A DNA stretch of 64,000 bases, taken from NCBI RefSeq assembly GCF_000226565.1, contig NC_016041.1, positions 3,782,001 to 3,846,000 on the forward strand, written 5' to 3'. Shown here piece after piece: positions 1 to 64,000 of this stretch. The translations under genes were made by a program, and so were the position numbers. The notes under the pieces are model-generated. The model was not told the DNA's origin, made no database searches, and was given only the letters and a program-made list of their open reading frames with translations. The DNA is from Glaciecola nitratireducens FR1064 (GTDB lineage: Bacteria > Pseudomonadota > Gammaproteobacteria > Enterobacterales > Alteromonadaceae). How positions within the stretch are numbered: the first letter of the stretch is position 1; the number at the start of each line of letters is the position of its first letter.

Positions 1-531
1 CCGTTTTAATTCAGTTTCTAAGGCATGCGCAATTTGCGTTAATTCGAGCGCACCAGCGGATGGTTTCTCTGTCCAAAGAGTTAACGAAACGACAGGGACA
101 TCGTCAATACTTTTTGGTTTAACAAGCACCGGACCAATACCTAGATTAGCTGGCCGCCAATCGTTATTAGAATGCACTGCGTTGTACAATCGTACCAATG
201 CCTCTGTTCTCGGAATACCAACCTCAAACTGCACGGTCAACACCGCCATTCCAGGGCGCGAGATAGAAAATATATGCTCAACATCACCTATTTCAGCGAG
301 TACTTGTTCCATGGGTGTTGTGACTAAACTTGCCACATCTTTTGCTGACGCACCGGCAAAAGGGATAAAAACATTGGCCATGGTGACGTCAATTTGCGGC
401 TCCTCTTCACGCGGCGTTACCAGTGCTGCGAAGACACCCAATATCAAGCCGAACAGTGCTAACAAAGCGGTCAACTGTGAGCGCGATGCGCCTAGCGCAA
501 TTGCTCCTGAAAAATTAGATTGAGTGCTCAA
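1..531 (-). CDS. RND efflux transporter permease subunit, N-terminal part (cut by window edge)
   Basis: The first 177 codons of an AcrB-type inner-membrane pump are visible; the rest lies beyond base 1. After a short cytoplasmic tail comes one hydrophobic segment (about residues 20-40, containing LLALFGLILGVFAAL), then the start of a periplasmic porter domain with EEEPQIDVTMANV and TTPMEQVLAEIGDV, both typical of RND permeases. The only start that fits is TTG at 531-529, whose last bases overlap the TGA stop of the adaptor gene upstream (TTGA), so the two genes are probably translationally coupled. Adaptor-then-permease order is the usual RND operon layout. Substrate cannot be told from this fragment. 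Confidence 0.9.
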   Translation of the reverse strand, partial: MSTQSNFSGAIALGASRSQLTALLALFGLILGVFAALVTPREEEPQIDVTMANVFIPFAGASAKDVASLVTTPMEQVLAEIGDVEHIFSISRPGMAVLTVQFEVGIPRTEALVRLYNAVHSNNDWRPANLGIGPVLVKPKSIDDVPVVSLTLWTEKPSAGALELTQIAHALETELKR

Positions 532-1586
532 AGTTTTGCCTCAATTTTGGCTGCATGTCCAGTCGTTAGCTCACTGGCCGCAGCAACTGGATCGACAGCA
601 ACAATCTCACCATCACGAAGCCCCGCTAGCACCTCCAGTTGATCAGCAAACACCGCACCTGGTCGAATTTGTCGCAGCTGTGGCTTGCCCTCTTTGATGA
701 CATAAACACCCGTAACTTCTGAACGATAAACAACGCTATCAAGTGGGATCAATAAGCGCTGAGTTTCGCCAATCTTAAACAGCACCTTAACAAATTCACC
801 CGGACGAAATTGATTGGCTTGTTGTGATAACTCTAAGCGAACACGAACGGTACTGGTAGCTGAATCTGCAGTGGGGTATAAGATTAATTTAGTAGGCACT
901 ATCGCATCGGTGATCGTATTGCCAGTTGCAGGTACGACGCTCGCAATGCCTAATTCACGTACTTTCTCAGCAATATTTTGCGGTAAGTCGACTTCAACTC
1001 TCAGTGCATTGGGATCATAGCCTGACATTAACACCGTTCCTGGCTGAACGAGTTCACCAGGCTCAACAAAGCGCGCACTAACGATACCAGAATAAGGCGC
1101 TCTAACAGCGGTGTAAGATAATTCTTCTTTAGCGGTATTGATCGCGGCTTGCGCACTATCGACTTTTGCAGTGGCCGCACTTACCCGCGCGTTTGCTTTG
1201 TCCATTTCTGTTTTGGCAATAAACTCTCTAGCATACAGATCTTTAATTCTATTGAACTCTAATATCTCAGCTGCAAAATTAGATTTTGCCTCGGCAAAGT
1301 TTGCCTCTGCTTGCGACAGGCCGGCCCTTTGTTCAGTGCTAGTAATCGTCAGAATGACAGCGCCGGGGACGACTGTATCACCAATGTCTGCATTGATTTC
1401 TTCAATTCGTCCGCGTGTTTCAGCAGAAATTGTTGCTTGATTAACCGCCTGTATTCGGCCATCAAAGCTTCGCTGTTCTGGCATCGTTTGAAAATTAGCA
1501 GTGACTGACACTAGTTCCGCATTTGCGGAGCAAGACAAACACAACACCGAAAATAAAATAGCTGCTGCAGCTAATTTGCCCTTCAT
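528..1586 (-). CDS. RND efflux periplasmic adaptor (HlyD/AcrA family membrane fusion protein)
   Basis: A 352-residue adaptor that would link the RND permease downstream to an outer-membrane channel. It starts at ATG 1586, preceded by GGAGAG at 5 nt; an upstream in-frame ATG at 1637 has no such site and would spoil the signal peptide. Residues 1-23 are a secretion signal ending SANA-E. The body shows the family order: a barrel-sandwich half motif (ETRGRIEEINADIGDTV), an Ala/Glu-rich coiled-coil hairpin (about residues 85-150), the second half motif (VRAPYSGIVSARFVEPGEL), then the beta-barrel and membrane-proximal domain. It overlaps the permease by 4 bases. Substrate unknown. Confidence 0.93.
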   Translation of the reverse strand: MKGKLAAAAILFSVLCLSCSANAELVSVTANFQTMPEQRSFDGRIQAVNQATISAETRGRIEEINADIGDTVVPGAVILTITSTEQRAGLSQAEANFAEAKSNFAAEILEFNRIKDLYAREFIAKTEMDKANARVSAATAKVDSAQAAINTAKEELSYTAVRAPYSGIVSARFVEPGELVQPGTVLMSGYDPNALRVEVDLPQNIAEKVRELGIASVVPATGNTITDAIVPTKLILYPTADSATSTVRVRLELSQQANQFRPGEFVKVLFKIGETQRLLIPLDSVVYRSEVTGVYVIKEGKPQLRQIRPGAVFADQLEVLAGLRDGEIVAVDPVAAASELTTGHAAKIEAKL

Positions 1587-1742
1587 CAAACTCTCCTTAT
1601 CTCGGTTCAAATGTTTTTTTAAGAACCCAATTGCCAAGTGCTATTTACTAAAGGCAGGAATTGCTATGACCACCTCAGTCTGATAGAGCGCTTCGATGCT
1701 GTCTGTACGGAAGTTAACTGAAGCGCCATAGCATGTTACTCC

Positions 1743-1976
1743 TTAATCTAACCATGCTTCTATTTTTTTTCTATCCGGAATTGAGCCTGAATGCATTAGC
1801 TTATTATTAACAACCACTGCAGGCGTGCTCATAACGCCATATTTAAGCATGATTTCGGGTGCGGATTCTTTAGTAACATGTACCGGAATCTTATACTCAT
1901 CAGCAATTTTCTGAATAAGCTCAGCGGTTTTCACGCATTTAGTGCATCCACTGCCAAGTACTTTAATATCTTTCAT
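1743..1976 (-). CDS. Small thioredoxin-fold redox protein (CxxC, glutaredoxin-like)
   Basis: A 77-residue protein with the thioredoxin-fold active site GCTKC at residues 10-14 and the cis-proline region MSTPAVVVNN. It matches the short 'thioredoxin family protein' group (about 75-80 aa, MTH895/TM0996-like) rather than classical thioredoxin, which is about 105 aa. Start ATG 1976 has AAGGGG 6 nt upstream, which sits over the end of the preceding permease gene; the gap is 9 nt. These mini-thioredoxins are commonly encoded next to UPF0718-type permeases, as here, and probably handle thiol chemistry linked to the permease. That partnership is inferred; the substrate is unknown. Confidence 0.88.
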   Translation of the reverse strand: MKDIKVLGSGCTKCVKTAELIQKIADEYKIPVHVTKESAPEIMLKYGVMSTPAVVVNNKLMHSGSIPDRKKIEAWLD

Positions 1977-1985
1977 GACTTCCCC

Positions 1986-2969
1986 TTATAACGCGTAGAT
2001 TATATTAATTAACCATCCAACTAGCGTGAATGACATCAGTAAAAGTGTAAAAATAATAGCGAGCAACTTCCACGTCATTACCTGCTTCAACAAAATGAAT
2101 TCTGGAAAACTTGCGGCAACAGTGCTCATGCAAAATGCCAGTGTTGTCCCAAGAGGTAAGCCCTTTACAATTAAACTTTCCATAATGGGGATAACGCCAG
2201 TTGCATTTGAATAGAGCGGAATGCCTGCTAAAACCGCCATCGGCACAGACCACCATTGGCCACTCCCTAAATTTTCTTCAAACCACGATTCAGGCACAAA
2301 ACCATGCAACGCCGCGCCTAGTCCCACGCCAACAAAAACCCAGATCCAAATACGACTCAAAATATCCAATAACTCTACTTTGGCAAAGTCATGTCGCTCC
2401 TTAAGGGAAAGTTTAACTGTAGAGTTTTGCTCACCATCGGGTAGTGCTGCTGTTTGATATGCCTTAAGCGCGAAGGGTTGTAATAGTTTTTCAGCATGAA
2501 TGAGATCAAGGAATATACCGCCGGCTATTCCTATCGACATGCCCACTACTACATAGACTAAGGTTATTTCCCACCCTACCAAACTCAACAGCAGTAATAC
2601 CGCAACTTCATTAATAAGCGGCGAAGTTAACAGAAATGACATTGTTATGCCGACAGGAATGCCAGCCGAGGTAAAGCCAAGAAAAACCGGAATACTTGAG
2701 CACGAGCAAAACGGCGTTATTGCTCCGAACGTTGACCCCATGAGATAGCCAAAAAACTTGTTATTTTTAGCTAAATAATCTCGCACTCTCTCAATATTGA
2801 GAGATGCGCGAATGAGCGCAATGACATAAATCATTAAAACGATGAGAAAAAATATCTTGGTCGTGTCTTCAATAAAGAAGTGGAGCGCATCTGCGAGCTT
2901 CGTGCCAGGATCTAAAGCAAATAGAGAGTAGACCAACCAGTCAGCTAGTTTGGTGAAGATTGAGAGCAT
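1986..2969 (-). CDS. UPF0718/DUF318-type permease
   Basis: A 327-residue polytopic membrane protein with about eight hydrophobic segments. The strongest family mark is the segment GAITPFCSCSSIPVFLGFTS with its paired cysteines, followed by GIPVGITMSFLLTSPLINE, both typical of the UPF0718 (ArsP-like) permease family. A second half repeats the fold around IPLYSNATGVIPIMESLIVK. Family members have been linked to export of organoarsenicals or other thiol-reactive compounds, but no ars gene is nearby, so the substrate is open. The mini-thioredoxin gene follows after 9 nt, forming a two-gene operon. Confidence 0.87.
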   Translation of the reverse strand: MLSIFTKLADWLVYSLFALDPGTKLADALHFFIEDTTKIFFLIVLMIYVIALIRASLNIERVRDYLAKNNKFFGYLMGSTFGAITPFCSCSSIPVFLGFTSAGIPVGITMSFLLTSPLINEVAVLLLLSLVGWEITLVYVVVGMSIGIAGGIFLDLIHAEKLLQPFALKAYQTAALPDGEQNSTVKLSLKERHDFAKVELLDILSRIWIWVFVGVGLGAALHGFVPESWFEENLGSGQWWSVPMAVLAGIPLYSNATGVIPIMESLIVKGLPLGTTLAFCMSTVAASFPEFILLKQVMTWKLLAIIFTLLLMSFTLVGWLINIIYAL

Positions 2970-3553
2970 GATATTTAGCGCATTTTTTGATTAGGCTTGT
3001 AACAAGATAGTGGATTTTCAAAAGGTAAACGTTGCTCTGCGTCAATAAAGCGGAATAATTTTGAAACTCGCGATTAGAGCTTAGAACAGAAGTCGATTAG
3101 TAAAAGGAGTATTTTGTGCTCTGAATTCGTCTGCTTCGGGCAGTTAGGAGACTGTCGTAAACATAGATTAAAGAGTGGCTCAGATCAGTAAGGAGACGTA
3201 GATGTTTTTAAATTACTTCCCGTATAAGCAAGAAGCAGAAGTTGTTTTATCCAATAATTAACAGCGAGCTTAAAGCATGTACCCGTTCTTCGAAAGTAAT
3301 TGAATAACTCGTTAAGTCCAAGTGTTTGAATATTTGGGAGAGGTTTTTTATGAAAAAATTGTACTTTTTACGTCAGTTGTTTTTTGTGTTTTTCACCCCA
3401 ATTCCTCTATTTTAGGAGCATGGCGCAAATCAATAGCAATTAATCACAATATATTTCGTTTATAAATCATTGACGTAAGCGATTTTCCATCAGATACTCT
3501 GAAACGTGTAAAAGGAGCTACAGATACTCTGTGGCATGCATAAGGGACTACTA
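2970..3553. other. Intergenic region with two tiny RBS-bearing ORFs
   Basis: No full gene is visible in these 580 bases. Two very short plus-strand ORFs have good ribosome binding sites: 3202-3261 (19 codons, AAGGAG before ATG) and 3350-3415 (21 codons, GGGAGAGG before ATG). The second reads like the front of a signal peptide (MKKLYFLRQLFFVFF) and then stops, so it may be a leader peptide or the remnant of a truncated secreted-protein gene. An 11-base direct repeat, CAGATACTCTG, lies at 3491-3501 and 3521-3531 just before the lipoprotein gene. The stretch is AT-rich like the genes that follow. Confidence 0.4.
3470..3498 (+). promoter_or_regulatory. Possible sigma-70 promoter for the lipoprotein gene
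   Basis: TTGACG at 3470-3475, a 17-base spacer, then GATACT at 3493-3498. The -10 box falls inside the first copy of the CAGATACTCTG repeat, and the second copy lies 30 bases on, near the expected transcript start. Confidence 0.35.
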
Positions 3554-5440
3554 GTGAATATAGCTAAACTAATTCTTGCTTTTTTATTTATAACTTTTTT
3601 ATCAGGTTGTGGTGGAGGTTCCGGCGATTCCTCTTCCAGTCCAACGCCGACTCCTACGACTCCAACAAATCGAGCACCTGTGATTAGCTTACAACAAAGC
3701 GCTTTCACGCTTCCTGAGAACACGGTTGGCACTTTTGGGATTCAAATTTCTGATGCTGATGGTGATACCGTAACCGTAACTGTAAATGCTATCGATATTG
3801 TTGCCAATTATTCCGAATCAGAGAGTGCAATAATTGTAGAAGCGCCTAACGTAGCTGCAGAGCAAATTTTTGCGGTAAACGTGACAGCAACTGATGATAA
3901 AGGCGCGTCTACATCGCAACAAATTAACGTTACTGTACAGAACGTAAATATAAAACCAGAGATATTATTGGACTCTACATCTTTGTCGATAGCAGAGAAG
4001 ACCAGTAGAAGCGTTGGAATTCAAATCTCTGACGCTGATGGTGATGAGGTCAGCGTGACTATCGATGCAAGCGATATTACTGTGAACTATTCAGAAACGA
4101 ATAGCGCCATTATTATTGAGGCACCTGAAGTAACCGAGGAGCAAGTATTTTCTATAATCATAATAGCTACCGACGTTAATGGAGGAACAGATGAAGCTGA
4201 GTTATTGGTCACTGTAACAAAAAATGACCCTCCGTCTGTCAGGTTTACTGATACTGCAGAATATCAAATCGTAGAGAGAACTTTTTTTACAATGCCATTT
4301 GAAGTTAGTGATCCAGATACATCCATTACTGATTTGATTTTGGATGCTGTTTTAGAACCTAATTTTATGACCAATCAAGAACCTGTAGGTTTTGAAACTA
4401 CAATTGATGTTGAAAATAAAATACTAAGAATAGATGTTGGAAGACCTGAAATTATAGGTGTGGATGATAATAATAACTATATACCTGCGGATTACACATT
4501 AACCTTAAATGTTTCAGATGGCGTTAATTTAACCAGTGCAAGCTTTGTTTTTGACGTTATTGGTACAAATGAACTTTTACTGCTTGAATTAGAAAGTCCT
4601 AGTGTTTTTATAGTTCAAGGTAATCAAAAAAACGTTAGCTATAATATGACAGGCGCTCTAGATGGATACAGAGTTTTAGATTTTTATTATCTTAATGAAC
4701 CCGATTTAGAAGATAATAGACTTGATTTTTCTATAGATATTGAAACTCAAACTATTACTGTTATAGCTAAACCTGGTTCTTTTAGGTCTGATGGTAATAA
4801 TTCAATAGCGTTACGATTAGAGTATGCTGAAAATGACGTTTTAGGTAAAAGCTATACAAAAACGTTTACAGTAAATATTAGAGAAGCTATTTCTCAGAAT
4901 GAAATTAACATTGAAGACAAAATTAATACTTTATATAAAATAACCTCTCTTGGTTCGGAATATGAAGAAGTAGCGTATTTTGTTAATAGTTATTTATATT
5001 TGAGCAACCGCATAGACAACAATGAGTATGAAATAAATAAAGAAAATATATTTCTTAAAAGAGAAATTTGGTATGCCGGTGGATTTGGTCTTGTAGAACT
5101 ATTGAGAGAGAAATTAGCTCTTAGTGACGAGTTATCTGTTGATGCAGAGTATCAAAAAGCATTTAATTCTATTGAACGAGAGATTGCTAGAATTGACCAA
5201 TTACAATTATTTTTAATCGTTGAAGTGCTTAATAATTTGATTTCGCAAGACCCCAATAATTTATTTCCTATATTTTTAGAGGAAGATTTTTTTGATTTAA
5301 ACGCTGAATATCCTTCAAGATTTGTGGGTAATAGTAAATATGGTTCTTATAATACTGAAGGCATTTGGAATTTTAATGAAGAATATCAGATCATTGAACC
5401 AGTAATAAGGAAGCTTCAGGGCCGCATTAATCGGAATTAG
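3554..5440 (+). CDS. Secreted lipoprotein with two cadherin-like repeats
   Basis: A 628-residue outer-membrane or surface lipoprotein of unknown role. The GTG start at 3554 is preferred over ATG 3536: it has AAGGGA at 6 nt and gives a clean lipoprotein signal, MNIAKLILAFLFITFLSGC, with the acylated Cys in lipobox LSGC. A Ser/Pro/Thr linker follows, then two homologous repeats of about 90 residues (roughly 35-125 and 126-215). Each holds GIQISDADGD and an acidic VTATD or IIATD motif, as in bacterial cadherin-like, Ca-binding domains. The C-terminal 280 residues are not recognised. It is low in GC and precedes a subtilase gene of the same composition, so the two may have arrived together and may cooperate at the cell surface. 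Confidence 0.8.
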   Translation: MNIAKLILAFLFITFLSGCGGGSGDSSSSPTPTPTTPTNRAPVISLQQSAFTLPENTVGTFGIQISDADGDTVTVTVNAIDIVANYSESESAIIVEAPNVAAEQIFAVNVTATDDKGASTSQQINVTVQNVNIKPEILLDSTSLSIAEKTSRSVGIQISDADGDEVSVTIDASDITVNYSETNSAIIIEAPEVTEEQVFSIIIIATDVNGGTDEAELLVTVTKNDPPSVRFTDTAEYQIVERTFFTMPFEVSDPDTSITDLILDAVLEPNFMTNQEPVGFETTIDVENKILRIDVGRPEIIGVDDNNNYIPADYTLTLNVSDGVNLTSASFVFDVIGTNELLLLELESPSVFIVQGNQKNVSYNMTGALDGYRVLDFYYLNEPDLEDNRLDFSIDIETQTITVIAKPGSFRSDGNNSIALRLEYAENDVLGKSYTKTFTVNIREAISQNEINIEDKINTLYKITSLGSEYEEVAYFVNSYLYLSNRIDNNEYEINKENIFLKREIWYAGGFGLVELLREKLALSDELSVDAEYQKAFNSIEREIARIDQLQLFLIVEVLNNLISQDPNNLFPIFLEEDFFDLNAEYPSRFVGNSKYGSYNTEGIWNFNEEYQIIEPVIRKLQGRINRN

Positions 5441-5630
5441 AAATGGGACGCAGATGCCTCCCGTAAAAATACATGTTAAACAAAACCTAAAACGGCTTTG
5501 CAACTAAACCAACATAACGTGTTCATTTATTAATTAGCGCATTGGAGCGACACCCACAGTAGTGCGCGCAAGTTTTATTGTTATGACGTTGCATGGTGCG
5601 GTAACCACTTGAAATCAAAGGATTTGAAAA

Positions 5631-7721
5631 ATGAATAAATTAGCTATAGCTTTAACGTTAACAACTGTAGCGTTAAGTAACCTCGTCGCTTTTAGCGCTT
5701 ATGCTGAAAAACAAACCGCTAAACTCGTTGATAAGATGAGCGTAAATCAATTCACATTAAAAAATGCCCATAAAATAATTATTGTTAAGTGGAAGGATAG
5801 TTCAATTCATAGCAACTTAACTATGGTTCCTGAATTGGAATTAAAATCATCCCCAAAATATATGGCTAAGTCTATTAGCCGTTCATCACTGAATCTTCCT
5901 GAAGTGTTAAATAGAGATCTTGGGCTTGAATCTATTGAACAAGTTTATAGTAAAACTGGAATTCAATTGAAGCATTTGAGAACAATGTCCTTAAATAATG
6001 ATGTATTTATGGCTAAAACATCCTTATCCGAAGAACAACTTATTGATAAGTTGATGTCCACTGGTCAATTTGCGTTAGTTAACATTAATAAAAAAATTGA
6101 AGTAAATAGTGCAACTAGTAAGCCTTTACAAAAAAGAGTTACAAATACTTCATTAGATAAAAATGCGTTTAATGATCCTGCTTATTTACTTTCTTTATAC
6201 TTAGATGAACAAGTTGAAGGTCTCATGGGTGCTCATTCTTTTTTAAAGGCTGGAGATTTTGCTAAGGAAAATAATAATTTGGGTAGAAAAGTTCGTATTG
6301 GTATAATTGATACAGGTTTTTGGGAACATGCTGATGTAGATTACTCTGCTGATGAAGGTTATGATTTTGTTTCAAATTTTGATTTTCGTGGATACGGAGA
6401 CTGCACATCTTCAGATTCAACCAAGAGTGGAGATGATGCAACTTGTTCTCAAGAAAATTTTGTTGAAGATACAAGAGATTCAGATCCTACTGATAAAAGC
6501 TGGTTTTTCCCTTATGATTCTAATGGAAATGTCACAGGTGATGGTTCTGTATGTGTTCAAGGGCATGGTTTAAGTGTTGCATCTACTATTGCAACAGTAA
6601 GAAACAATAGTAAAGGTGTAGTTGGTGCTATTGATAGTAATGATGTAACTCTTATTCCAATTAGAACTTTAGGATGTGATGGTGGATGGGCTTCAGATTC
6701 AGCAGATGCAATTGTTTGGGCTTCAGGTGGTGCTGTACCTGGAGTTGAAAATATTAATGAGCCTGTTGATATTATTAACTTATCTTTAGGTGGTGGCGGT
6801 ATTTGTAATCAGAATTCTGAATATTTTGATGCTGTTGAATTTGCTATTTCACAAGGTGTCGTAGTGGTTGCCTCTGCTGGAAATGGAAACATTGATATGA
6901 CTGATTTTGCACCTGCATCTTGTGAGGGAGTTCTAGCTGTTGGTTCTAATACAATACTTGGTGAAAAATCATTGTTTAGTAATTACGGTGAAGATTTAGA
7001 TGTTACATTTTTTGGCAATGATGTAAATGTTGCTTATGTTAACACTGGTATTTATATTAATCCTGAAAACAGTTCTTTTTGTAATCTTGATGAAGGTACA
7101 CCTAGTAATGATAGCTGTTATTCAAGTGTAAGTGGAACAAGCTTTTCTGCACCACTAGCATCAGCGGCACTTGCAATGATGAAAATGGTTCACTCTGGTA
7201 TGTCTGAAAGTGAATTGAGAGCGTTAGTTTCTTTAAGTGCTGGCAAGTATGATTTTAATAGATTAGGCAATCAAACAATTAGAAGCTCTTTAATGCCTAA
7301 TGCCGGCAATGGAAACGTTGTTAATGCGTTAAATATGGATCTAGATTTAAGCACTGTAGAAAACATTAAAGCAGAGCATAATTTTAAGAATTTTGAAGGT
7401 GCAACAGACGAACTTTATCTATCTAGTTTAAGCAATATAGCATCTAAAGAAGCTGTTTGTGCAACGTACAGCTTCACTTGGGGTAATTATAAGAGTCCAA
7501 TTGACAGTGTTGAATACTTTTTATTCGGTAGCAATTCAAGTGATGAAGTAATGGATTTTAATAATTCTTCATTACTAAGTTCAGGCGTTGAGGCTACTGA
7601 TATGACATTCAATATTATAGATTTCAACCGAGTTGGTATAGTTAGCTATGTTAATGGACAAGCTGGAGAAATATTCGAGGTAGATTTAAGTAGAGCATCC
7701 AGGCCGACATTCTGTATATAA
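5631..7721 (+). CDS. Secreted subtilisin-like serine protease (peptidase S8)
   Basis: A 696-residue exported protease. It begins with a signal peptide (MNKLAIALTLTTVALSNLVAFSAYA-E) and a roughly 190-residue propeptide-like region. The catalytic triad is intact: Asp227 in IGIIDTGFWEH, His312 in GHGLSVASTI and Ser504 in SGTSFSAPLA, with the oxyanion-hole Asn418 in SAGNGN. About 190 residues follow the catalytic Ser and match nothing familiar. ATG 5631 is preceded by AAAGGA at 8 nt. Codon use favours A/T-ending codons far more than the neighbouring efflux genes, like the lipoprotein gene upstream, which suggests acquisition as a pair. Likely role: extracellular protein degradation. Confidence 0.95.
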   Translation: MNKLAIALTLTTVALSNLVAFSAYAEKQTAKLVDKMSVNQFTLKNAHKIIIVKWKDSSIHSNLTMVPELELKSSPKYMAKSISRSSLNLPEVLNRDLGLESIEQVYSKTGIQLKHLRTMSLNNDVFMAKTSLSEEQLIDKLMSTGQFALVNINKKIEVNSATSKPLQKRVTNTSLDKNAFNDPAYLLSLYLDEQVEGLMGAHSFLKAGDFAKENNNLGRKVRIGIIDTGFWEHADVDYSADEGYDFVSNFDFRGYGDCTSSDSTKSGDDATCSQENFVEDTRDSDPTDKSWFFPYDSNGNVTGDGSVCVQGHGLSVASTIATVRNNSKGVVGAIDSNDVTLIPIRTLGCDGGWASDSADAIVWASGGAVPGVENINEPVDIINLSLGGGGICNQNSEYFDAVEFAISQGVVVVASAGNGNIDMTDFAPASCEGVLAVGSNTILGEKSLFSNYGEDLDVTFFGNDVNVAYVNTGIYINPENSSFCNLDEGTPSNDSCYSSVSGTSFSAPLASAALAMMKMVHSGMSESELRALVSLSAGKYDFNRLGNQTIRSSLMPNAGNGNVVNALNMDLDLSTVENIKAEHNFKNFEGATDELYLSSLSNIASKEAVCATYSFTWGNYKSPIDSVEYFLFGSNSSDEVMDFNNSSLLSSGVEATDMTFNIIDFNRVGIVSYVNGQAGEIFEVDLSRASRPTFCI

Positions 7722-8075
7722 ATAAAACGAGTAAGCACCATGTCCCAAGCCTCGGGTACTTTTGAGGCTTTGTGGTTTTAAGTTTAGGGGACAGAATCGC
7801 TACTAGTTTTCTAGATATCGCTTAGTTTTTGAAGTTTCTCCAATATGGGTAAGACTGATTAGCCTTAAGTCGAATAACGAAAAGTTAAATGTTCTGATAA
7901 GTACACAGTTGTTGTACATGATGTAAATTGTTAACGGCAGCTACCGGCACAGACTCTCCGTACATTCTCATTGTCGAACGGCCCCTATTGCCGTGAACTT
8001 GTCATACGACTTAGCCAATACGCAGGGCCGTTGCCCCCTCAAAACATCCATAGAATAGTATGGGTTAACAGCGAG
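7722..8075. other. Intergenic region between convergent genes
   Basis: No ORF of note. It holds a hairpin just after the subtilase stop (7747-7770) and, further on, 8-base complementary arms AACGGCCC / GGGCCGTT about 40 bases apart near 7978-8035. I can assign no function to the latter. Confidence 0.4.
7747..7770 (+). terminator. Hairpin after the subtilase gene, possible terminator
   Basis: Stem AAGCCTC / GAGGCTT with a 10-base loop, 25 nt after the stop codon. The following run TGTGGTTTT is only a weak U tract, so terminator activity is uncertain. Confidence 0.4.
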
Positions 8076-10475
8076 CTACTCAGCCCTTAACACTTCAGCG
8101 GGGCTTTTGCCTGCTGCTATGAAAACGATGCACGTAACAGTTGACCAAGTAACAGCTAGCACTAACGATGTAGCGCTCAAATACATCCAAATAGCTTGGT
8201 TTATCTGTGTATTGAACTCTTGCAACCATTGACTCATGAGAAAATACGTTATTGGCCATGCAAGTAATGCGCTTATCAAAACCAATAAAACAAACTCTTT
8301 GGCCACTAAATTAATGATACTTATAGGTGTCGCACCTAGTACCTTTCTCAGTGCGATTTCCCTTCGTTTTTGATGGATGGTAAATGACGCCAGCCCAAAT
8401 ATTCCTATACAAGCAATAACAATTGCAAGCACTCCAAATAGACTGACAATTTTCAACACCCGCTTGTCAGCATTAAGATTGTTTTGAATAGCATCACTAA
8501 CAAGGCTGATACGTGGCTCGAACATCTCCAATTCATTTGCAAGAATATTTTGAAGCTTGTTGGTAATTTGCGCTTGCTTAAGTATCGACAAATCTGACTC
8601 AATATTGACAATCACATTTGTATCTGTATTGAGAGAGAATCCACATATAAATAAGACTTGTGAATAGCTCTCTCTGTTGTTGCCTAATATGATGTCGTCC
8701 ACCACACCCACTACCAGAAGGCTTAAGCCATCGCGCAAAAAAGTCTGTCCAATAGCGTCTTGGGGAGTCTTATATCCGGCCAATAATGCGAGCGACTTTG
8801 TGATGATGATGCTAGCTTGCGCACTATCGTCACTTGCTTGAAACCAATCACTTGCGTAGTTAACGTTAAACTCTCTGCCCGCAAGCAAATTCAAACCTAA
8901 ATTTTTGACAGGTTGATAGCCTGTGCCGATAGCGGGGATGTAGCTTTCTGATTGGGTCCCATTTGGGAATAACAGCTCAAAGCTATATAAGAAACCGTCA
9001 GTCAATTTTGTATCTATTGGCATTGCTGACATCACGCCATCTTCGCGCTCTATGCGTTCTAAAACTGAACTAACCCCCTTTGTAAAGACAGCTGATTGCT
9101 CAAGCCCTTCAACCATAATGGAGGATTTTGTATCAAAACCCGTGTCTAGGTCTTCCAGTGCCTTTAATTGAGTATTGAAGATTAATATTGAAGTCACTAA
9201 GCCAATAGATATTGCAGCTTGAAAAACTAATAAACTCTTTCGAATATATATGGCTGTTCTGCCATGTACGAGCTCTCCTGAAAGTGTTCTATGCGCAGAA
9301 AAAGAAGAAAGAAACACAGCAGGATATGTACCGGCAAATAAAGTGATTAGGACACTAAAACTAAAAAGTAGGAAAACTTCAAAAGGGCCGTAGCTTATAG
9401 GCAATTTGCGCTGTAGGAGCGTCTCTACAAATGGCATACTCAAATCGATGAAAATACATGCTACAAAAAGCGCTACCACGGTCAGCAGCCAAGCTTCTAA
9501 TAGATATTGAAAAATGAGTTGTGATTGACTTGCCCCCAGTGTTTTACGTATACCAGCCTCTTTTGCCCTTCTCGCTACTTGCGCAATACTCATATTGACG
9601 AAGTTAATGCAAGAAACCGCAACCAGCAGGCCGCTTAATAAAAAACAAAGTAAAACCGTTTCCCATGAGCCACCTAGTTTTAAGTCTGAAATATGGTGAA
9701 GATGGATATCTTTAATCGGAGTTAGTTTTACTTTAAGGCGGTCAATCTCATCACCTATTGTGTAAGCGTGTGATAGGGATAACTCCAATGCATTCAAATC
9801 AACATTGCTGGCAAGGCGCACATAGACGTAATGCATATGTGTTCGTAAATCACTTATATAACTGTCGTTATAAGTCAAGCTAGTGAAAGCAAAGTGAGTG
9901 TTTTCGGGTAAATCCTCAAACACAGCCGCTACTGTATAAACACCTTTTTGCGTATTGAGCACTTTACCCAACGCCCTATCTTGACCAAAAATACGCGTTG
10001 CCTCTTTTTGGCTAAGCGCTAACTGCCATGGCTGATCCAATGCTTCGCGGATGTCACCATCTACGATCTTAAGCTTGATGAAGCTTTCGATGTTTTCAGT
10101 AGCAACAAACAATGACGCTAATTGAAAACTGTTTCCACCATAATTTACATTAGTTAAGCTAGAGTCTATGTCTGAAGCTCTTACCAGCCCAAAAACATCC
10201 TCAACGCCAGAGCGAGTTTTAAATTTTTGGGAGCGATTTAGGTTAGCGCTCGGCTGCACGTCAAAGCCAAAACTGGAAAAATCCAAGTCCACTCGATAAG
10301 TAGTATCGACGTTTGGTTGCCATTTGTCGTAGGACAATTCATGTTGAACAAACAAACCAACAACTAGCGCAGCAGACAAACCCAACGCTAAACCAAAGAT
10401 GTTAAGAATACTATGACGCTTGTGATTAAGATTGGCGCGATAAGCAATTTTAAGGTAGTGATTAAACATTTTCAT
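8076..10475 (-). CDS. ABC transporter permease, MacB/FtsX type
   Basis: A 799-residue permease of the duplicated FtsX type. It has an N-terminal membrane segment (about 20-42), a large periplasmic MacB-like core domain, a three-helix FtsX block (about 270-440, with the signature VARRAKEAGIRKTLGASQSQ), a second periplasmic domain, and a C-terminal FtsX block containing QKRREIALRKVLGATPISII. It ends SPAEVLRAE, typical of the family. Unlike true MacB it carries no ATPase; that is the next gene upstream, which overlaps it by 14 bases. With the HlyD adaptor it forms a tripartite exporter, probably for a peptide, lipid or envelope-stress compound. The exact substrate is unknown. Confidence 0.92.
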   Translation of the reverse strand: MKMFNHYLKIAYRANLNHKRHSILNIFGLALGLSAALVVGLFVQHELSYDKWQPNVDTTYRVDLDFSSFGFDVQPSANLNRSQKFKTRSGVEDVFGLVRASDIDSSLTNVNYGGNSFQLASLFVATENIESFIKLKIVDGDIREALDQPWQLALSQKEATRIFGQDRALGKVLNTQKGVYTVAAVFEDLPENTHFAFTSLTYNDSYISDLRTHMHYVYVRLASNVDLNALELSLSHAYTIGDEIDRLKVKLTPIKDIHLHHISDLKLGGSWETVLLCFLLSGLLVAVSCINFVNMSIAQVARRAKEAGIRKTLGASQSQLIFQYLLEAWLLTVVALFVACIFIDLSMPFVETLLQRKLPISYGPFEVFLLFSFSVLITLFAGTYPAVFLSSFSAHRTLSGELVHGRTAIYIRKSLLVFQAAISIGLVTSILIFNTQLKALEDLDTGFDTKSSIMVEGLEQSAVFTKGVSSVLERIEREDGVMSAMPIDTKLTDGFLYSFELLFPNGTQSESYIPAIGTGYQPVKNLGLNLLAGREFNVNYASDWFQASDDSAQASIIITKSLALLAGYKTPQDAIGQTFLRDGLSLLVVGVVDDIILGNNRESYSQVLFICGFSLNTDTNVIVNIESDLSILKQAQITNKLQNILANELEMFEPRISLVSDAIQNNLNADKRVLKIVSLFGVLAIVIACIGIFGLASFTIHQKRREIALRKVLGATPISIINLVAKEFVLLVLISALLAWPITYFLMSQWLQEFNTQINQAIWMYLSATSLVLAVTWSTVTCIVFIAAGKSPAEVLRAE

Positions 10476-11178
10476 TCACCAATGGTGTATTCAAATCATT
10501 GCTTCTATCCCAAATAAGCTGCCCATCCATCATTCGCAAGACTCGGTCAGCGAAGTTACCCTCTTTTTCAGAATGCGTCACCATAATCACAGTTGTGCCG
10601 CTTTTGTTAAGCTCTTTTAGGAGCAACATGACTTCTTCGCCGTTTTTAGAATCTAAATTGCCTGTAGGTTCGTCAGCGAGAATAAGTTTTGGATTTATGA
10701 TAAGCGCACGCGCAATTGCAACACGTTGCTGCTGACCGCCCGAAAGCTGATGAGGCATATGATAGGCTCGATGATCTATTGCGACGCGCTTTAAGATTTT
10801 GTCCAGCCGAAGAGCACGTTCTTTCTTTGATATTTTCAAATACTGCAAGGGTAACTCTACGTTCTCAGATACGTTCAATTCATTGATCAAATTAAAGTTT
10901 TGAAATATGAAACCTAACGAAGCTTTACGGATAGAGGCAAGCTCTTTTTCAGAATGGCGGGAGATGTCTGCGTCTTCGAATTCGTATGTCCCTGATGAAG
11001 GAGAATCAAGCATGCCAAGAATCGACAACAGAGTGGATTTTCCGCAACCAGAAGGCCCCATGATAGCAATAAACTCCCCCTGCTTGATGGTAAAGCTAAC
11101 ATTGCTCAACGCACTTGTTTCGATATCTCCAGTCCGGAATATCCGTGACACGTTTTTGAGGTTTATCATTTTTGACAT
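10462..11178 (-). CDS. ABC transporter ATPase (LolD/MacB-like)
   Basis: A 238-residue ATP-binding subunit that powers the FtsX-type permease encoded immediately downstream, whose start overlaps its end. Walker A is GPSGCGKST at residues 41-49, the signature LSGGQQQR is at 145-152, and Walker B LILADEPTG is at 165-173. The LolD/MacB subfamily insert LGFIFQNFNLINELNV is present. The start could be the first Met or Met4; the first is used. The HlyD adaptor gene ends 16 nt upstream, so all three genes read as one operon. Confidence 0.95.
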   Translation of the reverse strand: MSKMINLKNVSRIFRTGDIETSALSNVSFTIKQGEFIAIMGPSGCGKSTLLSILGMLDSPSSGTYEFEDADISRHSEKELASIRKASLGFIFQNFNLINELNVSENVELPLQYLKISKKERALRLDKILKRVAIDHRAYHMPHQLSGGQQQRVAIARALIINPKLILADEPTGNLDSKNGEEVMLLLKELNKSGTTVIMVTHSEKEGNFADRVLRMMDGQLIWDRSNDLNTPLVNENV

Positions 11179-11194
11179 AACAACGACTTCCGTT

Positions 11195-12469
11195 TTATTT
11201 AATTTTTAAAGTTTGTGCATTATCGAATGACGAGTAACTAGAAATGATGACTTGTTCGCCTGCGTCTAAGCCATCCAGCACCTGATAATAATCTCGATTC
11301 TTTTTACCCAAGCGAATGTTTCGACGCTCAGCTGTATTGCCATCAGCTTGCAAAACAAACACCCAATTGCCGCCGCTAGTCGAAAAAAAAGCCCCTCTTG
11401 GAAGTAAAAAGGCATTTTGATCATCATCACTCAAAACAATTACCACATTAAGGGATTGACCTCGCTTGATAGATTGTGATGACTGCGGCAATTCAGCTTC
11501 CAATGAAAACTGAGCATTTTCAACTTGGCTATCTATCTTAGATACAGTGATACCATGAGTCTTTTCATTAATCTGAACTCGTGCCTGCATACCAACCGAT
11601 ACTTGGTTTAAATAAAATTCGTCTAGCATAATTCTGAGCTTATATTGGTCTGGAATATCTACTTGGCCTAGCCTATCTCCGCTATTCTTCGACTCACCTA
11701 GCTCTAGATTGAACTCACTGAGGTATCCTGTAACAGGACTCTTAACCGTTAATTTGTTTAAGTTTGCTCGTGCGTACGCCAAATTCCTATTCAACATTGC
11801 TGCGCTGTCCTCAAGTTGCGTCAGTTGAACGTTGCGAATACTACTCTCCTGTGCTTGTCTTTCTAAGTTCAACACCTTGCGGGCCTTAAAATAGTGCAAA
11901 TCGGCGTTTATTGCCTCTACAGTATCTTTGGCAATTGTGTTACTGCTCGCCAGCACTGAAGCTTGTTTGAATCTTCTTTCAAGGTGGGATATTTCCAACT
12001 CAATTTCGAGTAAATCACGGCTAAGATTAAGCCTGTTGGTCTCAATGCTCATTTGCGTATTTCTCAGAAAATTTAGCTGCTCAGTAACTTGGGCTTCACG
12101 ACTCATCACATCTAATTGTAAACTTGTGTTTGTAAACCTCGCCAATGGCTGGCCTTTTTCAACAAAGGCGCCTTGTGAGACCATTTTCTCTTCAACGATG
12201 CCACCTGTCTCAGTGTTTAAAAACACAGTTGTGTTTGCCTCTACAAATCCCCGTGTATTGAGTAAATCTGAAAAGGTACCCGTTTCGACCTTACTTATAG
12301 TGAGCTGTGAAAAATCCACTTTGACTACATTACTTCCGGCCAAGTTGGCAAAACTAAAAAGAACAAAAACAAAGGTAACAAAAAGTAGAATGCCTAAAAG
12401 CTTTGCGTATCGTTCAATTAAGATTCGAATCTTCGATTTTGATATTTTTCTGTCCAAAACATACTTCAA
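11195..12469 (-). CDS. HlyD/MacA-type membrane fusion protein of the ABC efflux operon
   Basis: A 424-residue adaptor with one N-terminal membrane anchor (about residues 25-45, LLGILLFVTFVFVLFSFANL). A lipoyl half motif (ETGGIVEEKMVSQGAFVEKG), a long coiled-coil hairpin (about 120-225), the second half motif (VKSPVTGYLSEFNLELGE) and a beta-barrel domain follow. No ATG is available near the front: the frame opens with TTG 12469, with a weak AGG 11 nt upstream; TTG 12457 is an alternative. It is the first gene of the operon with the ATPase and permease, and a sigma-54-like promoter lies just upstream at 12496-12511, facing this gene. Confidence 0.9.
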   Translation of the reverse strand: MKYVLDRKISKSKIRILIERYAKLLGILLFVTFVFVLFSFANLAGSNVVKVDFSQLTISKVETGTFSDLLNTRGFVEANTTVFLNTETGGIVEEKMVSQGAFVEKGQPLARFTNTSLQLDVMSREAQVTEQLNFLRNTQMSIETNRLNLSRDLLEIELEISHLERRFKQASVLASSNTIAKDTVEAINADLHYFKARKVLNLERQAQESSIRNVQLTQLEDSAAMLNRNLAYARANLNKLTVKSPVTGYLSEFNLELGESKNSGDRLGQVDIPDQYKLRIMLDEFYLNQVSVGMQARVQINEKTHGITVSKIDSQVENAQFSLEAELPQSSQSIKRGQSLNVVIVLSDDDQNAFLLPRGAFFSTSGGNWVFVLQADGNTAERRNIRLGKKNRDYYQVLDGLDAGEQVIISSYSSFDNAQTLKIK

Positions 12470-12495
12470 TAATTTACATACCTGTATGCGCTGTT

Positions 12496-12511
12496 ATCAA
12501 AATTAATGCCA
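12496..12511 (-). promoter_or_regulatory. Sigma-54-like (-24/-12) promoter for the ABC efflux operon
   Basis: On the minus strand the 16 bases TGGCATTAATTTTGAT match the -24/-12 consensus TGGCAC-N5-TTGC with correct GG-to-G spacing; the one weak point is A for C after TTG. The predicted start would lie about 15 bases before the TTG start of the HlyD gene. The divergent gene encodes an NtrC-type activator, the class that works with sigma-54, which supports the call. Confidence 0.6.
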
Positions 12512-12565
12512 AATATTTTCACTAATAAATACATGTAGTTATGAATTTTAAACATGTACATATTC

Positions 12566-12576
12566 GGACACTGTCC
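12566..12576. promoter_or_regulatory. Palindrome GGACA-C-TGTCC, probable activator site
   Basis: A perfect palindrome of 5-base arms with a 1-base centre, about 60 bases upstream of the -24/-12 element. It shares the half-site TGTCC with the second palindrome at 12595-12610. It sits between the divergent efflux operon and the NtrC-type regulator gene, as an enhancer site for that regulator would. Confidence 0.5.
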
Positions 12577-12594
12577 ATTTATAGTATTATTTAG

Positions 12595-12610
12595 TGTCCA
12601 ATAATGGACA
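12595..12610. promoter_or_regulatory. Palindrome TGTCCA-N4-TGGACA, probable activator site
   Basis: Six-base perfect arms with a 4-base spacer, lying about 48 bases before the regulator gene. It uses the same TGTCC/GGACA half-sites as 12566-12576. A binding site for the adjacent NtrC-type response regulator is the simplest reading, and it could also mediate autoregulation. Confidence 0.5.
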
Positions 12611-12657
12611 TTCTAAAGTATTTTGGTAAGGTAACCGTAATCCTCTAATGACGTTTA

Positions 12658-14064
12658 GTGAACAAAGCAATGACAAACAGATATGCCGGCAATGTGCTTA
12701 TTGTTGATGACAATTTAGACGTGTTAACTGCAACTCGATTACTTTTAAAAAAGCATTATACAGGTGTTATTTGCTGCGATGATCCTTCTCAAGTGTGCAA
12801 GTTGATCTCACAAAACGATATTGATTTAGTTCTGTTGGATATGAATTTCCGACAAGATTCAATATCGGGGCAAGAAGGGTTTTCGATACTACATGAAGTG
12901 ACTGAAACGTTTCCTGAAGTGGTGGTGGTCATGATGACTGCCTATGCAGATATTCAATTGGCGATTAGTGCTATTCAAGCAGGCGCAATTAATTTTATTG
13001 CTAAACCTTGGCAGAATGCCGAACTACTAGGCATGGTTGCCAGTGCATTTAAACATGTCGAAACACGACAGCAAGTGACGCAGTTAAATAGAAGAAACAC
13101 CGCATTAAATCAGCTAAATCAAGGTAGCGACGCGCCTATAATAGGGCGAAGCGGCACCATGAAAACTATTTTAGCAACTGTCGAAAAAGCAGCTAAAACA
13201 AATGCAAACGTACTCATCCTCGGTGAGAGTGGCACTGGGAAAGAACTGATTGCACGTGCTATCCACCTATCTAGCCAAAGAGCTGATGAAGCGTTCGTCA
13301 ATCTTGATATGGGAGCAATTAGCACAGAGCTGTTCGAAAGTGAGTTGTTTGGTCATAGAAAAGGTGCTTTTACAAACGCTAATAGAGACCGTGTGGGCCG
13401 TTTTGAGTTAGCCGACAAAGGGACTTTATTTTTAGATGAGCTTGGAAACTTACCCTTGCAGGAACAGGCAAAGTTACTAAGTGCATTGCAAAATCGCGAA
13501 ATCATGCCTGTTGGTGCCAATAAAACAATTCAAATTGATATCAGACTCATAGCCGCGACCAATAGCGATCTGCATCATGCAGTGAATGTAGGAGAGTTCC
13601 GCCAAGATTTACTATATCGCTTAAATACAATTGAAATTACCTTGCCGCCTTTGCGTGAAAGAAAACAAGATATTCCTCTTTTAGTCGAACATTACTTGCA
13701 ACATTACAATACAAAGTATAAACGCTTTCTGGAAGTGAGTGACCGTGACATTGATAACCTCTGTGAATATAAATGGCCGGGCAACGTAAGAGAGTTAGCC
13801 CATTCAATCGAAAGAGCGGTAATTTTATCAGAAGGCAAATACCTTGATATTGCCAGTGTTTTAAACAATTCAACAAAATTATCAACGCAACCAAAAAGTG
13901 CAGAGGAGACCGTTGCCGAGTTTAATTTAGAAACCGTTGAAAATCAGACAATTCTATCTGCTCTAACATTCTTTCAAGGTAATGTTAGCAAAACCTCTAA
14001 AGCGCTTGGGATCACCAGAGGTGCGTTGTATCGAAGGCTCGAAAAGTATGGGATCAAACAATGA
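12658..14064 (+). CDS. NtrC-family sigma-54-dependent response regulator
   Basis: A 468-residue activator: receiver domain (1-125, phospho-acceptor Asp61 in LVLLDMNF, Lys115 in IAKPW), AAA+ domain (about 158-390, Walker A GESGTGKE at 188-195) and a Fis-type helix-turn-helix at the C-terminus (GNVSKTSKALGITRGALYRR). The sigma-54 contact loop reads GAFTNA (235-240) in place of GAFTGA. The first possible start is GTG 12658, with ATG 12670 as an alternative; neither has a strong Shine-Dalgarno sequence. The histidine kinase gene overlaps its end by ATGA. It probably activates the divergent ABC efflux operon through the sigma-54-like promoter and GGACA/TGTCC sites between them. Confidence 0.93.
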   Translation: MNKAMTNRYAGNVLIVDDNLDVLTATRLLLKKHYTGVICCDDPSQVCKLISQNDIDLVLLDMNFRQDSISGQEGFSILHEVTETFPEVVVVMMTAYADIQLAISAIQAGAINFIAKPWQNAELLGMVASAFKHVETRQQVTQLNRRNTALNQLNQGSDAPIIGRSGTMKTILATVEKAAKTNANVLILGESGTGKELIARAIHLSSQRADEAFVNLDMGAISTELFESELFGHRKGAFTNANRDRVGRFELADKGTLFLDELGNLPLQEQAKLLSALQNREIMPVGANKTIQIDIRLIAATNSDLHHAVNVGEFRQDLLYRLNTIEITLPPLRERKQDIPLLVEHYLQHYNTKYKRFLEVSDRDIDNLCEYKWPGNVRELAHSIERAVILSEGKYLDIASVLNNSTKLSTQPKSAEETVAEFNLETVENQTILSALTFFQGNVSKTSKALGITRGALYRRLEKYGIKQ

Positions 14065-15410
14065 ACCAGATAAAGCTTTGTTTTGCAATTGCAGGTGTTG
14101 TGCTCTTGAGTATGAGTTTGGGAGTCTCGATATTTCGAAGTGGCATATCTTCAACGAGTATACTAATTGCGTTGGCATTATCATTGGTTATTGCATGGTT
14201 TATCTCACAGCAAAAGAAAGCGAGTAGAGAACCTTTAATGGTACTAAAAGCGATTGCCAACGGGGATACAAGCCTAGGGCTAACTCAAACACACCCTTTG
14301 AGAAATCAGCTCATTGAAGTATCAGCGAAGCTCAAATCTGTTAGGTTAGATGCAGTTGAGCAAGCCAATTATTTCCAAGTTCTAATTCAGCAAATAAATG
14401 TAGGAGTCATCGTTGTTAATGATAGCGGCATAATTAAGCAACAAAATTCAGCGGCTATTCGCTTAGTAGGTGAAAAACTAGGACATATACAAGCATTTCA
14501 TCCATTTTACGGCTACTACAGAAAAGCACTTTTTGAGCCTAGCTCCAAGTTATCTCGAATCACCTTACCTTGGCAAAAAAATGAGCACCAAGACATATTT
14601 TCTGTGTCCATAATTAAGCTTGAACTTAACGGTAAAATCCTAGTTTCTATAACCTTTCAATCAATTTACGAAGAGTTAAAATTAAAAGAACAAGAAGCGT
14701 TCAAGCAACTTACCCAAGTACTTACTCACGAAGTGGCAAATTCAATACTTCCTCTTTCATCTCTAGCGGAGACTGCATTAGATAGGCTACCGCATGAACT
14801 TGAATTTGAATGTGATGATGACAAAGATGATTTAGCAGTGGCACTATCAGCGATATCGAGTAGAGCGATTCATCTTAATCAGTTCATTACTCGCTTTCGA
14901 ACCTTTAGCGGATTGCCACCGCCTAATCGAAAGCCCTGCCACCTACATGATTTAACTGACAACGTTTACCAATTAATGCGGCAAAGCATTCTAGATAACG
15001 AGATAACATTCAATAACAAAGTAGTTTACTCTCAACTACTGATGGTTGATAGAAGTCAAATTGAGCAAGTATTAATAAACCTTATTACTAATGCGCTTGA
15101 GGCGATCTCGCTTATAGATGCGCATGATGATATTGAACAAATAAAGCAAATTACATTGGAGTCTGGTCACCTTTCAGATGGGCGAGCATATATAGATTTA
15201 AAAGACAGCGGTACTGGTATATCAGCGTCAGCCATTGCAAACATATTTGTACCGTTTTTTACTACAAAATCCAATGGTTCAGGAATAGGACTGGCGCTAG
15301 CGAAGACAATCATGGTTCAGCATGGCGGCGACCTTATTTATATAACTAGCGAGGAGCGAGCAAATAAATCAGCCCCATCAAATGGTGCTTGCTTTCGTTT
15401 GCTCTTCTAA
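14061..15410 (+). CDS. Membrane sensor histidine kinase (NtrY-like)
   Basis: A 449-residue partner of the preceding NtrC-type regulator, overlapping it by 4 bases. Two membrane segments (about 4-25 and 31-50) enclose almost no periplasmic loop, so any signal is probably sensed in the membrane or cytoplasm. A PAS-like region (about 100-205) precedes the H-box LTHEVANSILPL (His223), then the N-box NLITNALEAI and the G-boxes DSGTGIS and GSGIGLALAKTI. The order and the HEVANSI box resemble kinases that accompany MacB-type efflux operons in Alteromonadales. Envelope or antimicrobial-peptide stress is a plausible input, but this is inference. Confidence 0.92.
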   Translation: MNQIKLCFAIAGVVLLSMSLGVSIFRSGISSTSILIALALSLVIAWFISQQKKASREPLMVLKAIANGDTSLGLTQTHPLRNQLIEVSAKLKSVRLDAVEQANYFQVLIQQINVGVIVVNDSGIIKQQNSAAIRLVGEKLGHIQAFHPFYGYYRKALFEPSSKLSRITLPWQKNEHQDIFSVSIIKLELNGKILVSITFQSIYEELKLKEQEAFKQLTQVLTHEVANSILPLSSLAETALDRLPHELEFECDDDKDDLAVALSAISSRAIHLNQFITRFRTFSGLPPPNRKPCHLHDLTDNVYQLMRQSILDNEITFNNKVVYSQLLMVDRSQIEQVLINLITNALEAISLIDAHDDIEQIKQITLESGHLSDGRAYIDLKDSGTGISASAIANIFVPFFTTKSNGSGIGLALAKTIMVQHGGDLIYITSEERANKSAPSNGACFRLLF

Positions 15411-15850
15411 TTGATAAGACACAATAGCTTCTGATTCGAAGAAAAATCTACGGCCGTTAGGACTTTACATTCGTTCATCGAAGGTATTATGAGTTACCGC
15501 TAACCGCTCCAAGCAGTCAAAAATAATTGATGGAATGAAAATTCGACATTGTTTTATTCAGTTATGTAGGACCTCCTGAAATCATGAGTACTCGACTGTC
15601 CGCTATGGTCGAAAACAGGAGTGCTACAGCCATTTTTTTCAAGCCACAGTTTCTTCCATAAAAGCACAAAATTCTCACACAAATATTAACGACGTACGTC
15701 TCCTTTTGCCGTGGAAGGGCCAGTGAGGTAAGCAAGGCTCAATGACCGGTCTAGTGTATCACAAACAAAATTCATGAAGTGATTCCTAACCGAGGGAATA
15801 GCAGTCAATTACAAATAGAACTTAAACTGAGTCTATCGTAAATTTATTAA
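15411..15850. other. Intergenic region, no recognised element
   Basis: About 440 bases between the kinase gene and the convergent toxin gene. I see no coding frame of quality and no convincing hairpin. The 10-base word AATGACCGGT at 15741-15750 recurs at 16464-16473, on the other side of the toxin-antitoxin genes. Confidence 0.35.
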
Positions 15851-16138
15851 TCAAAGCCAAACGTCAGTATCTTGACCGCCAATAATAGCCATAATCTCAA
15901 TTGTGTCTTGATTTATTCGATAGTAAATAACATCCGAACGATGTGGACAGCGTTTATAACCTAGTCGAATATTGTCAACAGACTGATATATTAAAGGCGA
16001 TTCTGCAATCTTGATAAAGGCTTCGAAAAAGCTGTGAAAATATTCATCCGCTAGGTTTTCTCCAAACTCCTTGTATCCATATTCATAGATTCTGCGCAAA
16101 TCTTCTTTTGCTTCTTCCGTTAAGCGGTATTTGAGCAT
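15851..16138 (-). CDS. parE: ParE/RelE-superfamily toxin
   Basis: A 95-residue toxin of the ParE branch: N-terminal YRLTEEAKEDLRRIYEYG, a central DEYFHSFFEAFIKIAESP helix, a basic strand GYKRCPHRSDVIYYRI, and the C-terminal IMAIIGGQDTD typical of ParE proteins. ParE toxins inhibit DNA gyrase, while RelE-like members cleave mRNA; this one aligns better with ParE. Its ATG follows directly on the TAA of the antitoxin (TAAATG), so the two are cotranscribed and translationally coupled, antitoxin first. Confidence 0.9.
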   Translation of the reverse strand: MLKYRLTEEAKEDLRRIYEYGYKEFGENLADEYFHSFFEAFIKIAESPLIYQSVDNIRLGYKRCPHRSDVIYYRINQDTIEIMAIIGGQDTDVWL

Positions 16139-16369
16139 TTACTTTCTTAGACCCGTTTTAAATTCAGCAAGAATTTCATCGGGTGACTGTAAAACGAAGT
16201 TACTTTTTTCTGCTTTTGATAACTTCTCATTTATAAACTCGGCTCGCCTTGCGCGTCTTATTAAATCATTGATCAACTCGCTCTTATTCGCATAATCCCC
16301 AATCTTTTCAATATGAGCGTTAAGCCAACTGTTATTTTTTTCTGTCAATGTGACACTTTGTCTAGGCAT
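16139..16369 (-). CDS. parD: ParD-type antitoxin (ribbon-helix-helix)
   Basis: A 76-residue antitoxin beginning MPRQSVTLTEKNNSWLNAHI, with the ParD ribbon-helix-helix and YANKSELINDLIRRARR. The start at 16369 has GGAG at 7 nt. The open frame runs on upstream to 16411, but those 14 codons would cover the ribosome binding site and part of the operator. The acidic, flexible C-terminus (SPDEILAEFKTGLRK) is the toxin-binding part. A palindrome just upstream is its probable autoregulatory operator. Confidence 0.9.
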   Translation of the reverse strand: MPRQSVTLTEKNNSWLNAHIEKIGDYANKSELINDLIRRARRAEFINEKLSKAEKSNFVLQSPDEILAEFKTGLRK

Positions 16370-16387
16370 GTTATTCTCCATATGTAT

Positions 16388-16407
16388 CTGGTGCGATATT
16401 ACACCAG
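16388..16407. promoter_or_regulatory. Palindromic operator upstream of parDE
   Basis: CTGGTG at 16388-16393 and CACCAG at 16402-16407 form a perfect inverted repeat with an 8-base AT-rich centre, 19 bases before the antitoxin start. Ribbon-helix-helix antitoxins normally bind such repeats over their own promoter. Confidence 0.55.
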
Positions 16408-16657
16408 GCATATTCAGTTCGCAACAAATGACAGCTTTAAGGATTTATTTTTAAGAATTATGAAATGACCGGTTATCGTAGGCACAGCAGTCATATTGAT
16501 TGAAACACTGACTGTCGGCTTCATGCAAAAGCGCCAGTTCAAGGATTGATGTTCCTAGGTCCGCTTCACATTCTACCCGTACAGTTTTGAATGGCGTACG
16601 ACGGCTTTGGCCGTCATGAAGACCGAGTTGAGCAACCTAGCGATTCCATTTGATTCA

Positions 16658-17938
16658 TCAACGATTAGGTAGTAAATCAATCTCACGCTTTGTGTAAAAA
16701 TAGGCCACAAGAGCACTAAGGATAACCACAATCACAATCGTATAAAACATTGATATCATGGGAAAATCATACACCATAATCAACACATAATTAATCGATC
16801 CAGGAATGACAAGCTGACGCGCAATTCCCAAATATAAGGGAAACATAGGCTTTTGAATGGCCTGCAGAACCGCGACGCTTTGAAACAGTACTACATAAGC
16901 ATAAAACGCTAATGTATCAATTCGAAGGTAGGTTATGCCCGTGCTTTTGATGCTCTCGCTATCGGTAAATAAGCCAACGGTAAAGGGGGATAAAAACCAC
17001 ATCAACGGAATGGATAACGCCGCCATCGCCAGCCCAATCAGTAAACTTTTTTGAAAGGCATCTACGATGCGTTCGTTTTTGCCCGCCCCCATATTTTGAC
17101 CTACGATAGCCATAACAGCGCTATTTAGGCCCAGCGCAGGCAACAAAAGTACTTGCTCAAGACGCAAACCAACGGTGTAACCCGCAACATGTTCACTGCG
17201 AAATTGACCTATTAAGGCCACTGTAATGAAGCTACCCAAGACAATAGTCAACATATTAAAACTTGCTGGGAGCACTTGCCTCAACAAAGCCTTATGCCGT
17301 TGCCAATTAAATCTGGGCCTGATACGTATCTCTAAGCGCTTAGCTAACACCCGCAACAAATAAAAAGCCGTCGCAAACTTTATCACAACAGTTGCCAAGG
17401 CAATGCCACTGACACCTAGACCTAGGGCAAAAGTAAAAAACGGATTTAAGATAAAGTTAGCAAAAAAACCGATGACCAAAGCGTTGCGATTTGATTTGGT
17501 ATCACCAAGCGCCATCAAAGCACCTGCAGCACCAAACGATAAGATAAAGCCAACAGAGCCGGCCAACGTTACCCACAAATACTCCATCGCCAAAGGTTCG
17601 ATATGAGCTTCGGCACCAAGTAAAACCACCAAAGGTTGAGCGGTAAAATAACCAATAGCAAATGATATCGCACTAAAGCCAATGGCCATACCGCAGACAT
17701 TATTCACCCAGTCTTTTACTCCGCTCGTGTCGTTTCGTCCAGCGCCAGGAGCAATCATGGCTGAAGCACCTGACTGGATCCCAATACCAATCGACAAGAG
17801 TAAGAAAAATACGCTTGAGGCAATCGACATACCGGCTAGCGCATCGGCCGACAAATAACCCGCAAACCAAATGTCAGTTAGATTGTATAACGTGTTAAAC
17901 AACATGCCCATTGACGCAGGTATAGCTAGTCGGACCAT
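16658..17938 (-). CDS. MATE-family multidrug efflux transporter
   Basis: A polytopic antiporter of the MATE family with about twelve membrane segments. The N-terminal family motif MLFNTLYNLTDIWFAGYLS and its second-half counterpart NMLTIVLGSFITVALIG are clear. MATE pumps export cationic drugs using Na+ or H+. The first standard start, ATG 17938, lacks a ribosome binding site and removes the usual N-terminal tail. The frame stays open to 18013, where AAGGA and an 8-base gap precede ATC-AAA-CCA-GCG, giving a family-like MKPATP start and 451 residues if ATC initiates. Either ATC is used, or this is a start-codon mutation or sequence error. Confidence 0.9.
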   Translation of the reverse strand: MVRLAIPASMGMLFNTLYNLTDIWFAGYLSADALAGMSIASSVFFLLLSIGIGIQSGASAMIAPGAGRNDTSGVKDWVNNVCGMAIGFSAISFAIGYFTAQPLVVLLGAEAHIEPLAMEYLWVTLAGSVGFILSFGAAGALMALGDTKSNRNALVIGFFANFILNPFFTFALGLGVSGIALATVVIKFATAFYLLRVLAKRLEIRIRPRFNWQRHKALLRQVLPASFNMLTIVLGSFITVALIGQFRSEHVAGYTVGLRLEQVLLLPALGLNSAVMAIVGQNMGAGKNERIVDAFQKSLLIGLAMAALSIPLMWFLSPFTVGLFTDSESIKSTGITYLRIDTLAFYAYVVLFQSVAVLQAIQKPMFPLYLGIARQLVIPGSINYVLIMVYDFPMISMFYTIVIVVILSALVAYFYTKREIDLLPNR

Positions 17939-18093
17939 ATGCGATAAAATCGAACCACTGGTAAGAGAGGGGTCAGAAGACCTCGTTTTAAGCGCTGGTG
18001 TCGCTGGTTTGATGGCAAAATTCCTTAGTAGACAATGTTAATGAGAGTAAAAAGGCGATACTCGTTCCAATGATATATGAGATGAACAGACTG

Positions 18094-18486
18094 TTATTCA
18101 GTAGACTTAAGTGTTTGCAAGATAAAGCAATCTTGGATCTGCTTGCTGCTACAAGAGGTGAACAGCGAAGAGAGTGTTTGCTCTAACTGATTAAGGTCTT
18201 GCTGCATTTGCCGGACTCTTGCAAGCTGCTCGGCGATAATAGTGTCGACTGTCGAACAAGAGGCTTGCGGATTATGCTGAACCATCACTAACTGCTTTAT
18301 ATCTTTAATAGGTATATTTAGCTCACGACAACGCTTAATGAATATCAACGTTTCTAAATCGCTTAACCTGTAATAGCGATAACCATTAGCTTCACGAGTT
18401 GGACTGATCAACAAGCCGATACTTTCGTAATAGCGAATTGTTTTGGCTGAAACCTGGGTTGCTTTTGCCAACTCACCTATTTTCAT
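18094..18486 (-). CDS. MerR-family metal-responsive regulator (ZntR/PbrR-like)
   Basis: A 130-residue MerR regulator beginning MKIGELAKATQVSAKTIRYY, with GGAAGG 5 nt before ATG 18486; the open frame extends upstream without support. After the helix-turn-helix and dimer helix come Cys77, Cys111 and Cys119 (TSCSSKQIQDC, C-x7-C). CueR-type copper sensors have Ser at the position of Cys77, while ZntR and PbrR have Cys, so a divalent ion (Zn, Cd or Pb) is the more likely inducer. It is divergent from a TonB receptor gene whose promoter has the stretched 19-base spacer that MerR proteins untwist. It probably controls that gene and itself. Confidence 0.88.
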   Translation of the reverse strand: MKIGELAKATQVSAKTIRYYESIGLLISPTREANGYRYYRLSDLETLIFIKRCRELNIPIKDIKQLVMVQHNPQASCSTVDTIIAEQLARVRQMQQDLNQLEQTLSSLFTSCSSKQIQDCFILQTLKSTE

Positions 18487-18487
18487 C

Positions 18488-18518
18488 TTGACCTTCCAGT
18501 TGCTGTAAGCTTTATTGT
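18488..18518 (+). promoter_or_regulatory. MerR-type promoter (19-bp spacer) for the TonB receptor gene
   Basis: -35 TTGACC (18488-18493), a 19-base spacer, and -10 TATTGT (18513-18518). The spacer begins TTCCAGTTGCTGTAAG, close to the E. coli copA CueR operator in its left half (ACCTTCC...), with a decayed right arm (GTAAGCT for GGAAGGT). An over-long spacer is the defining feature of MerR-activated promoters. It lies directly between the regulator and receptor starts and reads toward the receptor. Confidence 0.75.
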
Positions 18519-18604
18519 GTAAGTTACCATGCATCAACAGTATTAAACACAAGTTGATCCCGCTACTAGTTAGATAAGACTCTTTTGTAAGATAAGGCAA
18601 CTCA

Positions 18605-20635
18605 ATGTCAAAAACATCACATGCAACAACCTTGATCCTATTGCTTGGTTTTTATTCAATTTGCCAGTCTGCAGAAATGTCAATTTCAACAGACCCAATG
18701 GCGACTGCAGCGCATGCGTCTCAGGAAGATGAACATAGTGATGACGGCGAGGATCACCATGACAGCGTAGAAAAAATCGTTGTACAGGCCACCCGTTCCG
18801 GACGAATTGCAGATGACCAACCTATCAGAGTGGAGCTAATAAACCGAGAGGAGATTGAGGAGAAGGCCGCCATGCGACCGGGCAATATTTCTATGTTGTT
18901 AGCAGAAACAGGTGGCATTCGTGTACAAACGACATCACCGGCATTGGGCAGCGCCAATATTCGACTGCAGGGTTTATATGGTCGCTACACGCAATTGTTG
19001 GCCGATGGTTTACCACTTTATGGCAACCAGGCCGCGTCGATTGGTTTACTGCAAATTCCACCAACAGATCTTGGGCGGGTTGAAATCATTAAGGGCTCAG
19101 CCTCATCGTTGTATGGCGGTTCAGCTCTGGGAGGGGTAATCAATCTGGTATCAAGAAAGCCAGGCGATACCTTGAAAGGTGAAACATCACTGAATTTTAC
19201 AAGCAAAGATGGCCAAGATTTAACGACCTATATCGAAACGCCACTAACTTCTTCATTAAAGGGCTCAATAACTGCGGGAGTGCATCACCAGGCTATTACG
19301 GATGTGGATAGCGATGGTTGGATTGATCTTCCAGGTTATGAGCGTTACACCGCGCGTCCAAGGCTTTACTGGCAGGGCGATGATGGTCAAACACTGTATA
19401 CGACAGTGGGACTAATGTCAGAGCGTCGGGACGGCGGTACTATGTCCGGAGGCACTGTTTCTGATGGCAATCCTTTTGTACAGACACAAGATTCAGAGAG
19501 GTTGGATAGTGGCTTGGTTTTTACTATGCCGGTGTTTAACGAACTGACCCTAAATACTCGCGCATCAGCTATGCTGCAAAAGCACGAGCATGGTTTTGGG
19601 CTTGTGCTAGAGGAGGACCAACATGAGAGTTATTTGCTGGAATCTAGTCTGACGGGGTATAGCGAAAATACTGATTGGGTAATAGGCGTGGCATACCAAT
19701 CCGATCAATTTGTGTCTGAGACCTTTCCTCAATTTGATTACTCTTATGAGGTGCCTGGCTTATTTTCACAGTTAGACTATGAGTTAAACGCGGAGATCAC
19801 GACATCGTTAAGTACTCGTTTAGAAAAACACAGTGAATTTGGTACGCAATTCAGTCCAAGAATATCAATGCTTTATCGACCAGGTGATTTGACCATCAGG
19901 GCATCCTATGGCCGCGGCTATTTTGCGCCTACCCCCTTTGTTGAGGAAATTGAAGCCGCTGGGTTGTCTAGACTAGAAACTATCAGTGATATTTCTGAAG
20001 AGTCTGCCCAAACTGCCTCACTGGATTTCACCTACACCTATGACAATATCGAAAGTAGCTTAACTTTATTCGGCTCGAATGTTGACAATGTAACGGGCTT
20101 GGAAGCCTTCGCATCTAGTGACGTTGGTTTACCGGACCGAGTACGCTTAGTAAATGCTGAAGGTGAGAGTAAAGTACGCGGCTCGGAACTCATGCTGCGT
20201 TATTACTGGGGGGATATAAAATTGACCGCCAGCTACCTTTATCTTGATGCCACGGAGTTGACACCAGATATATCGCAGCGCCGGAAGATTGCGCTGACGC
20301 CCAAACATTCGGCGGGCTTTGTTGCAATGTGGGAGCAACACGGCAACTTCAGAGCCGGATTTGAAGCATACTATACGGGTAAGCAGCGTTTAAACGATAA
20401 CCCATTCACGGATTATTCGGAACCATACTGGCATCTTGGTTTGATGGGTGAAATTGCGATCGGAAAATTCAGTTGGTTTATCAACCTTGAAAACTTACTC
20501 AATGTTAAACAAACAGATGAGCACCCAATGATTCTCCCAAATCGAGCCCCTAGTGGCCAATGGACAACCGATATCTGGTCTCGCAATGACGGCTTCATCG
20601 TCAATGGAGGAGTTCGGTTTAAGTTTGGTGCTTAA
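18605..20635 (+). CDS. TonB-dependent outer-membrane receptor, probable metal-linked
   Basis: A 676-residue receptor: signal peptide (to about residue 22), an acidic/His-rich tail (EDEHSDDGEDHHD, about 39-51), TonB box-like EKIVVQATR, a plug domain (about 60-170, with IKGSASSLYGGSALGGVINL), and a 22-strand barrel ending in the expected aromatic-rich strand NGGVRFKFGA. The His/Asp-rich segment would bind divalent metal. Control by a MerR regulator is unusual, because import receptors are normally derepressed by starvation (Fur, Zur), while MerR proteins activate on metal excess. The ligand could be a metal chelate or a metal-containing complex; this is inferred. AAGG lies 8 nt before the ATG. 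Confidence 0.92.
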   Translation: MSKTSHATTLILLLGFYSICQSAEMSISTDPMATAAHASQEDEHSDDGEDHHDSVEKIVVQATRSGRIADDQPIRVELINREEIEEKAAMRPGNISMLLAETGGIRVQTTSPALGSANIRLQGLYGRYTQLLADGLPLYGNQAASIGLLQIPPTDLGRVEIIKGSASSLYGGSALGGVINLVSRKPGDTLKGETSLNFTSKDGQDLTTYIETPLTSSLKGSITAGVHHQAITDVDSDGWIDLPGYERYTARPRLYWQGDDGQTLYTTVGLMSERRDGGTMSGGTVSDGNPFVQTQDSERLDSGLVFTMPVFNELTLNTRASAMLQKHEHGFGLVLEEDQHESYLLESSLTGYSENTDWVIGVAYQSDQFVSETFPQFDYSYEVPGLFSQLDYELNAEITTSLSTRLEKHSEFGTQFSPRISMLYRPGDLTIRASYGRGYFAPTPFVEEIEAAGLSRLETISDISEESAQTASLDFTYTYDNIESSLTLFGSNVDNVTGLEAFASSDVGLPDRVRLVNAEGESKVRGSELMLRYYWGDIKLTASYLYLDATELTPDISQRRKIALTPKHSAGFVAMWEQHGNFRAGFEAYYTGKQRLNDNPFTDYSEPYWHLGLMGEIAIGKFSWFINLENLLNVKQTDEHPMILPNRAPSGQWTTDIWSRNDGFIVNGGVRFKFGA

Positions 20636-20885
20636 GCACTAGTTAAATCTTGCCTGCATCGAGAAAATATAAGAAGGACAGACTGGTTTACTGATGAAAA
20701 CGGAAATAAGCAGATGGATAGCTGTTACGAAAAAAATTAAAACGGCTGTTACTGTTACATAAGATATTCACTGCGCGTAAAGGCCAAACTCAAAAAAGTT
20801 TACCGTTAATGGTTGTTTATTTGTGGTCCCGTTGCAATATACAGTAATAGACATACACTTTTCACCCAAGAACCAAGAGGTAATA

Positions 20886-21932
20886 ATGAAAACAATTGGA
20901 TACGCAGCGCACTCATCAGATGCTCATATGGTGCCTTACCACTTCGAGCGACGAGCACTTCGAAGCAACGACGTCGCAATTGAAATCCTCTACAGTGGCA
21001 TTTGTCACTCTGACTTGCACACTGTCAACGGAGACTGGGGCCCGCAAAGTTATCCGCTAGTGCCGGGGCATGAAATTATTGGCCGCGTCTTGGAAGTAGG
21101 AGCGGATGTAAAGCATTACAAAGTAGGTGATTCTGTCGCGGTAGGTTGCATGGTCGACAGCTGCAAGCAATGCCGTCAGTGCGATAATCATGAAGAACAA
21201 TATTGTGAAAATGGTATGACGCCAACTTATGGAGCGCCAGATCGTATCTCGGGTGACATTACTCAAGGTGGTTATTCAAAGCATATTGTGGTGCGTGAAG
21301 AATTCGTACTAAGCGTGCCAGAGACACTCGATATGTCGCGAGCAGCACCTATCCTATGCGCAGGTATAACGACTTACTCGCCGTTACGAACGTGGAATGT
21401 TACGAAAGGCACCCGTGTGGGTGTTGTGGGGCTTGGTGGTCTTGGTCATATGGGCGTAAAAATCGCTGCGGCAATGGGCGCAGAAGTCACCGTAATTAGC
21501 CGTTCCAATGCAAAGGAAAAAGAAGCTAAAAGCAGCGGCGCTACAAGTTTATTAGTTTCAACCGACAAAGAGGCGATGAAAAAAGCGGCTTCATCATTCG
21601 ATTTAATACTCGATACTGTTCCGGTAAAACACAATGTTGATGCTTACACACGTCTATTGGATGTTGATGGAACCTTGGTGATTGTGGGTCAGATTGGACC
21701 GCTTGAAGAGCCAATGACCATTCCACTGGTCACGGGTAGACGCCGTATTGCTGGTTCATTGATTGGCGGCATTAAAGAGACGCAAGAAGTATTAGACTTT
21801 TGTGCTGAGCACGACATTCATCCTGAATGTAAGATAATCAACGCCAATGAAATTAATGAAGCTTTTAAACACTTAGCAAAAGGCGATGTCGCACATCGTT
21901 TTGTGATTGATATGGCGTCAATGTCCGAATAA
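20886..21932 (+). CDS. Zinc-dependent alcohol dehydrogenase (YahK/CAD-like, MDR superfamily)
   Basis: A 348-residue NAD(P)-dependent alcohol/aldehyde oxidoreductase. Start ATG 20886 has GAGG at 6 nt; a longer frame from 20823 has none. Catalytic zinc ligands are Cys40 (GICHSDLH), His62-Glu63 (PGHE) and Cys157. The structural zinc set is Cys93, Cys96, Cys99 and Cys107. The nucleotide-binding glycine motif GLGGLGHM is at 181-188. Length and motifs match the YahK/cinnamyl-alcohol dehydrogenase group, which has broad aldehyde specificity and prefers NADPH. It stands alone with its own terminator. It could serve the alcohol oxidation steps encoded further right, but that is a guess from location. 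Confidence 0.93.
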   Translation: MKTIGYAAHSSDAHMVPYHFERRALRSNDVAIEILYSGICHSDLHTVNGDWGPQSYPLVPGHEIIGRVLEVGADVKHYKVGDSVAVGCMVDSCKQCRQCDNHEEQYCENGMTPTYGAPDRISGDITQGGYSKHIVVREEFVLSVPETLDMSRAAPILCAGITTYSPLRTWNVTKGTRVGVVGLGGLGHMGVKIAAAMGAEVTVISRSNAKEKEAKSSGATSLLVSTDKEAMKKAASSFDLILDTVPVKHNVDAYTRLLDVDGTLVIVGQIGPLEEPMTIPLVTGRRRIAGSLIGGIKETQEVLDFCAEHDIHPECKIINANEINEAFKHLAKGDVAHRFVIDMASMSE

Positions 21933-21974
21933 ACGACATCATTTTGTATTAAGCAGATTATTCAGAGAAACATG

Positions 21975-22012
21975 GGAGGCACTGAAATTTATTAATAATT
22001 CTCAGTGCCTCC
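21975..22012 (+). terminator. Terminator-like hairpin after the alcohol dehydrogenase
   Basis: An 11-base perfect stem (GGAGGCACTGA / TCAGTGCCTCC) with a 16-base AT-rich loop, 43 nt after the stop. There is no strong U tract, so it could instead protect the 3' end. Confidence 0.55.
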
Positions 22013-22202
22013 AATTCTATCAATGCCAGCGAACCAAGCTTTGGTAGTGACGATATGCCCCATACTTCTTAACTACTTCGGTTTTTAGCTAAGAAGAGAG
22101 CACCTGCCAATATTGCCCTTAAACCGAATCCTTAAACATATTACTCGCTAATTCAAAAGCCTTGCTGCTCGCCCAACCAATCTAAACTTACATTCGAACA
22201 TG

Positions 22203-22622
22203 CTACTGATCTTGGTTTTTGATTACACGCACGAAAACATAAGAAAAGAAGACAAAAAACAGCCAATCATTGATGCCATAGATTGAGTAAAATAGCCCCG
22301 CCATTGTATCCTTCTCATAAACATCAGAAATATTATTGTTAAGAAACCAGTTTATCCAAACGCAGCCATAAATCAGCTTTTCAACAGCAAAAACGCCAAC
22401 GAGCCATTTTACTTTGGCGTAATTTTTTGCAGCTGATATATAAGCGAACCCCCATATTAAAATCATTAATAATCCGAAATTCGACATTACCACAGGGTCA
22501 AATTCGGCAATTGTAGGGTTGGTGAAAAAACGTGAGAAAACCAGAACCGAAGAATTCATTAAGCCGGCAACTATAAAGCCTTGCGTAATCGTTTTGCTAT
22601 TTATATTCATGTTTTTGCTCAT
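22203..22622 (-). CDS. Small four-helix membrane protein of unknown function
   Basis: A 139-residue protein with four predicted membrane helices (about 13-32, 46-66, 74-94 and 112-132) and short loops. I recognise no motif. It lies between the alcohol dehydrogenase and the alkylsulfatase, in the same direction as the latter but 62 nt further on. The start could be Met1 or Met5; neither has an ideal ribosome binding site. Small integral proteins of this layout occur beside many catabolic genes, but I assign no function. Confidence 0.6.
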   Translation of the reverse strand: MSKNMNINSKTITQGFIVAGLMNSSVLVFSRFFTNPTIAEFDPVVMSNFGLLMILIWGFAYISAAKNYAKVKWLVGVFAVEKLIYGCVWINWFLNNNISDVYEKDTMAGLFYSIYGINDWLFFVFFSYVFVRVIKNQDQ

Positions 22623-22684
22623 CTCTTATCAAGGATTAATTGCCGCTCATGCTTTTTCGATTTCTAATGAATTCACCAATCTCG

Positions 22685-24661
22685 CTAAGGCGTGACAATA
22701 TTGAACCAGAAAGGAAACTCTTCTAACATTTGTAAAATAGAAACAAATGCATTGATGTCTCCCTCATAGGTAATCGCGCCACTTTTCACTAGCTCAGGAA
22801 AACTTTTTGCCTTCATTAGCATTAAGTTTAAGTCGCTTCGGTTCATTGTAACGGTTACGTCGGCGCTCTTCGATTGCACTCCTGCGATGTTATTAAGGTG
22901 CGCATTCTTTAATTCAAGCAGGAATTTTTCATCTTTGTCCGGGAAGACAATATTCACTGAAACTGTTTTGCCAAGTGCTAGCTCGCTATTGAGCCTTACG
23001 CCTAAAAAGTCAAAGATAAGCTCAGAACTCATCGCAATGATGAGGTCAGGACCTACCTTCGCTGCGTTTATTTGATCAGGTAATCCATTTCTCAACTCAA
23101 ACGCACCAGCAAGATAAGTATTACGCCAGCCCGCGCTTTCAGCTTGATATCCCATTTGCTCAAAAATATTCGCCTGCAATAGTTTTGCAGGTATGTTGTC
23201 AGGTTGAGCAAATATAACATTGTTCAAAAGCTCAGCGGCCCAGCGATATTCACCAGCGTCATACGCTTCCTTTGCCATCGTTATAATATTCTCAGCACCG
23301 CCCATTGCTGCGACATATTTAGGTGCTGAATCAGCCGGACTTAGCTTATTGAGATTAGCCGGATTCATGTCAAAAAAGCCTAAATAGCGATTCAACACAC
23401 CTCTGACATTATGCGAATATGAGCCATGGTAACCTCGGTTATACCATTCATGAGCAAGTACATCAGGTACATTTAACTCATTGTGAATTTCATTTATCGT
23501 AACGCCCTTATTCGCCAAGTTAAGCGTCTTGTCGTGCAAGTAGCCATAAAGGTCACGCTGTTTTTCTAGCACACTAATTAAGTATTCATTACCCCAACGA
23601 GGCCAGCTATGTGAAGCAAACATGACTTCAGTGTCTTTTGCGTAATTATGAATAAGTTTATTAATGTACTTACTCCAACCTTGCGCGTCTCTAACCGCTG
23701 CGCCGCGCAGCGTATACACGTTGTGCATTGTGCCGATCACGTTTTCTGCCGTCCAAAGTGCTTTAAACTGTGGAAAATAAGTATTCATTTCCGACGGTGA
23801 TTCGGTATCTGGTGTGTTTTGAAACACCATTTCTATACCATCTATTGTTAAGGTCTCTTCATCATCTTCAATAATCATTGTCGGTGCTATAAGTCCAATC
23901 GCACCGTTCGAAAGACCTTTCCCGATTGCAGCGTCAACTAGGCCAAATTCGGATTTAGGCAGTACATTGCCATATTGATAGCTGGCTCTGCGTGTCATGG
24001 CATTTCCTGCCAGCACGTTTTCTTTTATGGCGTGCTCCATAAAATCTCGCGGCGCTATTATTTTCACTTCGCCACTGTCGGCCTGCGCTTGAGATACTAT
24101 GCCTCTTATGCCACCAAAGTGGTCGGCGTGGGCGTGGCTATAAACCACTGCCTTTATGGGAAACTCGCCAAGCTCTTGGCTTACAAGTGCAAATGCGGCT
24201 TTGGCCGTAGGTGGCGTCAATAATGTATCGAAGATTATCCAGCCTGTGTCGCCTTTTATTAAGGTCATATTGGCCAAATCGTAGCCTCGCACTTGATAGA
24301 TGCGGTCACTAACTTTGAACAGGCCATATAGCATATTCAGCCTTGCTTGGCGTTCCAATGATGGATTAATGCTGTCGTGGTATTTTTCAGCTAATAAAAA
24401 TTTATAATTACCAAGCTCCCAAACAACTTCACCATTTTCATCACGGATCTCTACTTTTTCGGGACGCTTGATCAGCCCTTTTTCAGCCAGTTCAAAATCT
24501 CTTCTATCTGCAAATGGCAGTGTATTTTTAACTGTTTTTTGATACTCCAAGGTGGCATCAGATGCTTTTTGAGGAGCTGTCGGTTGAGTAGCATCTTGAT
24601 TTGCGCTTATTTGAAATCCAAAAAAAACGCTAATAGTGAGGCAGAGCTGGAGTAACTTCAT
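22685..24661 (-). CDS. Periplasmic/secreted alkylsulfatase (SdsA1/BDS1-like metallo-hydrolase)
   Basis: A 658-residue enzyme that would hydrolyse primary alkyl sulfates such as dodecyl sulfate to alcohol and sulfate. A signal peptide (MKLLQLCLTISVFFGFQISA) is followed by a metallo-beta-lactamase domain with the dinuclear zinc motif SHAHADH (His176, His178, Asp180, His181). Family marks TAENVIGTMHNVYTLRGA and FASHSWPRWGNE follow, then an alkylsulfatase dimerisation domain and an SCP2-like C-terminal domain (about 530-655) thought to cradle the alkyl chain. Length and domain order match SdsA1 (about 658 aa). ATG 24661 has AAGGA at 6 nt. The nearby alcohol, aldehyde and acid-activating enzymes fit its product. 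Confidence 0.93.
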   Translation of the reverse strand: MKLLQLCLTISVFFGFQISANQDATQPTAPQKASDATLEYQKTVKNTLPFADRRDFELAEKGLIKRPEKVEIRDENGEVVWELGNYKFLLAEKYHDSINPSLERQARLNMLYGLFKVSDRIYQVRGYDLANMTLIKGDTGWIIFDTLLTPPTAKAAFALVSQELGEFPIKAVVYSHAHADHFGGIRGIVSQAQADSGEVKIIAPRDFMEHAIKENVLAGNAMTRRASYQYGNVLPKSEFGLVDAAIGKGLSNGAIGLIAPTMIIEDDEETLTIDGIEMVFQNTPDTESPSEMNTYFPQFKALWTAENVIGTMHNVYTLRGAAVRDAQGWSKYINKLIHNYAKDTEVMFASHSWPRWGNEYLISVLEKQRDLYGYLHDKTLNLANKGVTINEIHNELNVPDVLAHEWYNRGYHGSYSHNVRGVLNRYLGFFDMNPANLNKLSPADSAPKYVAAMGGAENIITMAKEAYDAGEYRWAAELLNNVIFAQPDNIPAKLLQANIFEQMGYQAESAGWRNTYLAGAFELRNGLPDQINAAKVGPDLIIAMSSELIFDFLGVRLNSELALGKTVSVNIVFPDKDEKFLLELKNAHLNNIAGVQSKSADVTVTMNRSDLNLMLMKAKSFPELVKSGAITYEGDINAFVSILQMLEEFPFWFNIVTP

Positions 24662-24672
24662 ATCGTGTCCTT

Positions 24673-24700
24673 AAAAAAATGGCCCCAATAAAGGAGCCAT
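24673..24700 (-). terminator. Rho-independent terminator after the DUF1329 gene
   Basis: On the minus strand ATGGCTCC-TTTATT-GGGGCCAT followed by seven T. The 8-base stem has one G-U pair and a 6-base loop. It separates the DUF1302-DUF1329 unit from the alkylsulfatase gene, which therefore probably has its own promoter or lives on read-through. Confidence 0.75.
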
Positions 24701-24722
24701 CATTACTTATAACTTTACTATT

Positions 24723-26081
24723 TTAACGACCTAAACGACGCAATGCAGAAGAAGAGAAGTCACGACGGTCTACTTTCTTGCCCCAAGTCATGAACTTTGG
24801 CTCTTCGTTCGACAAACCTGTCACTAGATATCGACCAGAGTTAAGATCGTATAGTGTCTCAGCTACCATCCAAGGCGTATCAACATCGTAGAACATAATG
24901 TTGTGTGCTTCTGATACACGCCATAAATCACCACGACCATCGTAATGATCAATGATTGATGCCTGCCATGTATCTTCGTCTATGTAGAAAACACGCTTCG
25001 CATAAATATGGCGAGCGTCGTCTTTTACGGTAGCTTCAAGCACCCAAGAGCGATGCAGTTCATAACGCAAGAAATCTGGGTTTAAATGTCCTTCTTGTAC
25101 GATGTCACCGTATTTAGCAGAGGTATCCATTAGCTTGTATGAATTGTAAGGCATATAGACTTCTTTTTTGCCTATCAACTTCCACTCATAACGATCTGGC
25201 GCACCATTGTACATGTCATAGTTATCGGTCGTTCTTAAACCGTCTGTTCCTGCTGCAGGTCCATCGTAAGCAACATTCGGTGCACGACGAACACGACGCT
25301 GGCCAGAGTTATAAACCCACGCTCTGCGCGCTTCTTTAACTTGGTCAATGGTATCGTGTACTAGTAGAGCTGTACCCGTTAATCTCGATGGTGCAGTGAT
25401 TACCTGAAGATAGTAGAACAATACGTTGTCATCTTCAGCTTCACGTCCAGTAGCCAAAAATTCAGGCCAAACGAGTTGGTCATTCAGTTTAACTTCAACA
25501 AAAGAGCCATCTGCTTGCACTGGTATGGCTGTAAGCTGACGTTCCGCAGAACCGCCGCGATAACGCGTGATGTGGTTCCAAATTACCTCAAGAGCAGTAG
25601 CTGGGATCGGAAACGGAATGGATGTATCAAAGTTACTTAATCCATTTCCACCTGCAACTAGCTCAGTGTTTAATGCGTTTTTCTTGATAATGTCATACAT
25701 ATCACTCGGATAAGCAGACGTTCTCTTAGTTTCATACACCGGCATCTTGTAGTTTGGATATTTCTTAAACATTTCCAACTGACCAGGGCTCAAGTTATCT
25801 TTATATTGAGCAAGGTTACTGCTGTCTATAACAAACTTCGGCTTTTCGTCGGCGAAAGGATTATTAGGTCGGCCGGAATCTTCACTTTTCATCCCGCTTT
25901 TGCTGTTTAAACCGCCTGTCCAAGCAGGAATAGTACCCGCAGCATTACCCGCCATTTCTGCGCCCATTGGCGTGAGTGACGTACCCAATTTCTGTGCCTC
26001 TTCAGGAGTCACTTTTGCAATTACCGAAGAAGATAGAAACGACAGAGAGAAAATCCCTGCAATTAGTAATTGATTTTTCAT
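24723..26081 (-). CDS. DUF1329 periplasmic protein
   Basis: A 452-residue exported protein with a signal peptide (ending SSSVIA-K) and the DUF1329 start KVTPEEAQKLGTSLTPMGAE. The C-terminal half has the family's LolA-like lipid-carrier fold marks (ARHIYAKRVFYIDEDTWQ, DHYDGRGDLWRV). DUF1329 proteins are almost always encoded with a DUF1302 outer-membrane protein and often an RND transporter, as here. A role in carrying a hydrophobic molecule between the membranes is the common inference. AAGGAG lies 7 nt before the ATG. It follows the DUF1302 gene after 16 nt in one operon. Confidence 0.92.
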   Translation of the reverse strand: MKNQLLIAGIFSLSFLSSSVIAKVTPEEAQKLGTSLTPMGAEMAGNAAGTIPAWTGGLNSKSGMKSEDSGRPNNPFADEKPKFVIDSSNLAQYKDNLSPGQLEMFKKYPNYKMPVYETKRTSAYPSDMYDIIKKNALNTELVAGGNGLSNFDTSIPFPIPATALEVIWNHITRYRGGSAERQLTAIPVQADGSFVEVKLNDQLVWPEFLATGREAEDDNVLFYYLQVITAPSRLTGTALLVHDTIDQVKEARRAWVYNSGQRRVRRAPNVAYDGPAAGTDGLRTTDNYDMYNGAPDRYEWKLIGKKEVYMPYNSYKLMDTSAKYGDIVQEGHLNPDFLRYELHRSWVLEATVKDDARHIYAKRVFYIDEDTWQASIIDHYDGRGDLWRVSEAHNIMFYDVDTPWMVAETLYDLNSGRYLVTGLSNEEPKFMTWGKKVDRRDFSSSALRRLGR

Positions 26082-26097
26082 TTGATTACTCCTTAAA

Positions 26098-27957
26098 TTA
26101 ATATGAAACAGCGAAGTTTAAAGACAAGAAGTCTTTATCTTCTAGTATGTTGTGACTGCCGCCAGAAAATGCACGATAACCAAGCGTCATACTGTATTTC
26201 TGTTGATACAAAGCTTCTAACGATACGCCGAAAGATTTGGCACCTTCGTTGAACTGCTGACCTGGATCTGGAGAATACCCATTGACGTCATGCTGCCAAT
26301 CTATCGTAGGTTTTAAGCTAATACCGGCAAAGACGTTGGTATACTCTAACACGCCTCTAATACGGTAACCCCAAGCTGTGTCGGTAACATAACCGTCGGC
26401 TTCACAATCACCGCCTATAGCACCCGCAGCCTCAAGGTTTGTACAATTCGTACCGCCACCCAAATCAAAGTCGCCTAATCCAAATACGGAGTTACGTCCA
26501 TAACGCTGATCAGCATCTTCGATACCATCAGTGAAGATGATACCGGCTTCTCCGATAACCGTTAAACGCGAAGCGCCTAATACACGCTCGAAGAAATGTA
26601 GTGCCGTGACTTGCATTTGAGTAACGTCAAACTCATCATATCCACGAATTTCTTCGCCACGACCAGCAGCAACTACGCGAGAGGAGTAAGGGAAGAGTGG
26701 GCTCTCAGAGAGCACACCATTAAGTAGTTCAGGACCATTGATTTGTATGGGCGTATCCGGCTTATATGAAATCTCACCTGAGACAGCCGTACCACCTATA
26801 TTGGTTGCAAAGCTAGCTCCATAATACTGAAGATCTTCAGGAAAGACGATACGGTATGATGGGTTTAGTGATGACAACGCGCCACCAGTGGGATCGAGGG
26901 CTGATGGTATAAATACTGAACCCACGGCTTCTGGTATTGCAGTTCTAATCGAATTAATTAGTGGCAATCTCGAGTGCAGGTTCATGAAATACAGACCGAA
27001 TTCTGTATCATTTAACTCTGCCGCATAGTAACGGAAAGCAAAACCATATTGGCCACCGTCATCAGGCTCATCATCACCTCTTCTTGACGTGTCTGGAGCA
27101 TTATCATAAGCACGACGGTCCGCAAAGAAACCACCCGCTAGCGCCTGCCTATCTGGAACCGCAATCGTTACAGCAAAACAGCCGTCTGCTGCAAAGTCAG
27201 CGCCAGAAAAATACGTGCCGCATCCATCAATTTGAGTTTTTTCCCACTCGTATTGATAGAAAGCTTCAATCGTTAGGTTTGCAGAAACGCCAGCGTTAAT
27301 GTAAGCCATGCCTACAGGAAGAAGACCTTCTTTCAATTCTGCGCCAGGACGACGAAGCGCATTAACATCGAATGGATTTGTCGAATTCAATCCACCTTGG
27401 ATAAATGTACTTTCACCCCAGCTGATTACTTGACGACCCAGTCTAAATTCAACGGGTGCCTGACCAACATCGAAACTGCTGTAAAAATAAGCATCCATTA
27501 ATTCGATGCCTGAAAATTTTGCAAAATCAGCAAAACCATCATCATTTAGTGGTGCGCCAGGAGTATAACCATTTGGCGAATGCCCATGCGGTCGAGACTC
27601 ATCTTTTAGTTCTTTGTCATACCAATATTTAACGCGAGCAAAAAAGCCATAATTGTCTTTCGAAAGCTGTATATCGTGAGAGCCTTTGATAATTTTTGAA
27701 AATGTATCATTTTTACCAAAGTTTAGGTTGCCGTCATCCGTAGTTGTCGTGCCGCCTGTGCCGCCATTAAGCTCACCAATAAAGCGGGGATTGGCGTCTT
27801 TCAATCGCCAGCTTGCACCCATAGAAAGTTGCGAAGTCACCTGCAGATGAATGCCATCATCTTCGCCAAAATAGAAATCTGCGCCATTCGCCGCACCAGC
27901 ATAGAGAGCTCCGCAAACAAGCGACGCTACCATGGTTTTATTTAAGTTTTTGTTCAT
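26098..27957 (-). CDS. DUF1302 outer-membrane protein
   Basis: A 619-residue protein with a signal peptide (to about residue 25) and a beta-rich body of alternating short strands, e.g. RLGRQVISWGESTFIQGGLN, the region by which the DUF1302 family is easily recognised. It is predicted to form an outer-membrane barrel. The family pairs with DUF1329 proteins, and the two are linked to uptake or export of hydrophobic compounds (lipids, terpenoids, steroids); none is proven here. GAGGAAGG precedes the ATG. It heads the minus-strand operon, divergent from an AraC regulator across 167 bases that should hold both promoters. Confidence 0.92.
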   Translation of the reverse strand: MNKNLNKTMVASLVCGALYAGAANGADFYFGEDDGIHLQVTSQLSMGASWRLKDANPRFIGELNGGTGGTTTTDDGNLNFGKNDTFSKIIKGSHDIQLSKDNYGFFARVKYWYDKELKDESRPHGHSPNGYTPGAPLNDDGFADFAKFSGIELMDAYFYSSFDVGQAPVEFRLGRQVISWGESTFIQGGLNSTNPFDVNALRRPGAELKEGLLPVGMAYINAGVSANLTIEAFYQYEWEKTQIDGCGTYFSGADFAADGCFAVTIAVPDRQALAGGFFADRRAYDNAPDTSRRGDDEPDDGGQYGFAFRYYAAELNDTEFGLYFMNLHSRLPLINSIRTAIPEAVGSVFIPSALDPTGGALSSLNPSYRIVFPEDLQYYGASFATNIGGTAVSGEISYKPDTPIQINGPELLNGVLSESPLFPYSSRVVAAGRGEEIRGYDEFDVTQMQVTALHFFERVLGASRLTVIGEAGIIFTDGIEDADQRYGRNSVFGLGDFDLGGGTNCTNLEAAGAIGGDCEADGYVTDTAWGYRIRGVLEYTNVFAGISLKPTIDWQHDVNGYSPDPGQQFNEGAKSFGVSLEALYQQKYSMTLGYRAFSGGSHNILEDKDFLSLNFAVSY

Positions 27958-28124
27958 ATACCTTCCTCTATGGGAGTATTTACAGTTCGTTTACATTTGT
28001 AACATATAATTAAACTAGCATAAACGTTAAGCTATCTGTGCCAATTGATTGTCATTTCATGCAAATTATTTATAATCTCTACTCTAGTCTCCTTTCTTTA
28101 ATATAACTCATAGGGCTTTTTAGT

Positions 28125-29147
28125 TTGCCAAATTACTATTCGACGTTAAGTGGTTGGTTAATACCGTTTTCAAGAGCAATGGAGAGTAATGGCCTCAATT
28201 TTCAGGCTGAATGCACTGAGTGCCAGATATCGTTAACCGATTTAAACAATTTAGAGTCGCGCCTTGCTGCCGACAAACTCGCAACATTGATGCGCCATTG
28301 TAATCAAAAATTGAATCGTCGCGACTTTGCAACTGAAGTGGCCAAACATTTTCATCCTTCGATGTTTCATGCCTTAGGGTATGCGATGATGTCTTCGTCT
28401 TCTTTACACGATGCATTAGAGCGCTTAGCGCGCTACAAACGCGTGGTTTCGAATACTTGCACAATAGAAATGACCGAGCACGATAATGATCTGCTGTTTG
28501 AAATGCACATTGATACCTATCCAGATTCCAAACGTCCAGTTCTTGAAGCCTGTTTAGTAGAAACTTTTTTAGCCACTATTGTGACTTTCTCTCGGGAGCT
28601 TGTGGGCTCAAATATGTCGCCAAAAATGGTGAAATTGACGGCAGCTAAGCCTGATATTGATGATGAGTATTTGGAAGCGTTTTTTAACTGCCCAGTCGAA
28701 TATGCTTGTGAAAGTAACTCACTTACTTTCAGTCGTGAAGTTGCGGACACTAAGTTAATGGTTGGTAACACGATCATTACTCAAATACATGAAAAAATAT
28801 TGGATGAGTTGCTTAACAGAATTGATAAAGACGACTTAATCTACTTAGTTAAAACAATTATATACAGAGAGCTCCCAATGGGCGCCCCCTCTCAAAATGA
28901 CATAGCAAAACAGCTCGGCATGAGCTTACGCAACTTACAGCGAAAACTCGTTGATAAGGGCACAACTTACAAAGACCTGTTAGACACAACGAGAAAAAAG
29001 CTGGCATTGGACTATATTCGTCAGCAGCATATTTCATTCAGTGAAACAGGTTACTTGGTTGGGTTTGCTAGCGTAAGTAACTTCAATAGAGCATTCAAAC
29101 GCTGGACGAATAAAACACCTACCGAATATAGAAGTTCTGAAATGTAG
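28125..29147 (+). CDS. AraC-family transcriptional regulator
   Basis: A 340-residue regulator with an N-terminal ligand-binding domain of the kind found in OruR/ArgR-like AraC proteins (about 20-205) and two helix-turn-helix motifs at the C-terminus (about 250-335: SQNDIAKQLGMSLRNLQRKL, then SFSETGYLVGFASVSNFNRA and KTPTEYR). The first start is TTG 28125; ATG 28179 is an alternative. It sits between the divergent DUF1302-DUF1329 operon and the plus-strand YCF48-RND-ALDH-ligase-GMC run, so it is the obvious candidate controller of both. AraC-type AlkR regulates alkane use in Acinetobacter, which is a loose functional parallel only. Confidence 0.92.
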   Translation: MPNYYSTLSGWLIPFSRAMESNGLNFQAECTECQISLTDLNNLESRLAADKLATLMRHCNQKLNRRDFATEVAKHFHPSMFHALGYAMMSSSSLHDALERLARYKRVVSNTCTIEMTEHDNDLLFEMHIDTYPDSKRPVLEACLVETFLATIVTFSRELVGSNMSPKMVKLTAAKPDIDDEYLEAFFNCPVEYACESNSLTFSREVADTKLMVGNTIITQIHEKILDELLNRIDKDDLIYLVKTIIYRELPMGAPSQNDIAKQLGMSLRNLQRKLVDKGTTYKDLLDTTRKKLALDYIRQQHISFSETGYLVGFASVSNFNRAFKRWTNKTPTEYRSSEM

Positions 29148-29172
29148 AATAGGTAACGACCTATTCTATTTT
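29146..29172 (+). terminator. Terminator of the AraC regulator gene
   Basis: Perfect 9-base stem AGAATAGGT / ACCTATTCT with loop AACG, starting within the TAG stop codon, followed by ATTTT. Confidence 0.7.
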
Positions 29173-29299
29173 CACAAGCAAAAATACCCCAATAAAATGT
29201 GAATGCTGAGATAAGCATTTGGCATGTAAAAACAAGACATATTTGTTAATTTTGTTAAATTTGTGTTACTCAAAGTTTTAATGTGTTTTGGAATTGTCA

Positions 29300-30454
29300 T
29301 TGAAAAAAATCATTAGTGGGTGTCTTTCCCTTTTATGCTGTTCGGGGCTGCTATTCAGCTCAGGGCTCTTATTCAGCTCAGGGCTGTACGCGCAAAATAA
29401 GTTAGAGCTATTAAACGAGCCGGCTCTCGAAAGCCAACTGGCGAGTAAAAGCGTTTTACTCAACATGATTGCGCACGACGGCGGTTACATCGCCGTTGGC
29501 GAGCGTGGTCATATCATTGATTGGAAGACACCTGAGCAGTGGTCACAATTCGCTGTTCCCGTTAGCGTTACTATCACCGATGTCAGCAAGCTTGCAAACG
29601 GTGACTTGGTTGCAGTTGGCCACGATGCCGTTATCTTACTCTTCAAACAAGAAAGCCAAGAATGGATAAAAGTATTCGACGGCTACAGCTTAACCGACTT
29701 ACTAATAACATCATTAGGCAAACAAATTGAGGCGCAAGAGCTACGCTTAGAAAGTTTGCCGCCTGATGCGAGTAAGTATGACGAAGAATATTATTTAGAA
29801 GATTTACAGTTTGCGCTCGAAGATGCGCAAAAGGAAAAAGAAGCAGGCCCTAACAAACCCCTTCTCTCCGTCATAACAGCAGATAACGGTACTGTTTTTG
29901 CGACCGGCGCTTACGGCACTCTATTGCAAAGCAAAGACAATGGGCAAACCTGGGAATTCATAAACAACAGGGTCGACAACGAAAGTAAATTTCATCTCAA
30001 CGCAATTACAAAAGACGCCAATGGTAATCTTTTTATCGTGGGTGAAAATGCAGTGGCCGCAAAATCAAGCGATAACGGTGAAAGCTGGGAAAGAATGGAT
30101 TTGTCATACAACGGCAGCTTTTTTGGTATCGAGGCATCGCCTAATTCTGATCATCTCGTCGCTTTTGGCTTACAAGGGCATATCGCCGTATCAGACGATA
30201 GCGGCGAGAACTGGGTTTTACTTCCAAAATCGCTTTCGATTTCCTTTTTGGGTGGAACCATTGACGAAAACGGCACTGCCTATCTAGTTGGGCATGGCGG
30301 ACTTATCCTAACCTTCCCTCTAACAAACCCTGAAAATCAAAGCATTTACAAACATCCGTCTGGAAGCACCTTCGCTTCTGTAATGTTGACAAGCGATAAG
30401 CAACTCGTGCTGGCTGGTCAACTTGGTATAAAACGATGGACCATCGGTAACTAA
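29300..30454 (+). CDS. YCF48/BNR-repeat beta-propeller exported protein
   Basis: About 384 residues: a signal peptide ending SSGLYA-Q and a beta-propeller made of YCF48/sialidase-like repeats. The blade motif SxDNGxxW recurs, e.g. SKDNGQTWEF, SSDNGESWER and SDDSGENWVL. YCF48-type proteins are best known as photosystem II assembly factors, but exported bacterial forms are common next to DUF1302/DUF1329/RND sets, as here, and probably act as a periplasmic partner of the RND transporter. TTG 29300 is chosen (GGA at 7 nt); in-frame TTG codons at 29288 and 29294 are alternatives. The signal-peptide coding sequence contains an 18-base tandem duplication. Confidence 0.85.
   Translation: MKKIISGCLSLLCCSGLLFSSGLLFSSGLYAQNKLELLNEPALESQLASKSVLLNMIAHDGGYIAVGERGHIIDWKTPEQWSQFAVPVSVTITDVSKLANGDLVAVGHDAVILLFKQESQEWIKVFDGYSLTDLLITSLGKQIEAQELRLESLPPDASKYDEEYYLEDLQFALEDAQKEKEAGPNKPLLSVITADNGTVFATGAYGTLLQSKDNGQTWEFINNRVDNESKFHLNAITKDANGNLFIVGENAVAAKSSDNGESWERMDLSYNGSFFGIEASPNSDHLVAFGLQGHIAVSDDSGENWVLLPKSLSISFLGGTIDENGTAYLVGHGGLILTFPLTNPENQSIYKHPSGSTFASVMLTSDKQLVLAGQLGIKRWTIGN
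29352..29385 (+). repeat. 18-bp-period tandem duplication in a signal-peptide coding region
   Basis: TATTCAGCTCAGGGCT occurs at 29352-29367 and again at 29370-29385, adding six in-frame residues (a second SGLLFS) to the hydrophobic core of the YCF48-like protein's signal peptide. A decayed third copy precedes it. Confidence 0.8.
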
Positions 30455-30463
30455 GGAATCAAC

Positions 30464-32845
30464 ATGTCTTCAACACACTTATCTACCGAGCGAATTATTG
30501 AAAAAATGATGTTTGCAAACCGCAAACTGATTCTTTTCATCCTCACGATTATCTTTGCTTTTTTAGCTACTGAAGCGATTCAAGTAAAACCAGAAGCCAG
30601 TTTTAGCAAAATGGTGCCGGGTGATCATGAGTTCATTAATAACTATAAAGCCTATCAAAGCGAATTAGCCGACTTAGGAAATGTCATTCGTGTCATTGTT
30701 GAAACCGAAGAAGGCGACATTTTCACACAGGAGTTTCAACAAACGCTAAGACAAGTCACTGACGATGTCTTCTTTATCCCCGGTGTAAATCGTAACGCCT
30801 TAAAGAGTCTTTGGACACCTAGCGTACGCTGGCAGGAAGTGACAGAAGAAGGCTTTGTAGGCGGCGCTGTTGTGCCCGATGGCTATGACGGTTCCGACAG
30901 TATGCTAGAACAACTTAAAACTAACGTATTTAAGTCTGGTCAAGTTGGCGTGCTGGTTGGTAATGACTTCAAATCGGCGATTGTGCTCGCCCCACTGCAG
31001 GAGAAAAACCCAGAAACAGGTCTGCCTCTCGATTATCGCGAGCTGTCAGAAAAGCTCGAGCAAGACATTCGCGATAAGTATGACGACGACACAATCAATA
31101 TTCGCATCGTTGGCTTTGCAAAAGTCGTTGGCGACCTGATAGACGGCGCAGTTCAAGTTGTCATTTTCTTCGGCTTGGCTGTCGTGATCACCTTCGTTTT
31201 ATTGCTTTTATACTCTCGCTGTTTGCGCAGTACGATCGTTGTCCTCGTGTTTTCAATACTGGCGGTTATTAGTCAACTCGGCATACTTAATTTACTAGGC
31301 TTTGGGGTGAATCCTTACAGTATGCTAGTGCCATTTTTGGTGTTCGCCATTGGTGTCAGTCATGGTGTGCAGATTATCACCGGCATTATTCAACATGTAA
31401 AAACCGGCTCCGATAAATTCAACGCATCCAAGTTAGCATTCCGTTCTCTCTATCTGGCCGGTATTACAGCATTAGTCAGCGACGCTATCGGTTTTACAAC
31501 ACTGATGGTAATTGATATAGGCGTTATACGAGAACTCGCTATTGCTGCCAGTATTGGTGTTGCGGTTATTATCATTACCAACCTAGTCGCTCTGCCGATT
31601 GTTATCAGTTTCATTGGCGTATCGACCGGTGGAAGAGCTCGACACACCAACAGCGCAAGCGCAGGTGATGCAGCGTCAGCAAACAAATTAGCGGCTTCAA
31701 TCGCAGGCTTTGCGCGTCCACCAAAAGCGAAATATGCCTTGGTAGTTGCCGTACTGCTAAGCATGTTAGGTTTGTATTATTCACAGTTCCTGAAAATTGG
31801 CGATCTTGACGCAGGCGCGCCTGAGTTGCGCGCAGACTCTCGCTATAACTTAGACAACGCTTACGTGGTCGAAAATTACAGTACGAGCACAGACGTATTT
31901 GTGGTGATGGCAAAAACCACGCCCGATACCTGCATTACCTACGACAATCTCACATGGATAGATAAACTACAGTGGGAAGTAAAAAACGTTAACGGTGTAC
32001 AGGATGTTAAGTCGGTAGCTAACGTCTCCAAGTTCGGCATGTTTGGCATGAATGAAGGTTCTTTGAAATGGTATGGCTTAAATCGAAATCAGTTTATGAC
32101 CAATGCATCGGTTTCAAGAACACCACCAGGATTAATCAATCAAGACTGCTCAATGGTCCCTATTCTTATCTTCTTGGACGATCACAAAGCAGATACTTTA
32201 GAAGCTGTTGTTGCCAAAGTACAAGCGTTCAAAGGAAAGTATGATTCGGGCGATGTGGAATTTTTGCTCGCCGCCGGTAATGCGGGTGTTGAAGCCGTAA
32301 CGAATATGGTTATCGAAGATGCGCAAACCGAAATGCTGATTTGGGTATATTCAGTGGTTATCGCGCTCTGTTTAATTACCTTCCGTTCAGTTAGAACCGT
32401 TATCGCCATCATTTTACCGTTAATGTTAACTTCATTATTAAGCCAAGCCCTGATGGCAAAATTAGGTATCGGCGTAAAAGTGGCAACCCTTCCTGTGATT
32501 GCCCTTGGGGTAGGTATTGGTGTTGACTACGGTATTTATATTTTCAGCAAAATAAATGAAGCTTTAGCACAGCGTAAGTCCTTGTATGACAGCTACTTGT
32601 TTGCCTTGAATCAAACCGGTAAAGCAGTTGCCTTTACTGGCCTAACCCTTGCTATCGGCGTGGCTACTTGGGTATTTTCACCCATTAAGTTCCAAGCAGA
32701 TATGGGCTTGTTGTTAACCTTTATGTTCATATTAAACATGGTTGGCGCGCTCACCTTAATTCCAGCGATTGCATGGCTACTCAGAATTGGTGCCAACAAT
32801 AATACTGAATCAGAAAATCCATCAGAGGAGCCTAATCGTGTCTAA
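30464..32845 (+). CDS. RND-superfamily (MMPL-type) transporter
   Basis: A 793-residue inner-membrane transporter with two six-helix blocks: helix 1 at about 20-38, helices 2-6 at about 225-375, and a second set at about 425-440 and 620-775. Two large periplasmic domains lie between them. It belongs to the MMPL/HpnN-like lipid-transporting branch rather than the AcrB drug branch, being shorter and lacking an adaptor gene. AAGGA lies before ATG 30464. It follows the YCF48-like gene by 9 nt and overlaps the aldehyde dehydrogenase gene. With DUF1302, DUF1329 and YCF48 it makes a recurring envelope module, probably moving a hydrophobic substrate or product; direction unknown. Confidence 0.9.
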   Translation: MSSTHLSTERIIEKMMFANRKLILFILTIIFAFLATEAIQVKPEASFSKMVPGDHEFINNYKAYQSELADLGNVIRVIVETEEGDIFTQEFQQTLRQVTDDVFFIPGVNRNALKSLWTPSVRWQEVTEEGFVGGAVVPDGYDGSDSMLEQLKTNVFKSGQVGVLVGNDFKSAIVLAPLQEKNPETGLPLDYRELSEKLEQDIRDKYDDDTINIRIVGFAKVVGDLIDGAVQVVIFFGLAVVITFVLLLLYSRCLRSTIVVLVFSILAVISQLGILNLLGFGVNPYSMLVPFLVFAIGVSHGVQIITGIIQHVKTGSDKFNASKLAFRSLYLAGITALVSDAIGFTTLMVIDIGVIRELAIAASIGVAVIIITNLVALPIVISFIGVSTGGRARHTNSASAGDAASANKLAASIAGFARPPKAKYALVVAVLLSMLGLYYSQFLKIGDLDAGAPELRADSRYNLDNAYVVENYSTSTDVFVVMAKTTPDTCITYDNLTWIDKLQWEVKNVNGVQDVKSVANVSKFGMFGMNEGSLKWYGLNRNQFMTNASVSRTPPGLINQDCSMVPILIFLDDHKADTLEAVVAKVQAFKGKYDSGDVEFLLAAGNAGVEAVTNMVIEDAQTEMLIWVYSVVIALCLITFRSVRTVIAIILPLMLTSLLSQALMAKLGIGVKVATLPVIALGVGIGVDYGIYIFSKINEALAQRKSLYDSYLFALNQTGKAVAFTGLTLAIGVATWVFSPIKFQADMGLLLTFMFILNMVGALTLIPAIAWLLRIGANNNTESENPSEEPNRV

Positions 32846-34256
32846 TTTAATTACTCAAATAGGGGAGTTAACCCCCATTCATGAAAAGCAAAAATTAGCG
32901 TTTAATGCAGATCCATTTCCTGATTATGCGACTCGAATTAACAATTTGAAAAAATTGAAGAATTTGATGTTGGACAATCAAGAAGCGCTGATAGAAGCGT
33001 TGCGATTGGATTTTGGTCAGCGCAGTGCGGATGACTCATTAATTGGCGACCTGCTAACCACGGTTTCGGGCATCAACTACACTATCAAACAATTGAAAAA
33101 GTGGATGAAGCCTAAGCGCAAACACATTGGCATCTTGTTTCAACCTGCATCTGGGCATGTTATGTGTCAACCTCTCGGTGTTATTGGCATCATTGTGCCT
33201 TGGAATTATCCAGTATTTTTATCGATGGGACCATTAACCACAGCATTAGCCGCAGGCAATCGCGCCATGCTGAAAATGTCAGAGTTCACGCCGAATACCA
33301 ATCAATTGCTCGCTGATTTGTTGGCTAGCGGATTTTCAAATGATGAAATTGCCGTCATAGGAGGCGAAGCTGATGTCGCAGCGGCTTTTTCCTCAATGCA
33401 GTTTGACCACCTATTCTTTACTGGTTCAACGCATGTAGGAAAGCTGGTGATGCAAGCAGCCGCGAAAAATCTGGTGCCTGTTACCTTAGAGCTAGGTGGA
33501 AAGTCACCCGCCATCATTGCAGATGATATGAATCTAGGCACCGCCGTTGAACGCTTTATTTTTGGCAAAACACTCAACTGTGGACAAACCTGCGTTGCAC
33601 CAGATTACATCTTTTGCCCACAGGGAAAAGTAGAACAATTGGTTTCAGAGCTGCAAACGCGATTTACGTCCATGTTTCCATGTGTCCAAGAAAATAATGA
33701 TTACACCAGCATTATCAATCAGCGCCAGTACGATCGAATTCAGAGTTTGCTAGACGACGCCGTGCAAAAAGGTGCGACAATTATTCCCTTGGCGGACGAA
33801 CAAACTGATACCTCGAAGCGAAAGATCCCGTTGACCATTGTGACTAACGTGACCGACGATATGCAAATTATGCAGGAAGAAATCTTTGGTCCTTTGCTTC
33901 CAATTAAAGAATATAAAAACCTCGAGGATGCCATCACCTACATCAATGCGAGGCCGCGCCCCCTATCCCTATACATTTACAGTTTTAATAAAAATGTTCA
34001 GCGCAAAATATTAGAAGAAACAATTGCTGGCGGTGTTTGTGTAAACGATGCGGCATTCCACGTTGCGAATGATGACCTACCTTTTGGCGGCGTTGGCGCC
34101 TCAGGTATGGGGAATTATCATGGCGAAGAAGGCTTTATTAGATTTTCACATGCTAAGTCAATACTGAAGCGAGGTAAGATATCCTTCGCTAGCCTCTTGT
34201 TTCCTCCTTATGGCAAAGCAGTACATAATTTAGTTTATAAATTTTTTATTCGATAA
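32838..34256 (+). CDS. calB: Coniferyl-aldehyde-type NAD-dependent aldehyde dehydrogenase
   Basis: A 472-residue aldehyde dehydrogenase of the coniferyl aldehyde dehydrogenase (CalB-like) group. Glu218 in LELGGKSP and the nucleophile Cys252 in NCGQTCVAPDY are in place, as is the cofactor region GVIGIIVPWNYP. The GTG start at 32838 has GAGGAG at 8 nt and overlaps the stop of the RND gene by 8 bases; a longer upstream frame lies inside that gene. A C-terminal hydrophobic/basic tail (LLFPPYGKAVHNLVYKFFIR) is often seen in membrane-associated fatty-aldehyde enzymes. In this context it probably oxidises a long-chain aldehyde to the acid; the calB name reflects the family only. Confidence 0.9.
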   Translation: MSNLITQIGELTPIHEKQKLAFNADPFPDYATRINNLKKLKNLMLDNQEALIEALRLDFGQRSADDSLIGDLLTTVSGINYTIKQLKKWMKPKRKHIGILFQPASGHVMCQPLGVIGIIVPWNYPVFLSMGPLTTALAAGNRAMLKMSEFTPNTNQLLADLLASGFSNDEIAVIGGEADVAAAFSSMQFDHLFFTGSTHVGKLVMQAAAKNLVPVTLELGGKSPAIIADDMNLGTAVERFIFGKTLNCGQTCVAPDYIFCPQGKVEQLVSELQTRFTSMFPCVQENNDYTSIINQRQYDRIQSLLDDAVQKGATIIPLADEQTDTSKRKIPLTIVTNVTDDMQIMQEEIFGPLLPIKEYKNLEDAITYINARPRPLSLYIYSFNKNVQRKILEETIAGGVCVNDAAFHVANDDLPFGGVGASGMGNYHGEEGFIRFSHAKSILKRGKISFASLLFPPYGKAVHNLVYKFFIR

Positions 34257-34276
34257 ATACGTGCAGGGAAATAAAT

Positions 34277-35833
34277 ATGACAACAATAAATAGCTTGGCC
34301 GATTTGATCGAAGAAAGGCTAACAAAATACGCAGACAAACCCGCATTCAATTGTTTAGGACAAACGCTAAGCTTTGCTGAAATTGATCAAAAGTCGCATG
34401 CATTGGCGGTTTGGTTGCAGCAGCACTCAGGACTTAAGCAAGGTGATCGAATTGTTATTCAGTTACCCAACCTTATTCAATATCCGATTGCGGCTTATGC
34501 TGCACTGCGAGCTGGGCTTGTGTTAGTAAACACCAACCCACTTTACACAACACGTGAAATGCAGCATCAGTTCAAAGATTCTGGTGCAAAAGCGATTATA
34601 ATATTAGCCGATTTATACCCTAAATTAGCTGAAATTCAATCGCAAACGGACATTCAACAGGTGATTGTGACGCAAGCTGGGGATCTAATTTCAACAGGTG
34701 AAACACCCGCAGCACCAGCAGGCACGCATCAACTGCTCGACATCCTAAATGCAGAAAGCGAGGCGTCCCTCACACCGCGTCAAAATCAAGCGCTAGACGA
34801 TGTATGTGTTTTGCAGTACACCGGCGGCACAACAGGTGTATCAAAAGGCGCAATGCTAACTAACGACAGCATTATTAACAACGCACTGCAAACTGCACCT
34901 CGACTTGGCATTGATCCTGAAGTTGGCAACGAAATTTTTGTGTGCCCACTTCCGCTTTATCACATATACGCCTTCACAGTAAATATGGTGATGCTCGCTT
35001 GCAGCGGCAACATGAATATATTAATCCCAAATCCGCGCGACATGAATGCCTTTATAGACGCAATTAAACCGTTTAAATTTACCGGTTTTGCAGGTTTAAA
35101 TACGCTTTTCATTGGTTTATGCAGTCAGCCCGATTTTCACAAGCTGGACTTTTCCGCGTTAAAGGTGACTATCTCAGGCGGAACGGCACTCACATCTTCA
35201 GCAGCCGATGTATGGATGAAGGTGACAGGATGCACAATTTCAGAAGGTTATGGCCTTTCAGAAACTTCTCCGGTTGTGTGCATGAACGAACCAGGCAAAG
35301 AAGTCATGGGAACAGTGGGATTACCATTGCCAGATACCATTATTAAGTTTATTAACCCTGAGGGCGAAGAAGTTGCCGAGGGCGAAGAAGGTGAGCTACT
35401 CGTTAGCGGTCCGCAGGTGATGAAAGGTTACTGGCAACGCGCCGACGAAACAGCAAAATCAATCACTCCCGATGGTTTTTTCAAAACGGGTGACATTGGC
35501 TTAGCTTTACCAACCGGCCATATAAAGATTGTCGATAGATTAAAAGACATGATCATTGTGTCTGGATTTAACGTCTATCCCAACGAAGTAGAGCAAGTTA
35601 TTACACAGCATGCAGATGTCGCTGAAGCAGCTGTGATTGGCGAACCATGCGAGCATTCAGGTGAAAAGGTTTGTGCCTATATTACCGTTCAGAACGACAT
35701 AAGCGAGGCGGACCTAATTGCGCACTGTCGCGAGTTTTTAACCGCTTACAAAGTGCCTAAAAAGGTAGTTGTCGTAGACGAATTGCCGAAGTCTACGGTA
35801 GGTAAAATTTTGCGCCGTGAATTACGTAAATAG
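34277..35833 (+). CDS. Acyl-CoA synthetase (AMP-forming, FadD-like)
   Basis: A 518-residue ATP-dependent acid-CoA ligase. The AMP-binding P-loop YTGGTTGVSK is at 181-190, the adenylate motif GYGLSETSP follows, and the A8/FACS motif reads DGFFKTGDIG...KIVDRLKDMIIVSGFNVYP. The C-terminal catalytic Lys is in KSTVGKILRREL. These fit long- or medium-chain fatty acyl-CoA ligases. Its gene starts 20 nt after the aldehyde dehydrogenase, so it would activate the acid that enzyme makes, feeding beta-oxidation. No beta-oxidation genes are present in the window. Confidence 0.93.
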   Translation: MTTINSLADLIEERLTKYADKPAFNCLGQTLSFAEIDQKSHALAVWLQQHSGLKQGDRIVIQLPNLIQYPIAAYAALRAGLVLVNTNPLYTTREMQHQFKDSGAKAIIILADLYPKLAEIQSQTDIQQVIVTQAGDLISTGETPAAPAGTHQLLDILNAESEASLTPRQNQALDDVCVLQYTGGTTGVSKGAMLTNDSIINNALQTAPRLGIDPEVGNEIFVCPLPLYHIYAFTVNMVMLACSGNMNILIPNPRDMNAFIDAIKPFKFTGFAGLNTLFIGLCSQPDFHKLDFSALKVTISGGTALTSSAADVWMKVTGCTISEGYGLSETSPVVCMNEPGKEVMGTVGLPLPDTIIKFINPEGEEVAEGEEGELLVSGPQVMKGYWQRADETAKSITPDGFFKTGDIGLALPTGHIKIVDRLKDMIIVSGFNVYPNEVEQVITQHADVAEAAVIGEPCEHSGEKVCAYITVQNDISEADLIAHCREFLTAYKVPKKVVVVDELPKSTVGKILRRELRK

Positions 35834-35915
35834 CAGCTTTAATTTAGCGTTTTTATAAACAAAAACCCTTGGCAATCGTTAATTAACCATCATTAATTGG
35901 CATTGGAGAAAATTC

Positions 35916-37517
35916 ATGAATTTTGACTACATAATAATTGGTGCTGGCTCCGCTGGCTGTGTATTAGCAAATAGACTGACAGAGTCGACGCAAAATAATG
36001 TTTGTGTGCTGGAAGCAGGTTCTGATAACAACAGTTTTTTAGTTAACACACCAGGCGCCTTTGCCGCCTTTATGTTCCTCAAAAAATATAACTGGAGTTT
36101 CAATGCTGAAGTGAAGTCCGACATACGCAAGGGTGAACCCATGTTTATTCCTCGCGGCAGAGGACTTGGCGGCAGTTCAGCAACCAACGCCATGCTATAT
36201 ATTCGTGGACAAGCCGACGATTACAATCATTGGGCAGCTTTAGGTAATGAGGGATGGTCATTTGATGAAATGTTACCTTACTTCAAAAAATCTGAAAATA
36301 ATGAAGATTTATCAGATGAGCTACATGGTAAAGGCGGACCTTTAAATGTATCGACCCGACCTGTTAACTACGAAATAAGCAAACGCTTCATTGAAGCAGG
36401 TCAGCAAGCAGGATTTAAATACACAGACGACTTCAACGGCGCAGATCAAGAAGGTGTGGGTTATTATCAATGCACGATAAAAGGCGGCCAACGCTGCAGT
36501 GCTGCTAGGGCTTATCTTACTCCCGTTATGTCGCGACCTAATTTGGACGTAAAAACCAGCGCTCGTGTTAAGCGTATTATCATCAAAGATAGCAAAGCCG
36601 TTGGTGTTGAAGTTGAGATAAGTGGTAACACGCAAACAATCATGGCGAACAAGGAAGTGATTTTAAGTGCTGGTGCTATTCAATCTCCTCAAATTCTGAT
36701 GCTTTCAGGTATTGGCGATAAAGCGGAATTAGAAAAGCATAATATTACTGTTGCAAAACATCTGCCTGGCGTTGGCAAAAATCTGCAAGAACATGTTGAT
36801 TCATGCATCTTAGTGCGCAGTAAAAAGCGCGATGGTTTTACCAGCTCACCTATGAGTATGTTAAAGATGCTGCCAGACACCTTAGAATACATGTTTAAAA
36901 AGAAAGGCAAATTAGCCAACAGCATGTTGGAAGCGGGTGCCTTTTTAAAATCGTCCGATGAACTTACCAGACCTGATATTCAACTGCACATGGTGCCATT
37001 GTTATATGACGACAACGGACGCGACATAAAGCTTATGGGCGGCCACGGTTACTCTTGTCATATCTGCGTATTGCGACCAGAAAGTCGAGGCAGCATTCAG
37101 CTTAAATCTGATAGTTATTTAGACGACCCAATTATTGACTTCAACTTTCTTTCAGATGAACACGGAAAGGACCGAAAAGTCATGATCGATGGTATGCGCC
37201 AAGTACGTAAAATCATGGCAGCGCCTGCATTTGATGATTATCGAATAGATGAAATGCATCCGGGCTTCGAAAATGAATCAGACGAAAGCATTCTGGCCAA
37301 AGCAAAAGAGCGTCTTGGTTTAGTTTATCATCCCGTTGGTACATGCAAAATGGGGCACGATGAACTTGCCGTCGTCGATACTGCATTGAGAGTACATGGA
37401 ATTGAAGCGCTTAGAGTGATTGACGCATCGGTGATGCCGACCTTAACTAGCGGTAATACAAACGCACCGACTATCGCGATTGCAGAAAAAGTCGCTGATA
37501 TGATATTGGCTGGTTGA
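35916..37517 (+). CDS. GMC-family FAD-dependent alcohol oxidoreductase (AlkJ/BetA-like)
   Basis: A 533-residue flavoenzyme with the N-terminal FAD motif DYIIIGAGSAGCVLANRL, the GMC signature PRGRGLGGSSATNAMLYIRG, a second signature GAIQSPQILMLSGIG, and the C-terminal active-site region VYHPVGTCKMG...SGNTNAPTIAIAEK. It is closest in type to AlkJ-like long-chain alcohol dehydrogenases and choline dehydrogenase. In this run (aldehyde dehydrogenase, acyl-CoA ligase, then this gene) an alcohol-to-aldehyde role on an aliphatic alcohol is most likely, with electrons passed to the quinone pool. Confidence 0.92.
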   Translation: MNFDYIIIGAGSAGCVLANRLTESTQNNVCVLEAGSDNNSFLVNTPGAFAAFMFLKKYNWSFNAEVKSDIRKGEPMFIPRGRGLGGSSATNAMLYIRGQADDYNHWAALGNEGWSFDEMLPYFKKSENNEDLSDELHGKGGPLNVSTRPVNYEISKRFIEAGQQAGFKYTDDFNGADQEGVGYYQCTIKGGQRCSAARAYLTPVMSRPNLDVKTSARVKRIIIKDSKAVGVEVEISGNTQTIMANKEVILSAGAIQSPQILMLSGIGDKAELEKHNITVAKHLPGVGKNLQEHVDSCILVRSKKRDGFTSSPMSMLKMLPDTLEYMFKKKGKLANSMLEAGAFLKSSDELTRPDIQLHMVPLLYDDNGRDIKLMGGHGYSCHICVLRPESRGSIQLKSDSYLDDPIIDFNFLSDEHGKDRKVMIDGMRQVRKIMAAPAFDDYRIDEMHPGFENESDESILAKAKERLGLVYHPVGTCKMGHDELAVVDTALRVHGIEALRVIDASVMPTLTSGNTNAPTIAIAEKVADMILAG

Positions 37518-37558
37518 AATAGTGAAATATAATGTTGGAGTGTAATCTTGAAATGGTC

Positions 37559-37582
37559 TCGCTCATATTTGCATATGAGCGA
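37559..37582. terminator. Hairpin after the GMC oxidoreductase gene
   Basis: Perfect 10-base stem TCGCTCATAT / ATATGAGCGA with loop TTGC, 41 nt after the stop codon. It lacks a T run on either strand, so it may act as a 3' stabiliser or a weak terminator. Confidence 0.45.
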
Positions 37583-37586
37583 AACA

Positions 37587-37611
37587 TTGATGCATTACTG
37601 GAATGCATCAA
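37587..37611. terminator. Hairpin between convergent GMC and cold-shock genes
   Basis: Perfect 10-base stem TTGATGCATT / AATGCATCAA with loop ACTGG, 10 nt beyond the end of the cold-shock gene. It is placed to serve that gene on the minus strand. Confidence 0.5.
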
Positions 37612-37621
37612 TTAATACTGT

Positions 37622-37831
37622 TTAGATACAAACGATATTTTCTGCTTGCGGGCCTTTTTGACCTTGAGAAACAGCAAACTGTACACGTTGACCTTCAGCT
37701 AAAGTTTTGTAACCTTCGCTAACGATTGCGCTGAAATGAGCGAAAACGTCAGGACCAGATTCTTGTTCGATGAAACCAAAACCTTTCGCTTCGTTAAACC
37801 ATTTTACTGAACCAGTTGTTGTAGTAGACAT
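37622..37831 (-). CDS. Cold-shock domain protein (CspA family)
   Basis: A 69-residue single cold-shock domain protein: [20 protein letters not shown] contains RNP-1 (KGFGFI) and DVFAHFSAI contains RNP-2. These proteins bind single-stranded RNA/DNA and melt mRNA structure. An upstream AT-rich stretch of about 200 bases (37832-38042) would serve as the long leader typical of csp genes. It is bounded downstream by a hairpin. I cannot tell which paralogue it is or whether it is cold-induced. Confidence 0.95.
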
Positions 37832-38042
37832 AATAGATATCCTAAAAATTAATTAATAAAAGTGCGCCACAAAATGGGCGATTGAGCATGAAGAAAACGA
37901 ATATTTAACTGAGGATAACGCGAAGTATTACTAATAGATGCTATGAATAAAAAACAACGTGGGTATACACAAAAATCAGGTCTTCTCTCAAACCTTGGAG
38001 CGCAAAGTAACTCAATAAGTAGCTAGTCGTCAAGCTATATTT

Positions 38043-38987
38043 CTAAAAAGATTTTGAAGCGCTTCCCATAGTGGTTTTATTACGGCCTGTTTTTTTAGCT
38101 GACAGAAGTGCATTATCAGACAGAGCAAGTAAATTATCAAAGTTAAGCTCCATGCCTTGTTCACTCACCACAACTCCAATACTCATTGTTATGCTAATGC
38201 CGTCAACTTCTTGTTCAGCAACCTTAATTCGTATTTTTTCGGCTACCAAAAAAGCGCTTTCTTCATCAACATCAGGCAGTACGATTACAAATTCTTCGCC
38301 TCCCACTCTTGCCACTAAGTCGTTAGCTCTGCGCTCTTGCAAAAGCACTTTTGCCAATTGGATCAGTACTTTATCACCCGTTTGGTGTCCATGGGTATCG
38401 TTGACTTGTTTAAAAAAGTCTACGTCCAGGGTTAGTACTGCGTAGGTAGACGAATTACGGTCCATTTGACTCGCGACATTCTCTGCTTGCACCAATAACT
38501 CGCGACGATTCAACAAGCCAGTTAAAGGATCCGTAGTGGCTAATTCATACAAGTTTTCTGACTGCGCTTTTAACTCTTCTTTTGTATTAATCAACTCCGT
38601 GTGAAGTTTGTCTCTTTTAGCGCATATATATAGAGACCAATACGACATACCGTTTTGACCTAACTTAATGTTAATCATCACTGGCACAACCTCGCCATCG
38701 CCACTAAGCCATGACATTTGGCTTTCTGTAACAAGCTTTTCGTGAAGTAATATAGGATAAACATAGGTGTCTAAAAAGATGTTTGAAGCTTTGGTGAAAA
38801 ATGTGGAAATAGACTCTCCAATAAGGGCTTCTTGCGATATTTTGCTGAGAGAGCCAATGTATGCATTGCAATAAACAATTTTTCTATGGCTATCAAGCAC
38901 CAAATGACCCGAAGAAAATTCATTTAGGAATGTATGGCTTAAGGTATGGTCAACGGGATGTTGGAAATCAGAGTCTTGATCATTCAT
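38043..38987 (-). CDS. PAS-GGDEF diguanylate cyclase
   Basis: A 314-residue cytoplasmic protein. An N-terminal PAS domain (about 18-125, with VLDSHRKIVYCNAYIGSLSK) is followed by a short coiled coil and a GGDEF domain (about 148-310). The active site reads GGEEF (229-233), and an inhibitory I-site RxxD (Arg220-Asp223) lies five residues upstream, so it should make c-di-GMP under product control. It has no membrane segment. It starts 6 nt after an RsbQ-like alpha/beta hydrolase. In Bacillus RsbQ is paired with the PAS phosphatase RsbP and needed for its activity, so by analogy the hydrolase may supply the ligand of this PAS domain. Confidence 0.93.
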   Translation of the reverse strand: MNDQDSDFQHPVDHTLSHTFLNEFSSGHLVLDSHRKIVYCNAYIGSLSKISQEALIGESISTFFTKASNIFLDTYVYPILLHEKLVTESQMSWLSGDGEVVPVMINIKLGQNGMSYWSLYICAKRDKLHTELINTKEELKAQSENLYELATTDPLTGLLNRRELLVQAENVASQMDRNSSTYAVLTLDVDFFKQVNDTHGHQTGDKVLIQLAKVLLQERRANDLVARVGGEEFVIVLPDVDEESAFLVAEKIRIKVAEQEVDGISITMSIGVVVSEQGMELNFDNLLALSDNALLSAKKTGRNKTTMGSASKSF

Positions 38988-38993
38988 CGTACA

Positions 38994-39800
38994 TCACTCA
39001 AGGAAGGCTAATATCAGCGGACTAATTTCGTGAAAGTGAGTCATGTGAAGACAATGGCCTTGTGCATCGACAACCACCATTTGACTATTGCTTATATTGC
39101 GCTGCATATACTGCCCTACCTCAACAGCCGCTAGGCTGTCGGACGCACTTTGCAAAATTAAGGTCTTGCAGGTCAAGCTTGGTAGAATGTGTCGGTAATC
39201 AGAAAAAAACGTCGTTCTAGCAAAAGTCTTTGCAACGATAGGGTCTGTGCTACAAAAGCTCCCTGAAAGTTCGCCTATGAGTTCTGAAGAATTCGAGTCG
39301 CCCATTATGAGAGGCGCTAAGTAATCAGCCCAACCGATATAGTTTTTATCCATCAAGCTAAAGAGTTCTTCAAAATCACTCTGCTCAAAACCACCTTTGT
39401 AGTCTGGAGGACGATTTAAAAAACAAGGAGAAGGACATACCATCACAATTTTTTCTATTATCTCTGGTCGCTGCAGTGACGCAATTGACGCGATGGTAGT
39501 ACTGACCGAGTGGCCAATAATCGTCACATTTTTAAGTGACATATCATCAATAATATCAACAATATCTTGGGCATAGCCCTCTAATTTTGCATATTTTTTA
39601 GTGGAGTAATGAGCAAGAATAGAGTGACCCGACCCAACGTAATCAAACAAAATAATTTGGTAGTTTTCAAGCAAGGCGGGCAATATAAATCGCCACATGT
39701 TTTGATCGCAACCAAAGCCATGAGCAAGCATCAATATAGGCGCGTCAGCTTTGCCTAACACATTCACATTATTTCGTAACTGGATATCGCTCAAGCGCAT
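38994..39800 (-). CDS. RsbQ/KAI2-type alpha/beta hydrolase
   Basis: A 268-residue alpha/beta hydrolase of the RsbQ/DWARF14/KAI2 class. The catalytic triad is Ser98 in GHSVS, Asp221 in SASDSLAA and His249 in GHCLHM; this GHCxH form and the N-terminal HGFGCDQNMWRF are hallmarks of RsbQ. The lid region (about 125-195) is four-helical as in the family. In Bacillus RsbQ turns over an unidentified small molecule to switch the PAS domain of RsbP. Here the partner encoded 6 nt downstream is a PAS diguanylate cyclase, so a metabolite-to-c-di-GMP switch is inferred. Confidence 0.9.
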   Translation of the reverse strand: MRLSDIQLRNNVNVLGKADAPILMLAHGFGCDQNMWRFILPALLENYQIILFDYVGSGHSILAHYSTKKYAKLEGYAQDIVDIIDDMSLKNVTIIGHSVSTTIASIASLQRPEIIEKIVMVCPSPCFLNRPPDYKGGFEQSDFEELFSLMDKNYIGWADYLAPLIMGDSNSSELIGELSGSFCSTDPIVAKTFARTTFFSDYRHILPSLTCKTLILQSASDSLAAVEVGQYMQRNISNSQMVVVDAQGHCLHMTHFHEISPLILAFLE

Positions 39801-39824
39801 TATGGCCTAATGTTAGACTGAATT

Positions 39825-39853
39825 TTGACATTTGTTCAATATACATACATAAA
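39825..39853 (+). promoter_or_regulatory. Possible sigma-70 promoter for an intergenic small RNA
   Basis: Consensus -35 TTGACA (39825-39830), a 17-base spacer, and CATAAA (39848-39853) as -10, on the plus strand, where no protein gene follows. Confidence 0.4.
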
Positions 39854-39859
39854 TACGAT

Positions 39860-39954
39860 AAAGACACTAACATCGCTATTATCTCTTGTACTTAATCCAT
39901 GCTGAGCACTCCGAACGTTGCCAGGTCGCTTATTCACTGATCGGAGTGTTTTTT
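39860..39954 (+). ncRNA. Candidate small RNA between ilvD and the RsbQ-like gene
   Basis: A transcript of about 95 bases is predicted from a plus-strand promoter (39825-39853) to a terminator: stem CACTCCGA (39907-39914) / TCGGAGTG (39941-39948) followed by TTTTTT. Flanking genes are both on the minus strand, so a plus-strand terminator here has no other obvious client. The loop is long (26 bases) and the element could instead be a bidirectional terminator, hence modest confidence. Confidence 0.35.
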
Positions 39955-39963
39955 GCTACTTGC

Positions 39964-41643
39964 TCAGTCGGGCTTATCGGTCACAGCCCCCGTTGAAGCA
40001 GAGCTCACTGTTTTCGCATACTTTGCAAGCAGTCCTCTCGTATATTTAGGCGCCGGTTTTTGCCAGCTGAGTTTTCGCTTCGCCATTTCTTGTTCACTGA
40101 TATTAAGCGTCATCTCACGACTTTGCGCATCAATTGTGATGCTATCGCCGTTTTCCACAAGTGCGATCGGGCCGCCTTCGAAAGCTTCAGGGGTAACGTG
40201 ACCGACAACAAAGCCTCTGCTGCCACCAGAAAAACGGCCGTCGGTAATTAACGCAACATCGTTGCCTAAACCACGCCCCATAATTGCAGAAGTAGGGCTC
40301 AGCATTTCGCGCATACCAGGCCCGCCTTTAGGTCCTTCATAGCGGATTACAATCACATCCCCTGCCACTACTTGACCATCGATGATGGCAGCAAAACCTT
40401 GCTCTTCCGAATCGTACACTTTAGCTGTGCCAGTAAAAGCTAAGCCTTCTTTGCCAGTGATTTTTGAAACCGCGCCTTCGGGTGCTAAATTACCGCCTAA
40501 TATCACCAAATGACTGTCTTTTTTAATCGGCTTATCGAAGGGTAGAATAATGCTTTGACCGTCAGGGTAATCTGCTACGTTCGCCAAGTTTTCAGCCATG
40601 GTTTTACCAGTGACAGTCAGGCAATCACCGTGCAACATGCCAGCATCTAACAAACGTTTCATTAGAGGCTGAATACCGCCTATTTCAATCAATTCAGACA
40701 TCAGATATTGACCGCTTGGGCGAAGGTCGGCAATGACCGGCGTTTTATCACCGATGCGCACAAAATCATCTAAGGTCACTTCCACGCCTATCGCATCAGC
40801 CATAGCAATCAAATGCAGCACGGCATTGGTCGACCCGCCTAAAGTGATAATGAGCGTGATCGCATTTTCAAATGCCTTTTTGGTCATAATGTCAGAGGGC
40901 TTTATGTCATGTTCCAATAAATAAACAATGGCTTTACCCGCATCAATACAGTCTTGTTTTTTGTTCTGTGACACGGCATTTTGTGCAGAGCTATTGGGCA
41001 TGCTCATGCCCAGCGCTTCGATGGCTGACGCTAAAGTATTTGCAGTGTACATTCCACCGCATGAGCCCGGGCCAGGTATGGCTGTTTTTTCAATATGTTC
41101 TAGTTGAGTAATTGGAATATCACCTGCAGCATGACTACCGACAGCTTCAAATACAGACACAATATCAGTGTGATTTTCACCCGGTAAAATCGTACCACCA
41201 TAGACAAATATTGAGGGACGGTTTAAGCGCGCTAGGCCCATCAAACATCCCGGCATGTTTTTGTCACAGCCACCAATAGCGATAATGCCGTCGTGCCCCA
41301 TTCCGGCCGACACCGCTTCAATAGAGTCGCAAATAACCTCACGTGATACTAAAGAATACTTCATCCCCTCAGTACCCATAGAGATACCGTCAGATATGGT
41401 AATAGTATTGTAAATTATGCTTTTGGCACCGGCGCTATCAACGCCCTTGCCAACCTCTTCCGCAAGCGTATTGATGTGCATATTGCATGGCGTCACCATT
41501 GACCACGTTGAAGCAATACCTACTTGAGATTTTTTGAAATCTTCGTCGCCAAAGCCGACGGCCCGCAGCATAGAACGGCTAGGAGCCTGAGCGGCCCCGT
41601 CTACGATTTTATGTGAATATTTACGTGGTTTATCTATAGGCAT
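39964..41643 (-). CDS. ilvD: Dihydroxy-acid dehydratase
   Basis: A 559-residue Fe-S dehydratase that converts dihydroxy acids to 2-keto acids in isoleucine and valine synthesis. Cluster cysteines appear in [13 protein letters not shown] and [17 protein letters not shown]. The family opening [24 protein letters not shown] and the late [19 protein letters not shown] are exact in character. It is shorter than E. coli IlvD (616 aa) and matches the shorter subgroup of about 560 residues. A sugar-acid dehydratase (EDD-type) is less likely from these motifs. No other ilv gene is in the window, so it is a stand-alone locus. Confidence 0.95.
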
Positions 41644-41758
41644 TGCGTGTTCTTAATTTTCGACATCGATGCAGTCACTATAGAATTGAATGGGTAAATA
41701 AACAATACAAGTTAAGGCAGGTAATACTGATTAAACAATATACCTGCACCTTATAGCG

Positions 41759-41962
41759 TTATTTCTGTTCGGGAATATCCTCTATTAGCTTGATGATGTC
41801 GCGGTTATCATTCATTTTGGCTAAGTCGAGCAAGTAGCCTTTTTCAAGTTCTTGCATTGGTTGCTTCGATAATAATTCTTTTATCAACTTTTCCTCACCG
41901 TTTACTATGGCCGTTTTCAAGGCTGCAAAATTGGCTATACCTTGTTCGTTTTTATCCGTCAT
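41759..41962 (-). CDS. Small ankyrin-like helical protein, unknown function
   Basis: A 67-residue acidic, helical protein with no signal or membrane segment. The spacing NFAALKTAIVNGEEKLIKELL and GYLLDLAKMNDNRDIIKLI resembles one and a half ankyrin-type repeats, which often stand alone in small gammaproteobacterial proteins. It lies 115 nt upstream of ilvD on the same strand. No function can be given. Confidence 0.55.
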   Translation of the reverse strand: MTDKNEQGIANFAALKTAIVNGEEKLIKELLSKQPMQELEKGYLLDLAKMNDNRDIIKLIEDIPEQK

Positions 41963-42078
41963 GTTATATCCCGTTTGTCATCTTTCATTAATTTTTCGTT
42001 CCAGAGATATCGCTTGCTGTTAGCAATATCGATGTATTTTTTGCAATGCGCCAGTGTGGCATAAGCGAGTGCTCAAAC

Positions 42079-43566
42079 TTAAGCAATAACGAACAAGTCC
42101 ATAAAGCGGTTTACTGCAATAGACTCGAGCGCCGCTTGATCTTTGCACAGCCTGAAAATTGTTTTGCACTGCTGACTTGGAAAACGTGTGGCTAAGTTAG
42201 CTTTAAACTTTTTCTCCAGTAACGGAATTCCCTCTTCGCGGCGACGACGGTGACCAACAGGATATTCCACCAGCACTTCTTCAGTGCTGCTGCCATCTTT
42301 GAAGAAAATCTGAATAGCGTTGGCGATAGCCCGTTTATCTGGTTCTAAATACTCTGCAGTAAAGCGTTTATCTTCGACAACTTGCATTTTATCGCGCAGT
42401 TCATCAATGATCGGGTGCCCATGGTGAAAGTCGTCTTCATAGTGTTCCGCGGTAAGATCCCCAAACGCCAGCGGCACTGCAACCATATACTGCAGACAGT
42501 GATCACGATCTGCAGCATTAGCGAGTGCCCCTGTCTTAGAAATAATGCGAATAGCCGATTCGTGGGTACGAATAACGATTTTCTCAATGTCGGCTAAGCG
42601 ATCTTTCACTTTAGGATGTAGGATAACCGATGCCTCCGCGGCGGTCTGCGCATGAAACTCCGCAGGAAAAGAAATCTTAAACAAGATGTTTTCCATCACG
42701 TAAGTACCATAATTCTGAGAAAACGAAAACTGACGTTCATCCTCAGGTTTCAGCGCTTGATCTTTGTTCGTTTTCGAAAAAGAAACGTCGTAAAAGCCCC
42801 ACTGTGGAGCCGTTAATACACTGGGTATGCCCATTTCACCGCGCATCGACATATCGGCTAATCGTACGGCTCTTGAGGTAGCATCGCCCGCCGCCCATGA
42901 TTTACGAGAACCTGCATTGGGTGCGTGACGGTAGGTGCGCAGCGCAGAGCCATCGACCCACGCTTGCGATATTGCTGCCATGATTTGCTCTCTGTTGCCG
43001 CCCATCATTTTTGTAACAACCGCGGTTGAAGCAACTCGAACTAACAGCACATGGCACAAACCAACACGATTGAAAGAATTTTCTAGCGCGATGACACCTT
43101 GAATTTCATGCGCCATGATCATGCCTTCAAGCACTTCTCGCATGGTAAAAGGCTGTTCGCCCCTCGATATTCTGACCTGAGACAAGTGATCAGCCACCGC
43201 CAGAATGCCCCCTAAATTATCAGATGGATGTCCCCATTCAGCGGCTAACCAAGTATCGTTATAATCGAGCCAACGGATGATGCAGCCTATATCCCAAGCA
43301 GCTTTTACCGGGTCAAGGCTCAGTGACGTGCCCGGTACTCTTGCACCATTTGGCACAACTGTGCCTTGAACAATGGGCCCGAGGTGTTTTGTACATTCTG
43401 GAAAGCGCAGCGCCAAAAGGCCGCAACCTAAAGTATCCATTAAACAGTTGCGTGCGGTATTGAGGGCTTCTTCACTAAAGACCTCGAAATTTACCACGTA
43501 ATTAGCGATATCTTGGATGACATGATCGTAATCCGGGCGATTATTAATATCTACATTACTGTTCAT
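42079..43566 (-). CDS. prpD: MmgE/PrpD-family dehydratase (2-methylcitrate dehydratase)
   Basis: A 495-residue enzyme of the MmgE/PrpD family, the length of gammaproteobacterial PrpD. Typical motifs include [19 protein letters not shown] near the front, [32 protein letters not shown] and the C-terminal [16 protein letters not shown]. PrpD removes water from 2-methylcitrate in propionate breakdown. The usual partners prpB, prpC and acnD are not in view, so this copy is orphaned or serves another citrate-like substrate. Its neighbour upstream is the FixJ-like regulator gene on the same strand, 98 nt away. Confidence 0.92.
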
Positions 43567-43664
43567 TTGTAATCCTTAGCTTTTTCATCTGAGTCAACAA
43601 AGTTGGTAGATAAATCCTTTCAAAAATTCAATTTCTTAGCTTGGCTACAGCTGAGCAACATGAC

Positions 43665-44285
43665 CTATTCTAAAGCAAGACTTTCCTCTTGCAGTTTGAA
43701 GCGCACAAGTTCAGCCAAGGTTTTTACCGCTAACTTTTTCATTACTTGTGAACGATGCACTTCAACCGTTCTCTCGCTTATACACAAGTCATGAGCGATA
43801 ACTTTATTCATGTCACCTTTTGCTACACGCTCAAAGATCTGCCGTTCGCGCTCTGACAATAACGCTAATTTATTTAATATATCGTCGCATTTGCGGTCGT
43901 GTTTGCTTCTACCTACATCAATTGATAGCGCTTGGTTGATTCGATCTAACAAATCTTGCTCTCTAAATGGCTTGCGTATGAAGTCCAATGCGCCTTTTCG
44001 CATTGCCTCAACAGCCATCGGTATATCACCATGACCCGTAATAAAAATGATAGGTAAAGTGGTGCCTAGTGCATTCAGCCTTTCTTGCAAATCTAAGCCA
44101 CTCATGCGGGGCATGCGTATGTCTAAAATAAGACAGCCGTATATTTTATCGTTGTAGTCATCTAAAAAGTCGACAGCACTGCTGTATAATTTCACGCGCT
44201 GCCCTGTAGTTTCCAGCAGCAGGCTCAAGCCCTCTCTAATTCCCTCATCGTCATCAACCACATATATTATTTGCTCTTGTTGCAT
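43665..44285 (-). CDS. fixJ: FixJ-like response regulator
   Basis: A 206-residue regulator with an N-terminal receiver (acid pocket DDDEG, phospho-acceptor Asp55 in LILDIRMPR, Lys in FIRKPF) and a C-terminal LuxR-type helix-turn-helix (LSERERQIFERVAKGDMNKVIAHDL...SERTVEVHRSQVMKKL). This is the FixJ/TtrR/TodT pattern. The matching FixL-like heme kinase gene lies at 49722-51332, on the far side of the PHA-Pta-Ack operon. FixJ is divergent from that operon across 344 bases, so it probably controls it. Confidence 0.9.
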   Translation of the reverse strand: MQQEQIIYVVDDDEGIREGLSLLLETTGQRVKLYSSAVDFLDDYNDKIYGCLILDIRMPRMSGLDLQERLNALGTTLPIIFITGHGDIPMAVEAMRKGALDFIRKPFREQDLLDRINQALSIDVGRSKHDRKCDDILNKLALLSERERQIFERVAKGDMNKVIAHDLCISERTVEVHRSQVMKKLAVKTLAELVRFKLQEESLALE

Positions 44286-44629
44286 ATTAGCTATCTCGCG
44301 TATGTTTAGTTAATCCACATATTTCGATTCTCAACCAGCTTCGCCAATTGCTGCCGACCGTAAGCTCTTCATAGTAAATAATAGTCAATCTAACCAAATG
44401 AGCCAACCAAAGCATAAAATAATAAAAACCAAGGGGCCAGAGTACATGAAACCTCTTGGTTTCATGTACTCTGGCCCCTTGGTTTTTATTCCTTAACTGT
44501 GGTTAGCCACATTAACGTAGGGCAATCACTGATTGTTGACTATCGCTATTCGTTGATAGATTAAGTGTTTTCATTCACATTCACGCACATAAGCGCGCTA
44601 TTCAACAGCATCAACGAAGGGTATGTAAA
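44286..44629. other. Divergent intergenic region upstream of fixJ and phaC
   Basis: It holds the long perfect hairpin at 44421-44490 (listed separately). Both promoters should be here, and a FixJ binding site is expected, but I see no clear FixJ or FNR box. TTGATAGATTAAG at 44553-44565 is only half an FNR site. Confidence 0.5.
44421..44490. repeat. REP-like element: perfect 33-bp-arm hairpin
   Basis: Arms 44421-44453 and 44458-44490 are perfectly complementary over 33 bases with a 4-base loop TCTT. The core word CCAAGGGGCCAGAGTACATG recurs in a second, less perfect hairpin at 51581-51644. It resembles the GGGGTCAGAGTACAT-type elements associated with REP-associated (RAYT/Y1) transposases in gammaproteobacteria; no transposase gene is present here. 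It could also block transcription between the divergent genes. Confidence 0.85.
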
Positions 44630-46363
44630 ATGAAGAGTGATGATTCACAGCCGCAGATAATAGATAAAATACTGCATGCATCAATGGCTAAAATCACCTC
44701 AGGACTATCACCTAGCGCACTTATGGCTGCTTATGCTGATTGGGCTGTGCATTTAGCCTCGTCACCCGGGAAACAGTCACAGTTAATTGAAAAAGCCGCT
44801 AGAAAGTTTGCTCGATTAGCTGGTTACCTAAGTGAATGTAGCGCAACGCTGGGCGAAAACTCCCCCTGTATAGAACCTTTACCCATTGACAAACGCTTCA
44901 GTGAAGACAGTTGGCAGAAATGGCCTTTTAACCTGTTATATCAGTCTTTCTTGCTCAATCAGCAATGGTGGTCAAACGCCACGACAGATGTACGCGGAGT
45001 TACTCAGCAACATGAAAACGTGATGGAATTCGCAACACGACAAATATTAGATGTATTTTCACCATCAAACTATCTGCTAACTAATCCGCAATTACTGGAA
45101 CAAACGGAAAAAGAGGCTGGTCAGAATTTGGTGCGTGGAGCGCAGAATTTTTTAGATGATTTGCAGCAAACGATAGCCAACAAAAAGCCCAAGGCAGGCG
45201 CAAAGTTTGTGGTCGGCAAGCAGTTAGCCATAACGCCAGGTAAAATAATATACCGTAATCATCTTATTGAGCTAATTCAGTATACGTCGACTACCGATGA
45301 AGTTCGGTCTCAGCCAATATTGATTGTGCCCGCGTGGATAATGAAATACTACATTCTTGATTTATCACCAAGCAACTCACTAGTGAAGTACCTTACGGAA
45401 CAAGGTTTCACCGTATTTATGGTGTCATGGAAAAATCCAGACGCAAGCGATCGTGATTTAGGTATGGATGACTACCGTAACATGGGTGTAATGGACGCCA
45501 TCGATGCAATCGAAAAAATCACCAATAACGCAAAAATTCACGCAATGGGATATTGTTTAGGTGGCACATTGCTGTCTATTGCCGCGGCCACTATGGCGAG
45601 AGAAGGCGATAATAGACTCCAAAGTTTGTCGCTGTTTGCTGCTCAGGTAGATTTTACTGAAGCAGGCGAGCTGATGCTGTTTATTAATGAAAGTCAGGTC
45701 ACTTTTTTAGAAGACATGATGTGGGAAAAGGGCTATTTAGACGCTAAGCAAATGTCGGGCGCTTTTCAACTACTTCGTTCAAATGATTTGATTTGGTCAC
45801 GCATTGTGCACGATTACTTGATGGGTGAACGCGCTCCCCTGAACGACTTAATGGCGTGGAATTTTGATACAACAAGAATGCCCTATAAAATGCATTCCCA
45901 ATACTTGCGTCAACTGTTTTTAAATAACGAACTGTCAGAGGGGCAGTACATTGTTGACGGAAAGCCAATTTATTTATCGGATATTCGTGTCCCCACATTT
46001 ATTGTTGGTACCCAAAAAGACCACGTTGCTCCTTGGAAGTCTGTATATAAATTTCATTTAGAAAGCGATACCGACGTCACTTTTTTGCTAACCAGCGGCG
46101 GACACAACGCAGGCATTGTGAGTGAGCCAGAACATCCCCACAGAACATATCAGATTGCGACCACTAAGAAGGAAGCAACTTATATCGACCCTGACAGCTG
46201 GGTGGCGACACAAGAGGAGCATGACGGATCGTGGTGGCCAGAATTAGCAAAATGGTTACACAGCCACTCTGGCAAATATATACCTCCACCGACAATGGGG
46301 AACCCCAAGAAAAAGTTAAGCATACTGTGTGATGCGCCCGGCACTTATGTGATGCAAGATTAA
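44630..46363 (+). CDS. phaC: Class I poly(3-hydroxyalkanoate) synthase
   Basis: A 577-residue PHA synthase that polymerises (R)-3-hydroxyacyl-CoA. The lipase-like box is GYCLGG with nucleophile Cys309; Asp464 (GTQKDHVAPW) and His492 (SGGHNAGIV) complete the triad. The N-terminal domain carries FNLLYQSFLLNQQWW, and the conserved FVVSWxNP-type motif reads FMVSWKNPDAS. AAGG lies 9 nt before ATG. It is the first gene of an operon with a MaoC-Pta fusion and acetate kinase, a pairing that suggests carbon storage tied to overflow or low-oxygen acetyl-CoA metabolism rather than a standard phaCAB operon. No phasin or ketothiolase gene is nearby. Confidence 0.93.
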   Translation: MKSDDSQPQIIDKILHASMAKITSGLSPSALMAAYADWAVHLASSPGKQSQLIEKAARKFARLAGYLSECSATLGENSPCIEPLPIDKRFSEDSWQKWPFNLLYQSFLLNQQWWSNATTDVRGVTQQHENVMEFATRQILDVFSPSNYLLTNPQLLEQTEKEAGQNLVRGAQNFLDDLQQTIANKKPKAGAKFVVGKQLAITPGKIIYRNHLIELIQYTSTTDEVRSQPILIVPAWIMKYYILDLSPSNSLVKYLTEQGFTVFMVSWKNPDASDRDLGMDDYRNMGVMDAIDAIEKITNNAKIHAMGYCLGGTLLSIAAATMAREGDNRLQSLSLFAAQVDFTEAGELMLFINESQVTFLEDMMWEKGYLDAKQMSGAFQLLRSNDLIWSRIVHDYLMGERAPLNDLMAWNFDTTRMPYKMHSQYLRQLFLNNELSEGQYIVDGKPIYLSDIRVPTFIVGTQKDHVAPWKSVYKFHLESDTDVTFLLTSGGHNAGIVSEPEHPHRTYQIATTKKEATYIDPDSWVATQEEHDGSWWPELAKWLHSHSGKYIPPPTMGNPKKKLSILCDAPGTYVMQD

Positions 46364-46380
46364 GGCGGTGAAGGACAGAC

Positions 46381-47793
46381 ATGGAATATATAGAAAATCT
46401 GACTTTTGATGAAATATCAGTAGGCGACAAAGCAGAACTAAGCCGAGAACTAAACACAAGAGACATTGAATTATTCGCCGTAATCTCAGGCGATGAAAAC
46501 CCCGCTCATAGCATGTGGGGTGGTGCGTTAATATCGTCGGTATTAGGCACGCAGTTGCCTGGCCCAGGTACTGTCTATTTAACGCAATCATTAAACTTTT
46601 TCCTGCCGGTTGAGCTTGGCGACGAAGTATTAGTGCGAGTAACAGTAAGAGAAAAAATCGCTAGCAAAAATCAGCTTGTATTCGATTGCGAATGCTTTAA
46701 TCAAGACGGTGAACTCGTTATCAAAGGCGAGGCCAAAGTCATCGCCCCTACCGTCAAAATTCGCCGTCCACGAGCAGCAATACCCGAAGTACATTTACAT
46801 GAGCATGCTGCGCACTATCAACAATTAATTGAAAAAACTAAAAACATCGATCCTATTAGGGTAGCCGTCGTTCACCCTTGTGACGAAGTGTCCTTGCTTG
46901 GTGCCATAGAAGCAAAAGATAAAGGCATAATTGAGCCAATATTAATAGGTCCAAAAGCAAAAATTATAGCTACCGCTGAAAAAGCTTCGTGTAACTTGGA
47001 TGGCATCAAAATAATAAACGTCCCTCACAGTCATGCGGCGGCTGCAGCAGCAGTTGAAGAAGTTCGCGCGAACCACGTAGATGCCATCATGAAAGGGAAA
47101 TTGCATACTGACGAGCTGATGAGCCCTATTGTAGATGCAAAGAACGGCTTGCGTACTGAGCGAAGAATGAGCCACATATTCGCCTTAGATGTGCCCACTT
47201 ATCACAAAGCACTATTTATTACCGATGCGGCCATTAATATTGCGCCCGATTTGACAACAAAACGCGATATCGTTCAAAACGCAATTGAATTACTTCACAC
47301 CTTGGGTAACTCGTCACCTAAAGTCGCCATTTTATCGGCGGTAGAAACGATTAATGCCAAAATGCTTTCCACTATAGATGCTGCAGCCTTATGTAAAATG
47401 GCAGAACGAATGCAAATTACTGGTGGTATTCTTGATGGCCCATTAGCTTTTGATAATGCCATTTCAAAAGCTTCTGCGGCAAGCAAAGAACTTGTATCTG
47501 AAGTAGCGGGCGATGCAGATATACTGCTTGCCCCCGACCTTGAGGCCGCGAATATGTTAGCAAAACAGCTCATATATTTAGCCGGTGCAGAATCAGCAGG
47601 TATTGTTTTAGGAGCAACGGTTCCTATCATATTAACCAGCCGCTCCGACGGCATATTGTCAAGGCTCGCTTCTTGTGTATTAGCGCAACTTTATGTTCAC
47701 CATCGGTCCATCGAAAAACACGCTATTCAACTGCCTATTGATAAATATGGCGGAAATGAACCTCCTACCTATACCAAGCAGATACTGTTATGA
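46381..47793 (+). CDS. MaoC-like hydratase / phosphate acetyltransferase fusion
   Basis: A 470-residue two-domain protein. Residues 1-140 are a MaoC/PhaJ-type hot-dog domain; 155-465 are a phosphate acyltransferase (Pta/Ptb) domain with DAIMKGKLHTDELM and GALAFDNAIS-like GPLAFDNAIS. The fusion is a known family, usually beside acetate kinase. The hydratase part is abnormal. After the catalytic SGDENPAH (36-43) the sequence jumps straight to SMWGGALIS; PhaJ relatives have about 18 residues there, ending HGM. The catalytic overhang is therefore missing, and this half is probably inactive or altered. The Pta half appears intact and would make acetyl phosphate for the kinase encoded next, which overlaps by 4 bases. 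Confidence 0.9.
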   Translation: MEYIENLTFDEISVGDKAELSRELNTRDIELFAVISGDENPAHSMWGGALISSVLGTQLPGPGTVYLTQSLNFFLPVELGDEVLVRVTVREKIASKNQLVFDCECFNQDGELVIKGEAKVIAPTVKIRRPRAAIPEVHLHEHAAHYQQLIEKTKNIDPIRVAVVHPCDEVSLLGAIEAKDKGIIEPILIGPKAKIIATAEKASCNLDGIKIINVPHSHAAAAAAVEEVRANHVDAIMKGKLHTDELMSPIVDAKNGLRTERRMSHIFALDVPTYHKALFITDAAINIAPDLTTKRDIVQNAIELLHTLGNSSPKVAILSAVETINAKMLSTIDAAALCKMAERMQITGGILDGPLAFDNAISKASAASKELVSEVAGDADILLAPDLEAANMLAKQLIYLAGAESAGIVLGATVPIILTSRSDGILSRLASCVLAQLYVHHRSIEKHAIQLPIDKYGGNEPPTYTKQILL

Positions 47794-48977
47794 CCGATGC
47801 AATACTGGTCCTAAACGCGGGTTCTTCAAGTATTAAATTTGCTATCTACGCTCACACAAATGTTAGATCACCGGCATTAATGAGCGGTAAAGTTATTAAC
47901 CTTAGCCATACCCCTCAGTTTTTAGCCAATGGAGTCGATGGCAGACCATTGCCTCAAAAAAATATGATGACGTTTGACGAAACGACAACTCATGAAAATA
48001 TTGTATCGTGGCTACTTGGCTGGGTTGAGCATGAAAATCAGGGATACACTATCAGGTGTGTTGGGCATCGCGTTGTGCACGGAGGGCGTGACTATGCGAA
48101 GCCGATCCTGCTGACCACCAGCATAATTTCACAACTAAAAGCACTCGTTCCATTAGCTCCACTGCATCAGCCACATAGCTTATCTGCCATTGCGGCCGTG
48201 TCCAAGTGGGCGCCTAAATTACCCCAAGTAGCTTGTTTTGACACCAGTTATCATTATACGCAAGAGCCGCTTGCTCGATTTTTTGCGCTTCCTCGAGAAT
48301 GGTATGACAGAGGTATAATCCGATATGGTTTCCACGGCCTTTCATACCAATATATTGCCAATAGCTTACCGTGTTACTTAGGGGAGCTAGCTGAAGGCAG
48401 AGTGATTGTTGCTCACCTGGGTAACGGTGCCAGCATGTGTGCTATGAAAAAAAGACAAAGTGTTGCCACCAGTATGGGATTTACTGCACTCGATGGCTTG
48501 ATGATGGGCCAACGTTGCGGAAGCCTCGATCCGGGTGTTGTTGTCCACCTTGTGCGCCACTATAAGATGAGTATTGAAGAAATAGAACACATGCTTTACA
48601 ACGATTCAGGACTACTCGGTGTTTCGGGCATTAGCAACAATATGCAGGTATTGCAAAACAGCAGTCATCCACACGCAAAGCAGGCTATTGAATTATTTTG
48701 CTATAAAGCCGTTCAAGAGTTATCGTCGTTGGTGAGTACCATAAATGGTATTGACGCTATCGTTTTCACAGCGGGTATCGGTGAAAATTCAGCGCAAATA
48801 CGGCAACAAATTTGTGACCGTCTAACCTGGCTAGGCGTCAGCCTTGACACTGGCGCAAATACAACTCACCAACATGTTATTAGTCACCCAGATTCGCTTG
48901 TGAAAGTACTTATCATTCCAACCAATGAAGAACTTATTATCGCACAGGAAACCCAATCGTTGATAACAACGCAGTAA
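47790..48977 (+). CDS. ackA: Acetate kinase
   Basis: A 395-residue acetate/propionate kinase: N-terminal LVLNAGSSSIKFAI, the central VVHGG and FDTSYHYT motifs, substrate region RYGFHGLSYQYI, HLGNGASMCA and the C-terminal FTAGIGENSAQIR. It turns acetyl phosphate and ADP into acetate and ATP, or the reverse. The ATG overlaps the stop of the Pta fusion gene (ATGA), so the two steps are coupled. Under low oxygen this pair would yield ATP from acetyl-CoA. Propionyl phosphate could also be a substrate. Confidence 0.95.
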   Translation: MTDAILVLNAGSSSIKFAIYAHTNVRSPALMSGKVINLSHTPQFLANGVDGRPLPQKNMMTFDETTTHENIVSWLLGWVEHENQGYTIRCVGHRVVHGGRDYAKPILLTTSIISQLKALVPLAPLHQPHSLSAIAAVSKWAPKLPQVACFDTSYHYTQEPLARFFALPREWYDRGIIRYGFHGLSYQYIANSLPCYLGELAEGRVIVAHLGNGASMCAMKKRQSVATSMGFTALDGLMMGQRCGSLDPGVVVHLVRHYKMSIEEIEHMLYNDSGLLGVSGISNNMQVLQNSSHPHAKQAIELFCYKAVQELSSLVSTINGIDAIVFTAGIGENSAQIRQQICDRLTWLGVSLDTGANTTHQHVISHPDSLVKVLIIPTNEELIIAQETQSLITTQ

Positions 48978-49021
48978 GTATAAATAACCGGGCCCCCGAG
49001 TAGTTACAAAAAAATCAGTGA

Positions 49022-49546
49022 CTATAGGTGCAATGTATAAGTAGTCAAAGCGCTATCCTCCGGATGTATTTTTGCCGTCATTCCAAAATGCTTAGCCAAC
49101 TTGTGCATTCTGTAATTGGTGCTTAAGTCGGTCGAAAAAAGTTTTTTAACGTTGTTACTTTTAGCATGTTTTACTAACGCATTTAACAACACAGTCGCAA
49201 TTTCTTCATATGGATATTCATCTGCAACGGTGATTGCCATTTCACATTCACCCGGCTTGTCGCTGGCAGCGTAGCGACAAACACCCACCTCTTTTTCGCC
49301 ATCCGGACTATCTACTGTAGCAATATATGCCATGGTATTTATATAATCGATGTTACACAACACAGTTACCATGGACGGTGATAAATCTTTTATTCCTTCA
49401 AAAAAGCGCTCATATTTTGTTTGTAGCGAGAGGTTGTGAACAAAAGAGGCTTCGATTTCCTTATCCTCAGGCGTAATCGGGCGAATGGTAACCTCAAGCT
49501 CACCAATATTAACATGTTGGTGATCGCTTACGAGTTGCTCAGTCAT
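49022..49546 (-). CDS. GNAT-family N-acetyltransferase
   Basis: A 174-residue single GNAT domain. Start ATG 49546 has AAGGAG at 7 nt; the frame extends 9 codons upstream without support. It opens with ELEVTIRPITPEDKE, has the strand AYIATVDSPDGEKEVGVCRY, and DEYPYEEIATVLLNALVKHAK where the acetyl-CoA loop lies. Such domains resemble the acetyltransferase part of Pat/YfiQ-type lysine acetylases, which control acetyl-CoA synthetase. Its place beside acetate kinase makes control of acetate metabolism attractive but unproven. Confidence 0.88.
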   Translation of the reverse strand: MTEQLVSDHQHVNIGELEVTIRPITPEDKEIEASFVHNLSLQTKYERFFEGIKDLSPSMVTVLCNIDYINTMAYIATVDSPDGEKEVGVCRYAASDKPGECEMAITVADEYPYEEIATVLLNALVKHAKSNNVKKLFSTDLSTNYRMHKLAKHFGMTAKIHPEDSALTTYTLHL

Positions 49547-49721
49547 GCTATTTCTCCTTATACCTCGGTGCATAGTTGTCGTTATATTGAATATTCTCTT
49601 ATGATTTTTCCATCATAGGAGCGCCAGTTTTGAACAGCAATTAGGGATAGCCACATTTCACTGGGGCAGGTAGCAAATAATGGTGCATCAAACTTTGTTA
49701 GGAAAGTGAACAGTGGGTCAT

Positions 49722-51332
49722 CTAATCCACTACGGGCAATATAAAAAAGAACACCGTTCCCGCGGGACTATTACTTGAATAGTGAATACGACCACCGTGC
49801 TCCTGAAGAATACTTTTTGAAATAGACAACCCAATACCCATTCCGTTTTCTTTAGTTGAAGAAAATGCGGTGAATAGCTTATCTGTCATTTTATTAGAAA
49901 GGCCGCAGCCACTGTCAATAACGGCGATTTTAACTGCTGTTTGGCGATTTGGGCGGTGAGGTGTTTGTGATATAAGATCGGCTCTTAGCTCTATAGTACT
50001 TCCGTTCTTCAATTTGGAAACTTCCATCGCTTCCATACCATTACGCAATAAATTAAGCATCACTTGCTGCATTTGAACAATATCAACGAACACGTGAGTA
50101 CCGCTTTTACAGCGGCTAGTTTTAATACTGATGTTTCGTATTTTAGCATCGGATTCTGCCAATTTAACGACATCGTCAATCAATACATTACAATCAACCA
50201 GTTCTTTTTGCCTATCACCTTGCTTAGTCATAACTTGCATGCGCTCAAGCACTGCACCTGCTCGCCGAGCATGCTGACTTACCTTTTCAAATATTTCAGG
50301 GAGCCGTTCAAACTTGCCGCTATTACATAAACTTTTACCCGATTGAGAGAATAAGGATATCGCGGTCAAAGGCTGACTTACTTCATGCGCAATACCGGCC
50401 GCCATCTCCCCCAAAGAATTGAGCCTTTCAACATGCGCCATTTGTTCGATGTGCTTTCGTGCTTGCTCTGCTGCAGCTCTTTGTAGAGTAATGTCTCTAA
50501 TTAATCCAACAAACATCGTCTTTTCATGGGATTGAATTTCACTAATTGATAAGTGAATGGCAAACACGCTTCCATCTTTGCGCTTCGCTTGAAGCTCTCG
50601 CCCAACACCAATGATATTCGCTTGGTGATTGCGTAAATAGTTGGATAAATATTGGTCATGATGATCTGCGTAGGAGCTTGGCATAAGTGATTTAATGTTT
50701 TTGTTTTTAACCTCATCAAAGGTATATCCAAACATTGCTTGCGCAGCATTATTGAAGCTTTTGATCAAACCGGTGTGATCAATAGTGACAACGCCCTCTG
50801 AAACTGAGCTGACAATTGCATCAGAGAATGCGTGAATACTTAAAACTTCTTTTTCCACCAGTTTAACTGTCGTAATGTCGGTAATGAATCCTTCTACAAT
50901 CAATTTATTGTGCAACATAGAGAAAACAGCTTCACCTCTTTCCCAAACAAGCCGAACATCTTTGTTTTTCGTAATGATGCGATATTCAAGTTCAAAAATC
51001 GTCTTATTGCTTAGCGCTCGTTCAACGACCTCACATACATGTGCGTAGTCATCAGGGTGAATTAACTTTCCCCATAACACGTCACTCGACTCAAACGCGT
51101 CTTGAGACCAGCCAGTGAGGTCCTCACAGCCTTCGCTCACTAAAATTATCGGCCAGTCTGGCAGGTTATGAGCTTGATAAGCCATGCCCGGTAGATTATT
51201 GAGTAAGTGTCTTACATTATTCCGGTCATCTAGTATTAGTCTTGCTTTATTCCGTGCAACTACCGTCAGGTATATTGCTAAACTCACGGAAATGACTAAC
51301 AGCGCAACCAACGCGCTCAAAATAATCAGCAT
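49722..51332 (-). CDS. fixL: FixL-like oxygen-sensing histidine kinase
   Basis: A 536-residue kinase with one N-terminal membrane helix (2-25), a first PAS (about 45-155), a second PAS (about 168-282), H-box GIAHEVSQPLTAI (His316) and an ATPase domain (GCGLS, GMGIGLSISKSIL). The second PAS matches the FixL heme pocket: His225 in DHHDQY aligns with the heme ligand His200 of Bradyrhizobium FixL and Arg245 in IIGVGRE with Arg220, at the same 20-residue spacing. It should sense O2. Its partner FixJ is encoded at 43665-44285; the PHA-Pta-Ack operon lies between them. A GNAT gene separates it from that operon. Confidence 0.9.
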   Translation of the reverse strand: MLIILSALVALLVISVSLAIYLTVVARNKARLILDDRNNVRHLLNNLPGMAYQAHNLPDWPIILVSEGCEDLTGWSQDAFESSDVLWGKLIHPDDYAHVCEVVERALSNKTIFELEYRIITKNKDVRLVWERGEAVFSMLHNKLIVEGFITDITTVKLVEKEVLSIHAFSDAIVSSVSEGVVTIDHTGLIKSFNNAAQAMFGYTFDEVKNKNIKSLMPSSYADHHDQYLSNYLRNHQANIIGVGRELQAKRKDGSVFAIHLSISEIQSHEKTMFVGLIRDITLQRAAAEQARKHIEQMAHVERLNSLGEMAAGIAHEVSQPLTAISLFSQSGKSLCNSGKFERLPEIFEKVSQHARRAGAVLERMQVMTKQGDRQKELVDCNVLIDDVVKLAESDAKIRNISIKTSRCKSGTHVFVDIVQMQQVMLNLLRNGMEAMEVSKLKNGSTIELRADLISQTPHRPNRQTAVKIAVIDSGCGLSNKMTDKLFTAFSSTKENGMGIGLSISKSILQEHGGRIHYSSNSPAGTVFFFILPVVD

Positions 51333-51767
51333 TCGATAATAAGCTCCATGTCAGTTGCACCTTTACATAACAACTTGCAAATAATGTTGAAAACTTCAGT
51401 TTGAAATTAACGTTATTTATACGCCACCCTGCTTCTGCTAATCTAACAATAGACTGCATAATGAAGCTATGCAATATCACTGCAGGTTTAACGCTTCTAA
51501 CTTAATTTTTTTCGTTACAAAGCTTGCCATAATTCCACCGGAGTCAATGCCGGACGAATAGGCACAAAAACCAAGAGGTCAAAAACCAAGGGGCCATAGC
51601 ACATGAAACTTATCTGTTTCATGTACTCTGGCCCCTTGGTTTTTGGTTTGCTCTGAGCCCTTGGCTTGCTTAGTTTACGGGTGGAGTATAGGAATGATTG
51701 TTTACACACAATATTTTTGTTAGTTTCAGGGCAACAACATCTTTCCGACTTTAAGAATCGCACTACA
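51333..51767. other. Divergent intergenic region between fixL and the SNF2 gene
   Basis: Contains the second copy of the long hairpin repeat (51581-51644) and presumably both promoters. No coding frame of note: an open frame continues upstream of the SNF2 start to 51666 but has no homology-like content. Confidence 0.5.
51581..51644. repeat. REP-like element, second copy (imperfect 29-bp hairpin)
   Basis: Arms 51581-51609 and 51616-51644, loop TTATCT, with two mismatches. The right arm is identical over its whole length to the corresponding arm at 44458-44490; the left arm has two changes. An extra partial copy of the outer word (AAAAACCAAG) just before it, near 51566-51575, suggests slippage or nested insertion. 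Confidence 0.8.
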
Positions 51768-54700
51768 ATGAATCTTGCTGCCTTAATTCAGCCACAAACC
51801 CAACAAAAAATTGAATCTTTATACAAAGTTTTCTCTGGGTTGAGTGAATCTGAACAATTCCTACTACTGGTTTTAGCTGTGATCTACAAACCGATTGGCA
51901 TTATAAAACTCGACCAAATAGTCGATTTATTAGACAGTAGAGGCTTCGTCCTAAATACAAAAAAAGAACGGCGTTTAAGCGCAGAGCAAAAAGACCATTT
52001 GATTAAGCATTCTCTCTTAATATCGACGAGAGATGGCTTACAGGTCAATCGACTATTAGCTAACAAATTAACGTCTGAAATTAACCAACTACAAACCTCA
52101 TTTGCCTGCACAGCACAAGAAAAACTCATTGAAATCATCATGACTGCGGAAGAGGTTGTGCCGGTAATTAATAGCCATATATGGCAGAAAAAAGCGGTCG
52201 ATAAACGCAGGGTTATTCGAGACCTTTTTTATATGGGCCTAATAGAACAATTTGAAAGTGAATTGGCGTTCAATAAAAACTCTCAAATTATTGATCATGT
52301 TAAAAATGGCATTTTGGTAGAAATTTTATTTTTACCCTTTAATTTGGGGACTTTTTTACAACTTCCAGCGATGATGCAATATCAAGCGTTCGCTACACTC
52401 ATTCGAACCTTTCAAATACAGGGAGAAGCTTGCGACTACCCTATCCAATTGCTAGAGCAAGTTTGCGCAGCACACAGCGATAAAACAAGCCCATCATTCA
52501 ATTCGCACTGCCATCATTTACTCGCAGAACAATATTTATATCAAATGCGCTTTGACGATTTTGAACGCCTACAAGATCCTGAGGATAACAGCAGCTATGG
52601 ATTGCAGTTACAAGGCGCATATTCCTTTTTAACCGGCGATAACCAGCAAGCCATCGTCTATTTTGAAAAAGCCTTGATAGCAAAAAACAAAATCACTAAA
52701 CGTAAGAAGCAGTATTTGAATGAGGTTCTCGGATATTTCTATAAACTAGCGCTCATGGTTGAAGCTAATCAGCATGATGTTAGTTACTTTTCAAAAGCCA
52801 TACAGCAGGTTGAATTTGAAGAGAGTGATCGCAAAGTGAACAGCGATTTTTATAGTGTTGGCCGCAGTGTTTTGAAACCTATTCAGAGCTTATCCACTGG
52901 CGAAAAATACAGCGTTAACGTTAAGTATAGCTGTGCCGATGCCGAGATTGACTTTCTTGGACACCAACTCGGTTACTTCAATTATTTACTGGCGCAAGTT
53001 TGGTGTAACCAAAGCAAAGACCCCGCGTTAGCCCAATTGGCGTTAAAGTACCAGGCTAATTTTGAGCAACTTGCCTATCCCTTATTCGCCCAATTGTGCG
53101 AACAGTTAGCGGCGAGTTTTAGTAATAAAGAACCACGTATTGAACCAAAGTTGCTGGATATTACCGCCCTTGTGAAAACAAAATCTCAGTGGGATTTAGC
53201 CCTCGACAAGTTAATTGCACTTAATCCAAACGCTGAAACCGCGTTAGCGCCAGCCCCTGAGGCAGAAGCCAAACCCATTCGCTTAATTTGGGAGCTAGTG
53301 CAGGATTATGGAAACAGCTTGGTAGCACGAGAGCAAAAGTTGAATAAAGCAGGTTGGACTAAAGGCCGAATAATATCGCTGAAGCGGCTGAAGGAAGAAA
53401 CCGAGCTGTTTGATTACCTAAGCGAAAGCGATAAGAAAATTTGCGCTACTATTACCGCACAACAAAGTTGGGGATACTACTCAAAAGTTGAATATTCGCT
53501 GCAGGGATTGCCAGCCTTAAATGCGGCAGTTGGGATTGAAAATTTATATAAAGCTGACATTCTTGAGCACCCTATTGAGCTAATAAAGCGTGAACCTGAA
53601 TTGCTAGTTAGTCAGCAAGGCGATCAACTGTGTTTGAGCATTGCCGATTTATCGGACGATATCGACGATGAATTCGAAGAACAATTTGATGATCATAGAG
53701 CGCACAGCACATACAAGCTAAAACCCATTTCTGATGATCAGTATCAACTCACCGTGTTTTCACCTGATCATATTAAGGTGGCTAAAATTATTGGAGAAGG
53801 TGGTCTACTCATTCCCATTAGTGCAAAACAAAAAGCGCTAGAGGGTATCTCCGCCATTGCGCCTTTTTTAAATATTCAATCTGATATTGCTGAGCTCGAT
53901 ACTGGCCTAGAAACACATGAATGTGATCGTAATTTGGTCGTGAATATCCAGCCGACGCAAAGCGGCCTAGCATTTACCTGCGTGGTGATGCCGTTTGGTG
54001 AAAATGGTCCTATGTATAAACCCGGCACTGGTAACGCCAGCTTAAGCACCGACATTAAGGGCAAACGAATTGCCACTCAGCGCGACTTATTGCGTGAAGA
54101 AACACTGCTGGACCAACTCGACCAAGCTTGCCCCGCTTTTTTGGATATGCCCGACAACGTATTGTTGTTAGACGACTTACAAACGGCCCTTGCAGCTCTT
54201 GAGCAGCTAGAAGCGGCCATTGCCCAGACAGACTTTGACTTACTTTTGCGCTGGCCCAAAGGCAAAAAGATTAGCCTAACGAAAAAGTTAGACAGCGAGC
54301 ACCTGCAGCTCGCGGTTGGTAAAAAAAGTGAGTGGTTTGATATTACCGGCAATCTGCAAGTTAATAACGAACAAGTGATTGAATTGCGTAAATTACTGGA
54401 ACTTGTTAGAACCAGCAACGGTCGTTTTATTGAGCTGGGCGCTGACCAAATACTTGCGCTATCTGACGATTTACGCCACAAACTCGAGCAAATTAACCAA
54501 CTTACCGATGACGGTAAGTTTCACCCGCTTGCTAGCTTGCAAATGGAGGAAGCAACAACCGGTATGCGCATGAAAACTATCCATGCGTGGGACGAGCAAA
54601 CTCAAAAAATGCATCAAGCAAATACCATTGAGCCAAAAATTCCGTCCACCTTTCAAGCGCAGTTACGGGAATACCAAATAGCAGGTTTCGACTGGGCATC

Positions 54701-56069
54701 ACGTTTAGCGCATTGGGGCGCAGGTGCCTGTTTAGCAGACGACATGGGTTTGGGCAAAACCTTGCAAGCCCTCGCTGTTCTATTGACTAGAGCGAGCCAA
54801 GGTCCAAGTTTGGTCATTGCCCCAACATCAGTTTGCTTCAACTGGCAGCAAGAGGCATTAAAGTTTGCGCCTACACTGAACATAAAGCTATTTGCTGATG
54901 CGCCTAGCACCTTGCAACGCATCGAGCTATTAAACGATTTAAAGCCCTTCGACTGCGTGATTATCAGTTACGGCCTATTGCAGCGGGAAACTGACATACT
55001 CAAAGAAGTGCGCTGGCACAGCATTGTTGCCGACGAAGCCCAAGCGCTAAAAAACCCATTAACCAAGCGCACTAAAGCCGCGATTGCATTGAAGGGTGAC
55101 TTCAAAATGATCACCACCGGCACGCCTATTGAAAATGATTTGACTGAACTTTGGAGCTTATTCCGTTTCATTAATCCCGGCTTGCTTGGCAACTTGAAGC
55201 GCTTCGGTCAACGATTCTCAACGCCCATTGAAAACGCTAAAGAAGATAAGCTAGCGGCACGAAAAGCGAGCCAAGGGCTAAAAGCCTTAATCCAACCTTT
55301 TATTTTGCGCCGAATGAAAAACCAAGTGTTAACTGAATTGCCGTCACGCACAGACATTACTATTCAAGTAGAAATGAGCCAGAAAGAGCGTGACTTTTAT
55401 GAGGCCCTACGACTAAATGCCATAGACAATATTAGCCAAGCAGGCCAACAGGTGAATGCGGGTGAGCAGCGCATACGAATGCTTGCCGAGTTAGTGAAAC
55501 TGCGCCAAGCCTGCTGCCACCCTAAACTCGTTATGGCAGAAACCGACATTTCAAGCGCTAAACTAGCTGCTCTCAACGAATTACTAGACGAGTTAACACT
55601 GAACAATCACAAAGCTCTCATTTTTAGTCAGTTTGTGGGACACTTAAAGATAATAAAACAGCACTTAGAAGCCAAAGGGTTTAGCTACCAGTATTTAGAT
55701 GGTTCGACGCCACAAAAAGAGCGACAAAAACGCGTTAATGCATTTCAGGCCGGCGAAGGCGATATATTTTTAATCAGCTTAAAAGCCGGTGGTTCAGGTT
55801 TAAACCTGACTGCTGCAGACTATGTAATACATATGGATCCTTGGTGGAATCCTGCCGTAGAAGAACAAGCCTCTGATCGCGCCCATCGCATGGGACAAAA
55901 ACGCCCAGTGACCATTTATCGATTAATTACCCAAAATACGATAGAGGAAAAGATTGTCGCCTTACACCAACATAAACGTGATTTGGCGGATAAGCTACTG
56001 TCAGGTAACGAGGCAGCCACGAAGCTTTCGGTAGACGACATGCTGAATCTTCTGAAAGACACGCTGTAA
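51768..56069 (+). CDS. SNF2-family DEAD/DEAH helicase-like ATPase
   Basis: A 1433-residue protein. The last 450 residues are a full SNF2 motor: motif I ADDMGLGKT (about residue 990), DEAQ box in VADEAQALKN (about 1090), then the helicase C-lobe with FSQFVGHLKIIKQHL, GGSGLNLTAADYVIH and DRAHRMGQKRPVTIYRL. The first 980 residues are mostly helical, with no motif I recognise. The start ATG 51768 is chosen because the frame upstream (to 51666) has no ribosome binding site. Such large bacterial SNF2 proteins translocate on DNA, but their roles are mostly unknown. No methylase, nuclease or defence partner is adjacent, so a defence role is not supported. Confidence 0.92.
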   Translation: MNLAALIQPQTQQKIESLYKVFSGLSESEQFLLLVLAVIYKPIGIIKLDQIVDLLDSRGFVLNTKKERRLSAEQKDHLIKHSLLISTRDGLQVNRLLANKLTSEINQLQTSFACTAQEKLIEIIMTAEEVVPVINSHIWQKKAVDKRRVIRDLFYMGLIEQFESELAFNKNSQIIDHVKNGILVEILFLPFNLGTFLQLPAMMQYQAFATLIRTFQIQGEACDYPIQLLEQVCAAHSDKTSPSFNSHCHHLLAEQYLYQMRFDDFERLQDPEDNSSYGLQLQGAYSFLTGDNQQAIVYFEKALIAKNKITKRKKQYLNEVLGYFYKLALMVEANQHDVSYFSKAIQQVEFEESDRKVNSDFYSVGRSVLKPIQSLSTGEKYSVNVKYSCADAEIDFLGHQLGYFNYLLAQVWCNQSKDPALAQLALKYQANFEQLAYPLFAQLCEQLAASFSNKEPRIEPKLLDITALVKTKSQWDLALDKLIALNPNAETALAPAPEAEAKPIRLIWELVQDYGNSLVAREQKLNKAGWTKGRIISLKRLKEETELFDYLSESDKKICATITAQQSWGYYSKVEYSLQGLPALNAAVGIENLYKADILEHPIELIKREPELLVSQQGDQLCLSIADLSDDIDDEFEEQFDDHRAHSTYKLKPISDDQYQLTVFSPDHIKVAKIIGEGGLLIPISAKQKALEGISAIAPFLNIQSDIAELDTGLETHECDRNLVVNIQPTQSGLAFTCVVMPFGENGPMYKPGTGNASLSTDIKGKRIATQRDLLREETLLDQLDQACPAFLDMPDNVLLLDDLQTALAALEQLEAAIAQTDFDLLLRWPKGKKISLTKKLDSEHLQLAVGKKSEWFDITGNLQVNNEQVIELRKLLELVRTSNGRFIELGADQILALSDDLRHKLEQINQLTDDGKFHPLASLQMEEATTGMRMKTIHAWDEQTQKMHQANTIEPKIPSTFQAQLREYQIAGFDWASRLAHWGAGACLADDMGLGKTLQALAVLLTRASQGPSLVIAPTSVCFNWQQEALKFAPTLNIKLFADAPSTLQRIELLNDLKPFDCVIISYGLLQRETDILKEVRWHSIVADEAQALKNPLTKRTKAAIALKGDFKMITTGTPIENDLTELWSLFRFINPGLLGNLKRFGQRFSTPIENAKEDKLAARKASQGLKALIQPFILRRMKNQVLTELPSRTDITIQVEMSQKERDFYEALRLNAIDNISQAGQQVNAGEQRIRMLAELVKLRQACCHPKLVMAETDISSAKLAALNELLDELTLNNHKALIFSQFVGHLKIIKQHLEAKGFSYQYLDGSTPQKERQKRVNAFQAGEGDIFLISLKAGGSGLNLTAADYVIHMDPWWNPAVEEQASDRAHRMGQKRPVTIYRLITQNTIEEKIVALHQHKRDLADKLLSGNEAATKLSVDDMLNLLKDTL

Positions 56070-56121
56070 GTATCAAATTCGTCAATTTACGTATTAACAT
56101 TAAACAAAAGAAAATAACTCT

Positions 56122-57201
56122 ATGCAAAAAATGAATTCCCCTGTGACATTTAAAAATGGTATGAGTATGCCTAATCGATTTATGCTTGCTCCATTAACCA
56201 ATACCCAAAGCCATGCTGACGGCAAACTCTCTGATGAAGAGTTTCATTGGTTAACCATGCGAGCAGAAGGTGGCTTTGGCTTAACCATGACCTGCGCTTC
56301 ACACGTCCAGTTTGTTGGCAAAGGCTTTCCTGGCCAATTGGGTATTTATGATGATGCACATACTGAAGGTCACACACGTTTAGCGAGCGCGATTAAAGCG
56401 AACAATAGTTTAGCTATTTTACAATTGCATCATGCTGGTTTGCGTTCTCCAGAAGATCAAATTGGACAACAGCCTGTTTCTGCATCGGATGTTGAAAAAC
56501 AAAATGCACGCGGCTTGTCTCTGCAGGAAGTTCAGCAACTGCGCGATGATTTCATTGCAGCTGCGGTGCGTTCACAAAAAAGTGGCTACAATGGCGTGGA
56601 AGTGCATGGCGCTCACGGCTATATCTTGACCCAGTTTCTAAGCGCCGAGATCAATAAACGCGATGACCAATACGGTGGCAGTTTAGAAAACCGTTCACGC
56701 TTGCTTTTTGAAATCGTCGATGGCATCCGAAGCACTTGCGGCCCCGACTTTTTATTAGGTGTGCGCTTGTCTCCAGAACGATTTGGTATGCAGCTAGACG
56801 AAGTAAAAACCGTTTGCGAACAGTTAATTAATGAGCACGATATCGACTTTTTAGATATTTCACTTTGGGACGTTTTTAAACAACCCGAAGATAAGGCTTT
56901 CCAAGACAAAAGCTTGCTGCAGCACTTTACCGACATAGACTACAAAAATGTAAAACTGACAGTGGCTGGAAAAATAACGACAGGCGCTGAAGTGCAGGCA
57001 GTTTTAGACACCGGCGTTGATTTTGTCACCATTGGTCGCTCTGCTATTTTACATCACGACTTCCCCAAGCTAGTCATTGCTAACCCTGACTTTACGCCTG
57101 CAGAACTTCCAGTATCCGAAGCGCATTTAGTGAAAGAAGGCCTAAGTGAGAAGTTTCTGACCTATATGAAAAGTTGGGACGGTTTTGTAAAAGTAGAATA
57201 A
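56122..57201 (+). CDS. Old Yellow Enzyme-family NADH:flavin oxidoreductase
   Basis: A 359-residue FMN enzyme with a TIM barrel: NRFMLAPLTNTQSHADG at the FMN end, ILQLHHAG, GYNGVEVHGAHGYILTQFLS and the signature NKRDDQYGGSLENRSR, with GRSAILHHDFPKL near the C-terminus. This is the OYE-like group related to YqjM/2,4-dienoyl-CoA reductase N-domains, without the Fe-S domain. It probably reduces activated C=C bonds in enones; the physiological substrate is unknown. It follows the SNF2 gene by 52 nt. Confidence 0.93.
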   Translation: MQKMNSPVTFKNGMSMPNRFMLAPLTNTQSHADGKLSDEEFHWLTMRAEGGFGLTMTCASHVQFVGKGFPGQLGIYDDAHTEGHTRLASAIKANNSLAILQLHHAGLRSPEDQIGQQPVSASDVEKQNARGLSLQEVQQLRDDFIAAAVRSQKSGYNGVEVHGAHGYILTQFLSAEINKRDDQYGGSLENRSRLLFEIVDGIRSTCGPDFLLGVRLSPERFGMQLDEVKTVCEQLINEHDIDFLDISLWDVFKQPEDKAFQDKSLLQHFTDIDYKNVKLTVAGKITTGAEVQAVLDTGVDFVTIGRSAILHHDFPKLVIANPDFTPAELPVSEAHLVKEGLSEKFLTYMKSWDGFVKVE

Positions 57202-57359
57202 CCGAACTAAGTATCCTTCGGATAAACGTTAGTAAGCGTTTGCTGAGGCGAGATCGAAAGAACTTGTTTTTGCGAGCGCCTTAGCCTTGTTAGAAAGGCC
57301 TTATCTGTTAATCTTGAATGATAAATTCAACTCTATATCAGCCGCACAGAGAATCAAGT

Positions 57360-58268
57360 ATGCACAGTCACAATCACCACCACCATCATCACGGAAGCGG
57401 CGAAAGTGCCTCTAAACGGATCGGCTGGGCATTTTTTCTCAACGTCATTTTCACAATCATCGAATTTATTGGTGGATGGCTAACTAACAGCACCGCCATT
57501 ATGGCTGATGCCGTGCATGATTTAGGGGACAGTTTGTCCATAGGCACGGCTTGGGTACTTAATAAACTCAGCGATAAAGAGGCAAACAACACTTTTTCCT
57601 ATGGCTTTAAACGCTTTTCCTTATTGGGTGCGTTAATTAATGGCATCGTCCTCACAATTGGCTCCGTTTGGATCTTACTTGAAGCTATACCAAGGCTAAC
57701 AGCGCCAGAAATGCCGCAGGCTGAAGGGATGTTGCTACTGTCCATTTTTGGCATTGCAGTAAACGGCTTTGCAGCCTATAAATTAAGTGATGGCGACTCA
57801 CTAAATGAGCGTGTTCTCAACTGGCATTTAATTGAAGATGTGCTCGGATGGGTAGCTGTTCTAATTGTTTCAATCGTCCTAATGTTTAAACCGTGGCCTA
57901 TATTGGATCCTATCTTATCTATTGGTTTTACGCTGTTTATCCTATTTAATGTTGGGCGCAATTTGAAAGAAACTATCCTACTGTTTTTGCAGGCCACGCC
58001 TGACGAGAAGCAGGTTGAAGAAGTGAGAAACGTGCTTGTAACAAAACCCGAAGTGAGCGACCTACATCACTTTCACATTTGGTCACTTGATGGCGAAAAC
58101 AGCGTCATGACCGCACACCTCGTATTAAACGCAGAGGTGAGCGTAGCGCAAATAAAAAACCTCAAACTTCAGCTTCAAGAAGAACTAGCTACATTTGAAT
58201 TTGCTCACACCACTATCGAATTAGAGTTTGCTGATGAGCAGTGCCGAGATAACGATAAGCACAACTAA
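57360..58268 (+). CDS. Cation diffusion facilitator (CzcD/ZitB-like) metal exporter
   Basis: A 302-residue exporter with a His-rich N-terminus (MHSHNHHHHHHGSG), six membrane helices and a C-terminal cytoplasmic domain. Helix 2 has the metal site ADAVHDLGDSLSIG and helix 5 has HLIEDVLGW, the HxxxD-type pair of zinc-specific CDF proteins. ATG 57360 is preferred (AGAG at 8 nt); ATG 57318 is possible. It would export Zn2+, and perhaps Cd or Co, in exchange for protons. No metal regulator sits beside it; the MerR gene at 18094 is far away. Confidence 0.92.
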   Translation: MHSHNHHHHHHGSGESASKRIGWAFFLNVIFTIIEFIGGWLTNSTAIMADAVHDLGDSLSIGTAWVLNKLSDKEANNTFSYGFKRFSLLGALINGIVLTIGSVWILLEAIPRLTAPEMPQAEGMLLLSIFGIAVNGFAAYKLSDGDSLNERVLNWHLIEDVLGWVAVLIVSIVLMFKPWPILDPILSIGFTLFILFNVGRNLKETILLFLQATPDEKQVEEVRNVLVTKPEVSDLHHFHIWSLDGENSVMTAHLVLNAEVSVAQIKNLKLQLQEELATFEFAHTTIELEFADEQCRDNDKHN

Positions 58269-58320
58269 AAAGCGGATCTAGCTGACGCAATCTCATTAAA
58301 AATCACTCAAAGGAGAAAAA

Positions 58321-59532
58321 ATGACAACTATTGGTATCGGCACACAAACACCAGAGCAGGCGCTTGGAACACTCAGCGATATGACAACTGCGCTTAAACC
58401 AATTAAAACTGAAGAGCACCTAGCGCGTATTGCTAAAGCCCAAGCATATATGCACGCAAACAATATCGACGCGATTTATCTTAACGCCGGCAGCAACCTC
58501 ACCTATTTCACAGGCATGAAATGGTATGCAAGTGAGCGTATGGTTGGCGCGATATTACCCGCCACGGGTGATGTGCAATATATCGCACCTTATTTTGAGA
58601 TTGGCACATTAAACGGCTTTAAAGTGATTGAAGGACCAATCCACGGTTGGCAGGAACACGAAAGCCCTTACGCCTTATTTGTCACAATATTAAATCAATT
58701 AGCGATTAGCGACACGGCAACTATCGGCATTGACGAAAGCGCGCAGTTTTTTATATTCGACGGGATAAATAAAGCGCAAACCGGCTTGAAACTTGTCAAC
58801 GCGAAGGAAGTGACCGCTCACTGCAGAATGCATAAATCCGATAACGAAATTGCATTAATGCAGGGCGCAATGAACATGACACTGGCAGTGCATCAAGCAA
58901 CGGCAAGCATGCTTTACGAGGGTATCAGCACCACTGAAGTAGAAGCGTTTATAAAGCAGGCACACCAAAAAGTGGGTGCGCCAGGTAACTATTTTTGTAT
59001 CGTTTTATTTGGCGTTGCCACCTCTTTTCCACACGGCGTTAAAGATGCACAAGTGCTAAAGAAGGGCGATATGGTGTTAATAGATACCGGCTGTAGAGTG
59101 CACGATTATCTATCCGATATTACCCGCACATACGTTTTTGGTGAACCCACAACTCGGCAACGGCAGTTTTGGGATATGGAAAAAGCGGCACAAATCGCCG
59201 CCTTCGATGCAGCCCAAATTGGTGTGCCTTGCGAAGCTGTCGATGGCGCCGCTCGTGACTATTTAGCCTCACAAGGTTTAGGCCCTGAATATCAAACACC
59301 GGGCTGCCCGCATCGCACAGGCCACGGAATCGGTTTGGATATTCATGAATGGCCATACTTAGTGGGCGGGAATAAAACACCGCTAGCCACAGGCATGTGC
59401 TTTAGTAACGAACCGATGCTGGTGATACCTGACGAATTTGGGATCCGCTTAGAAGATCATTTTTACATGACCGACAGCGGCCCTCGTTGGTTCACGGAGC
59501 CAAGTAACAGCATCGATAATCCGTTTGGATGA
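58321..59532 (+). CDS. M24-family metallopeptidase (Xaa-Pro aminopeptidase-like)
   Basis: A 403-residue 'pita-bread' peptidase. Metal ligands of the C-terminal domain are visible: VLIDTGCRVHDYLSDITRTY (two Asp), HRTGHGIGLDIHEWP (His), MCFSNEPM (Glu) and IRLEDHFY (Glu). The N-terminal creatinase-like domain (about 30-170) contains YLNAGSNLTYFTGMKW. It removes N-terminal residues before proline or acts as a related dipeptidase. A strong AAAGGAG lies just before the ATG. Confidence 0.93.
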   Translation: MTTIGIGTQTPEQALGTLSDMTTALKPIKTEEHLARIAKAQAYMHANNIDAIYLNAGSNLTYFTGMKWYASERMVGAILPATGDVQYIAPYFEIGTLNGFKVIEGPIHGWQEHESPYALFVTILNQLAISDTATIGIDESAQFFIFDGINKAQTGLKLVNAKEVTAHCRMHKSDNEIALMQGAMNMTLAVHQATASMLYEGISTTEVEAFIKQAHQKVGAPGNYFCIVLFGVATSFPHGVKDAQVLKKGDMVLIDTGCRVHDYLSDITRTYVFGEPTTRQRQFWDMEKAAQIAAFDAAQIGVPCEAVDGAARDYLASQGLGPEYQTPGCPHRTGHGIGLDIHEWPYLVGGNKTPLATGMCFSNEPMLVIPDEFGIRLEDHFYMTDSGPRWFTEPSNSIDNPFG

Positions 59533-59602
59533 TAACAGCGCGCCAAGCGTAACAACTCCGTTTATTTGCCAAGTTTGAGGCGCTTAGTCGTTTCTCATAC
59601 AA

Positions 59603-62161
59603 TTAAGGCAGCATGAACGGAGCCGTTCGACTGCTCTTCGACCTTGCAACGTGCGCAGGTGACCCCTGCGCGACAACTAATCCACCTTCATCGCCAGCGC
59701 CGGGACCGATGTCAATAACCCAATCGCTGTTGCTAGCAACCTGCATATCATGCTCGACCATGATGACGGTATTACCTGCGTCAACCAGCCCATTCAATTG
59801 CAGCATTAACATCGAGACATCGGCTGGGTGCAAGCCAGTCGTTGGCTCATCGAGCACATAAAGCGTATCACCGCGCTGTGACCTCTGTAATTCTGTTGCA
59901 AGTTTGATGCGCTGAGCCTCACCGCCTGATAACTCTGTGGCAGGCTGGCCGAGTCTCAAATAGCCGAGACCAACCTGAAGCAAGGCATCCAATGCACGCG
60001 CCACTAAAGGTTCACTTTCAAAGAATGCGCGCGCAGACTCTACGGTTAAATCTAACACTTCGGCGATATTCTTGTCGCGATAGCTTATCTCCAGCGTCTT
60101 GTCGTTGTAACGCTGCCCTTGGCACACGGAACATGGTGAATAAACGCTTGGCAGAAACAGTAGCTCGACACTAACAAATCCAACCCCGTCACAATTCGAA
60201 CAGCGCCCCTTTGCTACGTTAAACGAGAAGCGCCCAGCATCATAGCGTCGCGCTTTTGATTCACGCGTTGAAGCAAACAGCTTACGCACGTGATCAAACA
60301 AGCCGGTATATGTGGCAAGATTAGAGCGCGGAGTGCGGCCAATTGGCTTCTGATCAACACTAACTAAGCGCTTCACATGCTCCATTCCCGCAACAATTTG
60401 TCCGCGAGTTGAAGTGTCTAACTCCCGCTCGAGTAAGTCCGCCTCACCATTAGGCTCATCGACCGTCTTTTTTTGGCCAAGCGCATCGTAAACCAGTTCA
60501 ACCAGTGCCTGACTCACAAGACTAGATTTGCCAGAACCCGATACGCCGGTAACCGTCGACATCACACCGAGTGGAAAATCAACGTTCAGCCCCTGAAGAT
60601 TATTGCGTTCTACTCCCGCTAACTTCAACCAAGCTGCAGGCGCTCGCTGTGCCTTTTTGGCGCTAGCCGTGGCTGCGAAAATGTGGCTCCTAGTATGCGA
60701 TTCGGTAACGTCACGCAAGCCCTCTATCGGACCATTGTAGACAACTTCACCACCATGGCTGCCCGCATTAGGGCCAATGTCTACTATCCAGTCTGCGTGT
60801 TGAATAACGCTTACGTCATGTTCAACCACAAATAATGAATTGCCAGCGCGTATCAGTTCATCTAATGCGCCTAATAAGGCCTGAGTGTCGGCGGGGTGCA
60901 AACCTGCAGACGGTTCGTCTAGTACATAAACAACGCCAAACAGCTTTGAGCGAATTTGAGTTGCTAGGCGCAGACGCTGCAGTTCACCGCCAGATAAGGT
61001 GGGAGTGCCTCGCTCTAACGACAGATAACCTAAGCCAAGCGTTGTGAGTGCATCAACACGCGCCAAAATATCACGCGTAATTCGTTGTGCAACGATGTTT
61101 TTTTCTTTATGCGAGCTATGCAACCCATCCGCCGTATGAGCTTTACTTTCGGCTTCACGCAGCCGCTCAGCAAGCTCACTAAGCGTTAAGCGCGACAGTT
61201 CTCCAATGTCGAGCCCAGCAAACTTCACCTGCAAAGACGCTTGCTTGAGTTTCTTCCCTTCACAGTCTGGACATTCAGATATTTGCATAAATTGAGAAAC
61301 ACGCTTTTTGGTTCTTTGACTTTGAGTAGTAGCGAATGAATTGAGGATGAAGTGCTTTGCGCTCGCAAATGTGCCCATGTAACGCGGCTCTTCGCCATTT
61401 TCGATAGCTTCAAGCGTGCGTGCGGAGTCGTATTCGGGGAAAACCGGCACGGTCGGGGTTTCTTCCGTAAACAAGATCCAGTCTCGCGTTTTCTTCGGTA
61501 ACAGTTTCCACGGCACATCAATGTCGTGCCCCAGTGAAACCAGTATACGGCTAAGGTTTTTACCCTGCCACGCGGGCGGCCAAGCAGCAATAGCGCCCTC
61601 ACGAATTGTTTTTGTCGCATCAGGCACAAGCATCTTTTCGGTCACTTCAAAAACTCGCCCTATTCCATGGCATTTAGGACAAGCACCGTCTGGTGTATTC
61701 GGAGAAAAGGAATCGGCGTAAAGTATTCCTTGTCCTTGCGGATACTCTCCGGCGCGGGAGTAAAGCATGCGCAGCCCATTTGAAATTGTGGTGACACTGC
61801 CTACAGATGAACGAACCGAAGGCGCGCCTCTTTGTTGCTGCATTGCGACCGCTGGCGGCAAGCCTTCGATCGAATCAACGTCAGGTTCTTCTACTTGATC
61901 AATGAGTCGGCGCGCAAAAGGAGAGACTGAATCAAGATAGCGCCGCTGTGATTCGGCAAATAATGTTCCAAAAGCGAGTGACGATTTTCCAGAGCCGGAA
62001 ATGCCGGTGAAAACGACGAGTGCGTTGCGAGGTAAATCTATGTCGATATTCTTTAAGTTGTGTACGCGCGCTCCGCGCACTTGAATGCAGTTTTCAGCAT
62101 CGCAGAGGACGCTATTAGTTTTCTTTTCGACGATGGTTGGTTCTCCCGTAACAGTAGACAT
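59603..62161 (-). CDS. UvrA-like ABC ATPase (excinuclease subunit A paralogue)
   Basis: An 852-residue double ABC ATPase: first Walker [17 protein letters not shown], second [11 protein letters not shown], two signatures ([13 protein letters not shown] and [13 protein letters not shown]), and zinc modules [26 protein letters not shown] and CSVCQGQRY. It is about 90 residues shorter than housekeeping UvrA and resembles the short UvrA2/DrrC-like class linked to resistance against DNA-binding drugs. No uvrB or uvrC is near, which suits a paralogue rather than the repair gene itself. ATG 62161 is chosen; the frame opens upstream at a TTG (62215) without support. Confidence 0.9.
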
Positions 62162-62256
62162 AAAAATTAATAATAACCTATCCAGCCCACATACGTAATG
62201 AGTGAGCTCATTCAAAATGCAAGCTTGGTCGTTCTCACCGGCATAGGCTGTCTTAA

Positions 62257-62610
62257 TTACTCGATGATTAACTCACCTACGTACATTTTCATTTGACAGT
62301 GAAACGCATAGTGACCAGACGGTGAAGCGGGTATTGTCACACTCTCTTGCTTGTTCAGCGGCAGCGTTGCATTAATCTCTAAATCAGGAATGAGTAGAGT
62401 TTCCGCGCAAGATGACAGGTCGCGCCTTGTAAACATAAGCACAGTCTCTTTATTTGCAGGTATTTTGATTTTGGACGGCTGGTATACGCCATCTTTGACA
62501 ATCACCTCAACACGGCCTTCTTGCAGCGCAACACTTGACGATTTATAAAGCCAAAACCACCAAACAATAATGGCGATAAGGGCCACGCCGATTAAATTTA
62601 TCCATAACAT
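62257..62610 (-). CDS. Membrane-anchored cupredoxin-like protein
   Basis: A 117-residue protein with one N-terminal membrane anchor (about 2-23) and a cupredoxin-like domain. Likely copper ligands are the Cys and His/Met residues in DLSSCAETL and SGHYAFHCQMKMYVG. It lies 12 nt after the end of the copper-type P-type ATPase gene on the same strand. A role as a periplasmic copper carrier or chaperone for that pump is likely but inferred. Confidence 0.85.
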   Translation of the reverse strand: MLWINLIGVALIAIIVWWFWLYKSSSVALQEGRVEVIVKDGVYQPSKIKIPANKETVLMFTRRDLSSCAETLLIPDLEINATLPLNKQESVTIPASPSGHYAFHCQMKMYVGELIIE

Positions 62611-62622
62611 AACTCAATACTC

Positions 62623-64000
62623 CTAATGTTCTTTTGCTTTAAAAAAACGCAGGCGATTGGCGTTTGTCACCACGGTGAGTGAGGAAAATGCCATTGCAGC
62701 ACCCGCAATCACTGGGCTCAATAACAAGCCAAAAAACGGATAAAGCACGCCAGCCGCAATGGGCACGCCAGCCACGTTATAGATAAATGCGCCAAACAAG
62801 TTTTGCCTAATATTGCTTAGCGTCGCTTTGCTCACAGCGATTGCATCAGCTAATCCATGCAAAGAACCCCGCATGAGGGTGATATCGGCGCTTTCTATCG
62901 CTACATCAGTGCCTGTTCCGATAGCAAAGCCAACATTTGCTTGAGCTAAAGCCGGCGCGTCATTGATACCGTCACCGGTCATGCCTACTATTTCCCCATC
63001 ACTTTGCAACTCAACGACTTTCTTTGCTTTGTCCTCAGGCAAGACTTCAGCAACGTATTCACTGATACCGACTTTTTCTGCTATCGCCTTTGCTGTGAGT
63101 CTATTGTCACCTGTCAACATCACAACTCGGATACCGCTGTTCTGTAAGCGTTTAATCGCTTCGATAGAGTCACTTTTAATTGGGTCAGCAACCGCAATTA
63201 CCGCCGCTAACTCATTGTTGACCGCGAAGTACATAGGCGTTTTTGCTTCTTCAGCGAATGCTTGTGCTTTGTCGATGAACGCTTCTATGTTGATGCCGCG
63301 CTTAGCCATTAGCTTTTCGTTACCAAACAACAGCACGCTGTCATCTAACTTAGCTTCAACACCTTGCCCTGCAATCGACGCAAACCCAGTGACCTTTTTA
63401 GGCTCGATCCCCTGCTCCTTGGCACTCTCCACTATCGCCATTGCCAGTGGATGCTCAGAGCCTGCTTCTATGCTCGCGGCGAACATCAATACTTCTTCTC
63501 GCGTTAGCTTATTTGCAACAAGTACATCGGTGACTTTTGGCGCACCTTCAGTGATCGTGCCGGTTTTGTCTAAAATCATCGTTGTTATTGTTGATGCGCT
63601 TTGCAATGCTTCGCCGTTTCTTATTAATACACCAGCTTCAGCCGCTTTACCTACACCCACCATGACCGACATTGGCGTAGCCAAACCAAGTGCACAGGGG
63701 CAGGCAATGATCAACACAGTCGTGGCCGATACAATGGCAAAAGCAATACTTGGAGTGGGTCCAAAATTTAACCAAGCGAGTGCACTCAACACCGCAATGA
63801 TCATAATAACCGGCACAAAATAGGCAGAAATCACGTCTGCCATTCGACCAATAGGGGGCTTAGAGTTTTGAGCTCGCTTCACCATATTGATGATTTGCGC
63901 TAATGCGGTATCTTTGCCTACTCGCGTTGCTTTGAACACTATCGAGCCAGATTTGTTAATAGTACCAGCAACGACTTTATCACCTTGCGTTTTCTCGACA
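62623..64000 (-). CDS. copA: Copper-type heavy-metal P-type ATPase, C-terminal part (cut by window edge)
   Basis: The last 459 codons of a P1B-type ATPase; the N-terminal metal-binding domains and first helices lie beyond base 64000. Visible parts are the actuator-domain end (GDKVVAGTINKSGSIVFKAT), the transport motif ACPCALGLATP, the phosphorylation site MILDKTGTITEG, the HP motif SEHPLA, and the hinge MTGDGINDAPALAQANVGFA. The CPC motif and the C-terminal helix pair (YNVAGVPIAAGVLYPFFG, AMAFSSLTVVTNANRLRF) point to Cu+ export. The frame runs through the window edge, so the apparent ATG at 63939 is internal. The cupredoxin gene follows after 12 nt. Confidence 0.95.
   Translation of the reverse strand, partial: VEKTQGDKVVAGTINKSGSIVFKATRVGKDTALAQIINMVKRAQNSKPPIGRMADVISAYFVPVIMIIAVLSALAWLNFGPTPSIAFAIVSATTVLIIACPCALGLATPMSVMVGVGKAAEAGVLIRNGEALQSASTITTMILDKTGTITEGAPKVTDVLVANKLTREEVLMFAASIEAGSEHPLAMAIVESAKEQGIEPKKVTGFASIAGQGVEAKLDDSVLLFGNEKLMAKRGINIEAFIDKAQAFAEEAKTPMYFAVNNELAAVIAVADPIKSDSIEAIKRLQNSGIRVVMLTGDNRLTAKAIAEKVGISEYVAEVLPEDKAKKVVELQSDGEIVGMTGDGINDAPALAQANVGFAIGTGTDVAIESADITLMRGSLHGLADAIAVSKATLSNIRQNLFGAFIYNVAGVPIAAGVLYPFFGLLLSPVIAGAAMAFSSLTVVTNANRLRFFKAKEH

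Follow-up and report, generated by a model that had tools for sequence, protein, structure and literature searches.

A FixLJ-type pair and a conserved palindrome beside a phaC-pta-ackA operon suggest a low-oxygen module in Glaciecola nitratireducens

In the genome of Glaciecola nitratireducens FR1064, genes for a FixL-like kinase and a FixJ-like regulator lie 5.4 kb apart, on either side of genes for a PHA synthase, a MaoC-Pta fusion and an acetate kinase. Does this pair control the genes that it encloses, and through which DNA site? We analysed a stretch of 64,000 nt (NC_016041.1, positions 3,782,001 to 3,846,000), referred to here as the window; all coordinates are window-based. The genes listed in the initial annotation were all present where it had placed them. 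It had left out a GNAT acetyltransferase gene between ackA and the kinase (49022-49573, minus strand; Pfam Acetyltransf_3; NCBIfam Pat, 69.1 bits, cut-off 460), which relatives too carry at their fixJ/fixL loci (L039, L040, G009, G005 and G227).

The kinase (536 aa; 49722-51332, minus strand) consists of an N-terminal TM helix, a PAS_3 domain, a FixL-type PAS, HisKA and HATPase. When the second PAS was compared with the PDB, the best matches were to FixL (3.8e-23); the 13 best distinct sequences were FixL, DosP or E. coli Dos entries, and the next one followed at 1.3e-8. Among the top matches, 1v9y was labelled 'heme pas sensor' and 1s66 'yddU'; both entries are of the same protein. The predicted proximal heme ligand, His225 (codon 50658-50660), and the distal arginine, Arg245 (50598-50600, minus strand), had been read correctly: they are 20 residues apart, in a gap-free alignment to the heme PAS of Bradyrhizobium FixL. 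Both residues occurred in 18 of 20 kinases bearing a FixL-type PAS (the window kinase counted), and the His was absent from 2 of the 20. The same genome had 43 PAS matches, and 27 overlapping loci were given for the domains that aligned; of these, only three proteins combined His with Arg: the window kinase, the second FixL and a protein of 1121 aa. A structure model of modest confidence (4-row alignment, mean pLDDT 63.3) placed His225 within a helix (219-235) and Arg245 where a strand (245-250) begins. At this pLDDT and alignment depth, its Foldseek matches (LOV-FixL chimeras and the FixL tandem PAS 8js5) are no more than consistent with a FixL-type PAS. The prediction of a FixL-like heme PAS is supported at the level of sequence. 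Since the kinase scored 309.9 bits against the rhizobial FixL equivalog NF041777 (cut-off 850), although this was the best of the 82 models matched, we call it FixL-like and do not file it as a rhizobial FixL. Its N-terminus is shorter than in relatives, and their periplasmic part is missing here, a loss that had been overlooked when the residues and the PAS were correctly described.

The regulator (206 aa; 43665-44285, minus strand) has a receiver and a LuxR/NarL-type HTH of the NarL/FixJ kind (Pfam Response_reg, GerE). It is termed FixJ-like because it reached 243.3 bits against the NCBIfam FixJ equivalog NF006900 (cut-off 255), the highest-ranking of the 98 matched models. The recognition helix SERTVEVHR was present in 24 of 25 aligned FixJ rows (4 of the rows repeat the same loci); the exception was the second FixJ of the same genome, which belongs to a second FixLJ pair beside a Crp/Fnr gene. 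In 10 of 18 other genomes the gene immediately upstream of fixJ encoded the orthologous kinase, and in G354 two such kinases stood there in tandem. This synteny supports the partnership proposed in the initial annotation, and the window kinase and regulator look like a true pair. Compared with the congener G009, fixJ, gnat and fixL gave dN of 0.08-0.18 and dS of 1.9-4.4 (saturated). They have been under purifying selection in the past, which is no proof of function after the truncation.

Between the pair, phaC (44630-46363; Pfam PhaC_N, PHBC_N), the maoC-pta fusion (46381-47793; NF006045, 680.1 bits, cut-off 282) and ackA (47790-48977; acetate/propionate-family kinase; TIGR00016, 372.8 bits, cut-off 293.4) all run on the plus strand, separated by a 17-nt gap and then a 4-nt overlap, and look like a single operon. 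FixJ would hence induce both branches jointly, and the switch between storage and acetate that had been proposed does not suit this arrangement. PhaC is class I-like; it scored 554.8 bits against TIGR01838 (cut-off 622.65), still its best model, and a second phaC copy exists at C1:452206. The window's acetate kinase was the only match to PF00871 in the genome. The Pta part passed the cut-off of NF008852, phosphate acetyltransferase (468.8 bits, cut-off 413), and stayed below those of the classical pta equivalog (62 vs 311.2) and of phosphate butyryltransferase (298.2 vs 410.5). Both the Pta and the AckA families thus exceed curated cut-offs, which points to a phosphotransacetylase-acetate kinase pathway at the level of family and not of substrate. 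The fusion is present as claimed, but its MaoC part is 17 residues short, owing to an in-frame deletion near residue 42 (about 46501-46512) that had escaped notice. It was found by alignment with 11 relatives; the Pfam MaoC score (25.2 bits, cut-off 27) does not indicate a complete domain. Neither the Pta nor the AckA frame is interrupted, and both aligned along their full length.

How often is the operon linked to fixJ? Counting a nearby fixJ at an identity of at least 59%, the link was found in 6 of 80 MaoC-Pta loci, in Colwellia, Glaciecola and, more loosely, Granulosicoccus. The MaoC-Pta proteins of seven alteromonad loci formed one clade in a 50-row set with 38 alphaproteobacterial rows. 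The order fixJ-phaC-pta-ackA-fixL had been expected to be conserved. The operon link does recur, but the bracketing order was seen elsewhere among the examined loci only as a remnant in G009, which keeps fixJ, fixL and the site described below with the operon reduced to remnants, and in Colwellia L040, with other genes inserted. Unlike relatives, the window copy has neither fabI nor a second kinase, fixL405, at the locus; fixL405 is a kinase copy without heme PAS that stands beside fixJ in Colwellia and G009. The window copy is worn, with the sensor part of the kinase, fabI, the second kinase and part of MaoC gone, losses that may have left FR1064 with an impaired circuit.

A conserved palindrome, TGTGG-N4-CCACA (TGTGGTTAGCCACA; 44498-44511, no strand assigned), lies between fixJ and phaC, within the interval 44286-44629 that the initial annotation had named for FixJ binding. 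It is the only exact copy in the genome. This palindrome, shared with relatives, is new here, and we propose it as a candidate FixJ site. It opens a composite element of 42 bp (44498-44539) with the layout TGTGG-N4-CCACA-N9-GGCAATCAC-N3-ATTGTT, that is, the palindrome followed by GGCAATCAC and ATTGTT. The exact palindrome occurred less than 4 kb from fixJ in 11 of 19 genomes (0.107 expected), and the fixJ stretch held no exact site in 8 of 19 regions. Among the 14 genomes not used for finding it, 6 had a site near fixJ (0.077 expected; P 6e-11, a value that assumes independent genomes and is inflated by their relatedness). In loci L173-L191 (19 of 20 fetched), 12 exact sites were counted against 1 for the reversed control. 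Since only 8 of 40 whole genomes held more sites than reversed-control matches, placement, and not number, bears the argument.

Three relatives carry the palindrome at the head of a dehydrogenase operon next to fixLJ. Six phaC promoters were used to derive a matrix, which scored 35.7 bits at one of these promoters (G319), the runner-up in that locus being 5.2; at the other two (G047 and G302) it gave 2.4 and 5.9 bits, which is background (unrelated positions reached 8.4). It also failed at the sites of G018 and G354. Upstream of the GNAT gene, TGTGGYTAYCCCTA with two mismatches is common to the window and G009; of four other GNAT loci, three had nothing closer than three mismatches and G005 had one two-mismatch site elsewhere. 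A possible second site at this position is suggestive only. A sigma-70 scan of 44200-44700 gave 4 promoter-like matches where 1.4 were expected; none of them could be clearly linked to phaC. In Granulosicoccus, the fetched loci L052 and L057 held no exact palindrome, and a FixJ site there was discarded as a candidate, the two genomes having only distant copies (6 and 2). It may be noted that the Granulosicoccus loci share a half-like TGTGGAAAGCC upstream of phaC.

Might the palindrome belong to another regulator, for instance of the Crp/Fnr family, its nearness to fixJ reflecting shared descent? Palindromes of 14 bp with a 4-bp centre resemble FNR-type sites, and the kinship that inflates the P value would act in the same direction. 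A strict FNR-type box was, however, found upstream of phaC in none of 7 fixJ-linked loci, the window included, and the palindrome tracks fixJ through varied contexts (phaC, fixL and the dehydrogenase operon). Its layout also fits a 7-2-7 arrangement, a feature of NarL/FixJ family sites. We regard binding by another regulator as unlikely. It is likewise improbable, in our estimate, that the pair and the palindrome are real while FixJ mainly runs its own locus (fixJ, fixL, GNAT), with phaC-pta-ackA a later-acquired neighbour whose link is decaying here. G018 and G354 fit this account, as they carry the site by fixL/fixJ and no phaC match in the genome, and so do the losses in the window and the remnants in G009. 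Against it, the composite part 3' of the palindrome is oriented to phaC in six genomes and to the dehydrogenase operon in G319, in Glaciecola XM2 the site is still present at phaC with fixJ some 30 kb away, and the window's pta and ackA frames remain intact.

That the second PAS holds no heme, or another ligand, and senses for example redox state or nitric oxide, appears quite unlikely. His and Arg motifs are by themselves no proof of heme, 2 of the 20 kinases are without the His, and the positions that would correspond to the heme-edge residues Arg206 and His214 of BjFixL are both Asn in the window kinase. Yet the solved structures closest to it, well ahead of any others, are those of heme O2 sensors, the pair of residues is rare among the aligned PAS domains of this genome, and the model, at modest confidence, places His225 in a helix and Arg245 at a strand start as given above.

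We therefore favour, and consider probable, a dedicated FixLJ-type low-oxygen module that would induce phaC-(maoC)pta-ackA via the palindrome. Its basis is what the genes encode, the conserved residues, the synteny of kinase and regulator, the repeated link to the operon, and a conserved site together with where that site lies; from these we infer the heme, the response to O2, the binding to DNA, the direction in which the operon is regulated, and the physiology. The membrane-anchored kinase would bind O2 on a heme held by His225; as O2 drops, it would autophosphorylate and pass the phosphate to the FixJ-like regulator, which on TGTGG-N4-CCACA upstream of phaC would turn the operon on. Two activities would then rise together: PHA synthesis, which takes up reducing power and acetyl-CoA, and the genome's sole acetate-kinase route, which yields substrate-level ATP.

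The pair resembles rhizobial FixLJ (Bradyrhizobium/Sinorhizobium) in its PAS His and Arg at FixL positions, its HisKA kinase and its FixJ-type regulator. It differs in that the candidate site stands immediately upstream of phaC and would bypass FixK, pta and ackA belong to the operon, and the two genes of the pair are not adjacent; the second FixLJ pair of this genome is closer to the classical rhizobial layout. The site also differs from the rhizobial FixJ motifs GTAMGTAG and TAAGTAATTTCCCTTA given in a passage of PMC4999443, which also notes that FnrN/FixK might control phbC in some Rhizobiales. The view that rhizobial FixLJ does not act on this pathway was too strong: in Bradyrhizobium diazoefficiens FixK2, which is downstream of FixLJ, has the PHA synthase gene phaC2 among its recognised targets, according to a passage of PMC10888616, a likeness to what is proposed here. 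Alphaproteobacterial phaC-fabI-maoC/pta-ackA operons contain the same genes, but 14 of 28 tested had a strict FNR/FixK box upstream of phaC, as against none of the 7 fixJ-linked loci. In Rhodobacter sphaeroides, Table 4 of PMC4263372 gives the PHA-synthase-headed operon RSP_1257-4 among the targets repressed by MppG, a different regulator from the one proposed here; in Cereibacter loci L085, L088 and L095, phaC, pta and ackA follow one another in line. We infer that RSP_1257-4 is the same gene set. Among the abstracts listed in a literature search, and in passages of PMC10888616, PMC4999443, PMC4263372 and PMC5596199, we met no description of FixLJ control of a gammaproteobacterial phaC-pta-ackA operon.

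More broadly, and with slightly less than even probability, the Alteromonadales FixLJ-type sensor might be a portable oxygen switch, driving different redox/energy cassettes via one new composite FixJ promoter: PHA with acetate-kinase ATP in some species, aldehyde/alcohol dehydrogenase with transhydrogenase in others. An operon apparently run by FNR/FixK in many alphaproteobacteria would thus be put directly under FixJ, and fixL405 in Colwellia and G009 would be an O2-blind input to the same regulator. The FNR/FixK box in half of the tested alphaproteobacterial versions and the FixJ-linked palindrome in alteromonads suggest regulator replacement on one operon. The site offers a direct and cheap handle on FixJ specificity outside rhizobia. 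Through the short DNA site and the one regulator named here, a marine gammaproteobacterium may couple storage polyester with fermentation ATP at low oxygen.

The genome of Glaciecola nitratireducens FR1064 is a single contig (C1) of 4.13 Mb, the window being C1:3782001-3846000. Gene calls and family scans confirmed the genes named in the initial annotation: fixJ (43665-44285, minus strand) is divergent from phaC (44630-46363), which is followed on the plus strand by a MaoC-Pta fusion gene (46381-47793) and ackA (47790-48977), and the gene for the FixL-like kinase is found at 49722-51332 on the minus strand. A GNAT acetyltransferase gene (49022-49573, minus strand) lies between ackA and the kinase gene. 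With a 17-nt gap between phaC and MaoC-Pta and a 4-nt overlap of MaoC-Pta with ackA, the three genes probably form one transcript. Such a single operon, induced together, is not expected to act as the switch between storage and acetate that had been suggested for it. A second phaC is present elsewhere in the genome. Among 13 genomes of the genus, acetate kinase was intact in the window genome and in G005 only, a fragment in G009 and absent from ten. It may be noted that the Pta part reached 298 bits with the phosphate butyryltransferase equivalog (cut-off 410.5), against 62 bits with classical pta, and passed the cut-off for the phosphate acetyltransferase subfamily NF008852 (468.8 vs 413). 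Acyl-CoA substrates other than acetyl are possible for this protein.

The window kinase has an N-terminal transmembrane helix (recognized by eye and in the structure model), followed by a PAS_3 domain, a second PAS, HisKA and HATPase. The second PAS gave an ungapped alignment with FixL structures (best E 3.8e-23); the 13 best distinct sequences among its PDB matches all belonged to FixL, DosP or E. coli Dos, and the match after these was at 1.3e-8. In this alignment His225 and Arg245 sit over the FixL heme residues, in keeping with the predicted heme-based sensor of the initial annotation. In a structure model of modest quality (mean pLDDT 63.3), His225 is placed within a helix and Arg245 at the start of a strand, and the best fold matches of the model include LOV-FixL chimeras and the FixL tandem PAS 8js5. 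Both residues were present in 18 of the 20 aligned kinases that keep the second PAS, the window's included; the exceptions were the kinase of G333, where Tyr replaces His, and one of the two in G354 (Glu/Lys). When PAS domains of the own genome were compared (27 overlapping loci alignable, of 43 matches), both residues occurred in the window kinase, a second FixL and one 1121-residue protein.

Of 395 family genomes, 45 had a FixJ match (E up to 1e-45), and the regions around fixJ were compared in 18 of these besides the window's. In 10 of the 18, an orthologous FixL-like kinase gene (51-57% to that of the Colwellia locus L040) lay immediately 5' of fixJ on the same strand; hence the window fixL and fixJ probably descend from an adjacent pair. 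G354 has two kinases in tandem at this place, the nearer one diverged. The own genome encodes one other FixLJ pair, with adjacent genes (C1:3665592-3667326), whose FixJ has a recognition helix different from that of the window FixJ. At its locus (C1:3657493-3667350, L192:2493-12350), the family scan placed two universal stress proteins and a Crp/Fnr gene beside the pair; further genes there were called dnaJ/cbpM-like and cytochrome c-like by resemblance only. In Colwellia and in the congener G009, a FixL-like kinase gene, fixL405, stands beside fixJ (L039:6027-7163, L040:6068-7285, L173:7630-8397). For L039, Pfam found its kinase domains and no PAS. From its sequence, fixL405 is possibly an O2-blind partner kinase. 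The G354 kinase with Glu/Lys replacing His/Arg is a parallel.

A candidate FixJ-binding site, TGTGG-N4-CCACA (44498-44511), lies between fixJ and phaC. When the intervals were aligned, this palindrome was seen before phaC in the five loci whose fixJ or fixL405-fixJ is divergent; it is also upstream of phaC in another alteromonad locus, L043. In the six phaC promoters it ends 83-229 nt 5' of the start codon. The own genome has one copy, as does the reversed control, and the count exceeded that control in only 8 of 40 genomes, so that number alone means little and the place carries the weight. Of 19 genomes, 11 had an exact palindrome no more than 4 kb from fixJ, where the copy number in each genome would predict 0.107; without the five discovery genomes the figures were 6 of 14 and 0.077, the P values being rough because the genomes are related. 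The exact palindrome was missing within 4 kb of fixJ in eight of the 19, three of which (G372, G344, G322) carry a one-mismatch copy, AGTGGGTATCCACA, just 3' of fixJ; in G372 a ZIP transporter gene comes after it. GNAT has weak sites, and is possibly co-regulated with the operon by FixJ.

In G319, G047 and G302, the same palindrome precedes a run of aldehyde dehydrogenase, alcohol dehydrogenase and transhydrogenase genes adjoining fixLJ (L183:1816-7627, L187:1234-5608 and L189:372-6130; families were scanned in G319 only, and the second transhydrogenase subunit of G047 is beyond the compared stretch). A 42-position matrix built from the six phaC promoters scored the dehydrogenase promoter of G319 at 35.7 bits, oriented with the operon, the next best in 18 kb being 5.2; with columns 15-42 alone, this promoter ranked first of 35,918 places. 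At G047 and G302 the matrix gave 2.4 and 5.9 bits, inside the background. The second part of this composite element is missing at the G018 and G354 sites.

The link between fixJ and the operon was surveyed in 80 named MaoC-Pta loci, kept of 122 found, with flanks up to 10 kb, some shorter. A fixJ of at least 59% identity was near MaoC-Pta in six: fixL405-fixJ is divergent from phaC in Colwellia (L039, L040), as is fixJ in Glaciecola MAGs (L042, L046), and fixL-fixJ lies several kb upstream of phaC in Granulosicoccus (L052, L057). In L040 there is also a full-length fixL, its second, 6 kb past GNAT. In the flanks of two further loci from alteromonads (L041 and L043) there was no fixJ; in the genome of the latter (G005), fixJ, GNAT and fixL are about 20-30 kb off on the same contig. 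G009 has the layout of the window, with GNAT, fixL, fixL405, fixJ (88%) and the palindrome kept and the phaC-pta-ackA operon reduced to short remnants (L173:6564-7412). In a MaoC-Pta tree of 68 rows, the seven alteromonad rows formed one clade (SH-aLRT 100) within a 50-row set of which 38 rows were alphaproteobacterial; three changes were needed to account for the fixJ-linked label. This suggests that the alteromonad operon was acquired, and that its link to fixJ was gained or lost more than once.

The window copy differs from its relatives by several absences. Its MaoC domain is without 17 residues kept in 11 relatives; fabI, between phaC and pta in all six fixJ-linked loci of the survey, is absent, as is fixL405 between fixJ and phaC. 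Kinase relatives have a longer N-terminus, in which Pfam called a CHASE domain in G009 and none in L040 or L057. Similarity to the L040 kinase starts 12 nt 5' of the window start codon, and the first 188 residues of that kinase had no match within 49001-54000; the periplasmic part of the window kinase has been lost. Two 54-bp palindromic hairpin repeats (44429-44482 and 51586-51639; arms CCAAGGGGCCAGAGTACATGAAAC, one arm of the right copy with 2 mismatches) flank the phaC-to-fixL block and adjoin two of the losses. No other exact copy of their 24-base arm occurs in the genome, weaker copies being found elsewhere in it. That they caused the adjacent losses is a guess; they are possibly REP-type elements at deletion points. 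The left one, which stands between fixJ and the candidate binding site, also resembles a bidirectional terminator.

Control through an FNR/FixK box was considered in 39 of 81 loci (window included), namely those in which phaC is the first gene of the operon, lies no more than 1.5 kb from pta and is preceded by sufficient DNA; the other 42 are outside this count. A strict box (TTGAY-N4-RTCAA) within 450 bp upstream of phaC was found in 14 of 28 alphaproteobacterial loci, against an expectation of 0.34 derived from other parts of these loci, in none of the four other gammaproteobacterial loci and in none of the seven fixJ-linked loci. A looser pattern gave 26 over all 81. In published work, FixK2 reaches phaC2 in Bradyrhizobium (PMC10888616), phbC of some Rhizobiales might be under FnrN/FixK control (PMC4999443), and a PHA-synthase operon in Rhodobacter is repressed by MppG (PMC4263372). 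Therefore, oxygen-linked control of PHA synthase is already known, and what would be new is direct control of the phaC operon by FixJ via TGTGG-N4-CCACA. In the proposed mechanism, phosphorylated FixJ would induce the whole phaC-pta-ackA operon at low O2, and PHA would then serve as an outlet for reductant and carbon, together with ATP from acetate kinase.
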